A DNA stretch of 47,041 nucleotides, taken from contig JAAHGR010000030.1 in assembly GCA_010672425.1 (NCBI GenBank), positions 1-47,041 of the forward strand. The letters run 5' to 3'. Of this stretch, positions 1-47,041 are shown piece by piece. A program made the position numbers and the translations under genes. This DNA is from Symploca sp. SIO2E6. Lineage in GTDB: Bacteria > Cyanobacteriota > Cyanobacteriia > Cyanobacteriales > Coleofasciculaceae. The first letter of the stretch is position 1, and the number at the start of each line of letters is the position of its first letter. The notes beneath the pieces are model-generated. The model did no database searches, had not been told where the DNA came from, and saw nothing but the letters and a program-made list of their open reading frames with translations.

Positions 1-642
1 AACGGCAGTTTTGAAACCCGCTTATTGATTAATTGTGCTGGACTCCATAGCGATCGCGTTGCTAAGTTAGGTGGTGTAACACCAGAGGCCAAAATAGTCC
101 CCTTCCGAGGGGAGTACTACGAACTAATACCAGAAAAACGCCACCTCGTCAAGACCCTGATCTACCCTGTACCTAACCCCAATTTTCCTTTCCTGGGAGT
201 TCACTTTACCCGCATGATCGATGGCAGTGTTCACGCTGGTCCGAATGCGGTTCTCTGCCTGAAACGAGAAGGCTACAAGAAAACCGATTTTGACCTAGGG
301 GATTTTGCTGAAGTCATGACTTATCCTGGTTTTTGGAAGCTGGCAGCCAAACATGCTGATGAAGGAATTAAGGAGATTATCCGTTCCTTCAGCAAAGCCG
401 CTTTTGTCCATAGCCTGCAAAAACTGATTCCCGAAGTCCAATACCAGGATGTTGTACCCACCCATGCTGGGGTGCGTGCTCAAGCCTTGAAGGATGATGG
501 CAAGCTAGTAGATGATTTTTTGATTGTCAAGGGTAAGCAATCGATCCATGTTTGTAATGCACCGTCCCCAGCTGCTACTTCTTCCTTAGAAATTGGTAAA
601 GCGGTTGTTGACCAGATTAAAGAAGTAATAAGTAATAAGTAA
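1..642 (+). CDS. lhgO: L-2-hydroxyglutarate oxidase-like FAD protein (C-terminal part, 5' end outside window)
   Basis: The reading frame is open from base 1, so only the last 213 residues are present. They match the C-terminal half of the LhgO/DAO family: an INCAGLHSDRVA segment after the FAD-binding part, PFRGEYYEL, a VHFTRMIDGSVHAGPNA segment and the closing IHVCNAPSPAATSSLEIG stretch that completes the FAD site. Family members oxidise L-2-hydroxyglutarate to 2-oxoglutarate. The gene is the first of six co-directional genes otherwise concerned with sugar nucleotides, so its substrate here could be a related 2-hydroxy acid; that is inference. The last codons (EVISNK) and the TAA stop are made of an AGTAATA heptamer array, so the end of the protein has probably been rewritten by the repeat. 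Confidence 0.85.
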   Translation, partial: NGSFETRLLINCAGLHSDRVAKLGGVTPEAKIVPFRGEYYELIPEKRHLVKTLIYPVPNPNFPFLGVHFTRMIDGSVHAGPNAVLCLKREGYKKTDFDLGDFAEVMTYPGFWKLAAKHADEGIKEIIRSFSKAAFVHSLQKLIPEVQYQDVVPTHAGVRAQALKDDGKLVDDFLIVKGKQSIHVCNAPSPAATSSLEIGKAVVDQIKEVISNK

Positions 643-692
643 TAAGTAATAAGTAATGAGTAATGAGTAATAAGTAATGAGTAATGAGTAGT
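623..692. repeat. Heptamer array AGTAATA/AGTAATG
   Basis: About ten tandem copies of AGTAATR. The array includes the stop codon of the preceding FAD-enzyme gene (TAA at 640-642). Related copies return at 791-827. Confidence 0.9.
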
Positions 693-790
693 AGAGGGAC
701 ATTTGCCCCAAAAAGAAGAAGACCAAACAAGTCAGCTTCCCATAGAGCCTTCTGCCTTCTGCCCTCTGCCCTGGAGCCTTTTTTATCAAG

Positions 791-827
791 AGTAATGAGT
801 AATGAGTAATGAGTAATGAGTAATGAG
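791..827. repeat. Heptamer array AGTAATG containing the next start codon
   Basis: Five copies of AGTAATG. Every copy holds an ATG; the one at 816 is in frame with the nucleotidyltransferase downstream, so the start region of that gene is repeat-derived. The 98 bases between this array and 692 contain only a low-complexity CTTCTGCC-type stretch. Confidence 0.85.
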
Positions 828-1622
828 GTGATTGGACTGCTACCAGCAGCGGGACAAGGGACAAGGATTTCTCCTCTACCAGTTAGCAAAGAATTGTATC
901 CGATTGGATTTCGTTTAGTAGAGTCGGACCGTAGCTTACGCACCAAGGTTGTTGGTCATTATCTACTAGAAAAAATGCAACTCGCGGGCATTTCTAAAGC
1001 TTATCTGGTGCTGCGCTCCGGTAAATGGGATATTCCTAATTATTTCCAAGATGGTGCCATGTTAAACATGGATCTAGGCTATCTCATGATGCGCTTGCCC
1101 TTTGGTGTACCCTATACCTTGGATCAAGCTTATCCCTTTGTTAAAGGAGCACTGATCGCTGTAGGTTTTCCTGATATTATTTGTCAGCCTGACCATATCT
1201 TTGTCAATTTACTCGCACGTCTGAGGGCGAGTAACTCTGAGGTGGTGTTGGGACTCTTTCCTACAGCTCATCCCCAGAAAGTAGGCATAGTGGATTTTGA
1301 TGCAGATGGTCGAGTTTACCAAATCATCGAAAAACCAGCTCAGACTGATTTGCTCTATATGTGGGGTGTTGCGGTTTGGACTCCTGTGTTTACTGATTTT
1401 ATGCATGAGTATCTTGCCAAGAGAGAAGCCCAGAAGTTACAAAGTAATGGTAAAAACAATTCTCAGCTGCAACGAGAGTTGCCTCTAGGAGATGTGATTC
1501 AAGCTGCCATTGACGTTGGTTTGCCAGTAGAAGCCGAAGTTTTTGCTGACGGTGAATACTTAGATATTGGTACACCAGAGGATCTAGTGCGAGCGGTGCG
1601 CAAATTTGCTAATTACCCGTAG
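816..1622 (+). CDS. Sugar-phosphate nucleotidyltransferase family protein
   Basis: A 268-residue protein of the NTP_transferase family, similar to glucose-1-phosphate thymidylyl/uridylyltransferases. The N-terminal nucleotide-binding signature is clear (GLLPAAGQGTRISPLP followed by SKELYPIG), and the product-binding part includes GIVDFDADGRVYQIIEKP and, near the end, DGEYLDIGTPEDL. Such enzymes make NDP-sugars from sugar 1-phosphate and NTP in the cytoplasm. The ATG at 816 lies in a heptamer array; GTG at 828, just before the conserved VIGLLPAAGQG, is an alternative start. It sits in a + strand run with an RmlC-like epimerase, an SDR and UDP-glucose dehydrogenase, pointing to an extracellular polysaccharide or glycan. 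Exact substrate and nucleotide cannot be read from sequence. Confidence 0.82.
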   Translation: MSNEVIGLLPAAGQGTRISPLPVSKELYPIGFRLVESDRSLRTKVVGHYLLEKMQLAGISKAYLVLRSGKWDIPNYFQDGAMLNMDLGYLMMRLPFGVPYTLDQAYPFVKGALIAVGFPDIICQPDHIFVNLLARLRASNSEVVLGLFPTAHPQKVGIVDFDADGRVYQIIEKPAQTDLLYMWGVAVWTPVFTDFMHEYLAKREAQKLQSNGKNNSQLQRELPLGDVIQAAIDVGLPVEAEVFADGEYLDIGTPEDLVRAVRKFANYP

Positions 1623-1623
1623 T

Positions 1624-1640
1624 GGGAGCAAGATGCTCCC
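1624..1640. repeat. Short palindrome GGGAGCA-AGA-TGCTCCC
   Basis: A 7-bp perfect inverted repeat with a 3-base loop starting two bases after the nucleotidyltransferase stop codon. A related palindrome (GCGAGCA-TCT-TGCTCGC) is at 22061-22077. No T-run follows, so a dispersed repeat is more likely than a terminator. Confidence 0.6.
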
Positions 1641-1697
1641 TAGAATTCAATGGGATGCACCCAGTAAATTGTATTGATACTGCTCAGGGAAGCAATA

Positions 1698-2222
1698 ATG
1701 TTATTTACAGAAACTCAACTCAAAGGCGCATTTATCATTGATTTAGAACCAAAAACAGATAATCGAGGTTTTTTTGCCCGTGCCTTTTGTCAGAAAGAAT
1801 TTGAAGCTCACGGTTTAAAACCAACTGTAGCCCAATGTAATCTAGCTTTCACTCACAAGCAGGGGACCCTCAGGGGAATGCACTATCAGGTTCCCCCAGC
1901 GGCGGAAGCCAAACTATTCCGCTGCACCAAAGGCGCTAACTATCATGTAATTATTGATTTGCGCCCAGAATCACCCACCTATTTACAATATGTTGGTGTA
2001 GAACTAACCCCAGAAAATCGCCGAACTCTCTATGTACCGGAGATGTTTGCTCACGGTTATCAGACTCAGATGGATAATTGTGAAGCACTCTATCAGGTTA
2101 GTGAATTCTACACTCCCGGTTGTGAAAAAGGGCTGCGCTATGACGATCCTACTTTAGGAATTGCATGGCCACTGCCTGTGAGTGAAATTACCGACAAAGA
2201 CCTATCTTGGCCTTTATTATAA
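1698..2222 (+). CDS. dTDP-4-dehydrorhamnose 3,5-epimerase family protein (RmlC-like)
   Basis: A 174-residue cupin-fold protein. Recognisable family motifs are DNRGFFARAFCQKEF near the start, QCNLAFTHKQGTLRGMHYQ (catalytic His region), LFRCTKGANYHVIIDLR, and FAHGYQT for the second active-site segment. RmlC epimerises C3 and C5 of dTDP-4-keto-6-deoxyglucose. I chose ATG 1698 because it follows an AGGGAAGC ribosome-binding-like stretch and gives the usual N-terminus; TTG 1674 would add eight unusual residues. It lies between the nucleotidyltransferase and the COG4091-type dehydrogenase. Without RmlB/RmlD in the window, the substrate may be another keto-sugar nucleotide. Confidence 0.85.
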   Translation: MLFTETQLKGAFIIDLEPKTDNRGFFARAFCQKEFEAHGLKPTVAQCNLAFTHKQGTLRGMHYQVPPAAEAKLFRCTKGANYHVIIDLRPESPTYLQYVGVELTPENRRTLYVPEMFAHGYQTQMDNCEALYQVSEFYTPGCEKGLRYDDPTLGIAWPLPVSEITDKDLSWPLL

Positions 2223-2242
2223 TCTACTACAGGAGTCAATTC

Positions 2243-3556
2243 ATGATTATTGTTGATACCGCTTTAAAGGCTCGTGAGGAAGCAGGCAATCCCGTCAAAG
2301 TCGGTGTGATTGGTGCTGGTTTCATGGCCAAAGGCATCGCTAACCAAATCGTCAACTATGTACCTGGGATGAAATTGGTCGCGATTTCTAATCGTACCCT
2401 TGAGGCAGCCAAGCAAACCTATGCTCAAGCTGGTATTGAGGAAGTTAAAGTTGTCAATCAGGTGGCTGAACTCGAAAGTGCGATCGCTCAAGGACAGTAT
2501 GCTGTTACTGACGATGCTACCCTCTTGTGTCAAGCTGAAGGAATCGATGCCCTAGTTGAAGCTACAGGTCATGTGGAATTTGGTGCCCAAGTGACCATGA
2601 AAGCGATCGAACATGGCAAGCACATGATTCTGATGAATGCTGAACTCGACGGCACCGTTGGCCCGATTCTCAAAGTATACGCTGATCGTGCTGGTGTTAT
2701 CCTCACCGGTTGTGATGGGGATCAACCAGCAGTACAAATGAATCTCTATCGCTTCGTTGAAAGTATTGGTCTGACCCCTTTACTATGTGGCAATATCAAA
2801 GGCTTACAGGACCGTTACCGCAACCCTACCACTCAGGCAGGATTTGCCAAGAAATGGGGACAAACGGCTAATATGGTCACTAGTTTTGCCGATGGCACCA
2901 AAATCTCCTTTGAGCAAGCAATTGTTGCCAACGCTACAGGTATGAAAGTAGCTCAGCGGGGAATGCTGGGGTATGAATACAAGGGTCATGTCGATGATAT
3001 GACTTCGATGTACAATGTCGATCAGTTGAAAGAATTGGGCGGCATTGTAGACTATGTGGTAGGTGCTAAACCCAGTCCAGGAGTGTTTGTCTTTGCTTCC
3101 CATGACGATCCGATCCAGGCTCACTATCTCAATTACGGCAAATTGGGTGAAGGTCCCCTGTACAGTTTCTATATTCCCTACCATCTCACCATCTTTGAAG
3201 TACCCCTGTCCGTAGCTCGTGTGGTACTGTTCAACGATGTGATTATTGCTCCCATCGCTGGCCAGGTTGTCGATGTAGTCACAACTGCTAAGATTGACTT
3301 GAAAGCTGGAGAGACTTTGGATGGTCTAGGCTATTACATGACCTACGGTATGTGTGAGAACACTGAGGTTGTAACAGCAGAAAACTTACTACCAATGGGC
3401 TTAGCTGAAGGTTGTCGCCTAAAACGGGATATTCCCCAAGATCAGGTTCTAACTTACGATGACGTGGAATTACCTGAAGACAGCCTCACCCATAAATTAC
3501 GAGCTGAGCAGGATCAGTACTTTGGTTCAGCCAAAGTCCCAGCAGCAGTTGGTTAG
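2243..3556 (+). CDS. COG4091-type NAD(P)-dependent oxidoreductase with SAF domain
   Basis: A 437-residue protein beginning at ATG 2243, preceded by AGGAG at 2231-2235. Residues about 15-150 form a Rossmann NAD(P) domain (VGVIGAGFMAKGIANQI) related to homoserine dehydrogenase, and the C-terminal third (PIAGQVVDVVTTAKIDL, AGETLDGLG, PMGLAEGC) is the SAF/antifreeze-like domain seen in COG4091 proteins. It is often annotated as a homoserine dehydrogenase-like protein, but the aspartate pathway is not represented here; its neighbours are sugar-nucleotide enzymes, so a role on a sugar-derived keto or aldehyde substrate is more likely. Its TAG stop sits at the start of a GGTGTTA heptamer array. Confidence 0.75.
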   Translation: MIIVDTALKAREEAGNPVKVGVIGAGFMAKGIANQIVNYVPGMKLVAISNRTLEAAKQTYAQAGIEEVKVVNQVAELESAIAQGQYAVTDDATLLCQAEGIDALVEATGHVEFGAQVTMKAIEHGKHMILMNAELDGTVGPILKVYADRAGVILTGCDGDQPAVQMNLYRFVESIGLTPLLCGNIKGLQDRYRNPTTQAGFAKKWGQTANMVTSFADGTKISFEQAIVANATGMKVAQRGMLGYEYKGHVDDMTSMYNVDQLKELGGIVDYVVGAKPSPGVFVFASHDDPIQAHYLNYGKLGEGPLYSFYIPYHLTIFEVPLSVARVVLFNDVIIAPIAGQVVDVVTTAKIDLKAGETLDGLGYYMTYGMCENTEVVTAENLLPMGLAEGCRLKRDIPQDQVLTYDDVELPEDSLTHKLRAEQDQYFGSAKVPAAVG

Positions 3557-3641
3557 GTGTTAGGTGTTAGGTGTTAGGTGTTAGGTGTTAGGTATTAATC
3601 ACTCCCAATTCCCAATTCCCAATTCCCCATTCCCCATTCCC
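3552..3641. repeat. Two heptamer arrays (GTTAGGT then CCCAATT/CCCCATT)
   Basis: About six GTTAGGT copies (3552-3596) begin inside the stop codon of the preceding gene, followed after a few bases by TCCCAAT/TCCCCAT copies (3603-3641). The next gene starts 18 bases later, behind an AAGGA site. Confidence 0.9.
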
Positions 3642-3658
3642 TTCAATTCAAGGAAATT

Positions 3659-4771
3659 ATGAAAAACGCTCAAGATGTAATTGATAGCGATTTAGCTTAC
3701 ATTTGTACTAACCTACAGGAAGAATTTTCTGCTATAGCAGGTAAGAAATTATTAATCATCGGAGGAGCAGGATTTCTTGGTTACTATCTAGTCCAATCGA
3801 TCCTGCATTGGAACAAAATCACCGATGATAGTCAAACTATAGAGTTGACTGTATATGATAACTACATTCGTGGTATTCCTGATTGGCTCACCAACTTAGA
3901 AGGTGATCCTCATCTGACTCTGACTAAGCATGATATTACTCATCCTTTACCGTCAGATATCGATGATTTTCAGTATATTATCCACGCTGCATCGATCGCT
4001 TCCCCTACCTACTATCGTAAGTATCCCATCGAAACGATGGATGCTAATGTTAATGGACTGCGGAGTCTGCTAGAATACTGTCTCCAGCAAAAGGAAAAGG
4101 AGCAACCAGTAGAAGGTTTTCTCTTTTATTCCACCAGTGAAATCTACGGCGATCCTTCTCCAGAAAATATCCCTACCCCCGAAACCTATCGCGGCAATGT
4201 TTCTTGTACTGGACCTAGGGCTTGTTACGATGAGTCCAAACGTTACGGTGAAACCCTTTGCGTTAATTTCGCCCAACAATATGACTTGCCCATCAAAACA
4301 GCACGACCCTTTAATAATTATGGGCCAGGGTTAAAAATTACCGATAAAAGAGTGCTCCCAGATTTTGCCCGTGATGTCTTAGCAGGCAAAGATATTGTTA
4401 TGCTCTCCGATGGCTCCCCTACCAGGACTTTCTGTTACATTGCCGATGCCATTGTCGGCTACTACAAAATATTGGTCAAGGGACGACCTGGTGAAGCTTA
4501 CAATATTGGCATCGAAAAGCCAGAAATCTCCATGGCCAATCTAGCAGAGCGAGTTGTGGCACTTTCGAGTGAGCTTTTTGATTACCAAGGTAAAGTTGTT
4601 CGCCAAGCAAGCGCTGACAAAGATTATCTGATTGATAATCCCAATCGTCGCTGTCCAGTGATTGCTAAAGCTCAAACTGAACTAGGTTATAACCCCTCAA
4701 TTTCTGTTGATGACGGTTTAAAGCGTTCATTGATTTGGTACAAAGACAATAGTCAAGCGGAGGAAGCGTAA
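3659..4771 (+). CDS. NAD-dependent epimerase/dehydratase (UDP-glucuronate decarboxylase-like SDR)
   Basis: A 370-residue extended short-chain dehydrogenase. The NAD site is IIGGAGFLGYYL near residue 35, a serine-containing YSTSEIYGDP segment follows, and the catalytic YxxxK is CYDESKRYGETL within GPRACYDESK, a context typical of UDP-xylose synthases. ARPFNNYGPG and DGSPTRTFCYI match the substrate-binding part. The start is supported by AAGGAAATT before ATG 3659. UDP-glucose 6-dehydrogenase follows after one base, which would feed it UDP-glucuronate; UDP-xylose or a 4-keto-pentose is the likely product (inference). UDP-apiose/xylose synthase or another C4-acting epimerase are alternatives. Confidence 0.82.
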   Translation: MKNAQDVIDSDLAYICTNLQEEFSAIAGKKLLIIGGAGFLGYYLVQSILHWNKITDDSQTIELTVYDNYIRGIPDWLTNLEGDPHLTLTKHDITHPLPSDIDDFQYIIHAASIASPTYYRKYPIETMDANVNGLRSLLEYCLQQKEKEQPVEGFLFYSTSEIYGDPSPENIPTPETYRGNVSCTGPRACYDESKRYGETLCVNFAQQYDLPIKTARPFNNYGPGLKITDKRVLPDFARDVLAGKDIVMLSDGSPTRTFCYIADAIVGYYKILVKGRPGEAYNIGIEKPEISMANLAERVVALSSELFDYQGKVVRQASADKDYLIDNPNRRCPVIAKAQTELGYNPSISVDDGLKRSLIWYKDNSQAEEA

Positions 4772-4772
4772 G

Positions 4773-6122
4773 ATGAAAGTTTCTGTTGTAGGAACGGGAT
4801 ACGTTGGCTTAGTTTCTGGAGTTTGTTTAGCAGAAAAAGGTCACCAAGTAATTTGTGTCGATATTGACCAAAGTAAGGTTGATCAAATCAATCAAGGTAT
4901 TCCTCCCATCTATGAAGACGGTTTAGAGGAATTACTCAAAAAGAACATTCAAAACAATGTCAAGGCAACTACAGACTTACGTAGTGCTGTACTAGACACA
5001 GAAATTTCTCTCATCGCCGTTGGCACTCCTTTTGATGGTCAAGAAATTGACCTCAAATATATCAAGGAAGTTGCCCGTCAGATTGGAGAAGTGCTCAAAG
5101 ATAAGTCAGCTTACCATCTAGTTGTCACCAAAAGTACCGTAGTTCCCGGTACAACCGATGAGGTAGTGCTCCCCATTTTGGAGGAAGCTTCTGGGAAAAA
5201 AGCGGGAGTTGACTTTGGGGTAGGCATGAACCCAGAATTCCTCAAAGAAGGGGAAGCGATTAAGGACTTCATGTATCCTGACCGGATTGTTTATGGTGGT
5301 ATAGACGAGAAAAGTATTAGTCTGCTAGCGGAACTCTATAATGTCTTCCCAGGGGTAGACCAACTCGCCACCAATTGCAAAACCGCAGAGATGATTAAGT
5401 ATACAGCAAATTCTCTGCTAGCAACCATGATTTCCTTCTCCAACGAAATTGGCAATCTCTGTGCAGCTGTAGGCAACATTGATGTCGTCGAAGTGATGCA
5501 AGGAGTTCATTTAGATAAGCGCCTCACTCCAATTCTGCCTACTGGTGAGCGTATTGTTCCCTCTTTTACCACTTATATTGAAGCTGGTTGTGGGTTTGGA
5601 GGCAGCTGTTTTCCCAAAGATGTCAAGGCCCTCAATTCCTACGGAGAGAAATTGGGTAGTCCCATGCGCTTGCTAGAAGCCGTAATCGAAGTTAACTCTG
5701 AGCAACCGGAACGCATTCTCTCACTCCTAGGAAAACATGTCTCTGAACTCAAAGGAGTTAATATTGCTGTTCTTGGCTTAGCATTCAAACCGGGAACTGA
5801 CGATATCCGTGAGTCTCCAGCCATACCAGTCACCCAATCCCTATTGGATGCAGGTGCAGTAGTCAAAGCTTACGATCCTATTGCCAAACACGAAGCACAA
5901 AAGGTCTTTGGTGAGGATAAGTTAGTATTTTGTGATGACTTATCTGAGGCGATCGCTCAAGTCGAGGTAATTATAATTATTACCCGTTGGCCAGAGTTCC
6001 AGCAAATTCCCGAATTATTGGCTCCTTTAGAGAAGCCACCATTAGTTATTGATGGACGGCGGATGCTGGATAAAAAGAGCGTCAAGAAATATGAAGGCAT
6101 TGGTCTCGAAGTGAAGGCATAA
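4773..6122 (+). CDS. ugd: UDP-glucose 6-dehydrogenase
   Basis: A 449-residue, full-length UDP-glucose/GDP-mannose dehydrogenase, oxidising UDP-glucose to UDP-glucuronate with two NAD+. Visible are the N-terminal VGTGYVGLVSGVCLAEKGH NAD site, VGTPF, STVVPGTT, NPEFLKEGEAI, the central AEMIKYTANS segment, the catalytic cysteine in GCGFGGSCFPKDVKAL, and the C-terminal GLAFKPGTDDIRESPA. The gene begins one base after the SDR stop codon, so the two are almost certainly co-transcribed and functionally linked. It is the last gene of the sugar-nucleotide run; two hairpins follow. Confidence 0.95.
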   Translation: MKVSVVGTGYVGLVSGVCLAEKGHQVICVDIDQSKVDQINQGIPPIYEDGLEELLKKNIQNNVKATTDLRSAVLDTEISLIAVGTPFDGQEIDLKYIKEVARQIGEVLKDKSAYHLVVTKSTVVPGTTDEVVLPILEEASGKKAGVDFGVGMNPEFLKEGEAIKDFMYPDRIVYGGIDEKSISLLAELYNVFPGVDQLATNCKTAEMIKYTANSLLATMISFSNEIGNLCAAVGNIDVVEVMQGVHLDKRLTPILPTGERIVPSFTTYIEAGCGFGGSCFPKDVKALNSYGEKLGSPMRLLEAVIEVNSEQPERILSLLGKHVSELKGVNIAVLGLAFKPGTDDIRESPAIPVTQSLLDAGAVVKAYDPIAKHEAQKVFGEDKLVFCDDLSEAIAQVEVIIIITRWPEFQQIPELLAPLEKPPLVIDGRRMLDKKSVKKYEGIGLEVKA

Positions 6123-6131
6123 GTTTGTGGA

Positions 6132-6148
6132 ACAGGCTTCTAGCCTGT
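6132..6148 (+). repeat. Small hairpin after ugd
   Basis: Perfect 7-bp stem ACAGGCT / AGCCTGT with a 3-base loop, 10 bases after the ugd stop codon. It may act with the hairpin at 6181-6207 as an RNA 3' end signal. Confidence 0.5.
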
Positions 6149-6180
6149 CTCAATCTCAATCAAATACATAATCACTTGAT

Positions 6181-6216
6181 GTGGAACTGGCAAGATACCA
6201 GTTCCACTTCTCTTTT
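6181..6216 (+). terminator. Probable intrinsic terminator of the sugar-nucleotide operon
   Basis: Perfect 10-bp stem GTGGAACTGG / CCAGTTCCAC (6181-6190, 6198-6207) with a 7-base loop, followed by TTCTCTTTT. The T-run is interrupted, so terminator function is likely but not certain. Confidence 0.6.
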
Positions 6217-6249
6217 AAGGAACAAGATTTTAGGGAGCAAGAAGGACAT

Positions 6250-7142
6250 TGAGAATTGAGAATTGAGAATTGGGAACAAAATTACGTAAACTCGTAGGGG
6301 CGGGTTTAGGGATATGATAACCACATCAGCGATAACCTTGATACAAAACCCGCCCAATCGATATCTTGGCGGATTAGCGATTGCCTACGGCACCAGCGTA
6401 GCTGATCGCTGATTTGGGGATGGTGGCAGGGCGGGTTTTGAGCTCAATATTTGGGTAAAATGGGTAAGGTTATTCCTAAACCCGCCCCTACGAATGGGTG
6501 GAAGTGTTGAGGAATTGGATATCTACAAAAAAAATGCGATTAGCGTAAGCTGGTGCCGTAGGCAATTGCTGGATACTCACCACACCCCTCAGATCCCCGA
6601 CTTCTCAATTGAACCGATGATTAACACTCGGCAAACCGGTAGAAGAAGTCGGGGATCTTGAACTTTTGCCTGTTGCTTTTTGGTGAAGGATGTTGACTTT
6701 GTTCCGATTTTATACTACCATTTTATAGTGGCAAAATGTGCGCACATATATAGTAGTTGACAGCTAATTTTCTTGGGCATACTCCTCCAAAAGATTGTAT
6801 CTAGATAGATCTGTCCTATTGTGCTGTTGCGATCGCCTACGGTACGAGGAAAGCGATCGCTGATTTGGGGATGGTGGCAGGGCGGGTTTGGATCTCAATA
6901 TTCGGGTAAAATGGGCGAAGTGATCACGCTTACCCGCCCCTACGAATGGGTGGAATTGTTCGGGAATTGGATCGCTACACAAAAAAATGCGCTCAGCGCA
7001 AGCTGGTGCCGTAGGCAATCGCTTATTGGTTGTGAATTGATCCTAGGGGTAGGTTTGGACTATGGGAAGATACCGGCAGGGCGGGTTTTGAGCGCAATAT
7101 TCGGGTAAAATGGGCGAAGTGATCACGCTTACCCGCCCCTAC
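6250..7142. repeat. Duplicated block, left copy (about 0.9 kb)
   Basis: Non-coding block that recurs, with small differences and one 116-bp insertion, at about 7846-8827 on the other side of the VapBC-type module. In order it holds GAGAATT heptamers, a 200-bp terminal-inverted-repeat element (6293-6492), a palindrome with arms AGATCCCCGACTTCT / AGAAGTCGGGGATCT (6591-6605, 6644-6658), a TGTGCGCACATATATAG segment, and two GGGCGGGTTT...ACCCGCCCC half-elements (6880-6943, 7079-7142). I see no gene in it. Confidence 0.85.
6293..6492. mobile_element. MITE-like element, GGGCGGGTTTAGG family, full copy
   Basis: The terminal inverted repeats are 18/18 bases identical (CGTAGGGGCGGGTTTAGG at 6293-6310 and its complement at 6475-6492). 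Two internal half-palindromes, AAACCCGCCC (6346-6355) and GGGCGGGTTT (6429-6438), let each half fold separately. No coding capacity and no clear target-site duplication. Other full or half copies in this window are at 7888-8062, 6880-6943, 7079-7142, 8567-8631, 8765-8829, 8963-9027, 10027-10089, 11725-11899 and 29392-29455. Confidence 0.75.
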
Positions 7143-7154
7143 AGGGTTGGTTGG

Positions 7155-7160
7155 TATAAT
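7155..7160 (+). promoter_or_regulatory. Candidate -10 box (TATAAT) for the VapBC-type module
   Basis: A consensus TATAAT lies 35 bases before the antitoxin ATG and immediately after the right end of the repeat block. No good -35 box is visible at standard spacing, so this is a weak prediction. Confidence 0.4.
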
Positions 7161-7194
7161 ATAGTTTGAATAAGTTGGCACAAAATCATGACTT

Positions 7195-7422
7195 ATGCCC
7201 ATATTAGATGTGACCGTTGAGCAAGTAGTTACCTTAGTACAACAATTACCATTAGAGGGAAAGAAAGCAGTATTTGAGGTACTCCAAAAAGAATTACTTG
7301 ATCAGGAAAATCCTTGGCTCAAATTAGCTGGTAAATACAAAGACGATCCACAGTTTGATGAAATGTTGGCTTATATTGAATCTGAGCGACGAGAAATGAA
7401 TGCTCAAGAGGAAGCCAAATGA
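7195..7422 (+). CDS. Small antitoxin of a VapBC-type module
   Basis: A 75-residue protein with no named domain that I recognise. The N-terminal half (TVEQVVTLVQQLPLEGKKAV) has the look of a dimerising helix-turn-helix or ribbon-helix antitoxin start; the C-terminal half is acidic and probably disordered (ESERREMNAQEEAK), as expected for a toxin-neutralising tail. Its TGA overlaps the ATG of the PIN-domain toxin (ATGA at 7419-7422), the usual translationally coupled antitoxin-toxin arrangement. Function is inferred from this context. The pair is enclosed by two copies of a 0.9 kb repeat block. Confidence 0.72.
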   Translation: MPILDVTVEQVVTLVQQLPLEGKKAVFEVLQKELLDQENPWLKLAGKYKDDPQFDEMLAYIESERREMNAQEEAK

Positions 7423-7838
7423 ATTTGTGGATTCTCGATACCGAGCATTTGTCGCTTTTGCAGCGGGGACATCTGAAGATCCGCCAACGTCTTACTATGA
7501 TAAAACCACAGGAAATAGCTATTAATATTATTTCTGCTGAAGAACAAATCAGAGGAAGACTGGGTATTATTAGGCGAGCAAATTCCTCTAATGAGCTTGT
7601 TTTGGCTTACCGGCGTTTGAAAGAGTTATTAGACGAGCTGGAAACCATCAATGTGCTTGATTTTATTCCGGAAGCTTCTCTGATTTATGGTGATTTAATG
7701 CAGCAAAAAATTCGTATTGGAACCAGAGATTTAAGAATTGCAGCAATTGTTCTTGCTGTTCAAGGAACTTTAGTAACTCGCAATCACAGGGATTTTGAGA
7801 GAGTCCCAGGTTTGAAAGTTGAAGATTGGACGGTATAA
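7419..7838 (+). CDS. vapC: PIN-domain ribonuclease toxin (VapC family)
   Basis: A 139-residue PIN-domain protein of usual VapC size. The expected acidic active-site residues are present: Asp7 (WILDTEHL), Glu41 or Glu42 (ISAEEQI), Asp104 (GTRDLRIAA) and Asp125 (RNHRDFE); together they would bind Mg2+ for cleavage of tRNA or other RNA. It overlaps the upstream antitoxin by four bases and appears intact. The 3' repeat block begins eight bases after the stop codon. Confidence 0.88.
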   Translation: MNLWILDTEHLSLLQRGHLKIRQRLTMIKPQEIAINIISAEEQIRGRLGIIRRANSSNELVLAYRRLKELLDELETINVLDFIPEASLIYGDLMQQKIRIGTRDLRIAAIVLAVQGTLVTRNHRDFERVPGLKVEDWTV

Positions 7839-7887
7839 AGGAATTGAGAATGTAGAATTGAGAATTGGGAACAAAATTACGTAAACT

Positions 7888-8062
7888 CGTAGGGGCGGGT
7901 TTAGGGATATGATAACCACATCAGCGATAACCTTGATACAAAACCCGCCCAATCGATATCTTGGCGGATTAGCGAGCGCTAATTTGGGGATGGTGGCAGG
8001 GCGGGTTTTGAGCGCAATATTCGGGTAAAATGGGTAAAGTTATTCCTAAACCAGCCCCTACG
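7888..8062. mobile_element. MITE-like element, GGGCGGGTTTAGG family
   Basis: Same family as 6293-6492 but 25 bp shorter in the centre. The left terminal repeat (7888-7905) is identical to the first copy; the right one (8045-8062) carries one C-to-A change. Confidence 0.72.
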
Positions 8063-8431
8063 AATGGGTGGAAGTGTTGAGGAATTGGATATCTATACAA
8101 AAAATGCGATTAGCGTAAGCTGGTGCCGTAGGCAATTGCTGGATACTCACCACACCCCTCAGATCCCCGACTTCTCAATTGAAGCGATGATTAACACTTG
8201 GTAAACCGGTAGAAGAAGTCGGGGATCTTTAACTGTTGCCTGTTGCTTTTTGGTTAAGGATGTTGACAATATTGCTAATTTTCTACTATTATTTTATAAT
8301 CGGAAAATGTGCGCACATATATAGTAGTTGACAGCTAATTTTCTTGGGCATACTCCTCCAAAAGATTGTATCTAGATAGATCTGTCCTATTGTGCTGTTG
8401 CGATCGCCTACGGTACTAGGAAAGCGATCGC

Positions 8432-8547
8432 GGATAGTGCTGACGAATCTAACATATCCCCATTTTTAGCTGTGTCACGCCAGTAGTGCGATCGCGTAGC
8501 GCAAACGTATCCCTAGCGCTTAGGTCAAACGCGAGCAAAGCGATCGC
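8432..8547. repeat. 116-bp insertion in the right block, bounded by AAGCGATCGC
   Basis: Relative to the left block this segment is extra. AAGCGATCGC stands before it and again at its end, so it may have entered or been duplicated by recombination at HIP1 octamers. It contains a CATTTTTAGCTGTGTCAC motif also found, inverted, beside the palindrome at 14051-14127. Confidence 0.6.
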
Positions 8548-9048
8548 TGATTTGGGGATGGTGGCAGGGCGGGTTTGGATCTCAATATTCGGGTAAAATT
8601 GGCGAAGTTATCACGCTTACCCGCCCCTACGAATGGGTGGAATTGTTCGGGAATTGGATATTTACACAAAAAATGCGATCAGCGCAAGCTGGTGCAGTAG
8701 GCAATCGCTTATTGGTTGTGAATTGATCCTAGGGGTAGGTTTGGGCTATGGGAAGATACCGGCAGGGCGGGTTTTGAGCGCAATATTCGGGTAAAATGGG
8801 CGAAGTTATCACGCTTACCCGCCCCTACGAATGGGTGGAATTGTTCGGGAATTGGATAGCTACAAAAAAAATGCGATTAGCGCAAGCTGGTGCAGTAGGC
8901 AATCGCTTATTGGTTGTGAATTGATCCTAGGGGTAGTTTTAGGCTATGGGGAGATACCGGCAGGGCGGGTTTTGAGCGCAATATTCGGGTAAAATGGGCG
9001 AAGTGGTCACGCTTACCCGCCCCTACAAAGTGGGCAAATCACCATATT

Positions 9049-9148
9049 CCCCAATTCCCAATTCCCAATTCCCAATTCCCAATTCCCAATTCCCAATTCC
9101 CAATTCTCAATTCCCAATTCCCAATTCCCAATTCCCAATTCCCAATTC
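9049..9148. repeat. TTCCCAA heptamer array
   Basis: About 14 near-perfect copies of CCCAATT ending 11 bases before the start codon of the DUF433 gene. Confidence 0.92.
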
Positions 9149-9159
9149 TGTAATCCAAG

Positions 9160-9540
9160 ATGATTTCAGCACAGACGTACCAACCAGCAATCATTCGGAC
9201 AGAACGTGGATTAACGATCTCAGGTACACGTATCACTCTTTACGATGTGATGGATTACCTAAAAGCTCAATATCCACAAAAGCTAATCTGTGAAAAACTC
9301 GGTCTTAGTCATAATCAAATTAGTTCAGCTCTAGCCTACATCGAAACTCATAGTGTTGAGTTTGAAGCAGAATACCAAGAATGCCTGCAAACAGCAGTGG
9401 AAATTCGGCAATATTGGGAAGAGCGAAATCGAGAACGATTTGCCAAGATTGCAGCAATGCCGCCAAAAAAGGGTCAGGAGGCTCTCCGAGCCAAGCTTCA
9501 AGCATGGAAAATGAGAATTGAAGCTCAGGCCGAGGAATGA
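9160..9540 (+). CDS. DUF433-family antitoxin
   Basis: A 126-residue protein. Residues about 10-65 have the DUF433 pattern ([23 protein letters not shown], then IAxxLGLS-like [19 protein letters not shown]), a winged-helix-like DNA-binding fold found in VapB45-type antitoxins. The C-terminal half is helical and charged, likely the toxin-binding part. Its TGA overlaps the ATG of the PIN-like gene (ATGA, 9537-9540), the standard coupled arrangement. A TTCCCAA array fills the upstream region and no promoter could be recognised there. Confidence 0.82.
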
Positions 9541-9929
9541 ACTTTCTGATCGACTATAATTTAACTGGTGATGCTGTTTTGCTCTGGGGAACACTTGCAG
9601 CTGAAGGATGGCTGGAACTATTGCCCATTCGCTTATTCACATTTCAGGACGCTGACTTACCAATGGATAGTAGCGATTACACTGTTTGGCACTTTGCTCA
9701 GAGCAACCAAATGATCCTAATTACTGCTAACCGAAATATGAAAGGAGAAAATTCTCTAGAGCAAACCATTCGTGAGGACAATACACCAACTTCGTTACCA
9801 ATTCTGACAATCGCAAATCCCGATAGATTTGATGAGAGTAGTTATCGACAAAGATGTGCTACCCGATTGATTGAAATCTTATTTGATTTGGAAAACTACC
9901 TGGGAGTTGGTCGAATTTATATCCCATAA
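9537..9929 (+). CDS. PIN-like toxin partner of the DUF433 protein (DUF5615/VapC45-like)
   Basis: A 130-residue protein starting [14 protein letters not shown], which fits the first Asp motif of the PIN-like (DUF5615/Mut7-C) clan. A second motif region is SSDYTVWHFAQSNQMILITANRNM, equivalent to the usual D..hhxxA......hhT.D strand-helix-strand, although Asn replaces Asp in TANR. Pairing with a DUF433 gene by a 4-base overlap supports the toxin assignment. Ribonuclease activity is inferred from the family. The gene appears complete; repeat DNA follows. Confidence 0.72.
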   Translation: MNFLIDYNLTGDAVLLWGTLAAEGWLELLPIRLFTFQDADLPMDSSDYTVWHFAQSNQMILITANRNMKGENSLEQTIREDNTPTSLPILTIANPDRFDESSYRQRCATRLIEILFDLENYLGVGRIYIP

Positions 9930-10320
9930 ATTCAGAATCTTGTAGGCTTGGAATTAATGCGATTAGCGCAAGCTGGTGCCGTAGGCAATCGCTTATTTGT
10001 TTTTGCTACAAAAAAAGCGCGATCGCCGTAGGGGCGGGTTTAGGGATATGATAACCACATCAGCGACAAGCTTGATACAAAACCCGCCCAATCGATAACC
10101 TTGCGGATTAGCGAGATCGCCTCTGATATCAAGTCCGGATAATTAATTATAATTCCCTTCGACCTTGCAACCTTCTTTCTTCCCTCCTGCCTCGGAGCCT
10201 CGGAGCCTCCTGCCTCGTTTCCACCAAAGTGTAAGTATTCAACCGGACATGATATGACTTATCACGAGAAGTCCTAAAACTCACCGTTCGCCCATTTGAC
10301 TTGATCAGCAAGCCCTAACC
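9930..10320. repeat. Intergenic repeats with half element of the GGGCGGGTTTAGG family
   Basis: Contains an AAGCTGGTGCCGTAGGCAAT segment also present in the 6.2-9.0 kb blocks, then a left half-element (CGTAGGGGCGGGTTTAGG ... AAACCCGCCC, 10027-10089), then low-complexity CCTCGGAGC repeats near 10190-10220. No gene is seen. Confidence 0.7.
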
Positions 10321-10324
10321 AGTG

Positions 10325-10640
10325 CAAGAATATAAATTTACCCCTGCCGAATATCCGACGACAGGGGTGATAAGCTTTTAAGAGCTTGTAGTACTTGGCC
10401 ACCAACACATTTAAAGAAAAGTTCAGGCTGGAGATCGTTTGTTCTGCCACTAAACTACCCCTGCAAGTTATTGGAGCAGGGGACGGGATTTGAACCCGTG
10501 ACTAACGACTATTGACTTTTCTGTTCGATTTGGCAGTAAGTATGGGTTACTAAGCTTAGAGTAATAACTTGAACTTGATGCGCTTGCCTCTACTTTTGGG
10601 CTACCTCCGGTTAAGTCCGGAGGATAGGTCTTGCACCTAC
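10325..10640 (-). ncRNA. Structured RNA region carrying a permuted tRNA
   Basis: Read on the - strand directly downstream of the unknown gene ending at 10685. In transcript order it has: a 5-bp hairpin TAGGT/ACCTA (10625-10639), a 7-bp perfect hairpin CCTCCGG-loop-CCGGAGG (10604-10623), a weaker TTACT/AGTAA hairpin (about 10546-10565), one arm of an 8-bp helix (10515-10522), the permuted tRNA (10435-10508), the other arm (10415-10422) and a 10-bp hairpin with one G.U pair (10340-10368). The AGGTGCAAGAC segment resembles the P7 region of cyanobacterial tRNA-Leu group I introns, but I could not find a complete group I core. Boundaries are approximate. Confidence 0.5.
10435..10508 (-). tRNA. Circularly permuted tRNA-like gene, probably tRNA-Gly(UCC)
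   Basis: On the - strand the 3' half comes first: anticodon 3' strand TCGTT (10508-10504), variable AGTC, T arm ACGGG-TTCAAAT-CCCGT (10499-10483), acceptor CCCCTGC (10482-10476), T73 and encoded CCA (10474-10472). After a 7-base spacer ATAACTT comes the 5' half: acceptor GCAGGGG (10464-10458), TA, D arm GTTT-AGTGGCA-GAAC, A26, anticodon 5' strand AACGA (10439-10435), then TCTCCAG. Acceptor (7/7) and anticodon (5/5) stems pair perfectly between halves. With TCTCCAG as loop, the anticodon is UCC; G1-C72, C2-G71 and U73 agree with glycine identity. C at position 33 instead of U is odd, so the exact loop junction is uncertain. No normal-order copy of either half lies nearby. Confidence 0.65.
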
Positions 10641-10684
10641 ACTGACAGCGTTGATTAGTTTGAGTTTAAAATTAAGCTTGTACT

Positions 10685-11610
10685 CTACCCTTGAGTATAG
10701 CTTGTTCCAGCTAGATATGCAGCGATGCGATCGCCCGCATCTTGTTGGGTTACTTGCATCGTATTCGCCTCTTCCCGAGCAAACTTCACCGCTTCCCTCA
10801 ATTTTTCCACACGAGCTAGCATTTGATTGACTTCAGTTGCGGGGAAGGCTCCGGAATACTTAATGGTTGTCCAGTATCCCACGATAATATCTTCGTAGAA
10901 CACCTCAACCTGGGCAGGATGTTTGTCGGTTGCCTCTGCCTTAACATGGTTACGAGGAACTTTTTTCGTGCGAGTGGTTTGTGTAGGAGTTGTCGCCCAA
11001 GCATCCTGGCTAATATCCTTGTGCCATTCTTCCGCCGGATCTAAAGTCGGCAGCTTTTGGATAAAAGTGTGGATATCAACCAGTTTTTTTTCCAGGAATA
11101 ACAAAAAAGTCGTAGGAGCCTGAGGAACAATCACTTGTCCGTCCACAACAATATCTGCTCTGGCTTCACAATTAGCATAATCCTTGGTTGCGGTGATATT
11201 CAATAATTTAGTGATGGCACTAAAAACCTCTGCAACCACCTGTTCACCTTGAACCTGAACTCTAGTTGACTCACTAGGCAGTTGATCTCCTTCTTCATCT
11301 TTGGGACGATAAGAACGAGAAATTCCAGAAAGGGGGGCTGGTTTCTGGAGGGTTTGATAAGCGTCAAACAATTGAAGATTGAAGATTGAAGATTTTAGAT
11401 TTACCCCATAAATAAATTTAGGGGCTTGAGGATTTAAAGATTGAAGATTGTAGATTTATTCCATAAATAAATTTAGGGGCTTGTGACCGTTTTATTATAA
11501 AATCTAAAATCTAAAATCTAAAATCTAAAATTTCTCTGGTCAGTAATCACCCGGTGTGATTTACTCGACACATCTTTTTCGATCGCAATGATTTGATTTA
11601 ATTTAGCCAT
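10685..11610 (-). pseudogene. Conserved protein of unknown function, interrupted by a repeat insertion
   Basis: The N-terminus lies at 11610: ATG preceded by AAGGA, reading MAKLNQIIAIEKDVSSKS and ending after 30 codons at a TAG (11518-11520) inside repeats. The rest (228 residues from a TTG at 11371) begins FDAYQTLQKPAPLSGIS and continues to 10685. I recall a family with the continuous pattern of both parts, also seen in actinobacteria and phages, but cannot name a function. The C-terminal part has KKVPRNHVKAEATDKHPAQV and VEVFYEDIIVGYWTTIKYSG. If only the 228-residue part is translated, it lacks about 25 residues and a good start. The gene precedes the permuted-tRNA region on the same strand, so both may share a transcript. 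Confidence 0.7.
11372..11533. repeat. Repeat insertion inside the unknown gene
   Basis: About 160 bp composed of TTGAAGA heptamers, two copies of a CCATAAATAAATTTAGGGG palindromic segment, and AAAATCT heptamers. It separates the N-terminal 25 codons from the remainder of the gene and introduces stop codons. Confidence 0.75.
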
Positions 11611-11724
11611 ATCCTTCTCTCCCTACCACTACCAGTGTATCAAGCGAGGGCGTATGCAATATGCCCCTACTGAATGTCAGGCATCTATCGGGAATTGGTC
11701 TAACTGAAGAACGAGCCCAATGAG

Positions 11725-11899
11725 TGTAGGGGCGGGTTTAGGGATATGATAACCACATCAGCGACAAGCTTGATACAAAACCCGCCCAATCGATAACCTT
11801 GCGGATTAGCGATCACATATTCGGGGATAACGGCAGGGCGGGTTTTGAGCGCAATACTTTGGTAAAATGCCATAGATTATCCCTAAACCCGCCCTTACA
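11725..11899. mobile_element. MITE-like element, GGGCGGGTTTAGG family, full copy
   Basis: Terminal repeats of 19 bases (11725-11743 and 11881-11899) match with one mismatch; internal AAACCCGCCC and GGGCGGGTTT arms are kept. The sequence following it (AAAGTGGGTAAATCACCATA, then CCCAATT heptamers) is the same as that following the copy at 8963-9027, so the repeated unit extends beyond the inverted repeats. This covers most of the gene-free stretch 11611-11953. Confidence 0.72.
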
Positions 11900-11953
11900 A
11901 AGTGGGTAAATCACCATATTTCCCAATTCCCAATTCGACCTTCGACCTTCTAA

Positions 11954-12997
11954 CTAAACTACATCCAGTATTACTTTTGCAGCATAACTCAGACGTTGGA
12001 GAGTTTCTGAGCGAACATACTCTCGCTGATTCAACTGAGGAGTTTGGTCTCGACGGACAAAGTAGGATTGAATAACTCGGCGTAACTGATTGCTTTGGTT
12101 TAATGTACCACCGTGCCAAGCGTGAGAATTCATGACTACTACTGTTCCTGCTGGAACTAGTATCAACTTTTGCTGTGGGTGGGACCCCAAAGTATTGTCC
12201 ATAACTTCTTGTGGTATCTGGCAACTAAGATGGGAGCCTGGAACTACCCGCGTTGCACCGTTTATCTCCGTAAAATCGTCCAGAATCCAGAGGGTATTGC
12301 AGGCATAATAGTTATTAACTTCAACTGCCTCCTCCCAGTCTGAGTGTAAAGGCTGTAGTCCACCACCAGGTTTGGCAGCGCGATAGTTTACAGATGAGGT
12401 CTTGAAATTTGTTCCTAGCACATGCTCAACTGCTGCCAGTACTTTGGGGTGTGTAAAACAAATATCGTAGATCGAATCTTTGTTCAAGAGGTTGCACACC
12501 CGCACTGCACCTTCCTCATTAAAAGCTGTGGCAGTTACCATTTCATAGATCTCTGTCTTGATAATGCCCCAAATACTATTAGTCGTTTGCTGAGGAGAAG
12601 TAGCGATTTGAGGAGAACCAAACTGGGGAGACCCGGATCTTGCCCTCAACCTCAATTTCCAATTTGGGTTATACTTAAACAGCCAACGCAAGGAAATAAG
12701 GCGAACCAAATAAAAAACTAAATTATAGAAATAGGCTGCAATACTGGCTAACAAACCCAGATCTTTACGATTTACTTGTAGCTGATATGGGGTTTGGTTC
12801 ACTGCACCAGCACTATAGCCTTCCAATTCAGTTAATTCCTGCAACCGCTGACGGAAGGTGTTGACTAGCTCAGGACTGAGGATATCTCTCAAGATGAGAT
12901 AGCCATTTTTGTCGAGAAAATCGATTTCCTCTTGAGTAAGAGTATCTTTAGTGACACCCAGTTCTTGAAGGACTTTTTTTTGGTGTTTGATAGACAT
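11954..12997 (-). CDS. Phytanoyl-CoA dioxygenase (PhyH) family protein
   Basis: A 347-residue Fe(II)/2-oxoglutarate-dependent oxygenase. The N-terminal EEIDFLDKNGYLILRDILSP is the usual PhyH opening; the iron site is HSD in QPLHSDWEEAV and the distal His in NSHAWHGGTLNQS, with a following RRVIQSYFVRRD where the 2-oxoglutarate-binding Arg is expected. Between them INGATRVVPGSH is diagnostic. An AAGGG stretch lies 8-12 bases before ATG 12997. A hydrophobic insertion (about residues 83-105, AYFYNLVFYLVRLISLRWLF) is unusual and could anchor the protein or form a lid. No biosynthetic genes surround it, so the substrate is unknown. Confidence 0.82.
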   Translation of the reverse strand: MSIKHQKKVLQELGVTKDTLTQEEIDFLDKNGYLILRDILSPELVNTFRQRLQELTELEGYSAGAVNQTPYQLQVNRKDLGLLASIAAYFYNLVFYLVRLISLRWLFKYNPNWKLRLRARSGSPQFGSPQIATSPQQTTNSIWGIIKTEIYEMVTATAFNEEGAVRVCNLLNKDSIYDICFTHPKVLAAVEHVLGTNFKTSSVNYRAAKPGGGLQPLHSDWEEAVEVNNYYACNTLWILDDFTEINGATRVVPGSHLSCQIPQEVMDNTLGSHPQQKLILVPAGTVVVMNSHAWHGGTLNQSNQLRRVIQSYFVRRDQTPQLNQREYVRSETLQRLSYAAKVILDVV

Positions 12998-13742
12998 GAA
13001 TACCCTTGATAAATATCAGCAATCTCTGCAAAATTGATACTGTTTATGCCACAAACTTATCCATCATTAGATTAACTAAGCTAAGACGCATTTAAATTTG
13101 GTTGTCCCAATCTCCGCGTCCCCGCGTCTGTTGCGTCAGCACTTACCACATCCAGCACACATGAACCCGCTATGTCCCACATCATGCTAGACGCGCCTAC
13201 CTTGATGATGCCGATAAGGCTGTTGGCGCGTCTGGTACGGGATTTTGCGGTTGGTTAAAAACACCGGGTAGTTAACCCGGATTTGGTATGAGGTGTTGAA
13301 GTGCTAACCAATGATGAATAAGCAATCTTGGGATGTTCCCGCAACTGCATCGTTCAAAGTTCGCAGAATCTAACTTGATTAGATTCACAGATGGCAAATT
13401 CCGAGGAATCGACACCAGTTAAGTAGAAGAAAAACTTAACAGACTAATAATCATGTAGTATTCCGATATCTGCGCTATAACCATCTATGATTTCCTCGTA
13501 AAATGCTTGTTTTTGTTGTTGATGTACACCCTGATTCTGTAAATCTTTGAATTTAAGTACAGACTGCAACAAGTATTTGAGTAGAGCACAAATGATCTAA
13601 GATTTAGACATTTGCATTGCCCTAGAAAAAACCATTAGCTGACTCATTAAGAATGTTAACACACTCCATTGGCAATATGTCTAGATGGTTAGGTAAAAAA
13701 ATGCCTAAAGTGCTTAAAGTACTTCCGCTTTCTTGGAAAAGT

Positions 13743-13859
13743 CGTCCTAGAGAGCTGGTCTGGTATTCCTAGAAACCGGGTTTCTTGCTGTGAATAACGA
13801 CGAAATATCAAGACTTTTCCAAGGAAACCCGGTTTCTAGAGCAGCTCTCTAGAAGGACG
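13743..13859. repeat. Long imperfect palindrome with AGAAACCGGGTTTC arms
   Basis: Nested inverted repeats: CGTCC/GGACG, AGAGAGCTG/CAGCTCTCT (13749-13757, 13842-13850) and a 16-bp perfect pair CTAGAAACCGGGTTTC (13769-13784) with its complement at 13824-13839. The same core occurs at 32043-32109, so this is a dispersed family. Confidence 0.8.
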
Positions 13860-14050
13860 GGGTTTTAGTCCTCAGCCTTCAACCTGGAGTCTCTCTCTGT
13901 TAAAATGTAAGTTAGGATACTAGTTGCTTGTAAGTAGGAAACTTCGGAACAGGGAACGGGAAACTTCGGAATAAGGAAGAATCAACTGAGAACCTTTGAG
14001 TGCAAAAGCTACCTCACTGAGGCAGCTACTGGCGTGACACACCTAAAAAT

Positions 14051-14127
14051 GTAGGTTGGGTCGAGGCAACGAGACCCAACACAACTCCCTCCCGTGTTGG
14101 GTCTCGCTCTCGCTCTACCCAACCTAC
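14051..14127. mobile_element. Palindromic element with GTAGGTTGGGT ends
   Basis: Terminal 11-bp inverted repeats GTAGGTTGGGT/ACCCAACCTAC and an inner 13-bp pair CGAGACCCAACAC/GTGTTGGGTCTCG. Outside it lie further imperfect inverted arms (GTGACACACCTAAAAATG at about 14034-14051; CATTTTAGCTGTGCCAC at about 14137-14153) and flanking CTACTGGCGTGACA / CTACTGGCATGACA direct repeats. One of the outer arms also occurs within 8432-8547. Confidence 0.75.
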
Positions 14128-14299
14128 CTATTCCAACATTTTAGCTGTGCCACTACTGGCATGACATACCAAAACTGTGTAATAGATTTTTTTGTGTTGT
14201 ATCCCCATCTTCCTTGTCCTCCTGGTCTCCCTTGTCTCTGATCGAGGTGGGACAACAGCAAAATTTTCAAGAGTTATTGTTAAGGAGAGTAAGTGCTTT

Positions 14300-15031
14300 G
14301 TGATCCAACGTTTCAAACAGGACTTAAAGAATGATTTAATTGCAGGTTTGCTGGTCGTGATTCCTCTAGCTACCACCATCTGGCTAGTATTTACCATCGC
14401 TAGCTGGGCGATCGATTTCCTGACCCGCATTCCCAAGCAAATTAACCCCTACAATAACCTCCATCCCATCTTGGTCAATCTACTGAATTTAGTAGTGGGA
14501 CTGACTGTACCGGTACTATTTATTCTGTTGATTGGCTTAATGGCACGGAATATAGCAGGAAGGTGGTTGCTGGATTTCGGGGAGAAATTGTTGCAGGCGA
14601 TTCCCTTTGCTGGGCCAGTCTACAAAACCCTCAAACAGCTTTTGGAAACGGTCTTAAAAGATTCTAAGGATAAATTTCGTCGTGTGGTTTTGGTAGAATA
14701 TCCCCGCCGAGGCTTGTGGTCGATCGCTTTCGTAACGGGCAATATCAGCAGCGAAATCGAAACTCAGATGAAGCGCCCCATGCTGAGCATTGTCATCCCT
14801 ACTAGTCCCAATCCTACAACTGGTTGGTATGTAGTTGTTCCAGAGGAGGATGTCATAAATCTTTCCCTGTCTATAGAAGATGCTTTCAAGATCATTATTT
14901 CTGGAGGAATTGTTGACCCTGCTGACTCCTCAATCGCTGAACCACAGTCAAAGCCTCCAGACAAGCAAAAACAGGAGCAACCCCTGACGGAGATGAGACA
15001 GCAACAAATTTTACCGGTAGAAGAAAGTTGA
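14300..15031 (+). CDS. DUF502 family membrane protein
   Basis: A 243-residue protein of the DUF502 family, widespread in cyanobacteria and plants (COV-like in plants). I choose GTG 14300, preceded by AAGGAG at 14282-14287, because the protein then begins VIQRFKQDLKNDLIAGLLVVIPLATT, as in relatives; the longer frame from 14192 adds repeat-derived residues. Two transmembrane segments are evident (GLLVVIPLATTIWLVFTIA and NLVVGLTVPVLFILLIGLM), followed by the conserved IPFAGPVYKTLKQL segment and GWYVVVPEEDV. The C-terminal 40 residues are rich in Gln, Pro and Ser. Function is unknown; nusB follows on the same strand. Confidence 0.82.
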   Translation: MIQRFKQDLKNDLIAGLLVVIPLATTIWLVFTIASWAIDFLTRIPKQINPYNNLHPILVNLLNLVVGLTVPVLFILLIGLMARNIAGRWLLDFGEKLLQAIPFAGPVYKTLKQLLETVLKDSKDKFRRVVLVEYPRRGLWSIAFVTGNISSEIETQMKRPMLSIVIPTSPNPTTGWYVVVPEEDVINLSLSIEDAFKIIISGGIVDPADSSIAEPQSKPPDKQKQEQPLTEMRQQQILPVEES

Positions 15032-15033
15032 AA

Positions 15034-15105
15034 TGGGGAATGGGGAATTGGGAATTGGGAATTGGGAATTAGGAATGGAGAATAGGGAATGGAGAATAGG
15101 GAGGT
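15034..15105. repeat. GGGAATT/GGAGAAT heptamer array
   Basis: Begins three bases after the DUF502 stop codon and fills most of the gap to nusB. Confidence 0.88.
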
Positions 15106-15201
15106 TTTTTTAGAAAAAAACAACAATCTAGGTTGACAACTCATTCAATGAGTGAATGCAAGAATTTTGAATTCGCCGTCAGGCGCTAATAACCAGGAAA
15201 T

Positions 15202-15828
15202 ATGCAACCACGCCGAATTGCCCGCGAATTGGCTCTGTTGAGCCTCTCTCAAGTCCCTAAGGGACTCGATCGCCTGGATACACAGGAACTGAATAATCTG
15301 ATTTTGTCAGCAGTCCGTACCTTAACTGAGGAAATTCAAGAGATTTTAGAAACTGCTGCCGCAGAAGTGAAACGAGGAAGCGATCGCCTCTTGAGTAGTG
15401 AAACCCGTACTACTGAAGTTTTTAGTGCTAAAGCCATGGTGAACGATGCGATCGAGTTAACCCAAAAAGCGATTAATCGGCTAGGAATGGCTGTGGAAAT
15501 TCCAGAAGTGATCCAACTATCTAATCAAGTAGAAGTCCGTTCTTATACTATAGAGATTCTCAAGACCATTAGTCGTAGGCGTCTGGAGATTGATGAGGTT
15601 TTGCACAAAACACTCCAAGACTGGCAACTTGAACGCTTAGCTCGAATTGACAGAGATATTTTACGTATTGCAGTAGCAGAAATGTCGTTTTTAGGCACAC
15701 CAGAAAGGGTGGCAATTAATGAAGCAGTAGAACTTGCCAAGCGCTACAGTGATGATGAAGGACACCGATTTATCAATGGCGTGTTACGCCGCGTTACCGA
15801 CTATTTTAGAACTAAAGCACAATTTTAG
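15202..15828 (+). CDS. nusB: Transcription antitermination factor NusB
   Basis: A 208-residue NusB. The N-terminal [16 protein letters not shown] is the RNA-binding start of the all-helical domain; the C-terminal signature is intact ([47 protein letters not shown]). The middle (about residues 35-110) is longer than in the roughly 140-residue E. coli protein, which is normal for cyanobacterial NusB. It binds boxA with NusE/S10 during rRNA transcription. ftsY follows after a repeat-filled gap of about 130 bases. Confidence 0.95.
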
Positions 15829-15829
15829 T

Positions 15830-15957
15830 AGGGGAGATGGGAAGATGGGGGAGATGGGGAGATAGGGAGATGGGGGAGATAAGGAGGAACTAGATAAACC
15901 AATTCCCAATTCCCCATTCCCAATTCCCCATTCCCAATTCCCCATTCCCCATTCTTT
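15830..15957. repeat. GGGGAGAT and CCCAATT/CCCCATT arrays between nusB and ftsY
   Basis: GGGGAGAT-like repeats (about 15833-15885) are followed by alternating CCCAATT and CCCCATT heptamers (15900-15953), ending 10 bases before the ftsY ATG; no clear ribosome-binding site is left. Confidence 0.88.
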
Positions 15958-15962
15958 ATCTT

Positions 15963-17690
15963 ATGGTTTTTAATTGGTTTCGCCGACAAATTGGTTCCCA
16001 GAAAGAGACTGCTCAGGAGACTAAGCCTGACACTCAAAGTCCAGTTGAGCAGGAACAAGAGGCTTCAGCAGACAGTGCTGAATCTGAGTTGACTCCAGAG
16101 TCTACCACATCTGTTGATGAAGATTACCTGAGTTGGGCAAAGGCTGCTTACAAAAATATTCAGCAGCAAGAACCCTCAGAAGCAATGACGCCAACTGCTG
16201 CCGAATCTCCTGAGACTTCATCCACAGAGGAGTCAACAGTAGCACCAGCAGAGGTTACGACTTCCCCAGAAACTGCTACCATTGAAACGACAGAAGTTAC
16301 CAGGGAAGAAGATGCGGCTTCCGAGTTAGTTATTCAGGAAGATACCACTACCGAATTAGCAGACCAGAACCTAGAAACTACGACACCGGAATCAGAAGTA
16401 CCGACAGTTATCTCCCAGGAAGAGGCTCCAGCAGCTACAGATAGCTCAGATGAGAGTATACCAGAGGAAGAGCTCGATACTTTGCCAGTGACCACAACTG
16501 AGATTAGTACTCCGGAAACAACGGATACCAGCCAAACAACTGCTCCTGTGCCAATCTGGGCCCGTCAATCGGCTCAAAGGCAAGCGCGACTCGAGCGCCT
16601 CGAAGCAACTGCCATTGAAACCCCGGAACCGGAACCTGTGGCCACAGCACCACAGCCAGAGACAGCAGCAGTTGCCGGTATGGCTTTTGATGAGGAATTT
16701 GTCTGGTCATCTCAAGTATTAGCCAATCAAGGTAGAAGTCCAGAAGAAGTCTCCGCTGAAGAAATTAGTTGGCTCAAGCAACTGCGTCAAGGACTCAGCA
16801 AAACCCGCCTGAGTTTAGTTAACCAACTCAAGGCAGTGGTTGGTCAAGGGCCGTTGAATCAAGATGCTATCCTGGAAATTGAAGCATTGCTCTTGCAGGC
16901 TGACGTCGGTGTAGAAGCAACGGACTATGTGATCGATACCCTGCAAGCTAAAATGCGGGAGGAAGTGTTACCTCCAGAGAAAGCGATCGCTTATTTAAAA
17001 CAAATCCTCAGAGATTTATTGGAGAGTCCCTACTCCCAATCCTACAACCCCACTTTTGCACCGGAAAAAGATACCTTTAATATCTGGTTAATGACTGGTG
17101 TCAATGGAGCTGGTAAAACCACTACTATTGGTAAACTAGCTCATCTGGCGAAAAAATCTGGCTACAGCTGCTTGATTGCTGCTGCTGATACCTTCCGCGC
17201 CGCAGCAGTAGAACAGGTAAAGGTTTGGGGAGAACGCAGTGGTACGGAGGTGATTGCCAACCCAGGCAAGAATACCGATCCGGCAGCAGTAGTATTTGAT
17301 GCGATTACAGCAGCACAAGCACGAAATGCCCAATTACTCTTGGTAGACACCGCAGGTAGGCTGCAAAATAAGAAAAACTTGATGGAGGAACTAGCAAAAA
17401 TTCGACGGATTGTGGACAAAAAAGCCTCTGATGCTCAAGTAGAATCCCTGTTGGTTCTCGATGCTACCCTCGGTCAAAATGGTTTACGTCAAGCGCAAGT
17501 ATTCTCAGAAGCAGCCAAACTCAGTGGCGTGGTCTTGACAAAACTCGATGGCAGTGCTAAAGGAGGTGTTGCCTTAGCAGTAGTGCAGCAGTTAGGTTTG
17601 CCAATTCGGTTTATTGGAGCCGGTGAAGGAATCGAAGATTTGCGTCCTTTCTCTAGTTATGAGTTTGTGGAAGCTTTGCTGAGTGGGTGA
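15963..17690 (+). CDS. ftsY: Signal recognition particle receptor FtsY
   Basis: A 575-residue SRP receptor GTPase. Residues 1 to about 240 form a long acidic, Glu/Thr/Pro-rich A domain, typical of cyanobacteria. The N domain ([19 protein letters not shown]) is followed by the G domain with [14 protein letters not shown] near residue 380, [47 protein letters not shown] and the closing [14 protein letters not shown]. It docks ribosome-SRP complexes at the plasma or thylakoid membrane. The frame is intact and its stop codon runs straight into a heptamer array. Confidence 0.97.
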
Positions 17691-17693
17691 AGG

Positions 17694-17892
17694 AGAATGG
17701 GGAATGGGGAATGGGGCATTGGGCATTGGGAATTGGGAATTGGGCATTGGGAATTGGGCATTGGGCATTGGGAATTGGGCATTGGGAATTAGTTTATCTA
17801 GTTCCTCCTTGTCTTCCTTGTCTCCCTTGTCTCCCTTGTCTTCCTTGTCTTCCCCTCCCCGCGTCCCCGCGTCCCCGCGTCCCCGCGTCTCC
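17694..17892. repeat. Three consecutive arrays: GGGAATT/GGGCATT, TCCTTGTCT, CCCCGCGTC
   Basis: Heptamers GGGAATT and GGGCATT (17694-17789), then 9-base TCCTTGTCT-type units (about 17797-17850), then CCCCGCGTC units (17851-17892). They fill the gap between the converging ftsY and HlyD-family genes. Confidence 0.9.
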
Positions 17893-17916
17893 CCACACTC
17901 CTCTCACGCCCATCCC

Positions 17917-19014
17917 TCAGGAGCCTTGCCTTACCCGTCTCAAAATAAAGTTAATCACTCGCTCCTTCCGGGAAATAATGTCTGCTGTAATTTCCATGCC
18001 GGGTTTGATGGCATACTGAGGTGAGGCAGAGTCATTGTTTAGGGAGCCACCCTTGACAAGATAAGCTCTTTCTGGCATAATATCTACCTCGAAGTAAGTG
18101 GTAGCTCCACCGACACAATTTTGATCGCAGGGAAGGACATCGGGAGTCTTTTCCATGACTGTCCCTTGGAGAGTGCCATAGTCAGGATAGGGATAAGCCG
18201 ATACCTGCATTTGTACCGTTTGGCCTGTTTCTACTCGGCCAATATCTTTGGGATATACCCTTGCTTTGACAACCAAAGACGAATCACTCGGAACAATTCG
18301 AGCGATCACATCTCCAGTATTAACCCTTTGTCCAGGATTCGATACCTCCAATTTTAGGATTGTACCAGCATTGGGGGCACGCACTACACTTTTGCTGATT
18401 TCTGCTTCAACCCGTTGTAACTGGCTTTGGTGACGACTGAGACTACCATTAGTTTCATGCAACTTGCGCTTGAGGCTCCGACGCTGATTATCCCACTCCT
18501 GAGCCTGTTGTGACTGCTTTTTCGCTATTTCTACCAAGGCTCTGTCGATGGCCAACTCCATGTCATCTTTTGGTTGCTCTGAGGATGTTAATCCAGCCTG
18601 AGTTAAAATTCTTTGCTCCAGGACTTTGAGTTGAGCCTTGGTTTGAGTTAGTGTGGCTTCATCTTGGGGAATCTTAACTGTTAGGGAATTCTTTGCCGCT
18701 TCCAGGCGATTGAAGTTTGGGTTATCGATATGAGCGATTACCCCTCCTGCTGCAACTACCTGGTTTTCCTTAACTTCAATACTCTTGATGGTTCCTGGGG
18801 TTTCAGCTTGAGTAGTTTGTACCTCTCCTGCAGGACGAACATTCCCCATTGCCCTTACCTTGACATTATACTCAATCGACGAAGCAAGAACAACAGCGGC
18901 ACCAAAAGTACCGACCAGAAGCATACCACCTAGGGTCATCCAGCGACTAATCGGTGGCAGAAATTCGTCATTCTGGAGTGGTTGGAGTGAATCCAATTCA
19001 GGTTTGCTAAACAT
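17917..19014 (-). CDS. HlyD-family membrane-fusion (periplasmic adaptor) protein
   Basis: A 365-residue adaptor protein from ATG 19014; a longer frame to 19179 consists of repeat-derived residues and was not used. One transmembrane segment near residues 23-45 ([19 protein letters not shown]), then the first biotinyl-lipoyl-like strand set ([20 protein letters not shown]), a long coiled-coil hairpin (about residues 105-215, Gln/Leu-rich), the second lipoyl half ([20 protein letters not shown]) and a beta-barrel end ([20 protein letters not shown]). These proteins link an inner-membrane exporter, often an ABC transporter of type I secretion, to an outer-membrane channel. No transporter partner lies in the window, so it is an orphan here. 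Confidence 0.85.
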
Positions 19015-19021
19015 TAGTTCT

Positions 19022-19090
19022 TTGGGGAATTGGGAATTGGGAATTGGGAATTGGGAATGGAGAAGGGGAATGGAGAATGGAGAATGGGAA
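19022..19090. repeat. GGGAATT/GGAGAAT heptamer array
   Basis: Lies directly upstream of the HlyD-family start codon (- strand) and occupies the place where a ribosome-binding site and promoter would be expected. Confidence 0.88.
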
Positions 19091-19258
19091 AAGAAGTTGT
19101 TGCTTCTATTCACAGCGGGTGCTGTTAGTCCCCCTCTATTTTCCTTACCTTTTGACCAGCAACCTAAATTACATTTCACTGGCTGAGGGGGAAATCAGGA
19201 TTTAATTTGTGCTGAATGGGATGTGAATGTTGAATGGTGTAAAACAGGAGTCAGGAGT

Positions 19259-19312
19259 CAGGAGTCAGGAGCCAGGAGTTTTTTTAAGAAAACTCCTGGC
19301 TCCTGACTCCTG
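19259..19312. repeat. Perfect 24-bp hairpin built from AGGAGTC heptamers
   Basis: Arms 19259-19282 and 19289-19312 are exact complements with a 6-base loop; the left arm continues an AGGAGTC tandem array (19246-19270). It sits between the divergent HlyD-family gene and the exported-protein gene, 45 bases before the latter. Confidence 0.88.
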
Positions 19313-19357
19313 TTCCCTACTGTAATATAGCGACAATTGACACTCTAAAAAACCTTT

Positions 19358-20230
19358 ATGAAAAGCCAATCCTTACTCGGTTTGATCACCAGCCTAACAA
19401 TCTCAGGCACAGTTCCCTTCCTCGCAACTGTTATTAATCCGGCTCCCGCCTTTGCTGACAATGCTTCTGTCATTCGGAAAGTAGTGCTATTTGACTTATT
19501 CCAAAGAGGAGGATTTTCTGGTATTACTCCTGAGGTGACCAAAGTCACTGTTGTTGACTCCTATGGTTTGGCTCACTGGTTTTGGGGACAAGGTAGAGGA
19601 GAAACCTTTCTCATCAGGGAAAATGAGAAGTGGCGAACCATTGTTTCTACTAGTGGAGCCTTACATCCTAGTACTCTTGTTCGCTATGGTATTCCCCGTG
19701 ATACTGCTCGGACTATAATCAATCTGGATCGCGGTGGATCTGAGGAGTCCCTAGCAGTAGCGGAACCTTTTATTCCAGTATTGCCTCAACTCCAACAACA
19801 AACCGACGTGCTCATTCTCTTACCCAGTGAAATGCCGCTCAAAGGAAGACCAATTTATGTAACCTCCCAAATTGGTAATGATCAGTACCAACTGAATCTA
19901 GAACTTGATAGTAAATGTCGGGGGGTAATCGCTTGTACCATTGGTTCCTTCTCTGCTGAACCAGTAGGTAAGTTATATTATGCCGATGATCCATTCACCA
20001 AAGAAGTACATTTAGCCAAAGGTATTCCAGGTTACTTCATCCCCAGCAGATGCGACCCCACTTCCCGCCGTACTGAAAGGAATTTTTATTGTAGACCATC
20101 TACTATTGAATGGATATGGGAAGATTCCGTTTACAGAATTTCCCTAAGAGGAGTTGGCAGGAATGTCAGCGAAGAGGAAGCAATTCTGAGCGCAATTGCT
20201 AATTCAGCCATAGAAGCCGGACCCCGTTAG
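19358..20230 (+). CDS. Exported protein of unknown function
   Basis: A 290-residue protein. The first 34 residues look like a signal peptide (KSQ, hydrophobic [20 protein letters not shown], then PAPAFA before DNAS). I do not recognise a named domain; the mature part contains [33 protein letters not shown] and a four-cysteine stretch (CRGVIACT and [14 protein letters not shown]) that could form disulfides, in keeping with a periplasmic or outer location. The start is well placed behind a short AT-rich gap after the hairpin. The last codons (GPR) run into a GGGGAGAT array. Confidence 0.75.
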
Positions 20231-20412
20231 GGGATGGGGGGATGGGGAGATGGGGAGGGTGGGGAGATGGGGAAGACAAGGGAGACAAGGGAGATAAGGA
20301 AGATATTCCCAATTCCCAATTCCCAATTCCCAATTCCCAATTCCCAATTCCCAATTCCCAATTCCCAATTCCCAATTCCCAATTCCCAAACAACCAACAA
20401 CCAACAACCAAC
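20227..20412. repeat. GGGGAGAT, AAGGGAGAC, TTCCCAA and CCAACAA arrays
   Basis: Successive arrays: GGGGAGAT-type (20231-20272), AAGGGAGAC-type (20276-20303), about twelve TTCCCAA heptamers (20305-20389) and CAACCAA (20390-20412). The arrays are open in several frames and generate spurious reading frames on both strands. Confidence 0.92.
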
Positions 20413-20418
20413 AATTTT

Positions 20419-21261
20419 ATGAATACACAAGATACTTCAGCATCTTCTCCTATACAAATCCGTCCTTTGAGACTGCGGGTAGACACTCAGACTGAAGATG
20501 TGCGGATTGAGCTTGTGCCGATGATTGATGTAATTTTTTGTATTCTGACATTCTTCATCCTGGCAGCAGTGGGTTTTTCTCGCCAGCAAGCAATTAATGT
20601 TGATATACCCAAAGCTCAAACCGGGACACCACAAGGAAAGGAAATCTTGATGATCACTCTCGATCAAAAAGGTAAAATTTACGTTGAACAAGACCCTATA
20701 CTCAGTGAAGAGCAGTTTAAGGGGAAACTGGAGGCTTATCGTCAGCAGAATCCTACTGGCTTGATGGCACTATATGCTTCTGAGGATGCCCTTTACAATA
20801 AAGTTGTGCAGGTGTTGGATCTTCTCAGGGAAGTGGGAGGCGAGCGGGTGGCTTTAGCAACTCTAGCTGGGAAGCCGTTACCAATTAATCAGGAGGCTAC
20901 TCCACAAGCACCAACGACTTCTGTCCCTGGCTTTAATCCTAACCAACCACCAGCTACTTCTGCTCCTGGCACGATACCAGCCACTCCAGGTATTAACCCT
21001 GATTTAGGGGGTATTCCCACTAACCCGAATCAACAACCGTCAGGAATACCTAACTTGAATAATCCAGGTGCTGGTACTTTACCGCAGCAAGGAATACCTA
21101 ACTTGAACAATCCAGGTGCTGGTACTCTACCACAGCAAGGAATACCTAACTTGAACAGTCCAGGTACTCTACCACCGTCTTCGCCTGGAGGGAGGGGGGT
21201 GAATCCGAATCCTAGTCCTACAGCTTCTCCCAAAAAGAAGGATTTTGCTCCTGAGAGTTAA
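20419..21261 (+). CDS. exbD: ExbD/TolR-family biopolymer transport protein with repeat tail
   Basis: A 280-residue protein from ATG 20419; the frame is open upstream only through the heptamer array. Residues about 20-150 are ExbD/TolR: the transmembrane segment with the conserved Asp ([20 protein letters not shown]) and the periplasmic part ending at LAGKPLPI. ExbD works with ExbB to harness proton motive force for TonB-dependent transport. The remaining 125 residues are Pro/Gly/Asn-rich and carry a tandem 16-residue unit ([16 protein letters not shown], two full copies and a third partial). No exbB or tonB is adjacent, which is unusual. Confidence 0.85.
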
Positions 21262-21276
21262 TCGACCCTATTTCAA

Positions 21277-21391
21277 GGTTATTTGTTATTTGTTATTTGT
21301 TATTTGTTATTTGTTTTTTCCAAACAACTAACAACTAAAACGTTAGCGCAGCGGCACGAAGTGCAATCCCCCGTGCTGTCTTCCGGGGGAT
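21277..21391. repeat. TTATTTG heptamers and small palindromes
   Basis: TTATTTG heptamers (21277-21318), a GCAC-GAA-GTGC hairpin (21354-21364) and an ATCCCCCG/CGGGGGAT hairpin (21366-21373, 21384-21391). The last could serve as a 3' end signal for the exbD-like gene, though no T-run follows. Confidence 0.7.
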
Positions 21392-21477
21392 GAGTTAATT
21401 ATTAAATCGTGCTGTTTGCTTAGTTGTTGGCAGTGAAATACCAACAATAATACATACCACTTAACACCTAATTGAAC

Positions 21478-22059
21478 ATGATCTTAGCTATAAAAAAACT
21501 GACTTTTGCAGAGTATCTTAAGTATGACGATGGTACTGATACTATCTATGAATTGGTTGATGGAGAATTAATCCCGATGAGTCTTGGCACAGGAAAACAT
21601 GGTGCAGTGGCAAAATTGCTAGAACGAAACTTTGATGATCAGAGTACCAAAATGGGGAATAATTGGACAGCACAAAGGTTTGCAGTCGGCATTCGTTCCC
21701 CCCGGGGAGGGCGTTGGGATACCGCAAGAATTCCCGATGTAGTTGTCTTACCCTTAGAGCAATGGCAGAGTCTTGCTAACCGGGAAGCGATTATTGAGCC
21801 GAATGAACCTCCCCCTATTTTAGTACTAGAAGTCGTCAGTGAGTCCACCCAAAGTACAGATTATCGCAGCAAGCGTTCCGAATATGCTGTCCTCGAAATT
21901 CCCGAATACTGGATTGTTGATCCTCTTCGAGAAGTGATAACAGTATGTACCCTAGTAGAAGGGTTTTATGATGCAGTGGAATTCCGAGGGAAGGAACCGA
22001 TCATCTCTCCCAAGTTTCCGGAATTAGACTTAAGTGCTGAGGTGGTTTTCACAGCGTAG
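21478..22059 (+). CDS. Uma2 family (DUF820) putative endonuclease
   Basis: A 193-residue, full-length Uma2 protein of the PD-(D/E)XK nuclease superfamily. Visible are the opening LTFAEYLKYDDGTDTIYELVDGEL, the catalytic Asp in ARIPDVVVLP, the Glu in PPILVLEVVSEST, and RSKRSEYAVLEIPEYWIVDP. The ending ISPKFPELDLSAE is the usual C-terminus. The family is greatly expanded in cyanobacteria with no settled role. ATG 21478 is preferred over TTG 21472. At least three Uma2 fragments are elsewhere in this window; this is the only intact one. Confidence 0.88.
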   Translation: MILAIKKLTFAEYLKYDDGTDTIYELVDGELIPMSLGTGKHGAVAKLLERNFDDQSTKMGNNWTAQRFAVGIRSPRGGRWDTARIPDVVVLPLEQWQSLANREAIIEPNEPPPILVLEVVSESTQSTDYRSKRSEYAVLEIPEYWIVDPLREVITVCTLVEGFYDAVEFRGKEPIISPKFPELDLSAEVVFTA

Positions 22060-22060
22060 T

Positions 22061-22077
22061 GCGAGCATCTTGCTCGC
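22061..22077. repeat. Short palindrome GCGAGCA-TCT-TGCTCGC
   Basis: A 7-bp perfect inverted repeat located two bases after the Uma2 stop codon, the same position relative to its gene as the related palindrome at 1624-1640. It also sits near the truncated 3' end of the toxin fragment on the opposite strand. Confidence 0.65.
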
Positions 22078-22086
22078 GTTTGATCT

Positions 22087-22248
22087 CTACAGATAGTGAG
22101 CCATTACAACTCGTTTTTCTTGACGTGCATAATCAAGTACATTTGCATCTGATTGACCCATCAAATTCGCTTCATTAGCTGTAACTACATCATGACCTGT
22201 ATCCCGAAGTAAATTGACTAAGCGTTTTGCTTGGGAGTCTTCATCCAT
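22087..22248 (-). pseudogene. Truncated DUF5615-type PIN-like toxin
   Basis: The product MDEDSQAKRLVNLLRDTGHDVVTANEANL matches the N-terminal half of DUF5615 PIN-like proteins. It stops at VVMAHYL after about 54 residues, where relatives continue for some 50 more with the second acidic motif, so the 3' half is missing. ATG 22248 overlaps the TGA of the upstream antitoxin gene (ATGGATGA), the normal coupled arrangement; an upstream CTG or TTG could add the usual SLRIL residues. With its antitoxin also broken, the whole module is probably dead. Confidence 0.68.
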
Positions 22249-22904
22249 GAGAATTCTTAGGCTCAACAGAAACTCCTTCTTGTGCAAGACGATAGCCTTC
22301 TTCTTCTGCTTCCAGTTTCAAGAGTTCTTGGTGGCTCTCACAGTAGCGGATTGCTTCAGAAACAGCAGCAAGGGGTAGCTCCCAGTTATACCAAATCCGG
22401 TTACAATGGAGCCGCTTTGGCAAACTGCGAAAACTCGCTCTGAGACGTTGCATGCAACGTCTCTACAGGGTGAGATATAGCGGGTATATCGATACCGGAT
22501 TTGGTATTATCTGCTGCTTCTTCTAAGGACAGTTCGTTAACAATCATATCTCGCCAAACACTAAAAGCACGTAGTTTGCCTCCCTTGATATAAAGTTGTT
22601 TTCGCCAAGGGTGAGGACGTGGCACTAAATACTGCCATTCCTCTTGATGAGGTGGTGCTTCCAATTCAGGAATCAGTAGGCGTATTTGTTCCTCTTGATT
22701 GTGTAGGAATAGTTCACTGCCGGGTTTGAGATGCTGTTTAAGAGTTACTATTACTGCAATAGAGCGAAGAATCCTTTCTTCAATGTTGCTAGCACCAAGA
22801 GCATTTTTCAGCCAGTTCAGTTGCGCTTCCTGTTCTGGCGTTATCTGCAAGTTCTGCTGTTTGGTTGCTGGTGTTTCTGGGGGAGAAGATGTCGGTTTAG
22901 TCAT
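22241..22904 (-). pseudogene. DUF433-family antitoxin gene interrupted by a miniature element
   Basis: The upstream part (22904 to about 22507) encodes 133 residues ending WRDMIVNELSLEEAAD, with the DUF433 pattern RKQLYIKGGKLRAFSVWRDM; the downstream part (about 22388 to 22241) encodes NWELPLAAVSEAIRYCESHQ to the stop. Removing the 118-bp element and one TAA joins them exactly as ...EEAADNWELPL..., as expected for the family. The insertion adds an in-frame stop after TKSGIDIPAISHPVETLH-type residues, so full-length antitoxin cannot be made. Confidence 0.82.
22389..22506. mobile_element. 118-bp MITE, TACCAAATCCGG family, in the DUF433 gene
   Basis: Terminal inverted repeats TACCAAATCCGG and CCGGATTTGGTA, flanked on both sides by TAA, a 3-bp target duplication. 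It contains a GAGACGTTGCATGCAACGTC palindrome. A second complete copy is at 41195-41311 with TGA duplications, and a right end with degenerate left end ends at 13288. Confidence 0.88.
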
Positions 22905-23055
22905 ATTTCCAAATCTTAAAACAAAAGTATGCGTTCCAACAAACGCACTCGACCTAAACGTCTACAGACGCGATCGGCCAACATCTTGACTGATAGTTTA
23001 GCACACCAAGTACGGAAGACCCCTTTTTGGGCTCAGAGTTGAGTAAAAGGATGGA

Positions 23056-23340
23056 CTAAGCCGCGATCGCTACTTCTCCACGAGTCACGATCGCCCCAAA
23101 ATGACGCAACACTCCCAGCATGTCGTACAACTCATTGCGCCGCTGTCGCCACAATGAGAAATCATCAGAAAAGCCATAAACTGACGGCTCATCCGCCTGA
23201 CCTCTCACCAACTTGATAAAGATACCGTGATTGCCATTGCAGATAAATCCAAAGGTTGGACTCTCTTTATTGGGACTGGTGAGCATATAGAATAATGCCT
23301 GAGCAAAACCTGCTGATAGACATAATAGGATTGATTGACG
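23056..23340 (-). pseudogene. C-terminal fragment resembling a type I restriction R-like protein
   Basis: The frame reads RQSILLCLSAGFAQALFYML, TSPNKESPTFGFICNGNHG and SDDFSLWRQRRNELYDML. This resembles the C-terminal part of short cyanobacterial proteins annotated as type I restriction endonuclease subunit R (COG4748-like): a TFGxxxNGxxxxFxKL strand pair and an RNELYxxLxxL helix. An in-frame TAA lies just upstream of the RQSILL part, so the N-terminal nuclease portion is gone. From ATG 23286 it could still give a 76-residue peptide. It diverges from the small gene at 23344. Confidence 0.55.
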
Positions 23341-23343
23341 GAT

Positions 23344-23589
23344 ATGTTAACTGATACAGAAATAAAACTCAAGGGCATAGAAGCGCTAATTAATGCCTTA
23401 GGCAAAGTACAAGCTGAGAAGTTTGTCAGTCTCATCTTGCGAGAACCATTTGATTATACTTTGTGGCAAAGAAATCTTTGGTCTGATGCAAGTTTAGAAG
23501 AACTTAGTCAAAATGCCATGAATAACTATAGAGCAAACAAGATAGTCCCTGAACAACAGGATACAGTTGGTGGAGCACCTCAAAATTAG
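23344..23589 (+). CDS. Small conserved protein, possible antitoxin
   Basis: An 81-residue protein beginning MLTDTEIKLKGIEALINALG, with VQAEKFVSLILREPFDYTLWQ in the middle and a Gln/Asn-rich end. I have seen similar small cyanobacterial proteins next to toxin-like genes, but no function can be stated. ATG 23344 fits the family start better than TTG 23335. No intact partner is adjacent: the gene upstream on the other strand is a fragment. The 180 bases after it hold GGTGTTA-type repeats and nothing else that I recognise. Confidence 0.55.
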   Translation: MLTDTEIKLKGIEALINALGKVQAEKFVSLILREPFDYTLWQRNLWSDASLEELSQNAMNNYRANKIVPEQQDTVGGAPQN

Positions 23590-23769
23590 GTGTTAGGAAT
23601 AGGAGTGTTGGTTGTGGTTATCGTTATTGTTTGCTATCATTACCTAACACCTATATCAACCAAGAATGAAGACTTATTCAGCAAGCCCTGTTTAGGAAGC
23701 GATCGCGCTATGACCGGACTTACACTCATTATTTTGAGATGCCAGTAATCTGAGTTCAGTGTTAGGAGT

Positions 23770-24192
23770 TCAGAGTTTTGGAGTTATAACAAAGCGTCCG
23801 ACGGCAACGAGGAAACCACCAACCGCAGTGATTAAAATGCCGATCAATGTCCAAATTTGGGCTTTGGATGACCCTTTTAGTTCTTTGACGTCAATTTCTA
23901 TCGAGTCTAGTCTTGTTTCTACTTTGGTTTGGCTTTTCTCTAAGTTACCAAGACGTTCATCAATCTTATCTAATTTGTCACCAAATTTATCAAACTCAGC
24001 CTTAGTCTCTTTTTGAAAGGTGTCAAACTTAGTCTCAAACTTTTCGTCAATCTTGTCTAACTCAGCCTTGGTCTCTTTTTGAAAGGTGTCGAGCTTAGTT
24101 TCAAACTTTTCATCAATCTTGTCTAACTTATGATTGATCTGCTTAAGAATCTCCTCAAGGGAATAAGTTACAGTTATGGGGCTTTGGCTCAT
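23770..24192 (-). CDS. Coiled-coil protein with C-terminal membrane anchor
   Basis: A 140-residue protein. Residues about 10-110 are a heptad-rich coiled coil that includes a 23-residue tandem duplication (units of KIDEKFETKLDTFQKETKAE type). Residues about 112-133 form a single transmembrane segment (WTLIGILITAVGGFLVAVG). The architecture resembles XhlA-type and related small coiled-coil membrane proteins of unknown role. ATG 24192 has GGAG eight bases upstream. The number of duplicated coil units is likely to vary between strains. Confidence 0.72.
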   Translation of the reverse strand: MSQSPITVTYSLEEILKQINHKLDKIDEKFETKLDTFQKETKAELDKIDEKFETKFDTFQKETKAEFDKFGDKLDKIDERLGNLEKSQTKVETRLDSIEIDVKELKGSSKAQIWTLIGILITAVGGFLVAVGRFVITPKL

Positions 24193-24317
24193 GGTTTAAA
24201 CTCCAACCAAAATTTGTACGGTTTTCCTCCCTTGTCTCCTTATCTACCTTGTCCTCCTTGTCTTGTCCCAACCCGAAAGTAAAAAACCTACCCTTGTCAG
24301 GGGGTTAGGGGTGGGTT

Positions 24318-26333
24318 CTAATTTGCTGCTGCCTGAATCTCTGATTCAACTAACTCGCGAAAATGGATAATATCTTGATGAGGGTCAGCATGGTTTACTC
24401 GAACATTCAGATACTCTCCTAATTCTACCGAGCGATTAAAACGCATCGCTAACTCTAAACCCAAATCCTCCAACAGAATCAATCCTAGGTTATCATCTTC
24501 TCGGAGCCAACGCAGTACTAGGGCTTGCCAAACTTCATCGGCATGACGCCGTAAATATTCTAATCCCCAATAACGATTAGTTTGACGTTCTACCAGAGTT
24601 GCCTCGTAAGCTGCGGAACTAACACTATGCATGGTCTCCTGCAAGATTTGGCTCTCAAAGGGCAGTGGGTCACCTCTGAGATGAGCTTTGAGCTGAAAAT
24701 GATTGAGTAGATCATTGTAACGACGGATCGGAGAAGTTACTTGGATGTAGGCAGCCAAACCTAAACCAGCATGTCGTACCGGGGTAATACTCATTTCACT
24801 CCTCGGCATACACCGACGCAAAGCGCAGAAGCGCACTGGTCCTGCGGGCAATTGCTGTAGTTCTTCCTCTGATGGCAATTCTGGCTCCGCTTGTCCTCGA
24901 AAGGTTAGGGGAAGTTGATGAGTTTGGCCATAGCGTCCTGCTACTTCCCCTGCCAAAATCATCATCTCTGCTACCATTTGTCGCGATCGCGAATCGTCTA
25001 GCACCTCAATGATGATTTCCTCATCATTTTGTACTTTGATCACTGACTCTGGCATATGAATGTTAATCGAACCCTGAGATCTGCGCCACTCTTGTCGTCG
25101 TTTTGCCCAAGTAGCGATCGCTGTTATTTCGGTTTCTGCCTGTACCTCTAGCTGCAACATTTCATCAACATCTTCGTAGGTCAGGCGATAGGTTGGTTTG
25201 ATTAAACTAGCGTGGATTTGATAGTCCTGGACTTGACCAGTTTCATCTAGGATGACGCCAAAACTCAGTGCTGGACAGATCTTACCCTGAATCAAACTCA
25301 TCGGACCTGTTGCTAGTTCCGAGGGGAACATGGGAACTATACCTGTTGGTAGATACAGGGTAGTGGCACGCCGTCGTGCCTCGATATCTAGCTTATCTCC
25401 TGGGATCAGCAAGCGTGTGGGATCAGCAATATGAATCCAAAGGCGTTCCCTGCCATCATCAAGTCGTTCACAACTTAAACCATCGTCAATTTCTTTAGTG
25501 CTTTCGTCATCAACGGTGTATACCTTGAGACTAGTCAAATCCAGGCGTTCTGTATCCGGATCAGGAGGTGGAGAATCCAGGTATTGTTGCCCCATTGCCA
25601 GCACCTCACGACTAAAATTAACAGGGATTTGACTACGCCTTAAAAATACATTCTCATGTGTACTCCACAATCCCAGTTCTACCAATAAATCTCGAGCGGT
25701 TTGAGGAGTTTGAGAGAGTTCTAAAACTGCCAAAATTTCCTGTGCAGCGTGAGAGGCGTTATCTGGGTAGAGGACTAACCTTTCTAAAGCATTAATGCGA
25801 GAGCGATCGCTATCTTGCCACTCCACCGCCGCACCTGCTCTTTTTTCCTGTACCCTGGTCAAAAAATCTTCTTGTTCCCGCTGCTTTAATTCTTCTGCTA
25901 AGCGCTGATGTTTGATTTCAGCCACCATGGCAGCGGAACGGGGTTCGTAGGTATCTGCTTTTTGTTTGAAGTAGATTTTGTCTTCCGATAGTAAGCAATG
26001 AGCAGCATAGCAGCGGATATAATGCTGGTCAGAAAATAACAACTGTGCCATTTCCGCGCAGGTCACTGCTTGCCCATCTTCCACCAGTAATTCCCAGGCA
26101 ACTTCTAGGCTTGATGGGTCTAGATAAGACCTAACTTCTTCTAGAAATTGGGAGATTTCTGATGGCTCAAATGTGCCACCATCCACTTCATAGCTGATTT
26201 GTCGAGGATGAAGCTTATGAGATTGACCGTGTTCATCAATGACAATCCAGTGCTTTTTTCCTTCTGGACGGTCTGCCGTTGCTACACGGCGTTCCCCATG
26301 TAGGCGAAATTCAATTAGTTTTCCCTTTTCCAC
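24318..26333 (-). CDS. rnb: RNase II/RNase R family 3'-5' exoribonuclease
   Basis: A 671-residue RNB-family exoribonuclease. The N-terminal part has an atypical cold-shock-like region; the RNB catalytic domain contains the acidic cluster TVDDESTKEIDDGLSCERL, then IHIADPTRLLIPGDKLDIEA, PTGIVPMFPSELATGPMSL and the SPIRRYNDLLNHFQLKAHL signature near residue 540. The C-terminal S1-like region is short. It degrades RNA processively from the 3' end. GTG 26333 is used as start. It follows rpmG and rpsR on the same strand, an arrangement common in cyanobacteria. Confidence 0.92.
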   Translation of the reverse strand: MEKGKLIEFRLHGERRVATADRPEGKKHWIVIDEHGQSHKLHPRQISYEVDGGTFEPSEISQFLEEVRSYLDPSSLEVAWELLVEDGQAVTCAEMAQLLFSDQHYIRCYAAHCLLSEDKIYFKQKADTYEPRSAAMVAEIKHQRLAEELKQREQEDFLTRVQEKRAGAAVEWQDSDRSRINALERLVLYPDNASHAAQEILAVLELSQTPQTARDLLVELGLWSTHENVFLRRSQIPVNFSREVLAMGQQYLDSPPPDPDTERLDLTSLKVYTVDDESTKEIDDGLSCERLDDGRERLWIHIADPTRLLIPGDKLDIEARRRATTLYLPTGIVPMFPSELATGPMSLIQGKICPALSFGVILDETGQVQDYQIHASLIKPTYRLTYEDVDEMLQLEVQAETEITAIATWAKRRQEWRRSQGSINIHMPESVIKVQNDEEIIIEVLDDSRSRQMVAEMMILAGEVAGRYGQTHQLPLTFRGQAEPELPSEEELQQLPAGPVRFCALRRCMPRSEMSITPVRHAGLGLAAYIQVTSPIRRYNDLLNHFQLKAHLRGDPLPFESQILQETMHSVSSAAYEATLVERQTNRYWGLEYLRRHADEVWQALVLRWLREDDNLGLILLEDLGLELAMRFNRSVELGEYLNVRVNHADPHQDIIHFRELVESEIQAAAN

Positions 26334-26388
26334 CAGTTGTGTTAATCCCGGTAGCGTTTATGTTACAACTTGAATACTTAACTCCTGG

Positions 26389-26604
26389 TTACCCTTCCTT
26401 ATTAATAAAGGGTAACAAAGCCAAAATTCTGGCTCGCTTGATTGCTTTGGTCAAATCTCGTTGCTGTTGAGATGTCAAACCGGTAATGCGACGGGGTAGT
26501 ATTTTACCGCGTTCTGTAATGAACTTACGCAAGAGCTCAACATCTTTGTAGTCGATGGGAGTTCCAGGTTTGATGGGAGAAAGACGTTGACGAAAGTAAC
26601 TCAT
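26389..26604 (-). CDS. rpsR: 30S ribosomal protein S18
   Basis: A 71-residue S18: [20 protein letters not shown], then [19 protein letters not shown] and [24 protein letters not shown], all standard. It lies 42 bases after rpmG, 55 bases before the exoribonuclease gene, and is probably co-transcribed with both. Confidence 0.97.
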
Positions 26605-26646
26605 TGTTGGTTATTGCTGGTTGGTTGCTAAGGTAGAATTGTATAT

Positions 26647-26841
26647 TTACTTGATCTCTTTGTGAACTGTGTGTTTGTTGCAGTGGGTACAAAACTTTTT
26701 CAGTTCTAGACGTGAAGTCGTGTTACGACGGTTCTTCTTGGTGGTGTAGCGAGAGACGCCGGACGATCGCTTATTTGAGTTAGTGCGACACTCGGTACAT
26801 TCTAGGGTAATAATAATCCGTACACCTTTTTTCGCTGCCAT
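26647..26841 (-). CDS. rpmG: 50S ribosomal protein L33
   Basis: A 64-residue L33 of the zinc-binding (cysteine-containing) type: two CxxC-like pairs are seen in LECTECRT and [15 protein letters not shown]. First gene of the rpmG-rpsR-exoribonuclease run. Confidence 0.97.
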
Positions 26842-26889
26842 AGTCTTATCTCTAAATTCAGTCTAGTCTAAATTAAACACAATTTTTAA

Positions 26890-27420
26890 TTATCTCATAC
26901 GACTCTTAAATTCAGCAAACCATTTTTTGAGACGGAGGTCAAGGGAAAACCCCCGACGGGTCTGTATGACAATAGTTTGAGCCACATGGTCATGGAATGC
27001 TTGCTGAGCTTCCGCATCCGTCAGTGCTACTCCACAATCTGCTGCCAACGGAGAAATCAGCAGCAACATGGAGATAGCATTAGCCAGATTAATGCTCAAA
27101 CCAATCATCGCTAACAGGGAACAGAATCCCAGGATGCCTTCTCGTTGGGTTAAGGCTAACATAGAGGGCATCTTGGCAAATTGGGCATCAAGAATTTTCA
27201 TATCCAGGGCCCAACGTCCCAAGGTTTGACCCTGATTGCTCGATACCAAAATTACCCGTAGTCCTAGCCAGAGTAGTAGGAACACGATTCCTTGAAGCCA
27301 GATATTGCCTCCCAAGAAGGAACTAAGTAGCCAAACACTGACAAAATCAATTAGGAAGGCTCCAGCCCGTCGCTCAATCGGCACTAGGGGGAAGCGCTTA
27401 TAAACTGGTTTAACATTCAT
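26890..27420 (-). CDS. RDD family membrane protein
   Basis: A 176-residue membrane protein. The RDD pattern is present: [16 protein letters not shown] (Arg and Asp in the first helix), a second helix ([16 protein letters not shown]), then [15 protein letters not shown] third hydrophobic stretch follows ([20 protein letters not shown]). The C-terminal 60 residues are basic. The family is of uncertain transport function. It is just downstream of rpmG in the opposite direction of reading order (its start is at 27420 and it ends 48 bases before rpmG starts), so it may be the first gene of that operon. Confidence 0.82.
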
Positions 27421-27460
27421 CCGGGACTTGGTTTACGTATTGGCTACTTTATATTTTAAG

Positions 27461-27540
27461 GGAATGGGGAATTGGGAATTGGGAATTGGGAATTGGGAAT
27501 TGGGAATTGGGAATTGGGAATTGGGAATTGGGAATTGGGA
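27461..27540. repeat. GGGAATT heptamer array
   Basis: About eleven copies. The rest of the gap to 27690 holds no gene; it includes ATAAAGTGTGCGCATATAAAC, reminiscent of the TGTGCGCACATATATAG segment in the 6.2-9.0 kb blocks. Confidence 0.9.
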
Positions 27541-27689
27541 ACAGGATTTTGCTTGTTGGCAGATCTTCATAGCGGGTGGTGACCGCCCGTGGGGTTGCTA
27601 TTGCTTGCAATCCCAATTACTTTTTGCTTATATTATTAATAATGGATAAAGTGTGCGCATATAAACTATCTAATACCTAACACCAAATC

Positions 27690-27884
27690 ATGGTTCAACT
27701 TCAACCGTCCCAATCCAGGCAAAAATCTTTGCCCACAATGTATGATTTACCTAGCGAAGACCCGGAGGAACCTGGTTTAGTTGACGAATTTCACTTCGGT
27801 GCAGCAGATAATGCAGAAGTTACGATCCAACAGTTACGCGATCGCTTATTAAAATTGGGGGTTGATCCCAATAGCTTGCCCTAG
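27690..27884 (+). pseudogene. Internally deleted Uma2-family gene
   Basis: A 64-residue frame. The opening (LPTMYDLPSEDPEEPGLVDE) matches the N-terminus of a common cyanobacterial Uma2 subgroup, and the last 25 residues (VTIQQLRDRLLKLGVDPNS) match the coiled C-terminal end of such proteins. The nuclease domain that should lie between is absent, as if about 150 codons had been removed in frame. The remaining peptide could be expressed but lacks all catalytic residues. Confidence 0.6.
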
Positions 27885-27903
27885 TTAGAACGGTGAAGGC
27901 ACT

Positions 27904-28270
27904 ATGGCAAAAATCAAGATCCTGCAAGAAGGTTGTTCTTATACCTAGAATATCCTTTAAACGTCAATAACTGGCTCAAGGGGAATCTTGATTATCTGTT
28001 GCGCTCAACCAATAATTTACTGGTGATTGAAGCCAAAAAGGATGATCTTACCAGAGGATTTACCCAGTTAGCAGTTGAGTTGATTGCCCTATCCCACATT
28101 GAAGAACAGAATGTGTTTTATGGGGCAGTGACCATTGGTGATGTCTGACGATTTGGTAAACTAGAACGTAATCAGCAACAGATTACTCAAGATCTCAATT
28201 TGTTTAAAGTACCCGATGATTTGGATAGCCTACTCGGAGTCCTGCTGGGAATTTTGGAGATTGAGAATTG
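27904..28270 (+). pseudogene. Degraded nuclease-like gene (deletion plus stop codon)
   Basis: ATG 27904 gives MAKIKILQEGCSYT and stops at once; then a downstream frame from 27933 reads EYPLNVNNWLKGNLDYLLRS, NLLVIEAKKDDLTRGFTQLA and VFYGAVTIGDV, hits TGA at 28146-28148 where relatives have Trp, and continues RFGKLERNQQQITQDLNLFK to 28270. The pattern matches a cyanobacterial PD-(D/E)XK-like protein family (LVIEAK would be its E-x-K motif). A central segment of roughly 80 codons has been lost and one Trp codon became a stop. Confidence 0.68.
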
Positions 28271-28359
28271 AGAATAGAAAATAGAAAATAGCTGTAGATT
28301 GATGGAAGAAACAATTTCTTTCCCCATTCCCCTTCCTCAGCTCCCCCAGCTCCCTTGTT

Positions 28360-29181
28360 TCAACGCAAACCGGGTGATTCGCCCACCGCCTGCCAGAAAT
28401 CTAACTCGTAAGACTGGAGTAGCCGCGCCGATCGCTGCACCTCTATTGAGCAAGCACCACGCCGCAATCCAGCTGCGATAACCTCAATCGCATTTTCCTC
28501 AAAACCTGGGATTGGCTCAGCGAAGAAGCTAAAAAACGCCACCTCTTCAGGGGAAAAACCGTAGACGTTAACCAGAGCATCCCGCAGGCGGCCCATGTTC
28601 TCACCGAAAACTGGGAAGTTTACCAAAAACGAGGCTCCGGCTACAGCACGATTGGCATTGGCAGCAATCCAAGCGACCCCTGAAGGATAGGTCTGACCTT
28701 TGGGCCTTGGCTCGTAGGCTGCCAGATCCTGCTCGTCGAGTCCGACGCTTGCTGCGAAGTCAAGCAACAGTTCCAGGGCGATCGCTTCACCGGAGGCAAT
28801 TCCCCCAAAGAATTGGCGACTTTGCGGGTCATCGAAGCGAGCCGTCATTTGTGCGAAGCTGCTCCAATCGCTACGGATGATGCTGTATTGTTCAGCAGCT
28901 ACGGAGGCAATCTGCTCAAGGGAAGCATTACCAGCTTCGACTTTAGCTAAGAATGGGACGTTGCGAATTTGCTCCTCAACTGTTGCGAGATCCACCCGAA
29001 TCTGGTTGATGAGATGACTTGCCTGCCCTCGGGCCGCATCAAGGTTTTGGGGGGCTGCACAGACACCAAGATCAGAATCTTGGGGAGCAGAGTTGGCAGC
29101 ATTGGGGAAGGGACTTGCCCAATTTATACCGATTAAGATCACTGTGATCGAAAATACTTTGAACAGGCTATTGAGTTTCAT
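28360..29181 (-). CDS. Exported TenA/PqqC-like (haem-oxygenase-fold) protein, tentative
   Basis: A 273-residue protein. The N-terminal 31 residues form a signal peptide (KLNSLFKVFSITVILIGINWA, cleavage near ANSA). The mature part is all-helical in appearance (EQYSIIRSDWSSFAQMTARF, GEAIALELLLDFAASVGLDE, WIAANANRAVAGASFLVNFP, YGFSPEEVAFFSFFAEPIPG), which resembles the TENA/THI-4/PqqC superfamily, usually cytoplasmic. Export would be unusual for that group. The catalytic Cys/Glu of TenA cannot be placed with confidence. The gene is flanked by remnants on both sides but itself appears intact; its composition is slightly more GC-rich than its surroundings. Confidence 0.65.
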   Translation of the reverse strand: MKLNSLFKVFSITVILIGINWASPFPNAANSAPQDSDLGVCAAPQNLDAARGQASHLINQIRVDLATVEEQIRNVPFLAKVEAGNASLEQIASVAAEQYSIIRSDWSSFAQMTARFDDPQSRQFFGGIASGEAIALELLLDFAASVGLDEQDLAAYEPRPKGQTYPSGVAWIAANANRAVAGASFLVNFPVFGENMGRLRDALVNVYGFSPEEVAFFSFFAEPIPGFEENAIEVIAAGLRRGACSIEVQRSARLLQSYELDFWQAVGESPGLR

Positions 29182-29391
29182 ATTTCTCCTCAGATCTATA
29201 CACTTTGTGAAGCAATGTTGTTAAGGAGTGCGATCGCACGGGATTGCCAGAAAAACAAAGGCGATCGCTAATCGCTCAATTCCCCATTCTAAATTCTAAA
29301 TTCTTCATTCGTAGGTGTTCGCATTCATTTATTTTACCAATTCGTGAGTACAGTTTGAGGGATAATTTTGGTAACCGCGAGGTTATCGACA

Positions 29392-29455
29392 GGGCGGGTT
29401 TTGTACAAAAGTTATCGTCGAATGCGTTAACGGCGACCCTAAACCCGCCCCTACA
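29392..29455. mobile_element. Half element of the GGGCGGGTTTAGG family
   Basis: GGGCGGGTTTT ... CCTAAACCCGCCCCTAC, corresponding to the right half of the full element at 6293-6492 with a diverged centre. It lies in the gene-free stretch 29182-29572, which otherwise shows only HIP1 octamers and AAATTCT heptamers. Confidence 0.65.
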
Positions 29456-29572
29456 GATATACGGAATTTTAGGGAGCATCCCATTTTGGCGAGTTGTCTC
29501 ATTTAATAGGACTGAAACCCTTGCCATGAGGAAGGACAATATCAGGAACAATCGATTAACCTAGAAAACCCA

Positions 29573-29905
29573 ATGGTTTGGTTAGCAGATTTAGAGATTG
29601 GTTTAGGAATTTGGGAGGGAGTATTTGAAGATGTCCCTGGTTATTGGTTACGCTGGTGCGATGGAGCTGGGAACTGGCTGTTAACTGATACAGAGCAATC
29701 TGAGCAACGGTTAGAGCAATCGGAGCAACAGTTAGAGCAATCTGAGCAACGGTTAGAGCAGGAGCGTGCTGCTAAAGAGCAAGCCGAGGCTAAATTAATG
29801 CAAGCTGCCCGAAACCTACTGGAAAAAGGAATGGAAATTGAGGAGGTTGCTCAAATATTGGGGTTATCACAAGTACAGTTAAAAGCTCTCCAATCGCGAC
29901 AATAA
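29573..29905 (+). pseudogene. C-terminal fragment of a Uma2 protein with coiled-coil tail
   Basis: A 110-residue frame. It opens LEIGLGIWEGVFEDVPGYWL, then WCDGAGNWLLTDTE, the usual end of a Uma2 nuclease domain, followed by three tandem EQSEQRL-type heptads and a tail LEKGMEIEEVAQILGLSQVQ that resembles the RpnC/Uma2-type C-terminus. The N-terminal catalytic part is missing, and the upstream DNA is repeat sequence, so it is a 5'-deleted gene. A short coiled-coil peptide could still be made from ATG 29573. Confidence 0.65.
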
Positions 29906-29985
29906 GTAGGTTGGTCTTAATATTTGTCGTTGGGTCAAGGTAGGCTCTAAGGAGCCCGGAAGTAGGGGCGTATTGCATACGCCCA

Positions 29986-30288
29986 ATGCTATTTATTAGA
30001 CAATTTACCGGCGATCGGGTAAAATTGCAAGCTCAATCCAGCGACGAGATTACGGCAAAGAATTCCCAAATGGAGCAACAAAACTCTAGCGTCACAGTTT
30101 CTCCTCAGGAAACCCTAGGAGTGTCTGTAGCAGGGCATCGCCGGGGAAATTCCCCGGGTAGGTTGCGAACTTTGTTAATTCAAGGTATAATAAATAAGGC
30201 TAAAAAGACGGGGAGAATATGGGTGATCCCAACGGATGGGGGTCTACCCAAGATCATCCCCGACAGAAGAGGTCATAAAGGTAACTAA
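29986..30288 (+). CDS. Small protein of unknown function, possibly a DNA-binding remnant
   Basis: A 100-residue frame. The first half is Gln/Ser-rich without recognisable features. The second half (TLLIQGIINKAKKTGRIWVI, then PTDGGLPKIIPDRRGHKG) recalls the end of helix-turn-helix/excisionase-type proteins, where a helix is followed by GxxWxIP. No ribosome-binding site is evident before ATG 29986 and the surroundings are decayed genes. I would not assign a function. Confidence 0.35.
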   Translation: MLFIRQFTGDRVKLQAQSSDEITAKNSQMEQQNSSVTVSPQETLGVSVAGHRRGNSPGRLRTLLIQGIINKAKKTGRIWVIPTDGGLPKIIPDRRGHKGN

Positions 30289-30357
30289 TACCTAAAGCAG
30301 CGGATTCAGAGAGGTTCAGCTATTCTTGTCACACCGTCAGCTTGCTTTTTCTTGCTT

Positions 30358-30438
30358 TCAATTGGCTTGCAAAATTTGTTCAGCAGTCAATTCCAATTCA
30401 GGAAAAGTCGGAGCAACAATCCGTTGTAACCCATTGAA
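30358..30438 (-). pseudogene. 3' remnant of another Uma2 gene
   Basis: Only 27 codons: FNGLQRIVAPTFPELELTAE followed by QILQAN and TGA. This is the C-terminal signature of the intact Uma2 protein at 21478-22059 (ISPKFPELDLSAE). Nothing further of the gene is recognisable upstream. Confidence 0.6.
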
Positions 30439-30693
30439 CTCAGTTATTCATGAGTGTACTTGTGTGTAACACCTATTGTAGTATATTCGCCACCAGCATC
30501 CACTACGTTAACGCACCCTACAAGATAAGCGATCGCGAAGTGCTGCTGCTCTTCAGATCGCTCTTCTCCCTCGCGCACGCTCTAACGCTCATTACTCATT
30601 TGTGTCCTTTGTGCCTTTGTGGTTACTTACTAAGCCATACTTCTTAAAAGGAATCTATCTTTTTTATTAACACCTACCACCTAACACCTAAAA
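30439..30693. other. Intergenic region upstream of moeA
   Basis: Contains HIP1 octamers and a CACCTACCACCTAACACCTAA array (30671-30690) that ends just before the moeA ATG. An open frame across 30450-30647 has no protein-like features. No promoter is recognisable. Confidence 0.5.
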
Positions 30694-31953
30694 ATGTTGC
30701 CAGTTAAAGAAGCAGAATCAATTATTCTCAATTTGGTGCAACCTCTGGATAAACAACTAGATACAGAGGTTGTAGAGCTATCAGCTGCCACTGGTCGCAT
30801 TTTAGCTGCCCCAGTGACCAGTCAATTGGATTTTCCTCACTGGGATAATTCCGCAATGGATGGCTATGCTGTGCGCTATGCCGATGTCCAATCCTGCGAT
30901 GCCTCACAGCCAGCAGTTTTGGAAATTATCGAGGAAATTCCCGCTGGTTATCAACCCCAACAGGAGGTTCAACCAGGGCAAGCATCCCGCATTTTGACCG
31001 GTGCTTGTCTGCCTCAGGGTGCTGACACGGTGGTGATGCAGGAGAAAACTCGGCGGGAGGACAATCGTGTTCTAATTTTAGAGGCTCCAGAACCCCAAGC
31101 CTTTGTGCGTCACCGGGCAGCTTTCTACCAAGCGGGAATGCCACTCTTGCCGCCGGGAATTACTATTGGAGCCCCAAAAATTGCGGTTTTAGCGGCAGCT
31201 CAATGTACTCACCTAACCGTCTATCGCCCTCCCAAAGTGGTGATTTTCTCCACTGGTAATGAATTAGTAACCCCTGAGCAACCATTAAAACGAGGTCAAA
31301 TTGTTGATTCTAATCAATATGCCCTAGCTGCATTTGTGCTCCAAGCTGGGGGAGTACCGATACCCTTGGGAATTGTACCAGATGAGCCAGAGGTACTGAA
31401 GGCTAAAATCACCCAAGCTATATCCTCTGCTGATATAGTGCTCTCCACTGGGGGTGTCTCTGTAGGGGATTATGACTATGTAGACCAAATCCTGACTGAT
31501 TTAGGTGCTCAGATTCACATTCATGCTGTTGCCGTGAAACCTGGTAAACCTCTAACGGTAGCTACTTTTCCACAGTACAACCACGGGGGAACAAAACCCC
31601 CAGTATTGTACTTCGGACTTCCAGGAAATCCAGTTTCAGCTTTAGTCAGCTGTTGGCGTTTTGTTCAACCAGCCCTCAAAAAGCTTTCTGGTTTACCTCA
31701 GGCATCCTGTAAACCAAAATTTATTCAAGCATACACCCGCCAGGAACTCCGAGCCAGTGGTAAACGAGAAACCTACCTTTGGGGTCAGTTACATCTAGTA
31801 GATGGCAGCTATGAATTCCATCTTGCTGGTGGTAGCCACAGTTCCGGTAACTTGATTAATCTAGCCCAAACCACTGGTTTAGCGGTTGTACCGGTGGGTC
31901 AAACTTTAATACCTGCTGGTGAGTTGGTACAAGTTTTGCAGATTTGTTATTAG
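30694..31953 (+). CDS. moeA: Molybdopterin molybdenumtransferase MoeA
   Basis: A 419-residue MoeA, which inserts molybdate into adenylated molybdopterin. The order of motifs is normal: AAPVTSQLDFPHWDNSAMDG with YAVRYADV, RILTGACLPQGADTVVMQE, the MoCF-binding part VVIFSTGNELVTPEQPLKRG and SADIVLSTGGVSVGDYDYVD, KPGKPLTVA, FGLPGNPVSALVSC, and a C-terminal domain IV. The frame is intact. MogA/MoaB or other cofactor genes are not in the window. The gene runs into a TTGTTGG array 3'. Confidence 0.96.
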   Translation: MLPVKEAESIILNLVQPLDKQLDTEVVELSAATGRILAAPVTSQLDFPHWDNSAMDGYAVRYADVQSCDASQPAVLEIIEEIPAGYQPQQEVQPGQASRILTGACLPQGADTVVMQEKTRREDNRVLILEAPEPQAFVRHRAAFYQAGMPLLPPGITIGAPKIAVLAAAQCTHLTVYRPPKVVIFSTGNELVTPEQPLKRGQIVDSNQYALAAFVLQAGGVPIPLGIVPDEPEVLKAKITQAISSADIVLSTGGVSVGDYDYVDQILTDLGAQIHIHAVAVKPGKPLTVATFPQYNHGGTKPPVLYFGLPGNPVSALVSCWRFVQPALKKLSGLPQASCKPKFIQAYTRQELRASGKRETYLWGQLHLVDGSYEFHLAGGSHSSGNLINLAQTTGLAVVPVGQTLIPAGELVQVLQICY

Positions 31954-32488
31954 TTGTTGGTTGTTGGTTGTTGGTTGTTTGTTGTTTGTTGTTTGTTGTT
32001 TGTTGGTTGTTGGTTGTTGTTGGTCATTAGTGATCGCTAGACAAGAAACCGGGTTTCTGGGACAATTTTGGCCAGGAAACCGAGCTCTCGGTAAGAAACC
32101 CGGTTTCTTAGTCCTTGGTGCAGTAGCGATCGCACTGAGGCAGATTCAGAGGAAGAACAACAAGGATTTGGTTTCCGTGTTTAGTATACACCAATGAATC
32201 CTATCTTGATGGAGTACCTTGTGACCAAGCCTACCCATGGTTTTTCCAAGGTGATACCATTTCCCTAATAGATCCACAGTCTAATCTCTGCCTGAATGCA
32301 AAAATAGAATACCCAGGATATTTTGTAACCGATTGTAACGGACAACCAAGTTCAAGGTGGGACAGAATTTTCTGATAACCATAGTTGTTGGTTGTTGGTT
32401 ATTAGTCATTAGTCATTAGTCATTGGTACAAACAACAAACGACAAACAACAAACAACCAACGACAAACAACAAACAACAAACAACAAA
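31954..32488. other. Repeat-filled intergenic region with a possible gene fragment
   Basis: TTGTTGG/TTGTTTG heptamers (31952-32030), the palindrome at 32043-32109, then a + strand frame from about 32163 that reads TNESYLDGVPCDQAYPWFFQ, GDTISLIDPQSNLCLNAKIE and YPGYFVTDCNGTTKF (to about 32360) without a usable start. It looks like a fragment of a secreted protein, family unknown. ACAAACAAC-type arrays fill 32410-32488. Confidence 0.5.
32043..32109. repeat. Palindrome with AAGAAACCGGGTTTCT arms
   Basis: 16-bp perfect arms (32043-32058, 32094-32109) around an inner CCGAGCTCTCGG palindrome. Same dispersed family as 13743-13859. Confidence 0.8.
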
Positions 32489-34093
32489 TTACATCAACCC
32501 CCGTTTAAAACTACGTTTACCGTTGGGAAACACGGTACTCCAATTAGTCTTAGCTTGGGCTAGTTGATCCTCGGTAATTTTGGCACTAGAAAGATTAGCA
32601 CCACAGAGATTTGCCCCTTTGAGATTAGCATTGGTGATATGGGCATAACTCAAATCGGCATTGCGCAAATCTGCTCCTTCCAAATCAGCATTGTTAAAAT
32701 AAGCCCTTACCAAAATGGCACCTCGCAAATTTGCCCGTTTTAAACTAGCTTGACCAAAAATGGCATTAGTTAAATCAGCTTCCTGCAAATTTATTTTAGC
32801 TAACTTGGCCTCCTGGAAAATACCCCCAGGTAATTTTGCCTTCTCCAGATTAAGGTTTCTCAAATCTTGGGAAGCAAAATCTTTGCGACCCCTGGCATAG
32901 GCTTTTAAAACACCATTGGCATCTAATTTAGAATTAACCTTCCTGCCTGCGGTAAAACCCTGGCTGTGGGGTGAATTGATACCTATTTGGTGGCCTGGAA
33001 CGGGATAACCCGATGTCCGAGGACCACTATTTTGCTGGCGAGCACGTCGCGCTCGAATGATTTCGGCCATTTTGGAGGTGGCAGATGAGGCCGAGGAAGG
33101 TGAGGGTCTTGAGGGAGCAAAGTCTTGGGAATAGGATTCTTGAAATTTGGGTGGGTTATGGGATTTAGTAGCTAAGCCTTCGGCTAAACTATCTATATAA
33201 GGCTCCAAGTCAAGAGCTCTCAGGATTTCCTCGGAAGATTGATAGCGATGACGGACAGCTGACTCCAGCATTTTTTTCAAAACTTCCGCAAAATGGTTGC
33301 TGATATCAACATATTTCCGCCAGAGCATCTCACCCGTTGAGGGATTATAATCTAAGTCTTTCGGTGATTTACCGGTCAATAAGTAAATACAGGTAATTCC
33401 CAAAGCATAAAGATCACTAGCATAAACTGGTCGCAGGGCCATCTGCTCTGGAGGCGCAAAGCCTGGAGTACCAATGGCGAAATTAGTTAAAGCTGTCTGA
33501 TCTGTGGCCGCAGCGTTAGGATCTACTCGATCCTTAACAGCACCAAAGTCAATCAGTACCAGTTTGCGGTCCTGATCTCGACGAATGATGTTAGCCGGTT
33601 TAATATCCCGGTGAATTACCTTCTGTCCGTGGAGGTATTGGACCAGGGGCAGGATTTCGCTTAAAAACTGTTTGACCCCTACTTCTGGTAAGGGACCAGA
33701 CTGTTTAATCTCCTGCTGTAAGGTTAAACCACTAATATACTCTTGTACTAGATAAAAATGTTTATCCTCGTCAAAGTAGTTCAACAGGGTTGGCACTTGG
33801 GGATGATTGCCAATTTTTCCCAGAGTCTGAGCTTCTCGCTTAAATAGCTCTTTGGCCATTTGTAGCATGTTCGGCTCGGTTGCCGCTGGTTGAAGTTGTT
33901 TGATGACACACTTCGGTTTCCCGGGGAGTCTCTCATCTTGGGCTAAAAACGTGGCTCCAAATCCGCCTTGACCCAGCTTCTTGAGCACACTATATTTTTC
34001 CTGCAACAACAATTTCCAACCACAAGCTTTACAGACTTGGGCTCCTGGTGAATTTTTTGGTTGAGGACAGTTGGGGTTTAGGCAGTAACTCAT
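32489..34093 (-). CDS. Serine/threonine protein kinase with N-terminal Cys motif and pentapeptide repeats (SpkB-like)
   Basis: A 534-residue protein. Residues 1-26 carry a four-cysteine zinc-ribbon-like motif (CLNPNCPQ and CKACGW). The kinase domain (about 33-300) has GQGGFGATF, the Lys in CVIKQL, HRDIKPANII, DFGAVKD and GTPGFAPPEQM. After a low-complexity linker, residues about 405-515 are pentapeptide repeats (A(D/N)LxxA units such as LQEADLTNAIF, LEGADLRNADL). This arrangement is that of Synechocystis SpkB, linked to oxidative stress in that organism; the same role here is inference. The stop is followed by an ACAAACA array. Confidence 0.9.
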   Translation of the reverse strand: MSYCLNPNCPQPKNSPGAQVCKACGWKLLLQEKYSVLKKLGQGGFGATFLAQDERLPGKPKCVIKQLQPAATEPNMLQMAKELFKREAQTLGKIGNHPQVPTLLNYFDEDKHFYLVQEYISGLTLQQEIKQSGPLPEVGVKQFLSEILPLVQYLHGQKVIHRDIKPANIIRRDQDRKLVLIDFGAVKDRVDPNAAATDQTALTNFAIGTPGFAPPEQMALRPVYASDLYALGITCIYLLTGKSPKDLDYNPSTGEMLWRKYVDISNHFAEVLKKMLESAVRHRYQSSEEILRALDLEPYIDSLAEGLATKSHNPPKFQESYSQDFAPSRPSPSSASSATSKMAEIIRARRARQQNSGPRTSGYPVPGHQIGINSPHSQGFTAGRKVNSKLDANGVLKAYARGRKDFASQDLRNLNLEKAKLPGGIFQEAKLAKINLQEADLTNAIFGQASLKRANLRGAILVRAYFNNADLEGADLRNADLSYAHITNANLKGANLCGANLSSAKITEDQLAQAKTNWSTVFPNGKRSFKRGLM

Positions 34094-34404
34094 GTAGCGT
34101 CACCGATTGGCGTTGTCCTAACTTTGATCCAAAGCTTGGATCTAAGCACCCGGCTTAATAAACTTTAGCTTTAATTAAAAAGCAAAGTCCAATGAACCTC
34201 CAGTTGGGTAAACCGTCGGAATCAATTTGACCTAAATCCAGCATATCCTACATTCTCAACATTCACCTTGGCCCAAATGGCAGAATATTGACTTTAGTGT
34301 AGGATTTAACCAAAAAAATATTCTATTTGAGGCTGAATCAGGGGAGCTTCTGAGCAGGGAGCGGTAAGATAATCAAATCCAACGAAGGTAAAAGCTAGGA
34401 GCCA
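34094..34404. other. Divergent intergenic region between kinase and pheT
   Basis: No repeats of the families above and no reading frame. It must contain promoters for both divergent genes, but I could not identify convincing boxes. AGGAG at 34397-34401 is the ribosome-binding site of pheT. Confidence 0.5.
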
Positions 34405-36891
34405 ATGCGTATCTCTTTGAATTGGTTGCAAGAACTGGTGGCAGTGACCCTCACCCCCGAAGAATTAGCTGAAGCCCTGACTATTGCTGGGTTTGAGGTT
34501 GAGGATATCGAAGACCGTCGGCGGTTTGCTGAGGGAGTAGTAGTGGGTAAGGTTCTGGATGTAGAGCCCCACCCTAATGCAGATCGTCTCAGGGTCTGTC
34601 AGGTTGATATTGGAAATGTCAGGGATTCATTAAATATTGTTTGTGGTGCAGCTAATGTTCGGACAGGAGCTTATGTGCCGGTGGCCACGGTGGGTACTTA
34701 CTTGCCTTGTATTGATGTCAAAATTCGTGCCTCTAAGCTGCGAGGTGTTCGTTCAGAAGGCATGATTTGCTCATTGAAAGAATTGGGCTTAGAAAAAGAA
34801 TCAGCTGGCATTTATATTTTTGAGGAGGAACATCTACCCTTAGGTAGTGATGTTCGTCCACTTTTGGGACTAACAGATGTCATTCTTGACCTGACTGCTA
34901 CCGCTAATCGTGCTGATGCTCTTTCTATGGTAGGAATCACACGAGAGGTGGCGGCTTTGACCGGGGCTTCTTGGCAATTGCCAGAGATCCCGGAACCGTC
35001 TATTGCTTCGGAATCTAGTAGTCTGAGCTTACAAATTGCGACACCTCAAGCTTGCCCTGCCTACATTGGTACGGTGATTGAGGGGCTCAAAATTGCTCCT
35101 TCTCCTGAATGGTTGCAACGGCGCTTGCAAGATGCTGGGGTGCGTCCGATTAACAATGTTGTAGATGTCACCAACTATGTGTTACTGGAATGGGGACAAC
35201 CCCTCCATGCTTTTGACCGGGAGTGCCTCCAAACTGTCGCCGGTGGAGAGTCCTTGACAATTGGTGTTCGTTGTGCTAAAGTGGGCGAGTCTCTCCAAAC
35301 TTTAGATAGCCAAACCAGGAACCTCCAATCACAAAATTTGTTAATTACTGCGAATGACCAGCCTGTTGCTTTAGCTGGAGTGATGGGAGGGGAAGCGACG
35401 GAAGTTCAGGACAGTACTCAGAATATAGTGCTCGAAGCAGCTATATTTGAACCGGTGGTAATTCGCCGTTCGGCTCGCAGCCAAGGCTTACGAACCGAGG
35501 CTTCTGCCCGCTACGAACGGGGTGTAAATCAGGTAGAGTTAGATCTAGCCTGTAAGCGAGCGATTGCTTTGATTACTGAGTTGGCAGGTGGTCGAGTTAC
35601 TACTCAAGAAATTGCTGATCAGCGACCCGATCCCAGTAGTGCAGTTCATTCCCTTGAGTTACGGCTGGTGCGAGTCAATCAGATCTTAGGTCCGGTAGAT
35701 TTAGGAGAAGAAACTGGGGAAATTCTCCCGGAAGATGTGGAAAAGATTCTTGCTGCTCTCGGATGTCAATTGACACCCCTAGGGGCAACTTCACCAACAG
35801 TAAAACAGGAGGGTTCGTTAGTAAATTCAGATTCCGTTCAATGGATGGTCACGGTGCCCCCTTACCGCCATCGCGACTTAGAACGAGAAATCGACTTGAT
35901 TGAGGAAATTGCCCGTCTCTACGGCTATGACAAATTTTGTGATGATTTGCCAGAGAAGACGGAATTAGGTTATCTTTCCCTAGAACAACTGTTGACGCGA
36001 CAGTTGCGAGAAGCTTTCCGAGCAGCTGGACTGACAGAATTGGTACATTACTCTTTGGTCAAGCCAGAGGATGAGAAACAAATCAGTCTGGCTAATCCTC
36101 TGTTTACAGAATATTCTGCCCTACGTACTGATTTAATCTCTGGGTTAATTGATGCCTTCCAATACAACCTAGAGCAAGGTAATAGTACCCTCAATGGTTT
36201 TGAAATTGGTCGAGTTTTCTGGCGAGAGGAAGAAGGTTTGGCAGAAGCCGATGCCATTGCTGGGATTTTGGGCGGTGACCCAACCCAGGGTCGTTGGTTC
36301 AGAGGAGGAAAAGAATCACCGATGTCCTGGTACGAAGCCAAGGGAGTATTAGAAAGCGTCTTTCAACGCTTAAATCTCAGCGTTGAGTACCAACCAGATC
36401 GTAGCGATCCCCGTCTCCATCCAGGACGTACAGCCTCACTATGGCTACAGGGTGAGCGATTAGGTCAATTTGGGCAGCTACACCCCCAACTACGCTCTCA
36501 ACGAGATTTGCCAGAAGCAGTCTACGTGTTTGAGATCGATTTGGAGGTACTTCTAGATGCTTGGGAACGGGATGAAAGGTTAACTCCTCGATTTAATCAA
36601 TATTCCACTTTTCCCGCTGCCGACCGAGATCTGGCTTTCTTTGCACCAGTAGAGGTATCTGTGGCAGAAGTCGAACGAGCAACTCGCAAAGTTGGCACTC
36701 AGTTGTTGGAGTCAGTATCTTTGTTCGATGAATACCAAGGGGAATCGGTTCCTGAAGGACAAAGGAGTTTAGCCTTAAGGCTAGTTTATCGAGCTAGCGA
36801 TCGCACTCTTACCGATCAAGAAGTAGAGCAGGTACACCAAAAAGTTCGAGAAGCTCTAGTGGAAAAGTTTGGTGTTAGTCTTAGAAGTTGA
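34405..36891 (+). CDS. pheT: Phenylalanine-tRNA ligase beta subunit
   Basis: An 828-residue, full-length PheT. Domains in order: N-terminal [12 protein letters not shown], a tRNA-binding OB domain (about 40-150, [20 protein letters not shown]), B3/B4 (about 210-395, with [20 protein letters not shown]), B5, the catalytic-like core ([20 protein letters not shown]) and the FDX-ACB anticodon-binding domain at the end ([32 protein letters not shown]). It pairs with PheS, which is not in the window. ATG 34405 has AGGAG four bases upstream. Confidence 0.97.
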
Positions 36892-36910
36892 AACAGGAGT
36901 ACTAAGCTCT

Positions 36911-36961
36911 TTGTGGAAAAATCCCTAACACCTAACACCTAATACCTAATACCTAATACCT
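36911..36961. repeat. CCTAACA/CCTAATA heptamer array
   Basis: Six or seven copies ending eight bases before the YciI start codon. Confidence 0.88.
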
Positions 36962-36969
36962 AATTAATC

Positions 36970-37239
36970 ATGGCTAAGTACATAATGTGGGGAAGCTACT
37001 GTGAAAACGTTCTGGAAAAGCGTGCTCCTTACCGACAAGCTCATCTAGATGGTCTTGCTGTGCAAAAAGAATCTGGTGTTTTAGTTACTATCGGCCCGAC
37101 TAAGGATTTGACTCAAGTTTTTGGTATCTATGAAGCCGAAGATGAAGCTACTGTGCGTCAGTTAGTTGAGGCAGACCCTTATTGGCAAAATGGCATTTGG
37201 ACTGAGTACCAAGTGCGAGAATGGATTCAAGCTTTTTAA
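36970..37239 (+). CDS. YciI family protein
   Basis: An 89-residue protein of the YciI-like ferredoxin-fold family: KYIMWGSYCENVLEKRAPYR, QAHLDGL, a VTIGPTKDLTQVFGIYEAED strand-loop and EADPYWQNGIWTEYQVREW. The conserved His and Asp (AHLDGL and EADPY) are present; some relatives are thought to act as small dehydrochlorinase-like or stress enzymes, but the role is unknown. It follows pheT with a repeat array between, so co-transcription is possible. Confidence 0.88.
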   Translation: MAKYIMWGSYCENVLEKRAPYRQAHLDGLAVQKESGVLVTIGPTKDLTQVFGIYEAEDEATVRQLVEADPYWQNGIWTEYQVREWIQAF

Positions 37240-37241
37240 TT

Positions 37242-37371
37242 TGTTGTTGGTTGTTGGTTGTTGGTTGTTGGTTGTTGGTTGTTTGTTTTTTTGTTTAACT
37301 GGTTACCAATCCCTAACACCTAACACCTAACACCTAACACCTAACACCTAACACCTAACACCTAACACCTA
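37242..37371. repeat. TTGTTGG array then CCTAACA array
   Basis: TTGTTGG heptamers (37242-37283) and about nine CCTAACA heptamers (37312-37371). The last copy provides the stop codon (TAG on the - strand) of the CHAT-domain gene. Confidence 0.92.
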
Positions 37372-40284
37372 CAACCAGCTTCCTACTAGGATATAGGCAG
37401 CCCAGAAGAGAGGGGATTTGAAATTGGGGTCTTGTAACATGGCCTTCTGGGCTAGTTGTAAGGCTTCGGCGCGAGAAACCCCAGATTGTCCTAAGTTCTG
37501 GTAGAACTCTTCGGTGAAGGTGATGCTGGATTCATCATCCAAACTCCAGAGAGACGCGATCGCACTGCGTGCTCCAGCCTGGATAGCTGTTCCGGCAATT
37601 CCGAGTACCGCTCGATTGTTGCCAGTCGCGGTTCGGCAGGCACTGAGGATGAGTAATTCAATGCCTCGGTTTGCTGCTGCATCTTGGCTGCGAAATAACT
37701 CGCTAAATTCGTCTAAGGGTATCTTACCGTCCGCAGCGAGAATAAAGGTCTCTTCTGGGTTATTCCCAAATTGACCGTGAGTTGCCAAATGTACAATATC
37801 GAAATTGGTGCGATCAAGTTGTTCCTCTAAAGCTGTTTTGGTGAAATATTGGTCACGGATGAAGGTGGTGGAAACGCCGACGGCTCCTATTTTGTCTAAC
37901 TCAGGATTGGCATTGGCTAACACGGCGAAATCACCAATTCCTGAGGGAGGTTCAGTGAGACTGGTAGCTAGTACATTCATACTATTGCGTCTGAGGGGAA
38001 TAGGGTCTCGGACATCTAAACCCAAAAGCAAGGCTGTGGCATAGTTTTCGACTAAATACTGTTTCCCGTCATAAAGCGCTCCCATGGGAATGTTACGCAA
38101 AGGGCCATCCAAAACAAAGATGAGGGTTTTGATATTGTAGCGTTCGAGGTCAGGGCGTGCAGGTTTGATTAACCAGTCGTAGATGATTTTCCCTTCCTTT
38201 TGAGCAAACAAAGGTACAGAATCTTGTAGATTACTGCGGAATTGTTGTAGGGTATTTTCCACCTTGGAGCGAGATAGCTGAGTAGATGGATAATGAATCA
38301 GAGTTTTGTCCCCAGGTAACTTGAGGATGACTTCGATACGGTCTTCCAGAAGAATCGGATAGAAAACGGCTGCAGTTGAGTCTTTTTGCTCAATCACTCG
38401 GTCAACTTGTATAGTGGAATCTAAACAAGCAGACTGAAAGAAGTTTTCTAGTTCTGCTACCTGTAGTGCCTCCATCACCTGACGTGCTTGTTCCAAGTTT
38501 TTTTGGCTAGGTTCGGCACTTCCCTGACGTGCTTGTTTCAGGTTCTTTTGGCTAGATCCGGCGCTTCCCTGAGGTTGCAGAAGCAAGTCTACAAGTTCCC
38601 GATAGATGGGTTCAACTTCATCTCGGAAGGTAAATTTAATATCGGGGTTGGCGGCTACTAAGTCCCGTCTGAGGAATTTTAAACTGTTATAGGCTCCAGA
38701 GTAGGCGATAATTGCTTCTTGCTGTTTATTCTGTTCTTTTAATAGTCGTCCCAGCTGCCACTGCCAGCGATAGGTAATTTCCGGAGCATTTTGTGCTTGT
38801 ACTAAAGCTTGTTGGGTGAGTTTTTCTGCTATCTGCCATTGTTGGGTTTGTTCATAGAGTTGTCCTAGGTAACCGAGAGCATAAGATTCTGCTACAGCAT
38901 CTTCTAAGCGTTGCGCCTGCTGCTGAGCGTGGGCTAACAGCTGAGCAATTTCTTTGAGAGATACTATATCAGACTTCGATGAATTTGCCTTGACAACGTA
39001 GGATAAAAATGTCCCCATCTCCCCATCTCTCCATCTCCCCATCTCCCCATCTCCGCGTCCCGGCGTCTCCCCATCTCCCCATCTCCCCATCTCCCCATCT
39101 CCGTGTCTCCCCCTCCCCGTATCTTTCAGCTGAGCTTGATATTGAGCGAGGAGAGTTTGGGCAAAGTGAATTTGGGCATAGATGGCAGGGCGACTAGTGG
39201 GAAGTTGCTTGACTCGTGCTTGAAGTTGGGTAACTGTTGCTGTTGCTGCTTCTGAGCGTTTGCTTTCTAGTAACAGGTCGAGTTGATTGACATAGGCGTT
39301 AAACTGTGCATGGGGAGAAGTTGCACTAGCAGCAGCTTGTTGATAGTATTGGATAGCTTGTTCGTTATCCCCTTGGGAACGAGCAGTGTTACCCAACCCC
39401 AGCAAGGCAGCACTGATATCTTCGGGGGAATTGAGACTACGGGCAATATTGAGGCTGGTTTGAAGTGCCTCTTGCGCTTGGTTGAGGCGACTGACGGAAC
39501 GGAGCAGATTTCCCAAGTTCGAGTAAGCGGCAGCTTTGAGGGCATCATCGGGTTGAGATTGCAAGGTGGTTTTTTCCAGTTGCTCTAGGGTGTTGCTAGC
39601 ACGACGGTAGAGCCCTAAAGCCCGCATTGCCAGGGCTTGGTTAATTTGGCTGCGAATAATACCAGGTTCATCGGGGATTTGGGTGTAGAGTTTGGTGGCT
39701 TGTTTCCAAGTGGTGAGGGCAGTTTCCGGTTTTCCTTGAGCAAGTTGCAAGGTACCTTGACTGTTGAGGGTTTGTGCTTGAACCGGCAGATATTCTTGGG
39801 TATTGGCAGGGATAGTTTCGAGCAGTGCCAAGCTTTGATTAATAGCTTGATTGGCTTCATCCCACTGTCCCAATTCTTGATAGGCGAGTGCCAGGTTGCT
39901 CAATGTCATTGCCTGGTTGAGGAATTCTCCCTGAGTTGCATAGGCTCTCGCAGCTTGTTGCCAAGCCTCCAAGGCGGCGCTAAATTGTCCGGCTTGGTAG
40001 AGGGTATTGCCTTGTGAAAAGAGATTTAGGGGATTGTTAGTTGTGATTTCGTTGCCCCCTAAATCCCCCAATTCTGGGGGACTTTGAGTATTGGGTTTGA
40101 GTGAGTTAAATTTTGGGTGGAATTTCCATTCGACCTGTCTCCGTGTCCCCGCGTCTATTTTCACAATGGCAGTAGCGGGAGTCCAGTCTAGGTAAAGTTT
40201 CAAAAGGGTTAGGCTTAGACCCAACCCAAAGTAGCACAAGAGTTTGAGAAATTGGGGGTGTTGTCTTGATTGTTGTTTGGACAT
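37369..40284 (-). CDS. CHAT-domain (caspase-like) protein with TPR repeats
   Basis: A 971-residue protein from ATG 40284. A hydrophobic segment near residues 12-30 (LLCYFGLGLSLTLLKLYL) is a signal anchor. Residues about 95-610 hold TPR repeats (GNTLYQAGQFSAALEAWQQA, ALAYQELGQWDEANQAINQS and more). The C-terminal third is a CHAT peptidase domain with the catalytic His in FDIVHLATHGQFG and Cys in ELLILSACRTATG. Cyanobacteria encode many such proteins, with proposed roles in proteolytic signalling. An insert of about 30 Asp/Gly/Arg-rich residues in the TPR region is encoded by a repeat array (39009-39121), and a 12-residue QGSAxxSQKNLxQAR unit is tandemly duplicated around residue 600. Confidence 0.9.
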   Translation of the reverse strand: MSKQQSRQHPQFLKLLCYFGLGLSLTLLKLYLDWTPATAIVKIDAGTRRQVEWKFHPKFNSLKPNTQSPPELGDLGGNEITTNNPLNLFSQGNTLYQAGQFSAALEAWQQAARAYATQGEFLNQAMTLSNLALAYQELGQWDEANQAINQSLALLETIPANTQEYLPVQAQTLNSQGTLQLAQGKPETALTTWKQATKLYTQIPDEPGIIRSQINQALAMRALGLYRRASNTLEQLEKTTLQSQPDDALKAAAYSNLGNLLRSVSRLNQAQEALQTSLNIARSLNSPEDISAALLGLGNTARSQGDNEQAIQYYQQAAASATSPHAQFNAYVNQLDLLLESKRSEAATATVTQLQARVKQLPTSRPAIYAQIHFAQTLLAQYQAQLKDTGRGRHGDGEMGRWGDGETPGRGDGEMGRWRDGEMGTFLSYVVKANSSKSDIVSLKEIAQLLAHAQQQAQRLEDAVAESYALGYLGQLYEQTQQWQIAEKLTQQALVQAQNAPEITYRWQWQLGRLLKEQNKQQEAIIAYSGAYNSLKFLRRDLVAANPDIKFTFRDEVEPIYRELVDLLLQPQGSAGSSQKNLKQARQGSAEPSQKNLEQARQVMEALQVAELENFFQSACLDSTIQVDRVIEQKDSTAAVFYPILLEDRIEVILKLPGDKTLIHYPSTQLSRSKVENTLQQFRSNLQDSVPLFAQKEGKIIYDWLIKPARPDLERYNIKTLIFVLDGPLRNIPMGALYDGKQYLVENYATALLLGLDVRDPIPLRRNSMNVLATSLTEPPSGIGDFAVLANANPELDKIGAVGVSTTFIRDQYFTKTALEEQLDRTNFDIVHLATHGQFGNNPEETFILAADGKIPLDEFSELFRSQDAAANRGIELLILSACRTATGNNRAVLGIAGTAIQAGARSAIASLWSLDDESSITFTEEFYQNLGQSGVSRAEALQLAQKAMLQDPNFKSPLFWAAYILVGSWL
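39009..39121. repeat. CCCCATCTC/CCGCGTCTC array inside the CHAT gene
   Basis: Nine-base CCCCATCTC-type units, the same kind found between genes elsewhere, lie in frame in the TPR region and encode GDGEMGRWGDGE-type residues. Unit length 9 keeps the frame whatever the copy number. Confidence 0.88.
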
Positions 40285-40622
40285 TTTGTTAATTGATAAT
40301 TGATAATTGATAGAGGAAAAAACACAAAGACACAAAGAGCACAACCTCCCGATAAAGTGTTCCTCTGACTAACAATCTCATCCGGATTTGAAGTCAACCG
40401 TTGTCGAAACTTTACAAAAGTTTTAATTATACAGATAATGCAAATGTCACAAAAGTTTTAGTTATACAGATAATGCAAAGGATGCCCTATAGCGAAGGTG
40501 AGGCAGATAACCTTTCCCTAAACATTATACAAGACAATTTCGATTTTGAGTCGGTTTATCAGAATCTTTTTAGAAGTGAATGCCAGCAATCTATAGCGTT
40601 TCTGAATAATACCAAATGATAC

Positions 40623-40718
40623 TTATTCTTCTTGACAAGATGGTTGGGGTTGCCATTCCCCTTGGTTATTGGCAGTATTGATAATATCAATTCCGGCTAC
40701 ATTGGGATAATATTCGTA
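40623..40718 (-). pseudogene. 3' remnant of a second haemagglutinin-like exoprotein gene
   Basis: Reads YEYYPNVAGIDIINTANNQG followed by EWQPQPSCQEE and stop, nearly the same as the end of the large exoprotein gene (PTANNQGAWQPQPSCQN). Only about 30 codons remain, so either a second copy was lost or the 3' end was duplicated. Confidence 0.65.
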
Positions 40719-40791
40719 ATGTAGGGGCGCAAAGCTTGCGCCCTCCAGCATCTATGTTTTCTAACCAGAAAGCCAGATTTTTAATCATTCC

Positions 40792-40956
40792 GATGCAACC
40801 GGAATTGATATAACTGGACTTTTAGGTATCTTGTTAGCAGCTAAACAGCAAAGGTATATTCCACTAGTAGAGCCAATATTGGATAATTTAATTGCCAATG
40901 GATTCTGGGTTCATGAAAAGTTGTATTTAGAAGTATTGCACTTAGCTGGAGAGTAG
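40792..40956 (+). pseudogene. 3' remnant of a DUF3368 (PIN-like toxin) gene
   Basis: The frame DATGIDITGLLGILLAAKQQ, then IPLVEPILDNLIANGFWVHE and a final VLHLAGE-stop, matches the C-terminal third of DUF3368 proteins (GTLGxLLxAKxxGxI...PxxDxL.xxGFxxx). No start codon or N-terminal PIN motifs are present upstream. Confidence 0.6.
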
Positions 40957-41044
40957 CAATGGAAATTATAGCTTTTCCAGATGATAAGCGATCGCTAGCC
41001 GGGAGCGATCGCGAAACCCAACACAGTATACAGGACTGTTAGGT

Positions 41045-44000
41045 TTAGTTTTGACAAGATGGTTGAGGTTGCCATGCCCCTTGGTTATTGGCGGTTGGGA
41101 CATCAGCAGTAAGCATCACGTTACCTTGAGAGTCGATAATCCAGCCTTGGGCTTCGACGAGGGGTTGGGGGGAAGCAAACGAAATTTGGCCTGATACCAA
41201 ATCCGGCACAGATACCCCCGTTATATCCCACCCTGTAGAGACGTTGCATGCAACATCTCTACAGGGTTTTGCGGTTTTATCAAAACGGGGGTGGTTAACC
41301 CGGATTTGGTATGAGACTTCCCTTCCCCGCGTCCCCGCGTCCCCGCGTCCCCGCGTCTGCTGCTCACTTCCCCGCGTCTCCGCATCCCCGCGTCCCCGCG
41401 TCTGCTGCTCATTAACAACTGTACCTAAGTCTGCCATAGCTCGCTGTGAACTAAGCATATCTGTAGGACTAGGGGGCAATCCATCCCTGCCTGTTACTGT
41501 AAATTCATTCCTGCCGCTTCCACTTGGGGAGCAGGTTTGGTCTAGTTGAGGCGCTGCGGTGTCGATGGGGAGTTCGCTTAATCCTTGACTGGGGTCAATG
41601 GCTAGGGAATTGATGGTGATTTGACCGGAAATACCAAAGTCGGAACTTGCATCTATATCGTTAGTGCGATTACCATCAATTGCTTGTCGTTCTCGGATAC
41701 CATAGAGACCCAAGTTGGAAGTAATGTCGATACGTCCTCCATTTCCCCCTTCGGCTTTGGCAATGATATCACTACCATTTGCTCCGGTTGCCGGGAAGGC
41801 AACGAAGATACCCTCCTCTGAGGTAAGATTAATAGTAATGTTACCGCCGTTAGCCTCTCCAATTGCTGCAGCAGAAATGAGGCTTTCGTTGCTCAGAAAC
41901 AGAGCATCGGCTAATTCTAGGTGGATATTAGCTCCCAGTTGTGAACCATTACCTCCGGTGATAGCCGTGAGTTTTCCCCGATTTAAATTAAGGGTATCGG
42001 CGGTGATGGAGAGATTACCTGCTTGTCCAGAGGGACTACTGACGGTTACTTGTGCGCCGTCTTCAATCTTCACCTGAGTTGCGGTAATTGTCACATTACC
42101 AGCACTACCGCCATCCGTCGCTTCTGCTAGAATACCGCCATTACCATTTGTTAGAGTGCCACTCAAGTTAACAGAATCGAAAGCTCCTACGGTAACACTT
42201 CCTGCTTGACCCGTTTGAGTCGAGGTAGAAATTAAGCTCTGGTTTACCTGTAATGTATCTAATCCTCTAATGGTGATATCTCCACCTTGGTTAGCAGAAA
42301 CATTACTGGCTAATATTTCAGCCGCATTTGCTAAATTAAGTTGAGAGGTATTGAGATTAATACCCCCTGCATTACCTCCTTCCCCTTCGGCTTGGGCTGA
42401 AATGCGACTCTGGTTGAGGTTAACTGAGGCGCCCCGATTGTCTGCTTGGTTGAGGTTGATACTACCAGCTTGACCGGTTTGAGTTGAAGCTGAGATACTG
42501 CTGTTATTAGTTAAGTCTAAGGTATTGATATTGTTCAGGCTGATATTGGCAGGATTGGTAGAGCCTCCGCCATCAGTTTCGGCACTGATGTGACCATTAT
42601 CAAGATTAATACCACTGGCACTAATACTGACATCACCAGCAATACCGTTACCATTGTCACTACTAACGGCAACTCGCGCTCCTTCCTCAATCGATAATTG
42701 TTGAGTATTAATTTGGATACCACCGGCATCACCACCATCGCTGGCTTCTGCTAAAATACCGCCACTACCATTTGTTAGAGTGCCACTCAAGTTAACCGAC
42801 TCGGAGACTCCTACGGTAACATTTCCGGCTTGTCCTGTTTGAGTCGAGGTGGAAATTAAGCTTCTCGTTACCTCTAATTTCTCTAATCCTCGTAAGGTGA
42901 TGTCTCCTCCCTGGTTGGCGGAAACATTACTCGCTAGGATTTGAGCAGCATTTGCTAAACTCAGTTGAGAGGTATTGAGATTAATGCCCCCTGCATTACC
43001 TCCTTCCCCTTCGGCTTGAGCTGAAATACTGCTATTGTTAAGGGTAACTGAAGCAGCTGGATTGTCTGCTTGGTTGAGGTTAATACTACCAGCTTGACCG
43101 GTTTGAGTCGAGGTGGAAATTAAGCTCTCAATTACCTGTAATGTATCTAATCCTCGTAAGGTGATGTCTCCACCTTGGTTAGCAGAAACATTACTGGCTA
43201 AGATAGAAGCAGCATTTGCTAAATTAAGTTGAGAGGTGTGAAGATTAATGCCTCCTGCATTACCTCCTTCCCTTTCGGCTTGAGCAGAGATACTGCTATT
43301 GTTGAGGGAAACTGAAGCGGCTGGATTGCCTTGTTGGTTGAGGTTGATACTACCAGCTTGACCTGTTTGGGTGGAAGCGGATATCTCACTGCGATCGCGT
43401 AATTGTAAAGACGATAAATTCTGTAGTTGAATATTGCCACCACTACCTGTTTGTGTGGTTGCCGTTAACTTAGCTTGGTTATCCAGAAACACAGAAGGGG
43501 TATTAACTGTGAGGTTTCCTGCGGTTCCATTACCTGTACTGCTGACGGTGGCGCTAGCACCATCTTGCAGTGTCAGTTGGTTAGCTGCAATGTCTAGTTT
43601 CCCTGCGTTACCACCATTATTCGCTTCTGATGCAAGGCGGCTATTGCCAGTGAGGGTAACAGTGCCTCCTGTAGCTTGGATGGTGACATCGCCTCCAGTA
43701 CCACTCTCTGTGGAAGCGGATATTTCACTAGTATTGCTCAGTTGTAAAGACGATAAATTCTGTAGTTGAATATTGCCACCACTACCTTCCTCTGTGGTTG
43801 CCGTTAACTTAGCTTGGTTATCCAGAAGCACAGAAGGAGCATTAACTGTGAGGTTTCCTGCGGTTCCATTACCTGTACTGCTGACAGTGGCGCTAGCACC
43901 ATCTTGCAGTGTCAGTTGGTTAGCTGCAATGTCTAGTTTCCCTGCGTTACCACCATTATTCGCTTCTGATGCAAGGCGGCTATTGCCAGTGAGGGTAACA

Positions 44001-47000
44001 GTGCCTCCTGTAGCTTGGATGGTGACATCGCCTCCAGTACCACTCTCTGTGGAAGCGGATATTTCACTAGTATTGCTCAGTTGTAAAGACGATAAATTCT
44101 GTAGTTGAATATTGCCACCACTACCTTCCTCTGTGGTTGCCGTTAACTTGGCTTGGTCATCCAAAAGCACAGAAGAAGCATTAACTGTGAGGTTTCCTGC
44201 GGTTCCATTACCTGTACTGCTGACGGTGGCACTAGCACTATCTTGAAGTGTCAGTTGGTTAGTTGTAATTTCTAGCTTTCCAGCTTCACTACCTCCCTGT
44301 GTGGCTTCTGAGGACAACTGCCCATTACCACTTAAGGTAACTGAGTTAGGAGCACTAACCTCCAAGTCTCCTCCCGTACCGTTGCCTGAAGTAGAAGCTG
44401 AGATGTTTGCACCTTCAGTAAAATTGACTTGCAAATCATCGCCGCTATGGGGATTGAGGATCAGATTACCCGCATTAGCAGCTCCTCGTGTTTCGGCGAG
44501 TATACCAGTTTCAGCACCAGAGAGGTTGAGAGTGTTAGCATTGACGGTAAGATTACCACCTGTCGCTGTATTATCGGTGGAGGTAGTGGTGGTGGAAACT
44601 TGGGTTCTACCGTTAAGATTCAAGGTTGGGGTGGTAATTTCTACATTGCCTGCAATACCTGAGCCACTGGTTTCTGCTGATAACTGCCCATCTCCGCTCA
44701 AGGTAACAGAGTTGTTGGCGTTAACGGTTAAGTTTCCCCCCATACCCGTGCTAGAGGTGGAAGCTGAAATTTTAGTGCTATCCGTGACGGAAAGCAAGCC
44801 TGTGGTGAGGCTGATGTTGCCTGCATTCCCGAAACTGGATGTTTCGGCAAATATAGTTGCTCCATTGCTCAAGTCAAGCCTTCCGGCTTCAATATTAATA
44901 TTCCCACCATTACCAGTTGCGCCTGGATTCACCTCTGTACTGATAGTGCTATCATTTATTTGCACCATCTCAGTTACGCTTAAATTAATTTGACCACCCT
45001 GTCCTATGCCTAATGTTGTGGCAAATAATTCTGCTCCATTGTTCAGGTCAAGCGTTCGGGTTTGAATATTAATACTTCCACCATTACCAGGTGCGCCTAT
45101 ATTTACCTCTGTACTGATCATGCTATCATCTATTTTCACCTGATCAGTAATAATTAAATTAATTTCACCTGCATCCCCTGTGCCTGTTTTGGCAAATATT
45201 TCTGCTCCACTGCTTAGCTCAAGCGTTCGGGCTTGAATGTTAATAATCCCACCATCTTCAGTTGCGTCATCATTCACAGTTGTGGTGATTTTGCCCTTAT
45301 TTACGATACGCAGCTCATCAGTTATGTTTAAATTAACTTCACCTGCTATCGCTGAGCCAAAAGTTGTTGTAGTGATTACGGTGTCATCCAGGGTTAATGA
45401 AGGAGCGTTGATCTCAATGTCGCCAACTTGGCCGTCGTTGGCATCTGTACCAATAGTAAGTCTCGCTAAATTTAGTGGATTCTGACTCTCAAAAGTAATT
45501 TTTCCAGATTGACCACCTCGGCTAGATTGACTTGTAATATCTAGTAATGAAAAATTGTTACGTCCGTTAGTATTATTACTATTATTAAGGGTAATAGTCT
45601 GGGCTTGGACGGTAATATTTCCTGCATCACCAGTTTGACCACTATCCTTCAAATCATTAAAATTGATAGCATTGAAGTTTCTAGTTGTGGTCACCAGGAC
45701 ACCATTTTCGTTGCCAGTAACGCTAATGTCACCTTGAAGTGCCTGTAAAGTAATATCTCCCGTATTTCCTGAAATACCCCCTTGATCAGCAATCGATTGG
45801 GTTAATATTCCCCCAGTAACAGTGATATCACCATCGGAACTGGTGATTTGAACGCTTCCAGAATTCCCCGCCGTTGCGTTAGCAGTGTTGGTAAAAGCAG
45901 AGGCATTAATTGCTCCGTTAAACAAGTTTGTTAAGTCTGATGTGATGGAGATATTTCCTTTAGCCTGGACGGTAATATTTCCTGCATCACCAGTTTGACC
46001 AATACCATTCAAGTTATTATTATTAACATTTCTAGTCATGGTCACCAGGGCACCATTGTCGTTGCCGATCACACTAATCTCACCTTGAAGCGCCTGTAAC
46101 GTAATATCTCCGGCATCTCCTGAAATACCCCCCTTATCAGCAGTTGAATTCGTGAATATTCCGCCATTAACAGTGATATTACCCTCGGCACTAGTGAGTT
46201 TAACACCCCCAGTATTCCCCGCCGTTGCGTTGGCATCGTTTGTAAAAGCAGAGGTATTAATTGCTCCGTGCCCCGGGTTTGTTAACTGTGATGCGATAGA
46301 GATATTTTTCTGAGCCAGGACGGTAATATTTCCTCCATTTCCCATATTTCTATTCTGATCAACACCATTAGGAAAAGTACCTAGGGCGAATGTTCCCAGA
46401 TTATTTCCTCCTAATACATCAACTGTCCCTTTAGAGTCGAGGTGGATATTTCCGCCATTGCCACCCGGGTTATAGTTAGGAACCGATATTTGTTTAGCTG
46501 TGATATTTCCCTGCAAATCAGGATTAGGATCATACTGATTGGTTAAGAAAACCAACCCTCCTTGATTGATGATAGAGCCATTGATTGTGATATCGGCACT
46601 GCTAGGAGTATTAGTAGAATTCAGATTTATCGGAGTAGGATTGCCTGTAAGTCCAGGAGTACCAACAGCAGTCGTTCCTGCCCTAATATCCAGCGTCGGT
46701 ACATTCTTACCGTCAATGTTTACTACTGTTGTCCTATCAGAAAGAGTCACTGTCTCCTGAATTCCATTCGTTGCGTCAGCACCTGTAATCTCGATATCAC
46801 CTGTAACCTTGACACTCCCCCCGGCAAAAATATGCAGCGAGGCTCCTACATAACTATCAAAACTCACATCTCCATTCGCCCGAATCACCGGATCATTAGG
46901 ACTTAACCAACTCCCAGGATTACTATCCAACTGTTCAATCTGAAAAGTACCCCCACTCCAGTAGTGAGCATCACCGATGATATTATTAGCTGAACGCAAC

Positions 47001-47041
47001 ACCAGATTTCCACCGGAAAACAAGCCACTATCGGGGTGATA
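41045..47041 (-). CDS. Filamentous-haemagglutinin-like (two-partner secretion) exoprotein, 5' end outside window
   Basis: The frame is open to the window edge and covers about 1998 residues of the C-terminal portion. It begins YHPDSGLFSGGNLVLRSANN, GDAHYWSGGTF, VIRANGDVSFDSYVGASLHI, the part that follows the secretion domain in cyanobacterial TpsA-type proteins, and continues as a long beta-helix of GGxIxxNxxxLxLxxxxxIxA-type units, ending in a cysteine-containing tail (LDQTCSPSGSGRN ... PQPSCQN). Expected location is the cell surface or medium. Odd features: a 339-bp duplicated unit (43434-44111), a repeat array (41325-41413) and a whole miniature element (41195-41311) translated in frame near the C-terminus. 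A TpsB partner is not in the window. Confidence 0.88.
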   Translation of the reverse strand, partial: YHPDSGLFSGGNLVLRSANNIIGDAHYWSGGTFQIEQLDSNPGSWLSPNDPVIRANGDVSFDSYVGASLHIFAGGSVKVTGDIEITGADATNGIQETVTLSDRTTVVNIDGKNVPTLDIRAGTTAVGTPGLTGNPTPINLNSTNTPSSADITINGSIINQGGLVFLTNQYDPNPDLQGNITAKQISVPNYNPGGNGGNIHLDSKGTVDVLGGNNLGTFALGTFPNGVDQNRNMGNGGNITVLAQKNISIASQLTNPGHGAINTSAFTNDANATAGNTGGVKLTSAEGNITVNGGIFTNSTADKGGISGDAGDITLQALQGEISVIGNDNGALVTMTRNVNNNNLNGIGQTGDAGNITVQAKGNISITSDLTNLFNGAINASAFTNTANATAGNSGSVQITSSDGDITVTGGILTQSIADQGGISGNTGDITLQALQGDISVTGNENGVLVTTTRNFNAINFNDLKDSGQTGDAGNITVQAQTITLNNSNNTNGRNNFSLLDITSQSSRGGQSGKITFESQNPLNLARLTIGTDANDGQVGDIEINAPSLTLDDTVITTTTFGSAIAGEVNLNITDELRIVNKGKITTTVNDDATEDGGIINIQARTLELSSGAEIFAKTGTGDAGEINLIITDQVKIDDSMISTEVNIGAPGNGGSINIQTRTLDLNNGAELFATTLGIGQGGQINLSVTEMVQINDSTISTEVNPGATGNGGNINIEAGRLDLSNGATIFAETSSFGNAGNISLTTGLLSVTDSTKISASTSSTGMGGNLTVNANNSVTLSGDGQLSAETSGSGIAGNVEITTPTLNLNGRTQVSTTTTSTDNTATGGNLTVNANTLNLSGAETGILAETRGAANAGNLILNPHSGDDLQVNFTEGANISASTSGNGTGGDLEVSAPNSVTLSGNGQLSSEATQGGSEAGKLEITTNQLTLQDSASATVSSTGNGTAGNLTVNASSVLLDDQAKLTATTEEGSGGNIQLQNLSSLQLSNTSEISASTESGTGGDVTIQATGGTVTLTGNSRLASEANNGGNAGKLDIAANQLTLQDGASATVSSTGNGTAGNLTVNAPSVLLDNQAKLTATTEEGSGGNIQLQNLSSLQLSNTSEISASTESGTGGDVTIQATGGTVTLTGNSRLASEANNGGNAGKLDIAANQLTLQDGASATVSSTGNGTAGNLTVNTPSVFLDNQAKLTATTQTGSGGNIQLQNLSSLQLRDRSEISASTQTGQAGSINLNQQGNPAASVSLNNSSISAQAEREGGNAGGINLHTSQLNLANAASILASNVSANQGGDITLRGLDTLQVIESLISTSTQTGQAGSINLNQADNPAASVTLNNSSISAQAEGEGGNAGGINLNTSQLSLANAAQILASNVSANQGGDITLRGLEKLEVTRSLISTSTQTGQAGNVTVGVSESVNLSGTLTNGSGGILAEASDGGDAGGIQINTQQLSIEEGARVAVSSDNGNGIAGDVSISASGINLDNGHISAETDGGGSTNPANISLNNINTLDLTNNSSISASTQTGQAGSINLNQADNRGASVNLNQSRISAQAEGEGGNAGGINLNTSQLNLANAAEILASNVSANQGGDITIRGLDTLQVNQSLISTSTQTGQAGSVTVGAFDSVNLSGTLTNGNGGILAEATDGGSAGNVTITATQVKIEDGAQVTVSSPSGQAGNLSITADTLNLNRGKLTAITGGNGSQLGANIHLELADALFLSNESLISAAAIGEANGGNITINLTSEEGIFVAFPATGANGSDIIAKAEGGNGGRIDITSNLGLYGIRERQAIDGNRTNDIDASSDFGISGQITINSLAIDPSQGLSELPIDTAAPQLDQTCSPSGSGRNEFTVTGRDGLPPSPTDMLSSQRAMADLGTVVNEQQTRGRGDAETRGSEQQTRGRGDAGTRGREVSYQIRVNHPRFDKTAKPCRDVACNVSTGWDITGVSVPDLVSGQISFASPQPLVEAQGWIIDSQGNVMLTADVPTANNQGAWQPQPSCQN
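41195..41311. mobile_element. 117-bp MITE, TACCAAATCCGG family, in frame in the exoprotein gene
   Basis: Same terminal repeats as 22389-22506 (TACCAAATCCGG, CCGGATTTGGTA) and flanked by TGA on both sides. With the 3-bp duplication it adds 120 bases, 40 codons, and is open in the - strand frame (encoding YQIRVNHPRF...TGVSVPDLV). Confidence 0.88.
41325..41413. repeat. CCCCGCGTC array translated in the exoprotein
   Basis: Nine-base units plus a CTGCTGCTCA spacer, in frame, encoding two EQQTRGRGDAxTRG-type segments. Directly next to the miniature element. Confidence 0.88.
43434..44111. repeat. 339-bp tandem duplication in the exoprotein gene
   Basis: Two copies (43434-43772 and 43773-44111) differ at only a few positions, most of them in the first 60 bases; a third, more diverged copy starts at 44112. 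Each adds 113 residues of beta-helix. Confidence 0.88.

What the first reader, a model, noticed from the sequence alone, without database searches (positions are those of the whole stretch)
10435..10508. Circularly permuted tRNA gene (3' half before 5' half) in a bacterium
On the - strand a complete tRNA 3' half with T arm, acceptor strand and encoded CCA is followed, after only 7 bases (ATAACTT), by a matching 5' half with acceptor and D arm. The 7-bp acceptor stem (GCAGGGG/CCCCTGC) and the 5-bp anticodon stem (AACGA/TCGTT) are perfectly complementary between the halves, which chance does not explain. Sizes add to a normal 74-nt tRNA; glycine identity (U73, G1-C72, C2-G71, anticodon UCC) fits. 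Permuted tRNA genes are known in red algae, other unicellular algae and archaea, matured through a circular intermediate; I know of no established bacterial tRNA gene of this order. How a bacterium without the archaeal/eukaryal splicing endonuclease would join the ends is the open question. C33 and the junction position remain uncertain.
Basis: partly seen in the sequence, partly recalled or inferred. Interest (0 to 1): 0.93.

Follow-up and report, generated by a model that had tools for sequence, protein, structure and literature searches.

The report
Twin tRNA-mimic RNA beside DUF7873
A stretch of cyanobacterial DNA that reads like a tRNA gene with its halves swapped is part of a conserved, predicted non-coding RNA found next to one uncharacterised protein family in many bacteria and phages, and this RNA likely works by imitating tRNA with two tRNA-shaped heads rather than by making a tRNA.

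Summary
In detail: at 10508-10435 (-) a tRNA-like 3' half precedes its matching 5' half. It is not a tRNA gene. The genome has an ordinary tRNA-Gly(UCC). The element is the second of two permuted tRNA-like modules in a predicted RNA of about 350 nt that starts on the stop codon of a DUF7873 (PF25283) gene; module 1 (10640-10586) was missed. Such modules lie within 600 nt behind DUF7873 in 140 of 160 bacterial and viral loci, against 0 of 480 shuffles. Acceptor, T and D arms covary. The flanks outside the 'anticodon stem' also pair and covary with each other: a basal stem, no anticodon loop. That is the architecture of YrlA, the tRNA-mimicking bacterial Y RNA. Yet the match is far below Rfam's YrlA cut-off (27.3 against 69 bits), no Ro60 gene was found, and over 291 genomes the RNA goes with DUF7873 (30 of 32), not Ro60. 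No Rfam family reaches threshold here; no held paper contains 'DUF7873'. Expression, protein binding and function are inferred.

The parts
10688..11371 (-). DUF7873 (PF25283) coding frame, 228 aa from a TTG; stop codon TAG at 10687-10685 overlaps the start of the RNA
   Evidence: Pfam E 1.4e-97; 6787 homologs at E<=1e-5. The frame is the larger part of an interrupted gene
11539..11610 (-). detached N-terminal 24 codons of the DUF7873 gene, in another frame and about 170 bp from the rest
   Evidence: AT-rich 7-nt tandem repeats between the two parts
10334..10686 (-). predicted non-coding RNA with two permuted tRNA-like modules; both ends are inferred
   Evidence: model R1 hits 10558-10685 (104.7 bits; R1 includes this sequence) and 10411-10549 (36.7 bits); conserved downstream of DUF7873
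10681..10686 (-). P1 closing stem, 5' strand AGAGTA
   Evidence: pairs with 10563-10558; C-G/U-A and A-U/G-C changes across 22 sequences
10558..10563 (-). P1 closing stem, 3' strand TACTCT
10624..10640 (-). module 1 T arm (GTAGG TGCAAGA CCTAT); its loop departs from the usual TTCRA
   Evidence: alignment A2
10604..10623 (-). module 1 acceptor: 3' strand CCTCCGG, 6-nt loop ACTTAA, 5' strand CCGGAGG
   Evidence: all 7 pairs vary on both sides in relatives
10586..10603 (-). module 1 U8 and D arm (TAGCCCAAAAGTAGAGGC)
10515..10521 (-). module 2 basal stem, 5' strand GAAAAGT
   Evidence: pairs with 10422-10416; covarying stem at this place in A3
10504..10508 (-). module 2 'anticodon stem' 3' half TCGTT
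10483..10499 (-). module 2 T arm ACGGG TTCAAAT CCCGT
10458..10482 (-). module 2 acceptor: 3' strand CCCCTGC, 11-nt loop TCCAATAACTT, 5' strand GCAGGGG
   Evidence: all 7 pairs vary on both sides in 29 sequences, 99.5% of cells paired
10441..10457 (-). module 2 U8 and D arm TAGTTTAGTGGCAGAAC
10435..10439 (-). module 2 'anticodon stem' 5' half AACGA
10416..10422 (-). module 2 basal stem, 3' strand ACTTTTC
   Evidence: A3 consensus
10334..10369 (-). terminator-like hairpin with a weak T tract; not called by the consensus scan
   Evidence: sequence; by eye a GC hairpin occupies the same place in relatives; the scan found none

Best explanation
The element is one of two tRNA-like modules, each with its 3' half before its 5' half, in a conserved and predicted non-coding RNA encoded directly downstream of a DUF7873 protein gene, and it is likely a Y-RNA-like tRNA mimic rather than a tRNA gene. 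Shown by sequence and covariation: each module keeps the acceptor, T and D arms of tRNA with the acceptor end closed by a short loop, and the place of the anticodon arm is taken by a long basal stem. Inferred: the RNA is transcribed and is bound, probably at its stems and its 6-nt-periodic linker, by the DUF7873 protein. The two tRNA-shaped heads would then bind enzymes that recognise the tRNA elbow and acceptor stem, acting as scaffold or decoy, as reported for YrlA with tRNA-modifying enzymes and PNPase. The frequent place among phage tRNA genes suggests a role in protecting or handling tRNA under attack. In this genome the protein gene is interrupted, so this copy may be decaying.
For: Module downstream of DUF7873 within 900 nt in 76 of 80 bacterial and 68 of 80 viral loci; within 600 nt in 140 of 160, against 0 of 480 shuffles, 0 of 160 antisense, 2 upstream, 1 upstream antisense and 4 far downstream. 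262 modules picked by T loop and D arm alone, in 167 of 182 loci, have 87% Watson-Crick acceptor cells against 50% when halves are shuffled between modules. In 79 two-module loci halves pair within a module (94%, 90%), not across modules (54%, 56%). A2: 96.7% of cells paired, covariation 0.517 against 0.161, 0 of 500 shuffles, slid controls 41-55%. A3: 94.9% paired, covariation 0.738 against 0.219, 0 of 500 shuffles, slid controls 40-45%; all 14 basal-stem pairs outside the anticodon stem change on both sides. Best Rfam match is YrlA. 30 of 32 genomes with the RNA at 57 bits or more also have DUF7873, Fisher p 2.5e-28. Five phage and Ktedonobacteria loci not in the model score 73-107 bits. Ordinary tRNA-Gly(UCC) present.
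Against: No transcript, binding or function data. Under the strict pattern only 79 of 182 loci show two modules at the expected spacing; 76 show one and 15 none. 13 of 43 DUF7873 genomes have no RNA match at 57 bits or more; 6 of these 13 have a weaker one (39-47 bits) next to DUF7873. L035 and L045 show none by eye in 420 nt; L062, L124 and L133 have none by scanner or R1. Distant phage loci L273 and L274 reach only 25 and 20 bits. RNA matches of 64-107 bits without adjacent DUF7873 occur in G249, G252 and G215. The window's module 1 T loop is atypical and its DUF7873 gene is interrupted. DUF7873 has no trusted fold match that would suggest RNA binding; three relatives have pI about 6. The A3 structure was derived from A3, which favours it against slid controls.
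Confidence: 0.75

Rival explanations
1. A true circularly permuted tRNA-Gly(UCC) gene whose transcript is joined at the anticodon loop and opened at the acceptor end.
For: Exact 7-bp and 5-bp stems, sizes summing to a tRNA, TCC at the expected place; CCA-like TCCA in the acceptor loop.
Against: Ordinary tRNA-Gly(UCC) present. Flanks beyond the anticodon stem form covarying helices with each other. Two modules per RNA; NCCA in only 38 of 158 modules of 79 two-module loci. A 2014 review tabulates permuted tRNAs for algae and Thermofilum, none for bacteria (PMC4033280, passages).
Confidence: 0.04
2. A structured 3' UTR element of DUF7873 mRNA: DUF7873 binds the tRNA-like modules in its own transcript to regulate itself.
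For: The RNA starts on the DUF7873 stop codon here and within about 20 nt of it in L047-L050, and is followed by a hairpin; tight linkage.
Against: 12 of 20 non-redundant loci have a TANNNT hexamer shortly before the RNA start against 15% in mononucleotide shuffles, suggesting its own promoter, though the GC-rich Streptomyces starts lack it; RNA copies without DUF7873 beside them exist; Gordonia phage Keelan has a gene and a tRNA between the two. The consensus promoter scan found none in the window.
Confidence: 0.15
3. A natural permuted intron-exon gene: split group I or II intron halves flank the tRNA halves and splice them into a circle.
For: Order of halves fits; group I introns sit in cyanobacterial tRNAs (PMC4033280, passages) and permuted group II introns exist in bacteria (PMC8637638, title and start of abstract).
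Against: No group I or II intron family among the matches at E up to 10 in 9700-11300, though split halves could score low; the flanks form conserved basal stems instead.
Confidence: 0.01
4. Remnant of two tandem tRNA genes that lost their outer halves.
For: Tandem tRNAs also give the 3' half-5' half order, and weak model hits fall in a tRNA array.
Against: Each 3' half pairs with the following 5' half with compensatory changes over several phyla; scanner hits are rare elsewhere around the same genes.
Confidence: 0.02

Closest known systems
YrlA / bacterial Y RNAs (Rfam RF02553), partner Ro60/Rsr
   Same: tRNA-like domain with T, acceptor and D arms in permuted order on a long basal stem (Rfam consensus); encoded near its partner protein gene (PMC8394870 and PMC7790460, passages)
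   Different: Two modules in one RNA; far below the Rfam cut-off (27.3 against 69 bits); neighbour gene DUF7873, not Ro60; not linked to TROVE genes. The Ro60-side module in L218 matches R1 only in the tRNA-like core
Circularly permuted tRNA genes of algae and Thermofilum
   Same: 3' half precedes 5' half, halves complementary in acceptor and anticodon stems
   Different: No anticodon loop on joining, flanks pair as basal stem, two modules, ordinary tRNA also present
GOLLD and ROOL phage RNAs (recalled, from no call)
   Same: As recalled, large structured RNAs near phage tRNA genes
   Different: No Rfam family reaches threshold in the window; as recalled, larger and without permuted tRNA modules

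Membership tests
YrlA (RF02553) | Score at or above Rfam gathering cut-off 69 bits | tested here: not met
   27.3 bits in the window; 8 matches of 25.1-31.5 bits in 7 of 17 loci tested, one of the 7 being the window itself
YrlA (RF02553) | Permuted tRNA-like domain on a basal stem | tested here: met
   Consensus structure with covariation, A3 and A2
YrlA (RF02553) | Ro60/Rsr (TROVE) gene in the genome | tested here: not met
   No TROVE match in own genome, a draft 97% complete; RNA and TROVE not associated, 8 of 32 against 62 of 259 genomes, p 0.83
YrlA (RF02553) | Modified by tRNA enzymes (TruB, DusA) and bound by PNPase | not testable with these tools
   -
Circularly permuted tRNA gene | 3' half before 5' half with complementary stems | tested here: met
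Circularly permuted tRNA gene | Joining the halves closes an anticodon loop; flanks are discarded | tested here: not met
   Flanks pair with each other and covary
Circularly permuted tRNA gene | Needed source of that tRNA | tested here: not met
   tRNA-Gly(UCC) at G000:C402
Circularly permuted tRNA gene | BHB motif and splicing endonuclease | not tested
   -
Permuted group I/II intron gene | Intron core in the flanks | tested here: inconclusive
   No intron family among matches at E up to 10, but split halves could be missed

The most novel reading that the evidence does not exclude
A new, widespread class of bacterial and phage ribonucleoprotein: the DUF7873 protein with an RNA bearing two circularly permuted tRNA heads, independent of Ro60, which decoys or recruits tRNA-acting enzymes (for example tRNA-cutting defence nucleases) and so guards the tRNA pool, in cyanobacteria, Streptomyces, Chloroflexota and large phages alike.
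Probability: 0.5. Interest if true: 0.88.

Novelty: new variant of a known kind. Interest (0 to 1): 0.78.

Why it matters
It turns an apparent bacterial permuted tRNA gene into a conserved RNA with two tRNA mimics and a likely protein partner that has thousands of relatives and no known function. If right, it widens tRNA mimicry by Y-like RNAs beyond Ro60, gives DUF7873 a testable role, and offers a reason why many large phages keep this pair among their tRNA genes. It also warns that searches for permuted tRNA genes will find such mimics.

Full report
Observation. ARAGORN calls no tRNA in the window. Rfam at its own thresholds reports nothing. In 9700-11300 at E up to 10 the best of four matches is YrlA, the Y-RNA-like RNA, at 10413-10521 (27.3 bits, E 0.0028, cut-off 69); its consensus has the same arm order and a terminal stem.

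Not a needed tRNA. The 58 tRNA matches listed in the genome (150 of 432 candidates were scored) were fetched and read by ARAGORN: an ordinary tRNA-Gly(UCC) is at C402:9643-9713 and a tRNA-Gly(CCC) on C1048; no tRNA-Gly(GCC) was seen.

The locus. The 228-aa frame just upstream (10688-11371) is DUF7873, PF25283, with 6787 homologs at E up to 1e-5. DNA similarity found the region in 4 of 20 family genomes, one being the window's own. In the three others a DUF7873 gene lies directly upstream and two permuted modules follow, 157-159 nt apart. The window also has two modules: the first, 10640-10586, has an exact 7-bp acceptor and a D arm but a T loop TGCAAGA.

Spread. PF25283 occurs in 43 of 291 genomes sampled from the order and 12 of 386 sampled over the phylum, the two samples overlapping. 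A permuted module lies within 900 nt after DUF7873 in 76 of 80 and 68 of 80. Within 600 nt it is 140 of 160, against 0 of 480 shuffles, 0 of 160 antisense, 2 upstream, 1 upstream antisense and 4 at 1.5 kb downstream (stretches under 300 nt skipped in the last three). The four bacterial misses are L058, L062, L124 and L133; model R1 finds L058 at 100 bits and not the other three. The 12 viral misses include short stretches. Of the 30 loci L021-L050, L035 and L045 show nothing by eye in the first 420 nt; a loose scan gave L035 one acceptor-like match without a D arm, and in several others (such as L021, L023, L028, L030) module 1 is hard to recognise by eye.

One or two modules. With a strict pattern of T loop and D arm, 167 of 182 loci have at least one module; 79 have two at 125-180 nt (15 of 22 cyanobacterial, 44 of 80 bacterial, 20 of 80 viral), and 76 show one. 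The window itself counts as one there, because of its odd T loop, so the pattern undercounts.

Covariation. With modules chosen by T loop and D arm only, acceptor cells are 87% Watson-Crick against 50% for shuffled halves, with several pair types at every position (262 modules in 167 of 182 loci). Halves pair within a module and not across the two modules. On 22 domain-1 sequences 96.7% of cells pair, 14 of 20 pairs have changes on both sides, and no shuffle of 500 reaches any of the five measures. On 29 module-2 sequences RNAalifold predicts 30 pairs. Counted on the same alignment, 94.9% of cells pair, 28 of 30 pairs change on both sides, the covariation score is 0.738 against 0.219, no shuffle of 500 reaches any measure, and slid versions pair in 40-45%. 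Fourteen of these pairs (columns 11-38 with 158-182) lie outside the anticodon stem; all 14 change on both sides, with 79-95% of cells paired by helix. This is the main argument against a tRNA: the flanks that a tRNA would discard are paired to each other. The structure was derived from the alignment, which favours it over slid versions, and many rows are phage and Streptomyces relatives, so cells are not independent events.

Linkage. Model R1 (domain 1; 142 positions) finds 32 of 291 genomes at 57 bits or more. 30 of these also have DUF7873 (Fisher p 2.5e-28), while TROVE (70 of 291 genomes) is not associated (8 of 32; p 0.83). Seven of these genomes gave a sequence to the model. Loci outside the model also score well: Arthrobacter phage Racecar 106.5, Ktedonobacter racemifer 100, a Ktedonobacterales genome 96.2, Pseudanabaena phage Pam2 83.9, Gordonia phage Keelan 73.5 bits; Rhizobium and Vibrio phages with distant DUF7873 only 25 and 20 bits. 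Copies without DUF7873 beside them exist in G249, G252 and on another contig of G215. 13 of 43 DUF7873 genomes have no RNA match at 57 bits or more; in six of them (G090, G118, G121, G134, G162, G268) a weaker match of 39-47 bits lies next to DUF7873, and several of the others hold only fragments of the gene. Weak R1 matches also fall in a tRNA array of the window's genome, so matches of 35-50 bits away from DUF7873 are not counted here.

Other anatomy. The 5' linker shows a 6-nt period of YTNANN: 2.56 hexamers in the best phase of 30 nt against 0.66 in shuffles, 25 non-redundant of 73 loci; the strand before the 3' side of P1 looks alike. A TANNNT hexamer precedes the RNA start in 12 of 20 non-redundant loci against 15% in shuffles. 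Viral loci lie among tRNA genes: 48 of 80 have at least one within about 4 kb (mean 4.4), bacterial loci 18 of 80 (mean 0.24); four of the five annotated phage records looked at show tRNA genes around (not Pam2).

The window's own copy. The conserved first 24 codons of DUF7873 are at 11610-11539 and the rest starts at 11368 in another frame, with about 170 bp of AT-rich, 7-nt-repeat DNA between. With the odd T loop of module 1, this copy may be decaying, though both acceptor stems are exact.

Mechanism. YrlA, by the passages read, has a basal stem that tethers Rsr, and a tRNA-like domain that is modified by DusA and TruB and binds PNPase (PMC8394870); its tRNA-like domain has been suggested as a possible competitive inhibitor of an anticodon nuclease (PMC7790460). 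By analogy the DUF7873 RNA likely presents two tRNA-shaped heads, held by DUF7873, to enzymes that read the elbow and acceptor stem. This is inference: no expression, binding or phenotype data were available. DUF7873's predicted model (mean pLDDT 84) resembles no solved fold that I trust.

Verdict. Real and conserved; not a tRNA gene; a Ro60-independent, doubled variant of the tRNA-mimicking Y-like RNAs, linked to an uncharacterised protein family.

Noticed in passing
window 11610-11330 (-): The DUF7873 gene is interrupted after codon 24 by about 170 bp of AT-rich DNA with 7-nt tandem repeats; the two parts are in different frames.
   Followed up: partly
L022-L050 and other loci, linker between P1 and module 1: The linker shows a 6-nt period of YTNANN, which may give 4-bp pairings spaced by 2-nt mismatches or a repeated protein site.
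   Followed up: partly
L137-L216, L270, L271, L273, L274: In phages the DUF7873-RNA pair often lies among tRNA genes (48 of 80 viral loci).
   Followed up: partly
L305 (G249), L306 (G252), L307 (G215): Matches of 64-107 bits to the RNA model without DUF7873 next to them.
   Followed up: partly
L024, L025, L033, L046: By eye, repeat-like insertions of roughly 75-145 nt sit in the loop between the two acceptor strands of a module, suggesting that this loop tolerates inserts.
   Followed up: no
G000:C673:11700-18800 (L269): A cluster of 21 predicted tRNAs, several low-scoring and one called tRNA-Pyl(cta), in the window's genome.
   Followed up: no
L020 (G000:C125:4493-4528): A 36-nt piece 86% like the linker between the two modules lies on another contig; R1 finds no copy there.
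   Followed up: partly
window 9160-9929 (+) and 7419-7838 (+): A DUF433/DUF5615 gene pair and a PIN-domain gene, of the kind seen in toxin-antitoxin modules (the toxin-antitoxin reading is recalled).
   Followed up: no
L218 (G150): A permuted tRNA-like module near a TROVE (Ro60-like) gene, probably a Ro60-linked Y RNA; it matches R1 only in the tRNA-like core. It was the only one of 15 TROVE loci scanned with such a module within about 1.5 kb.
   Followed up: partly
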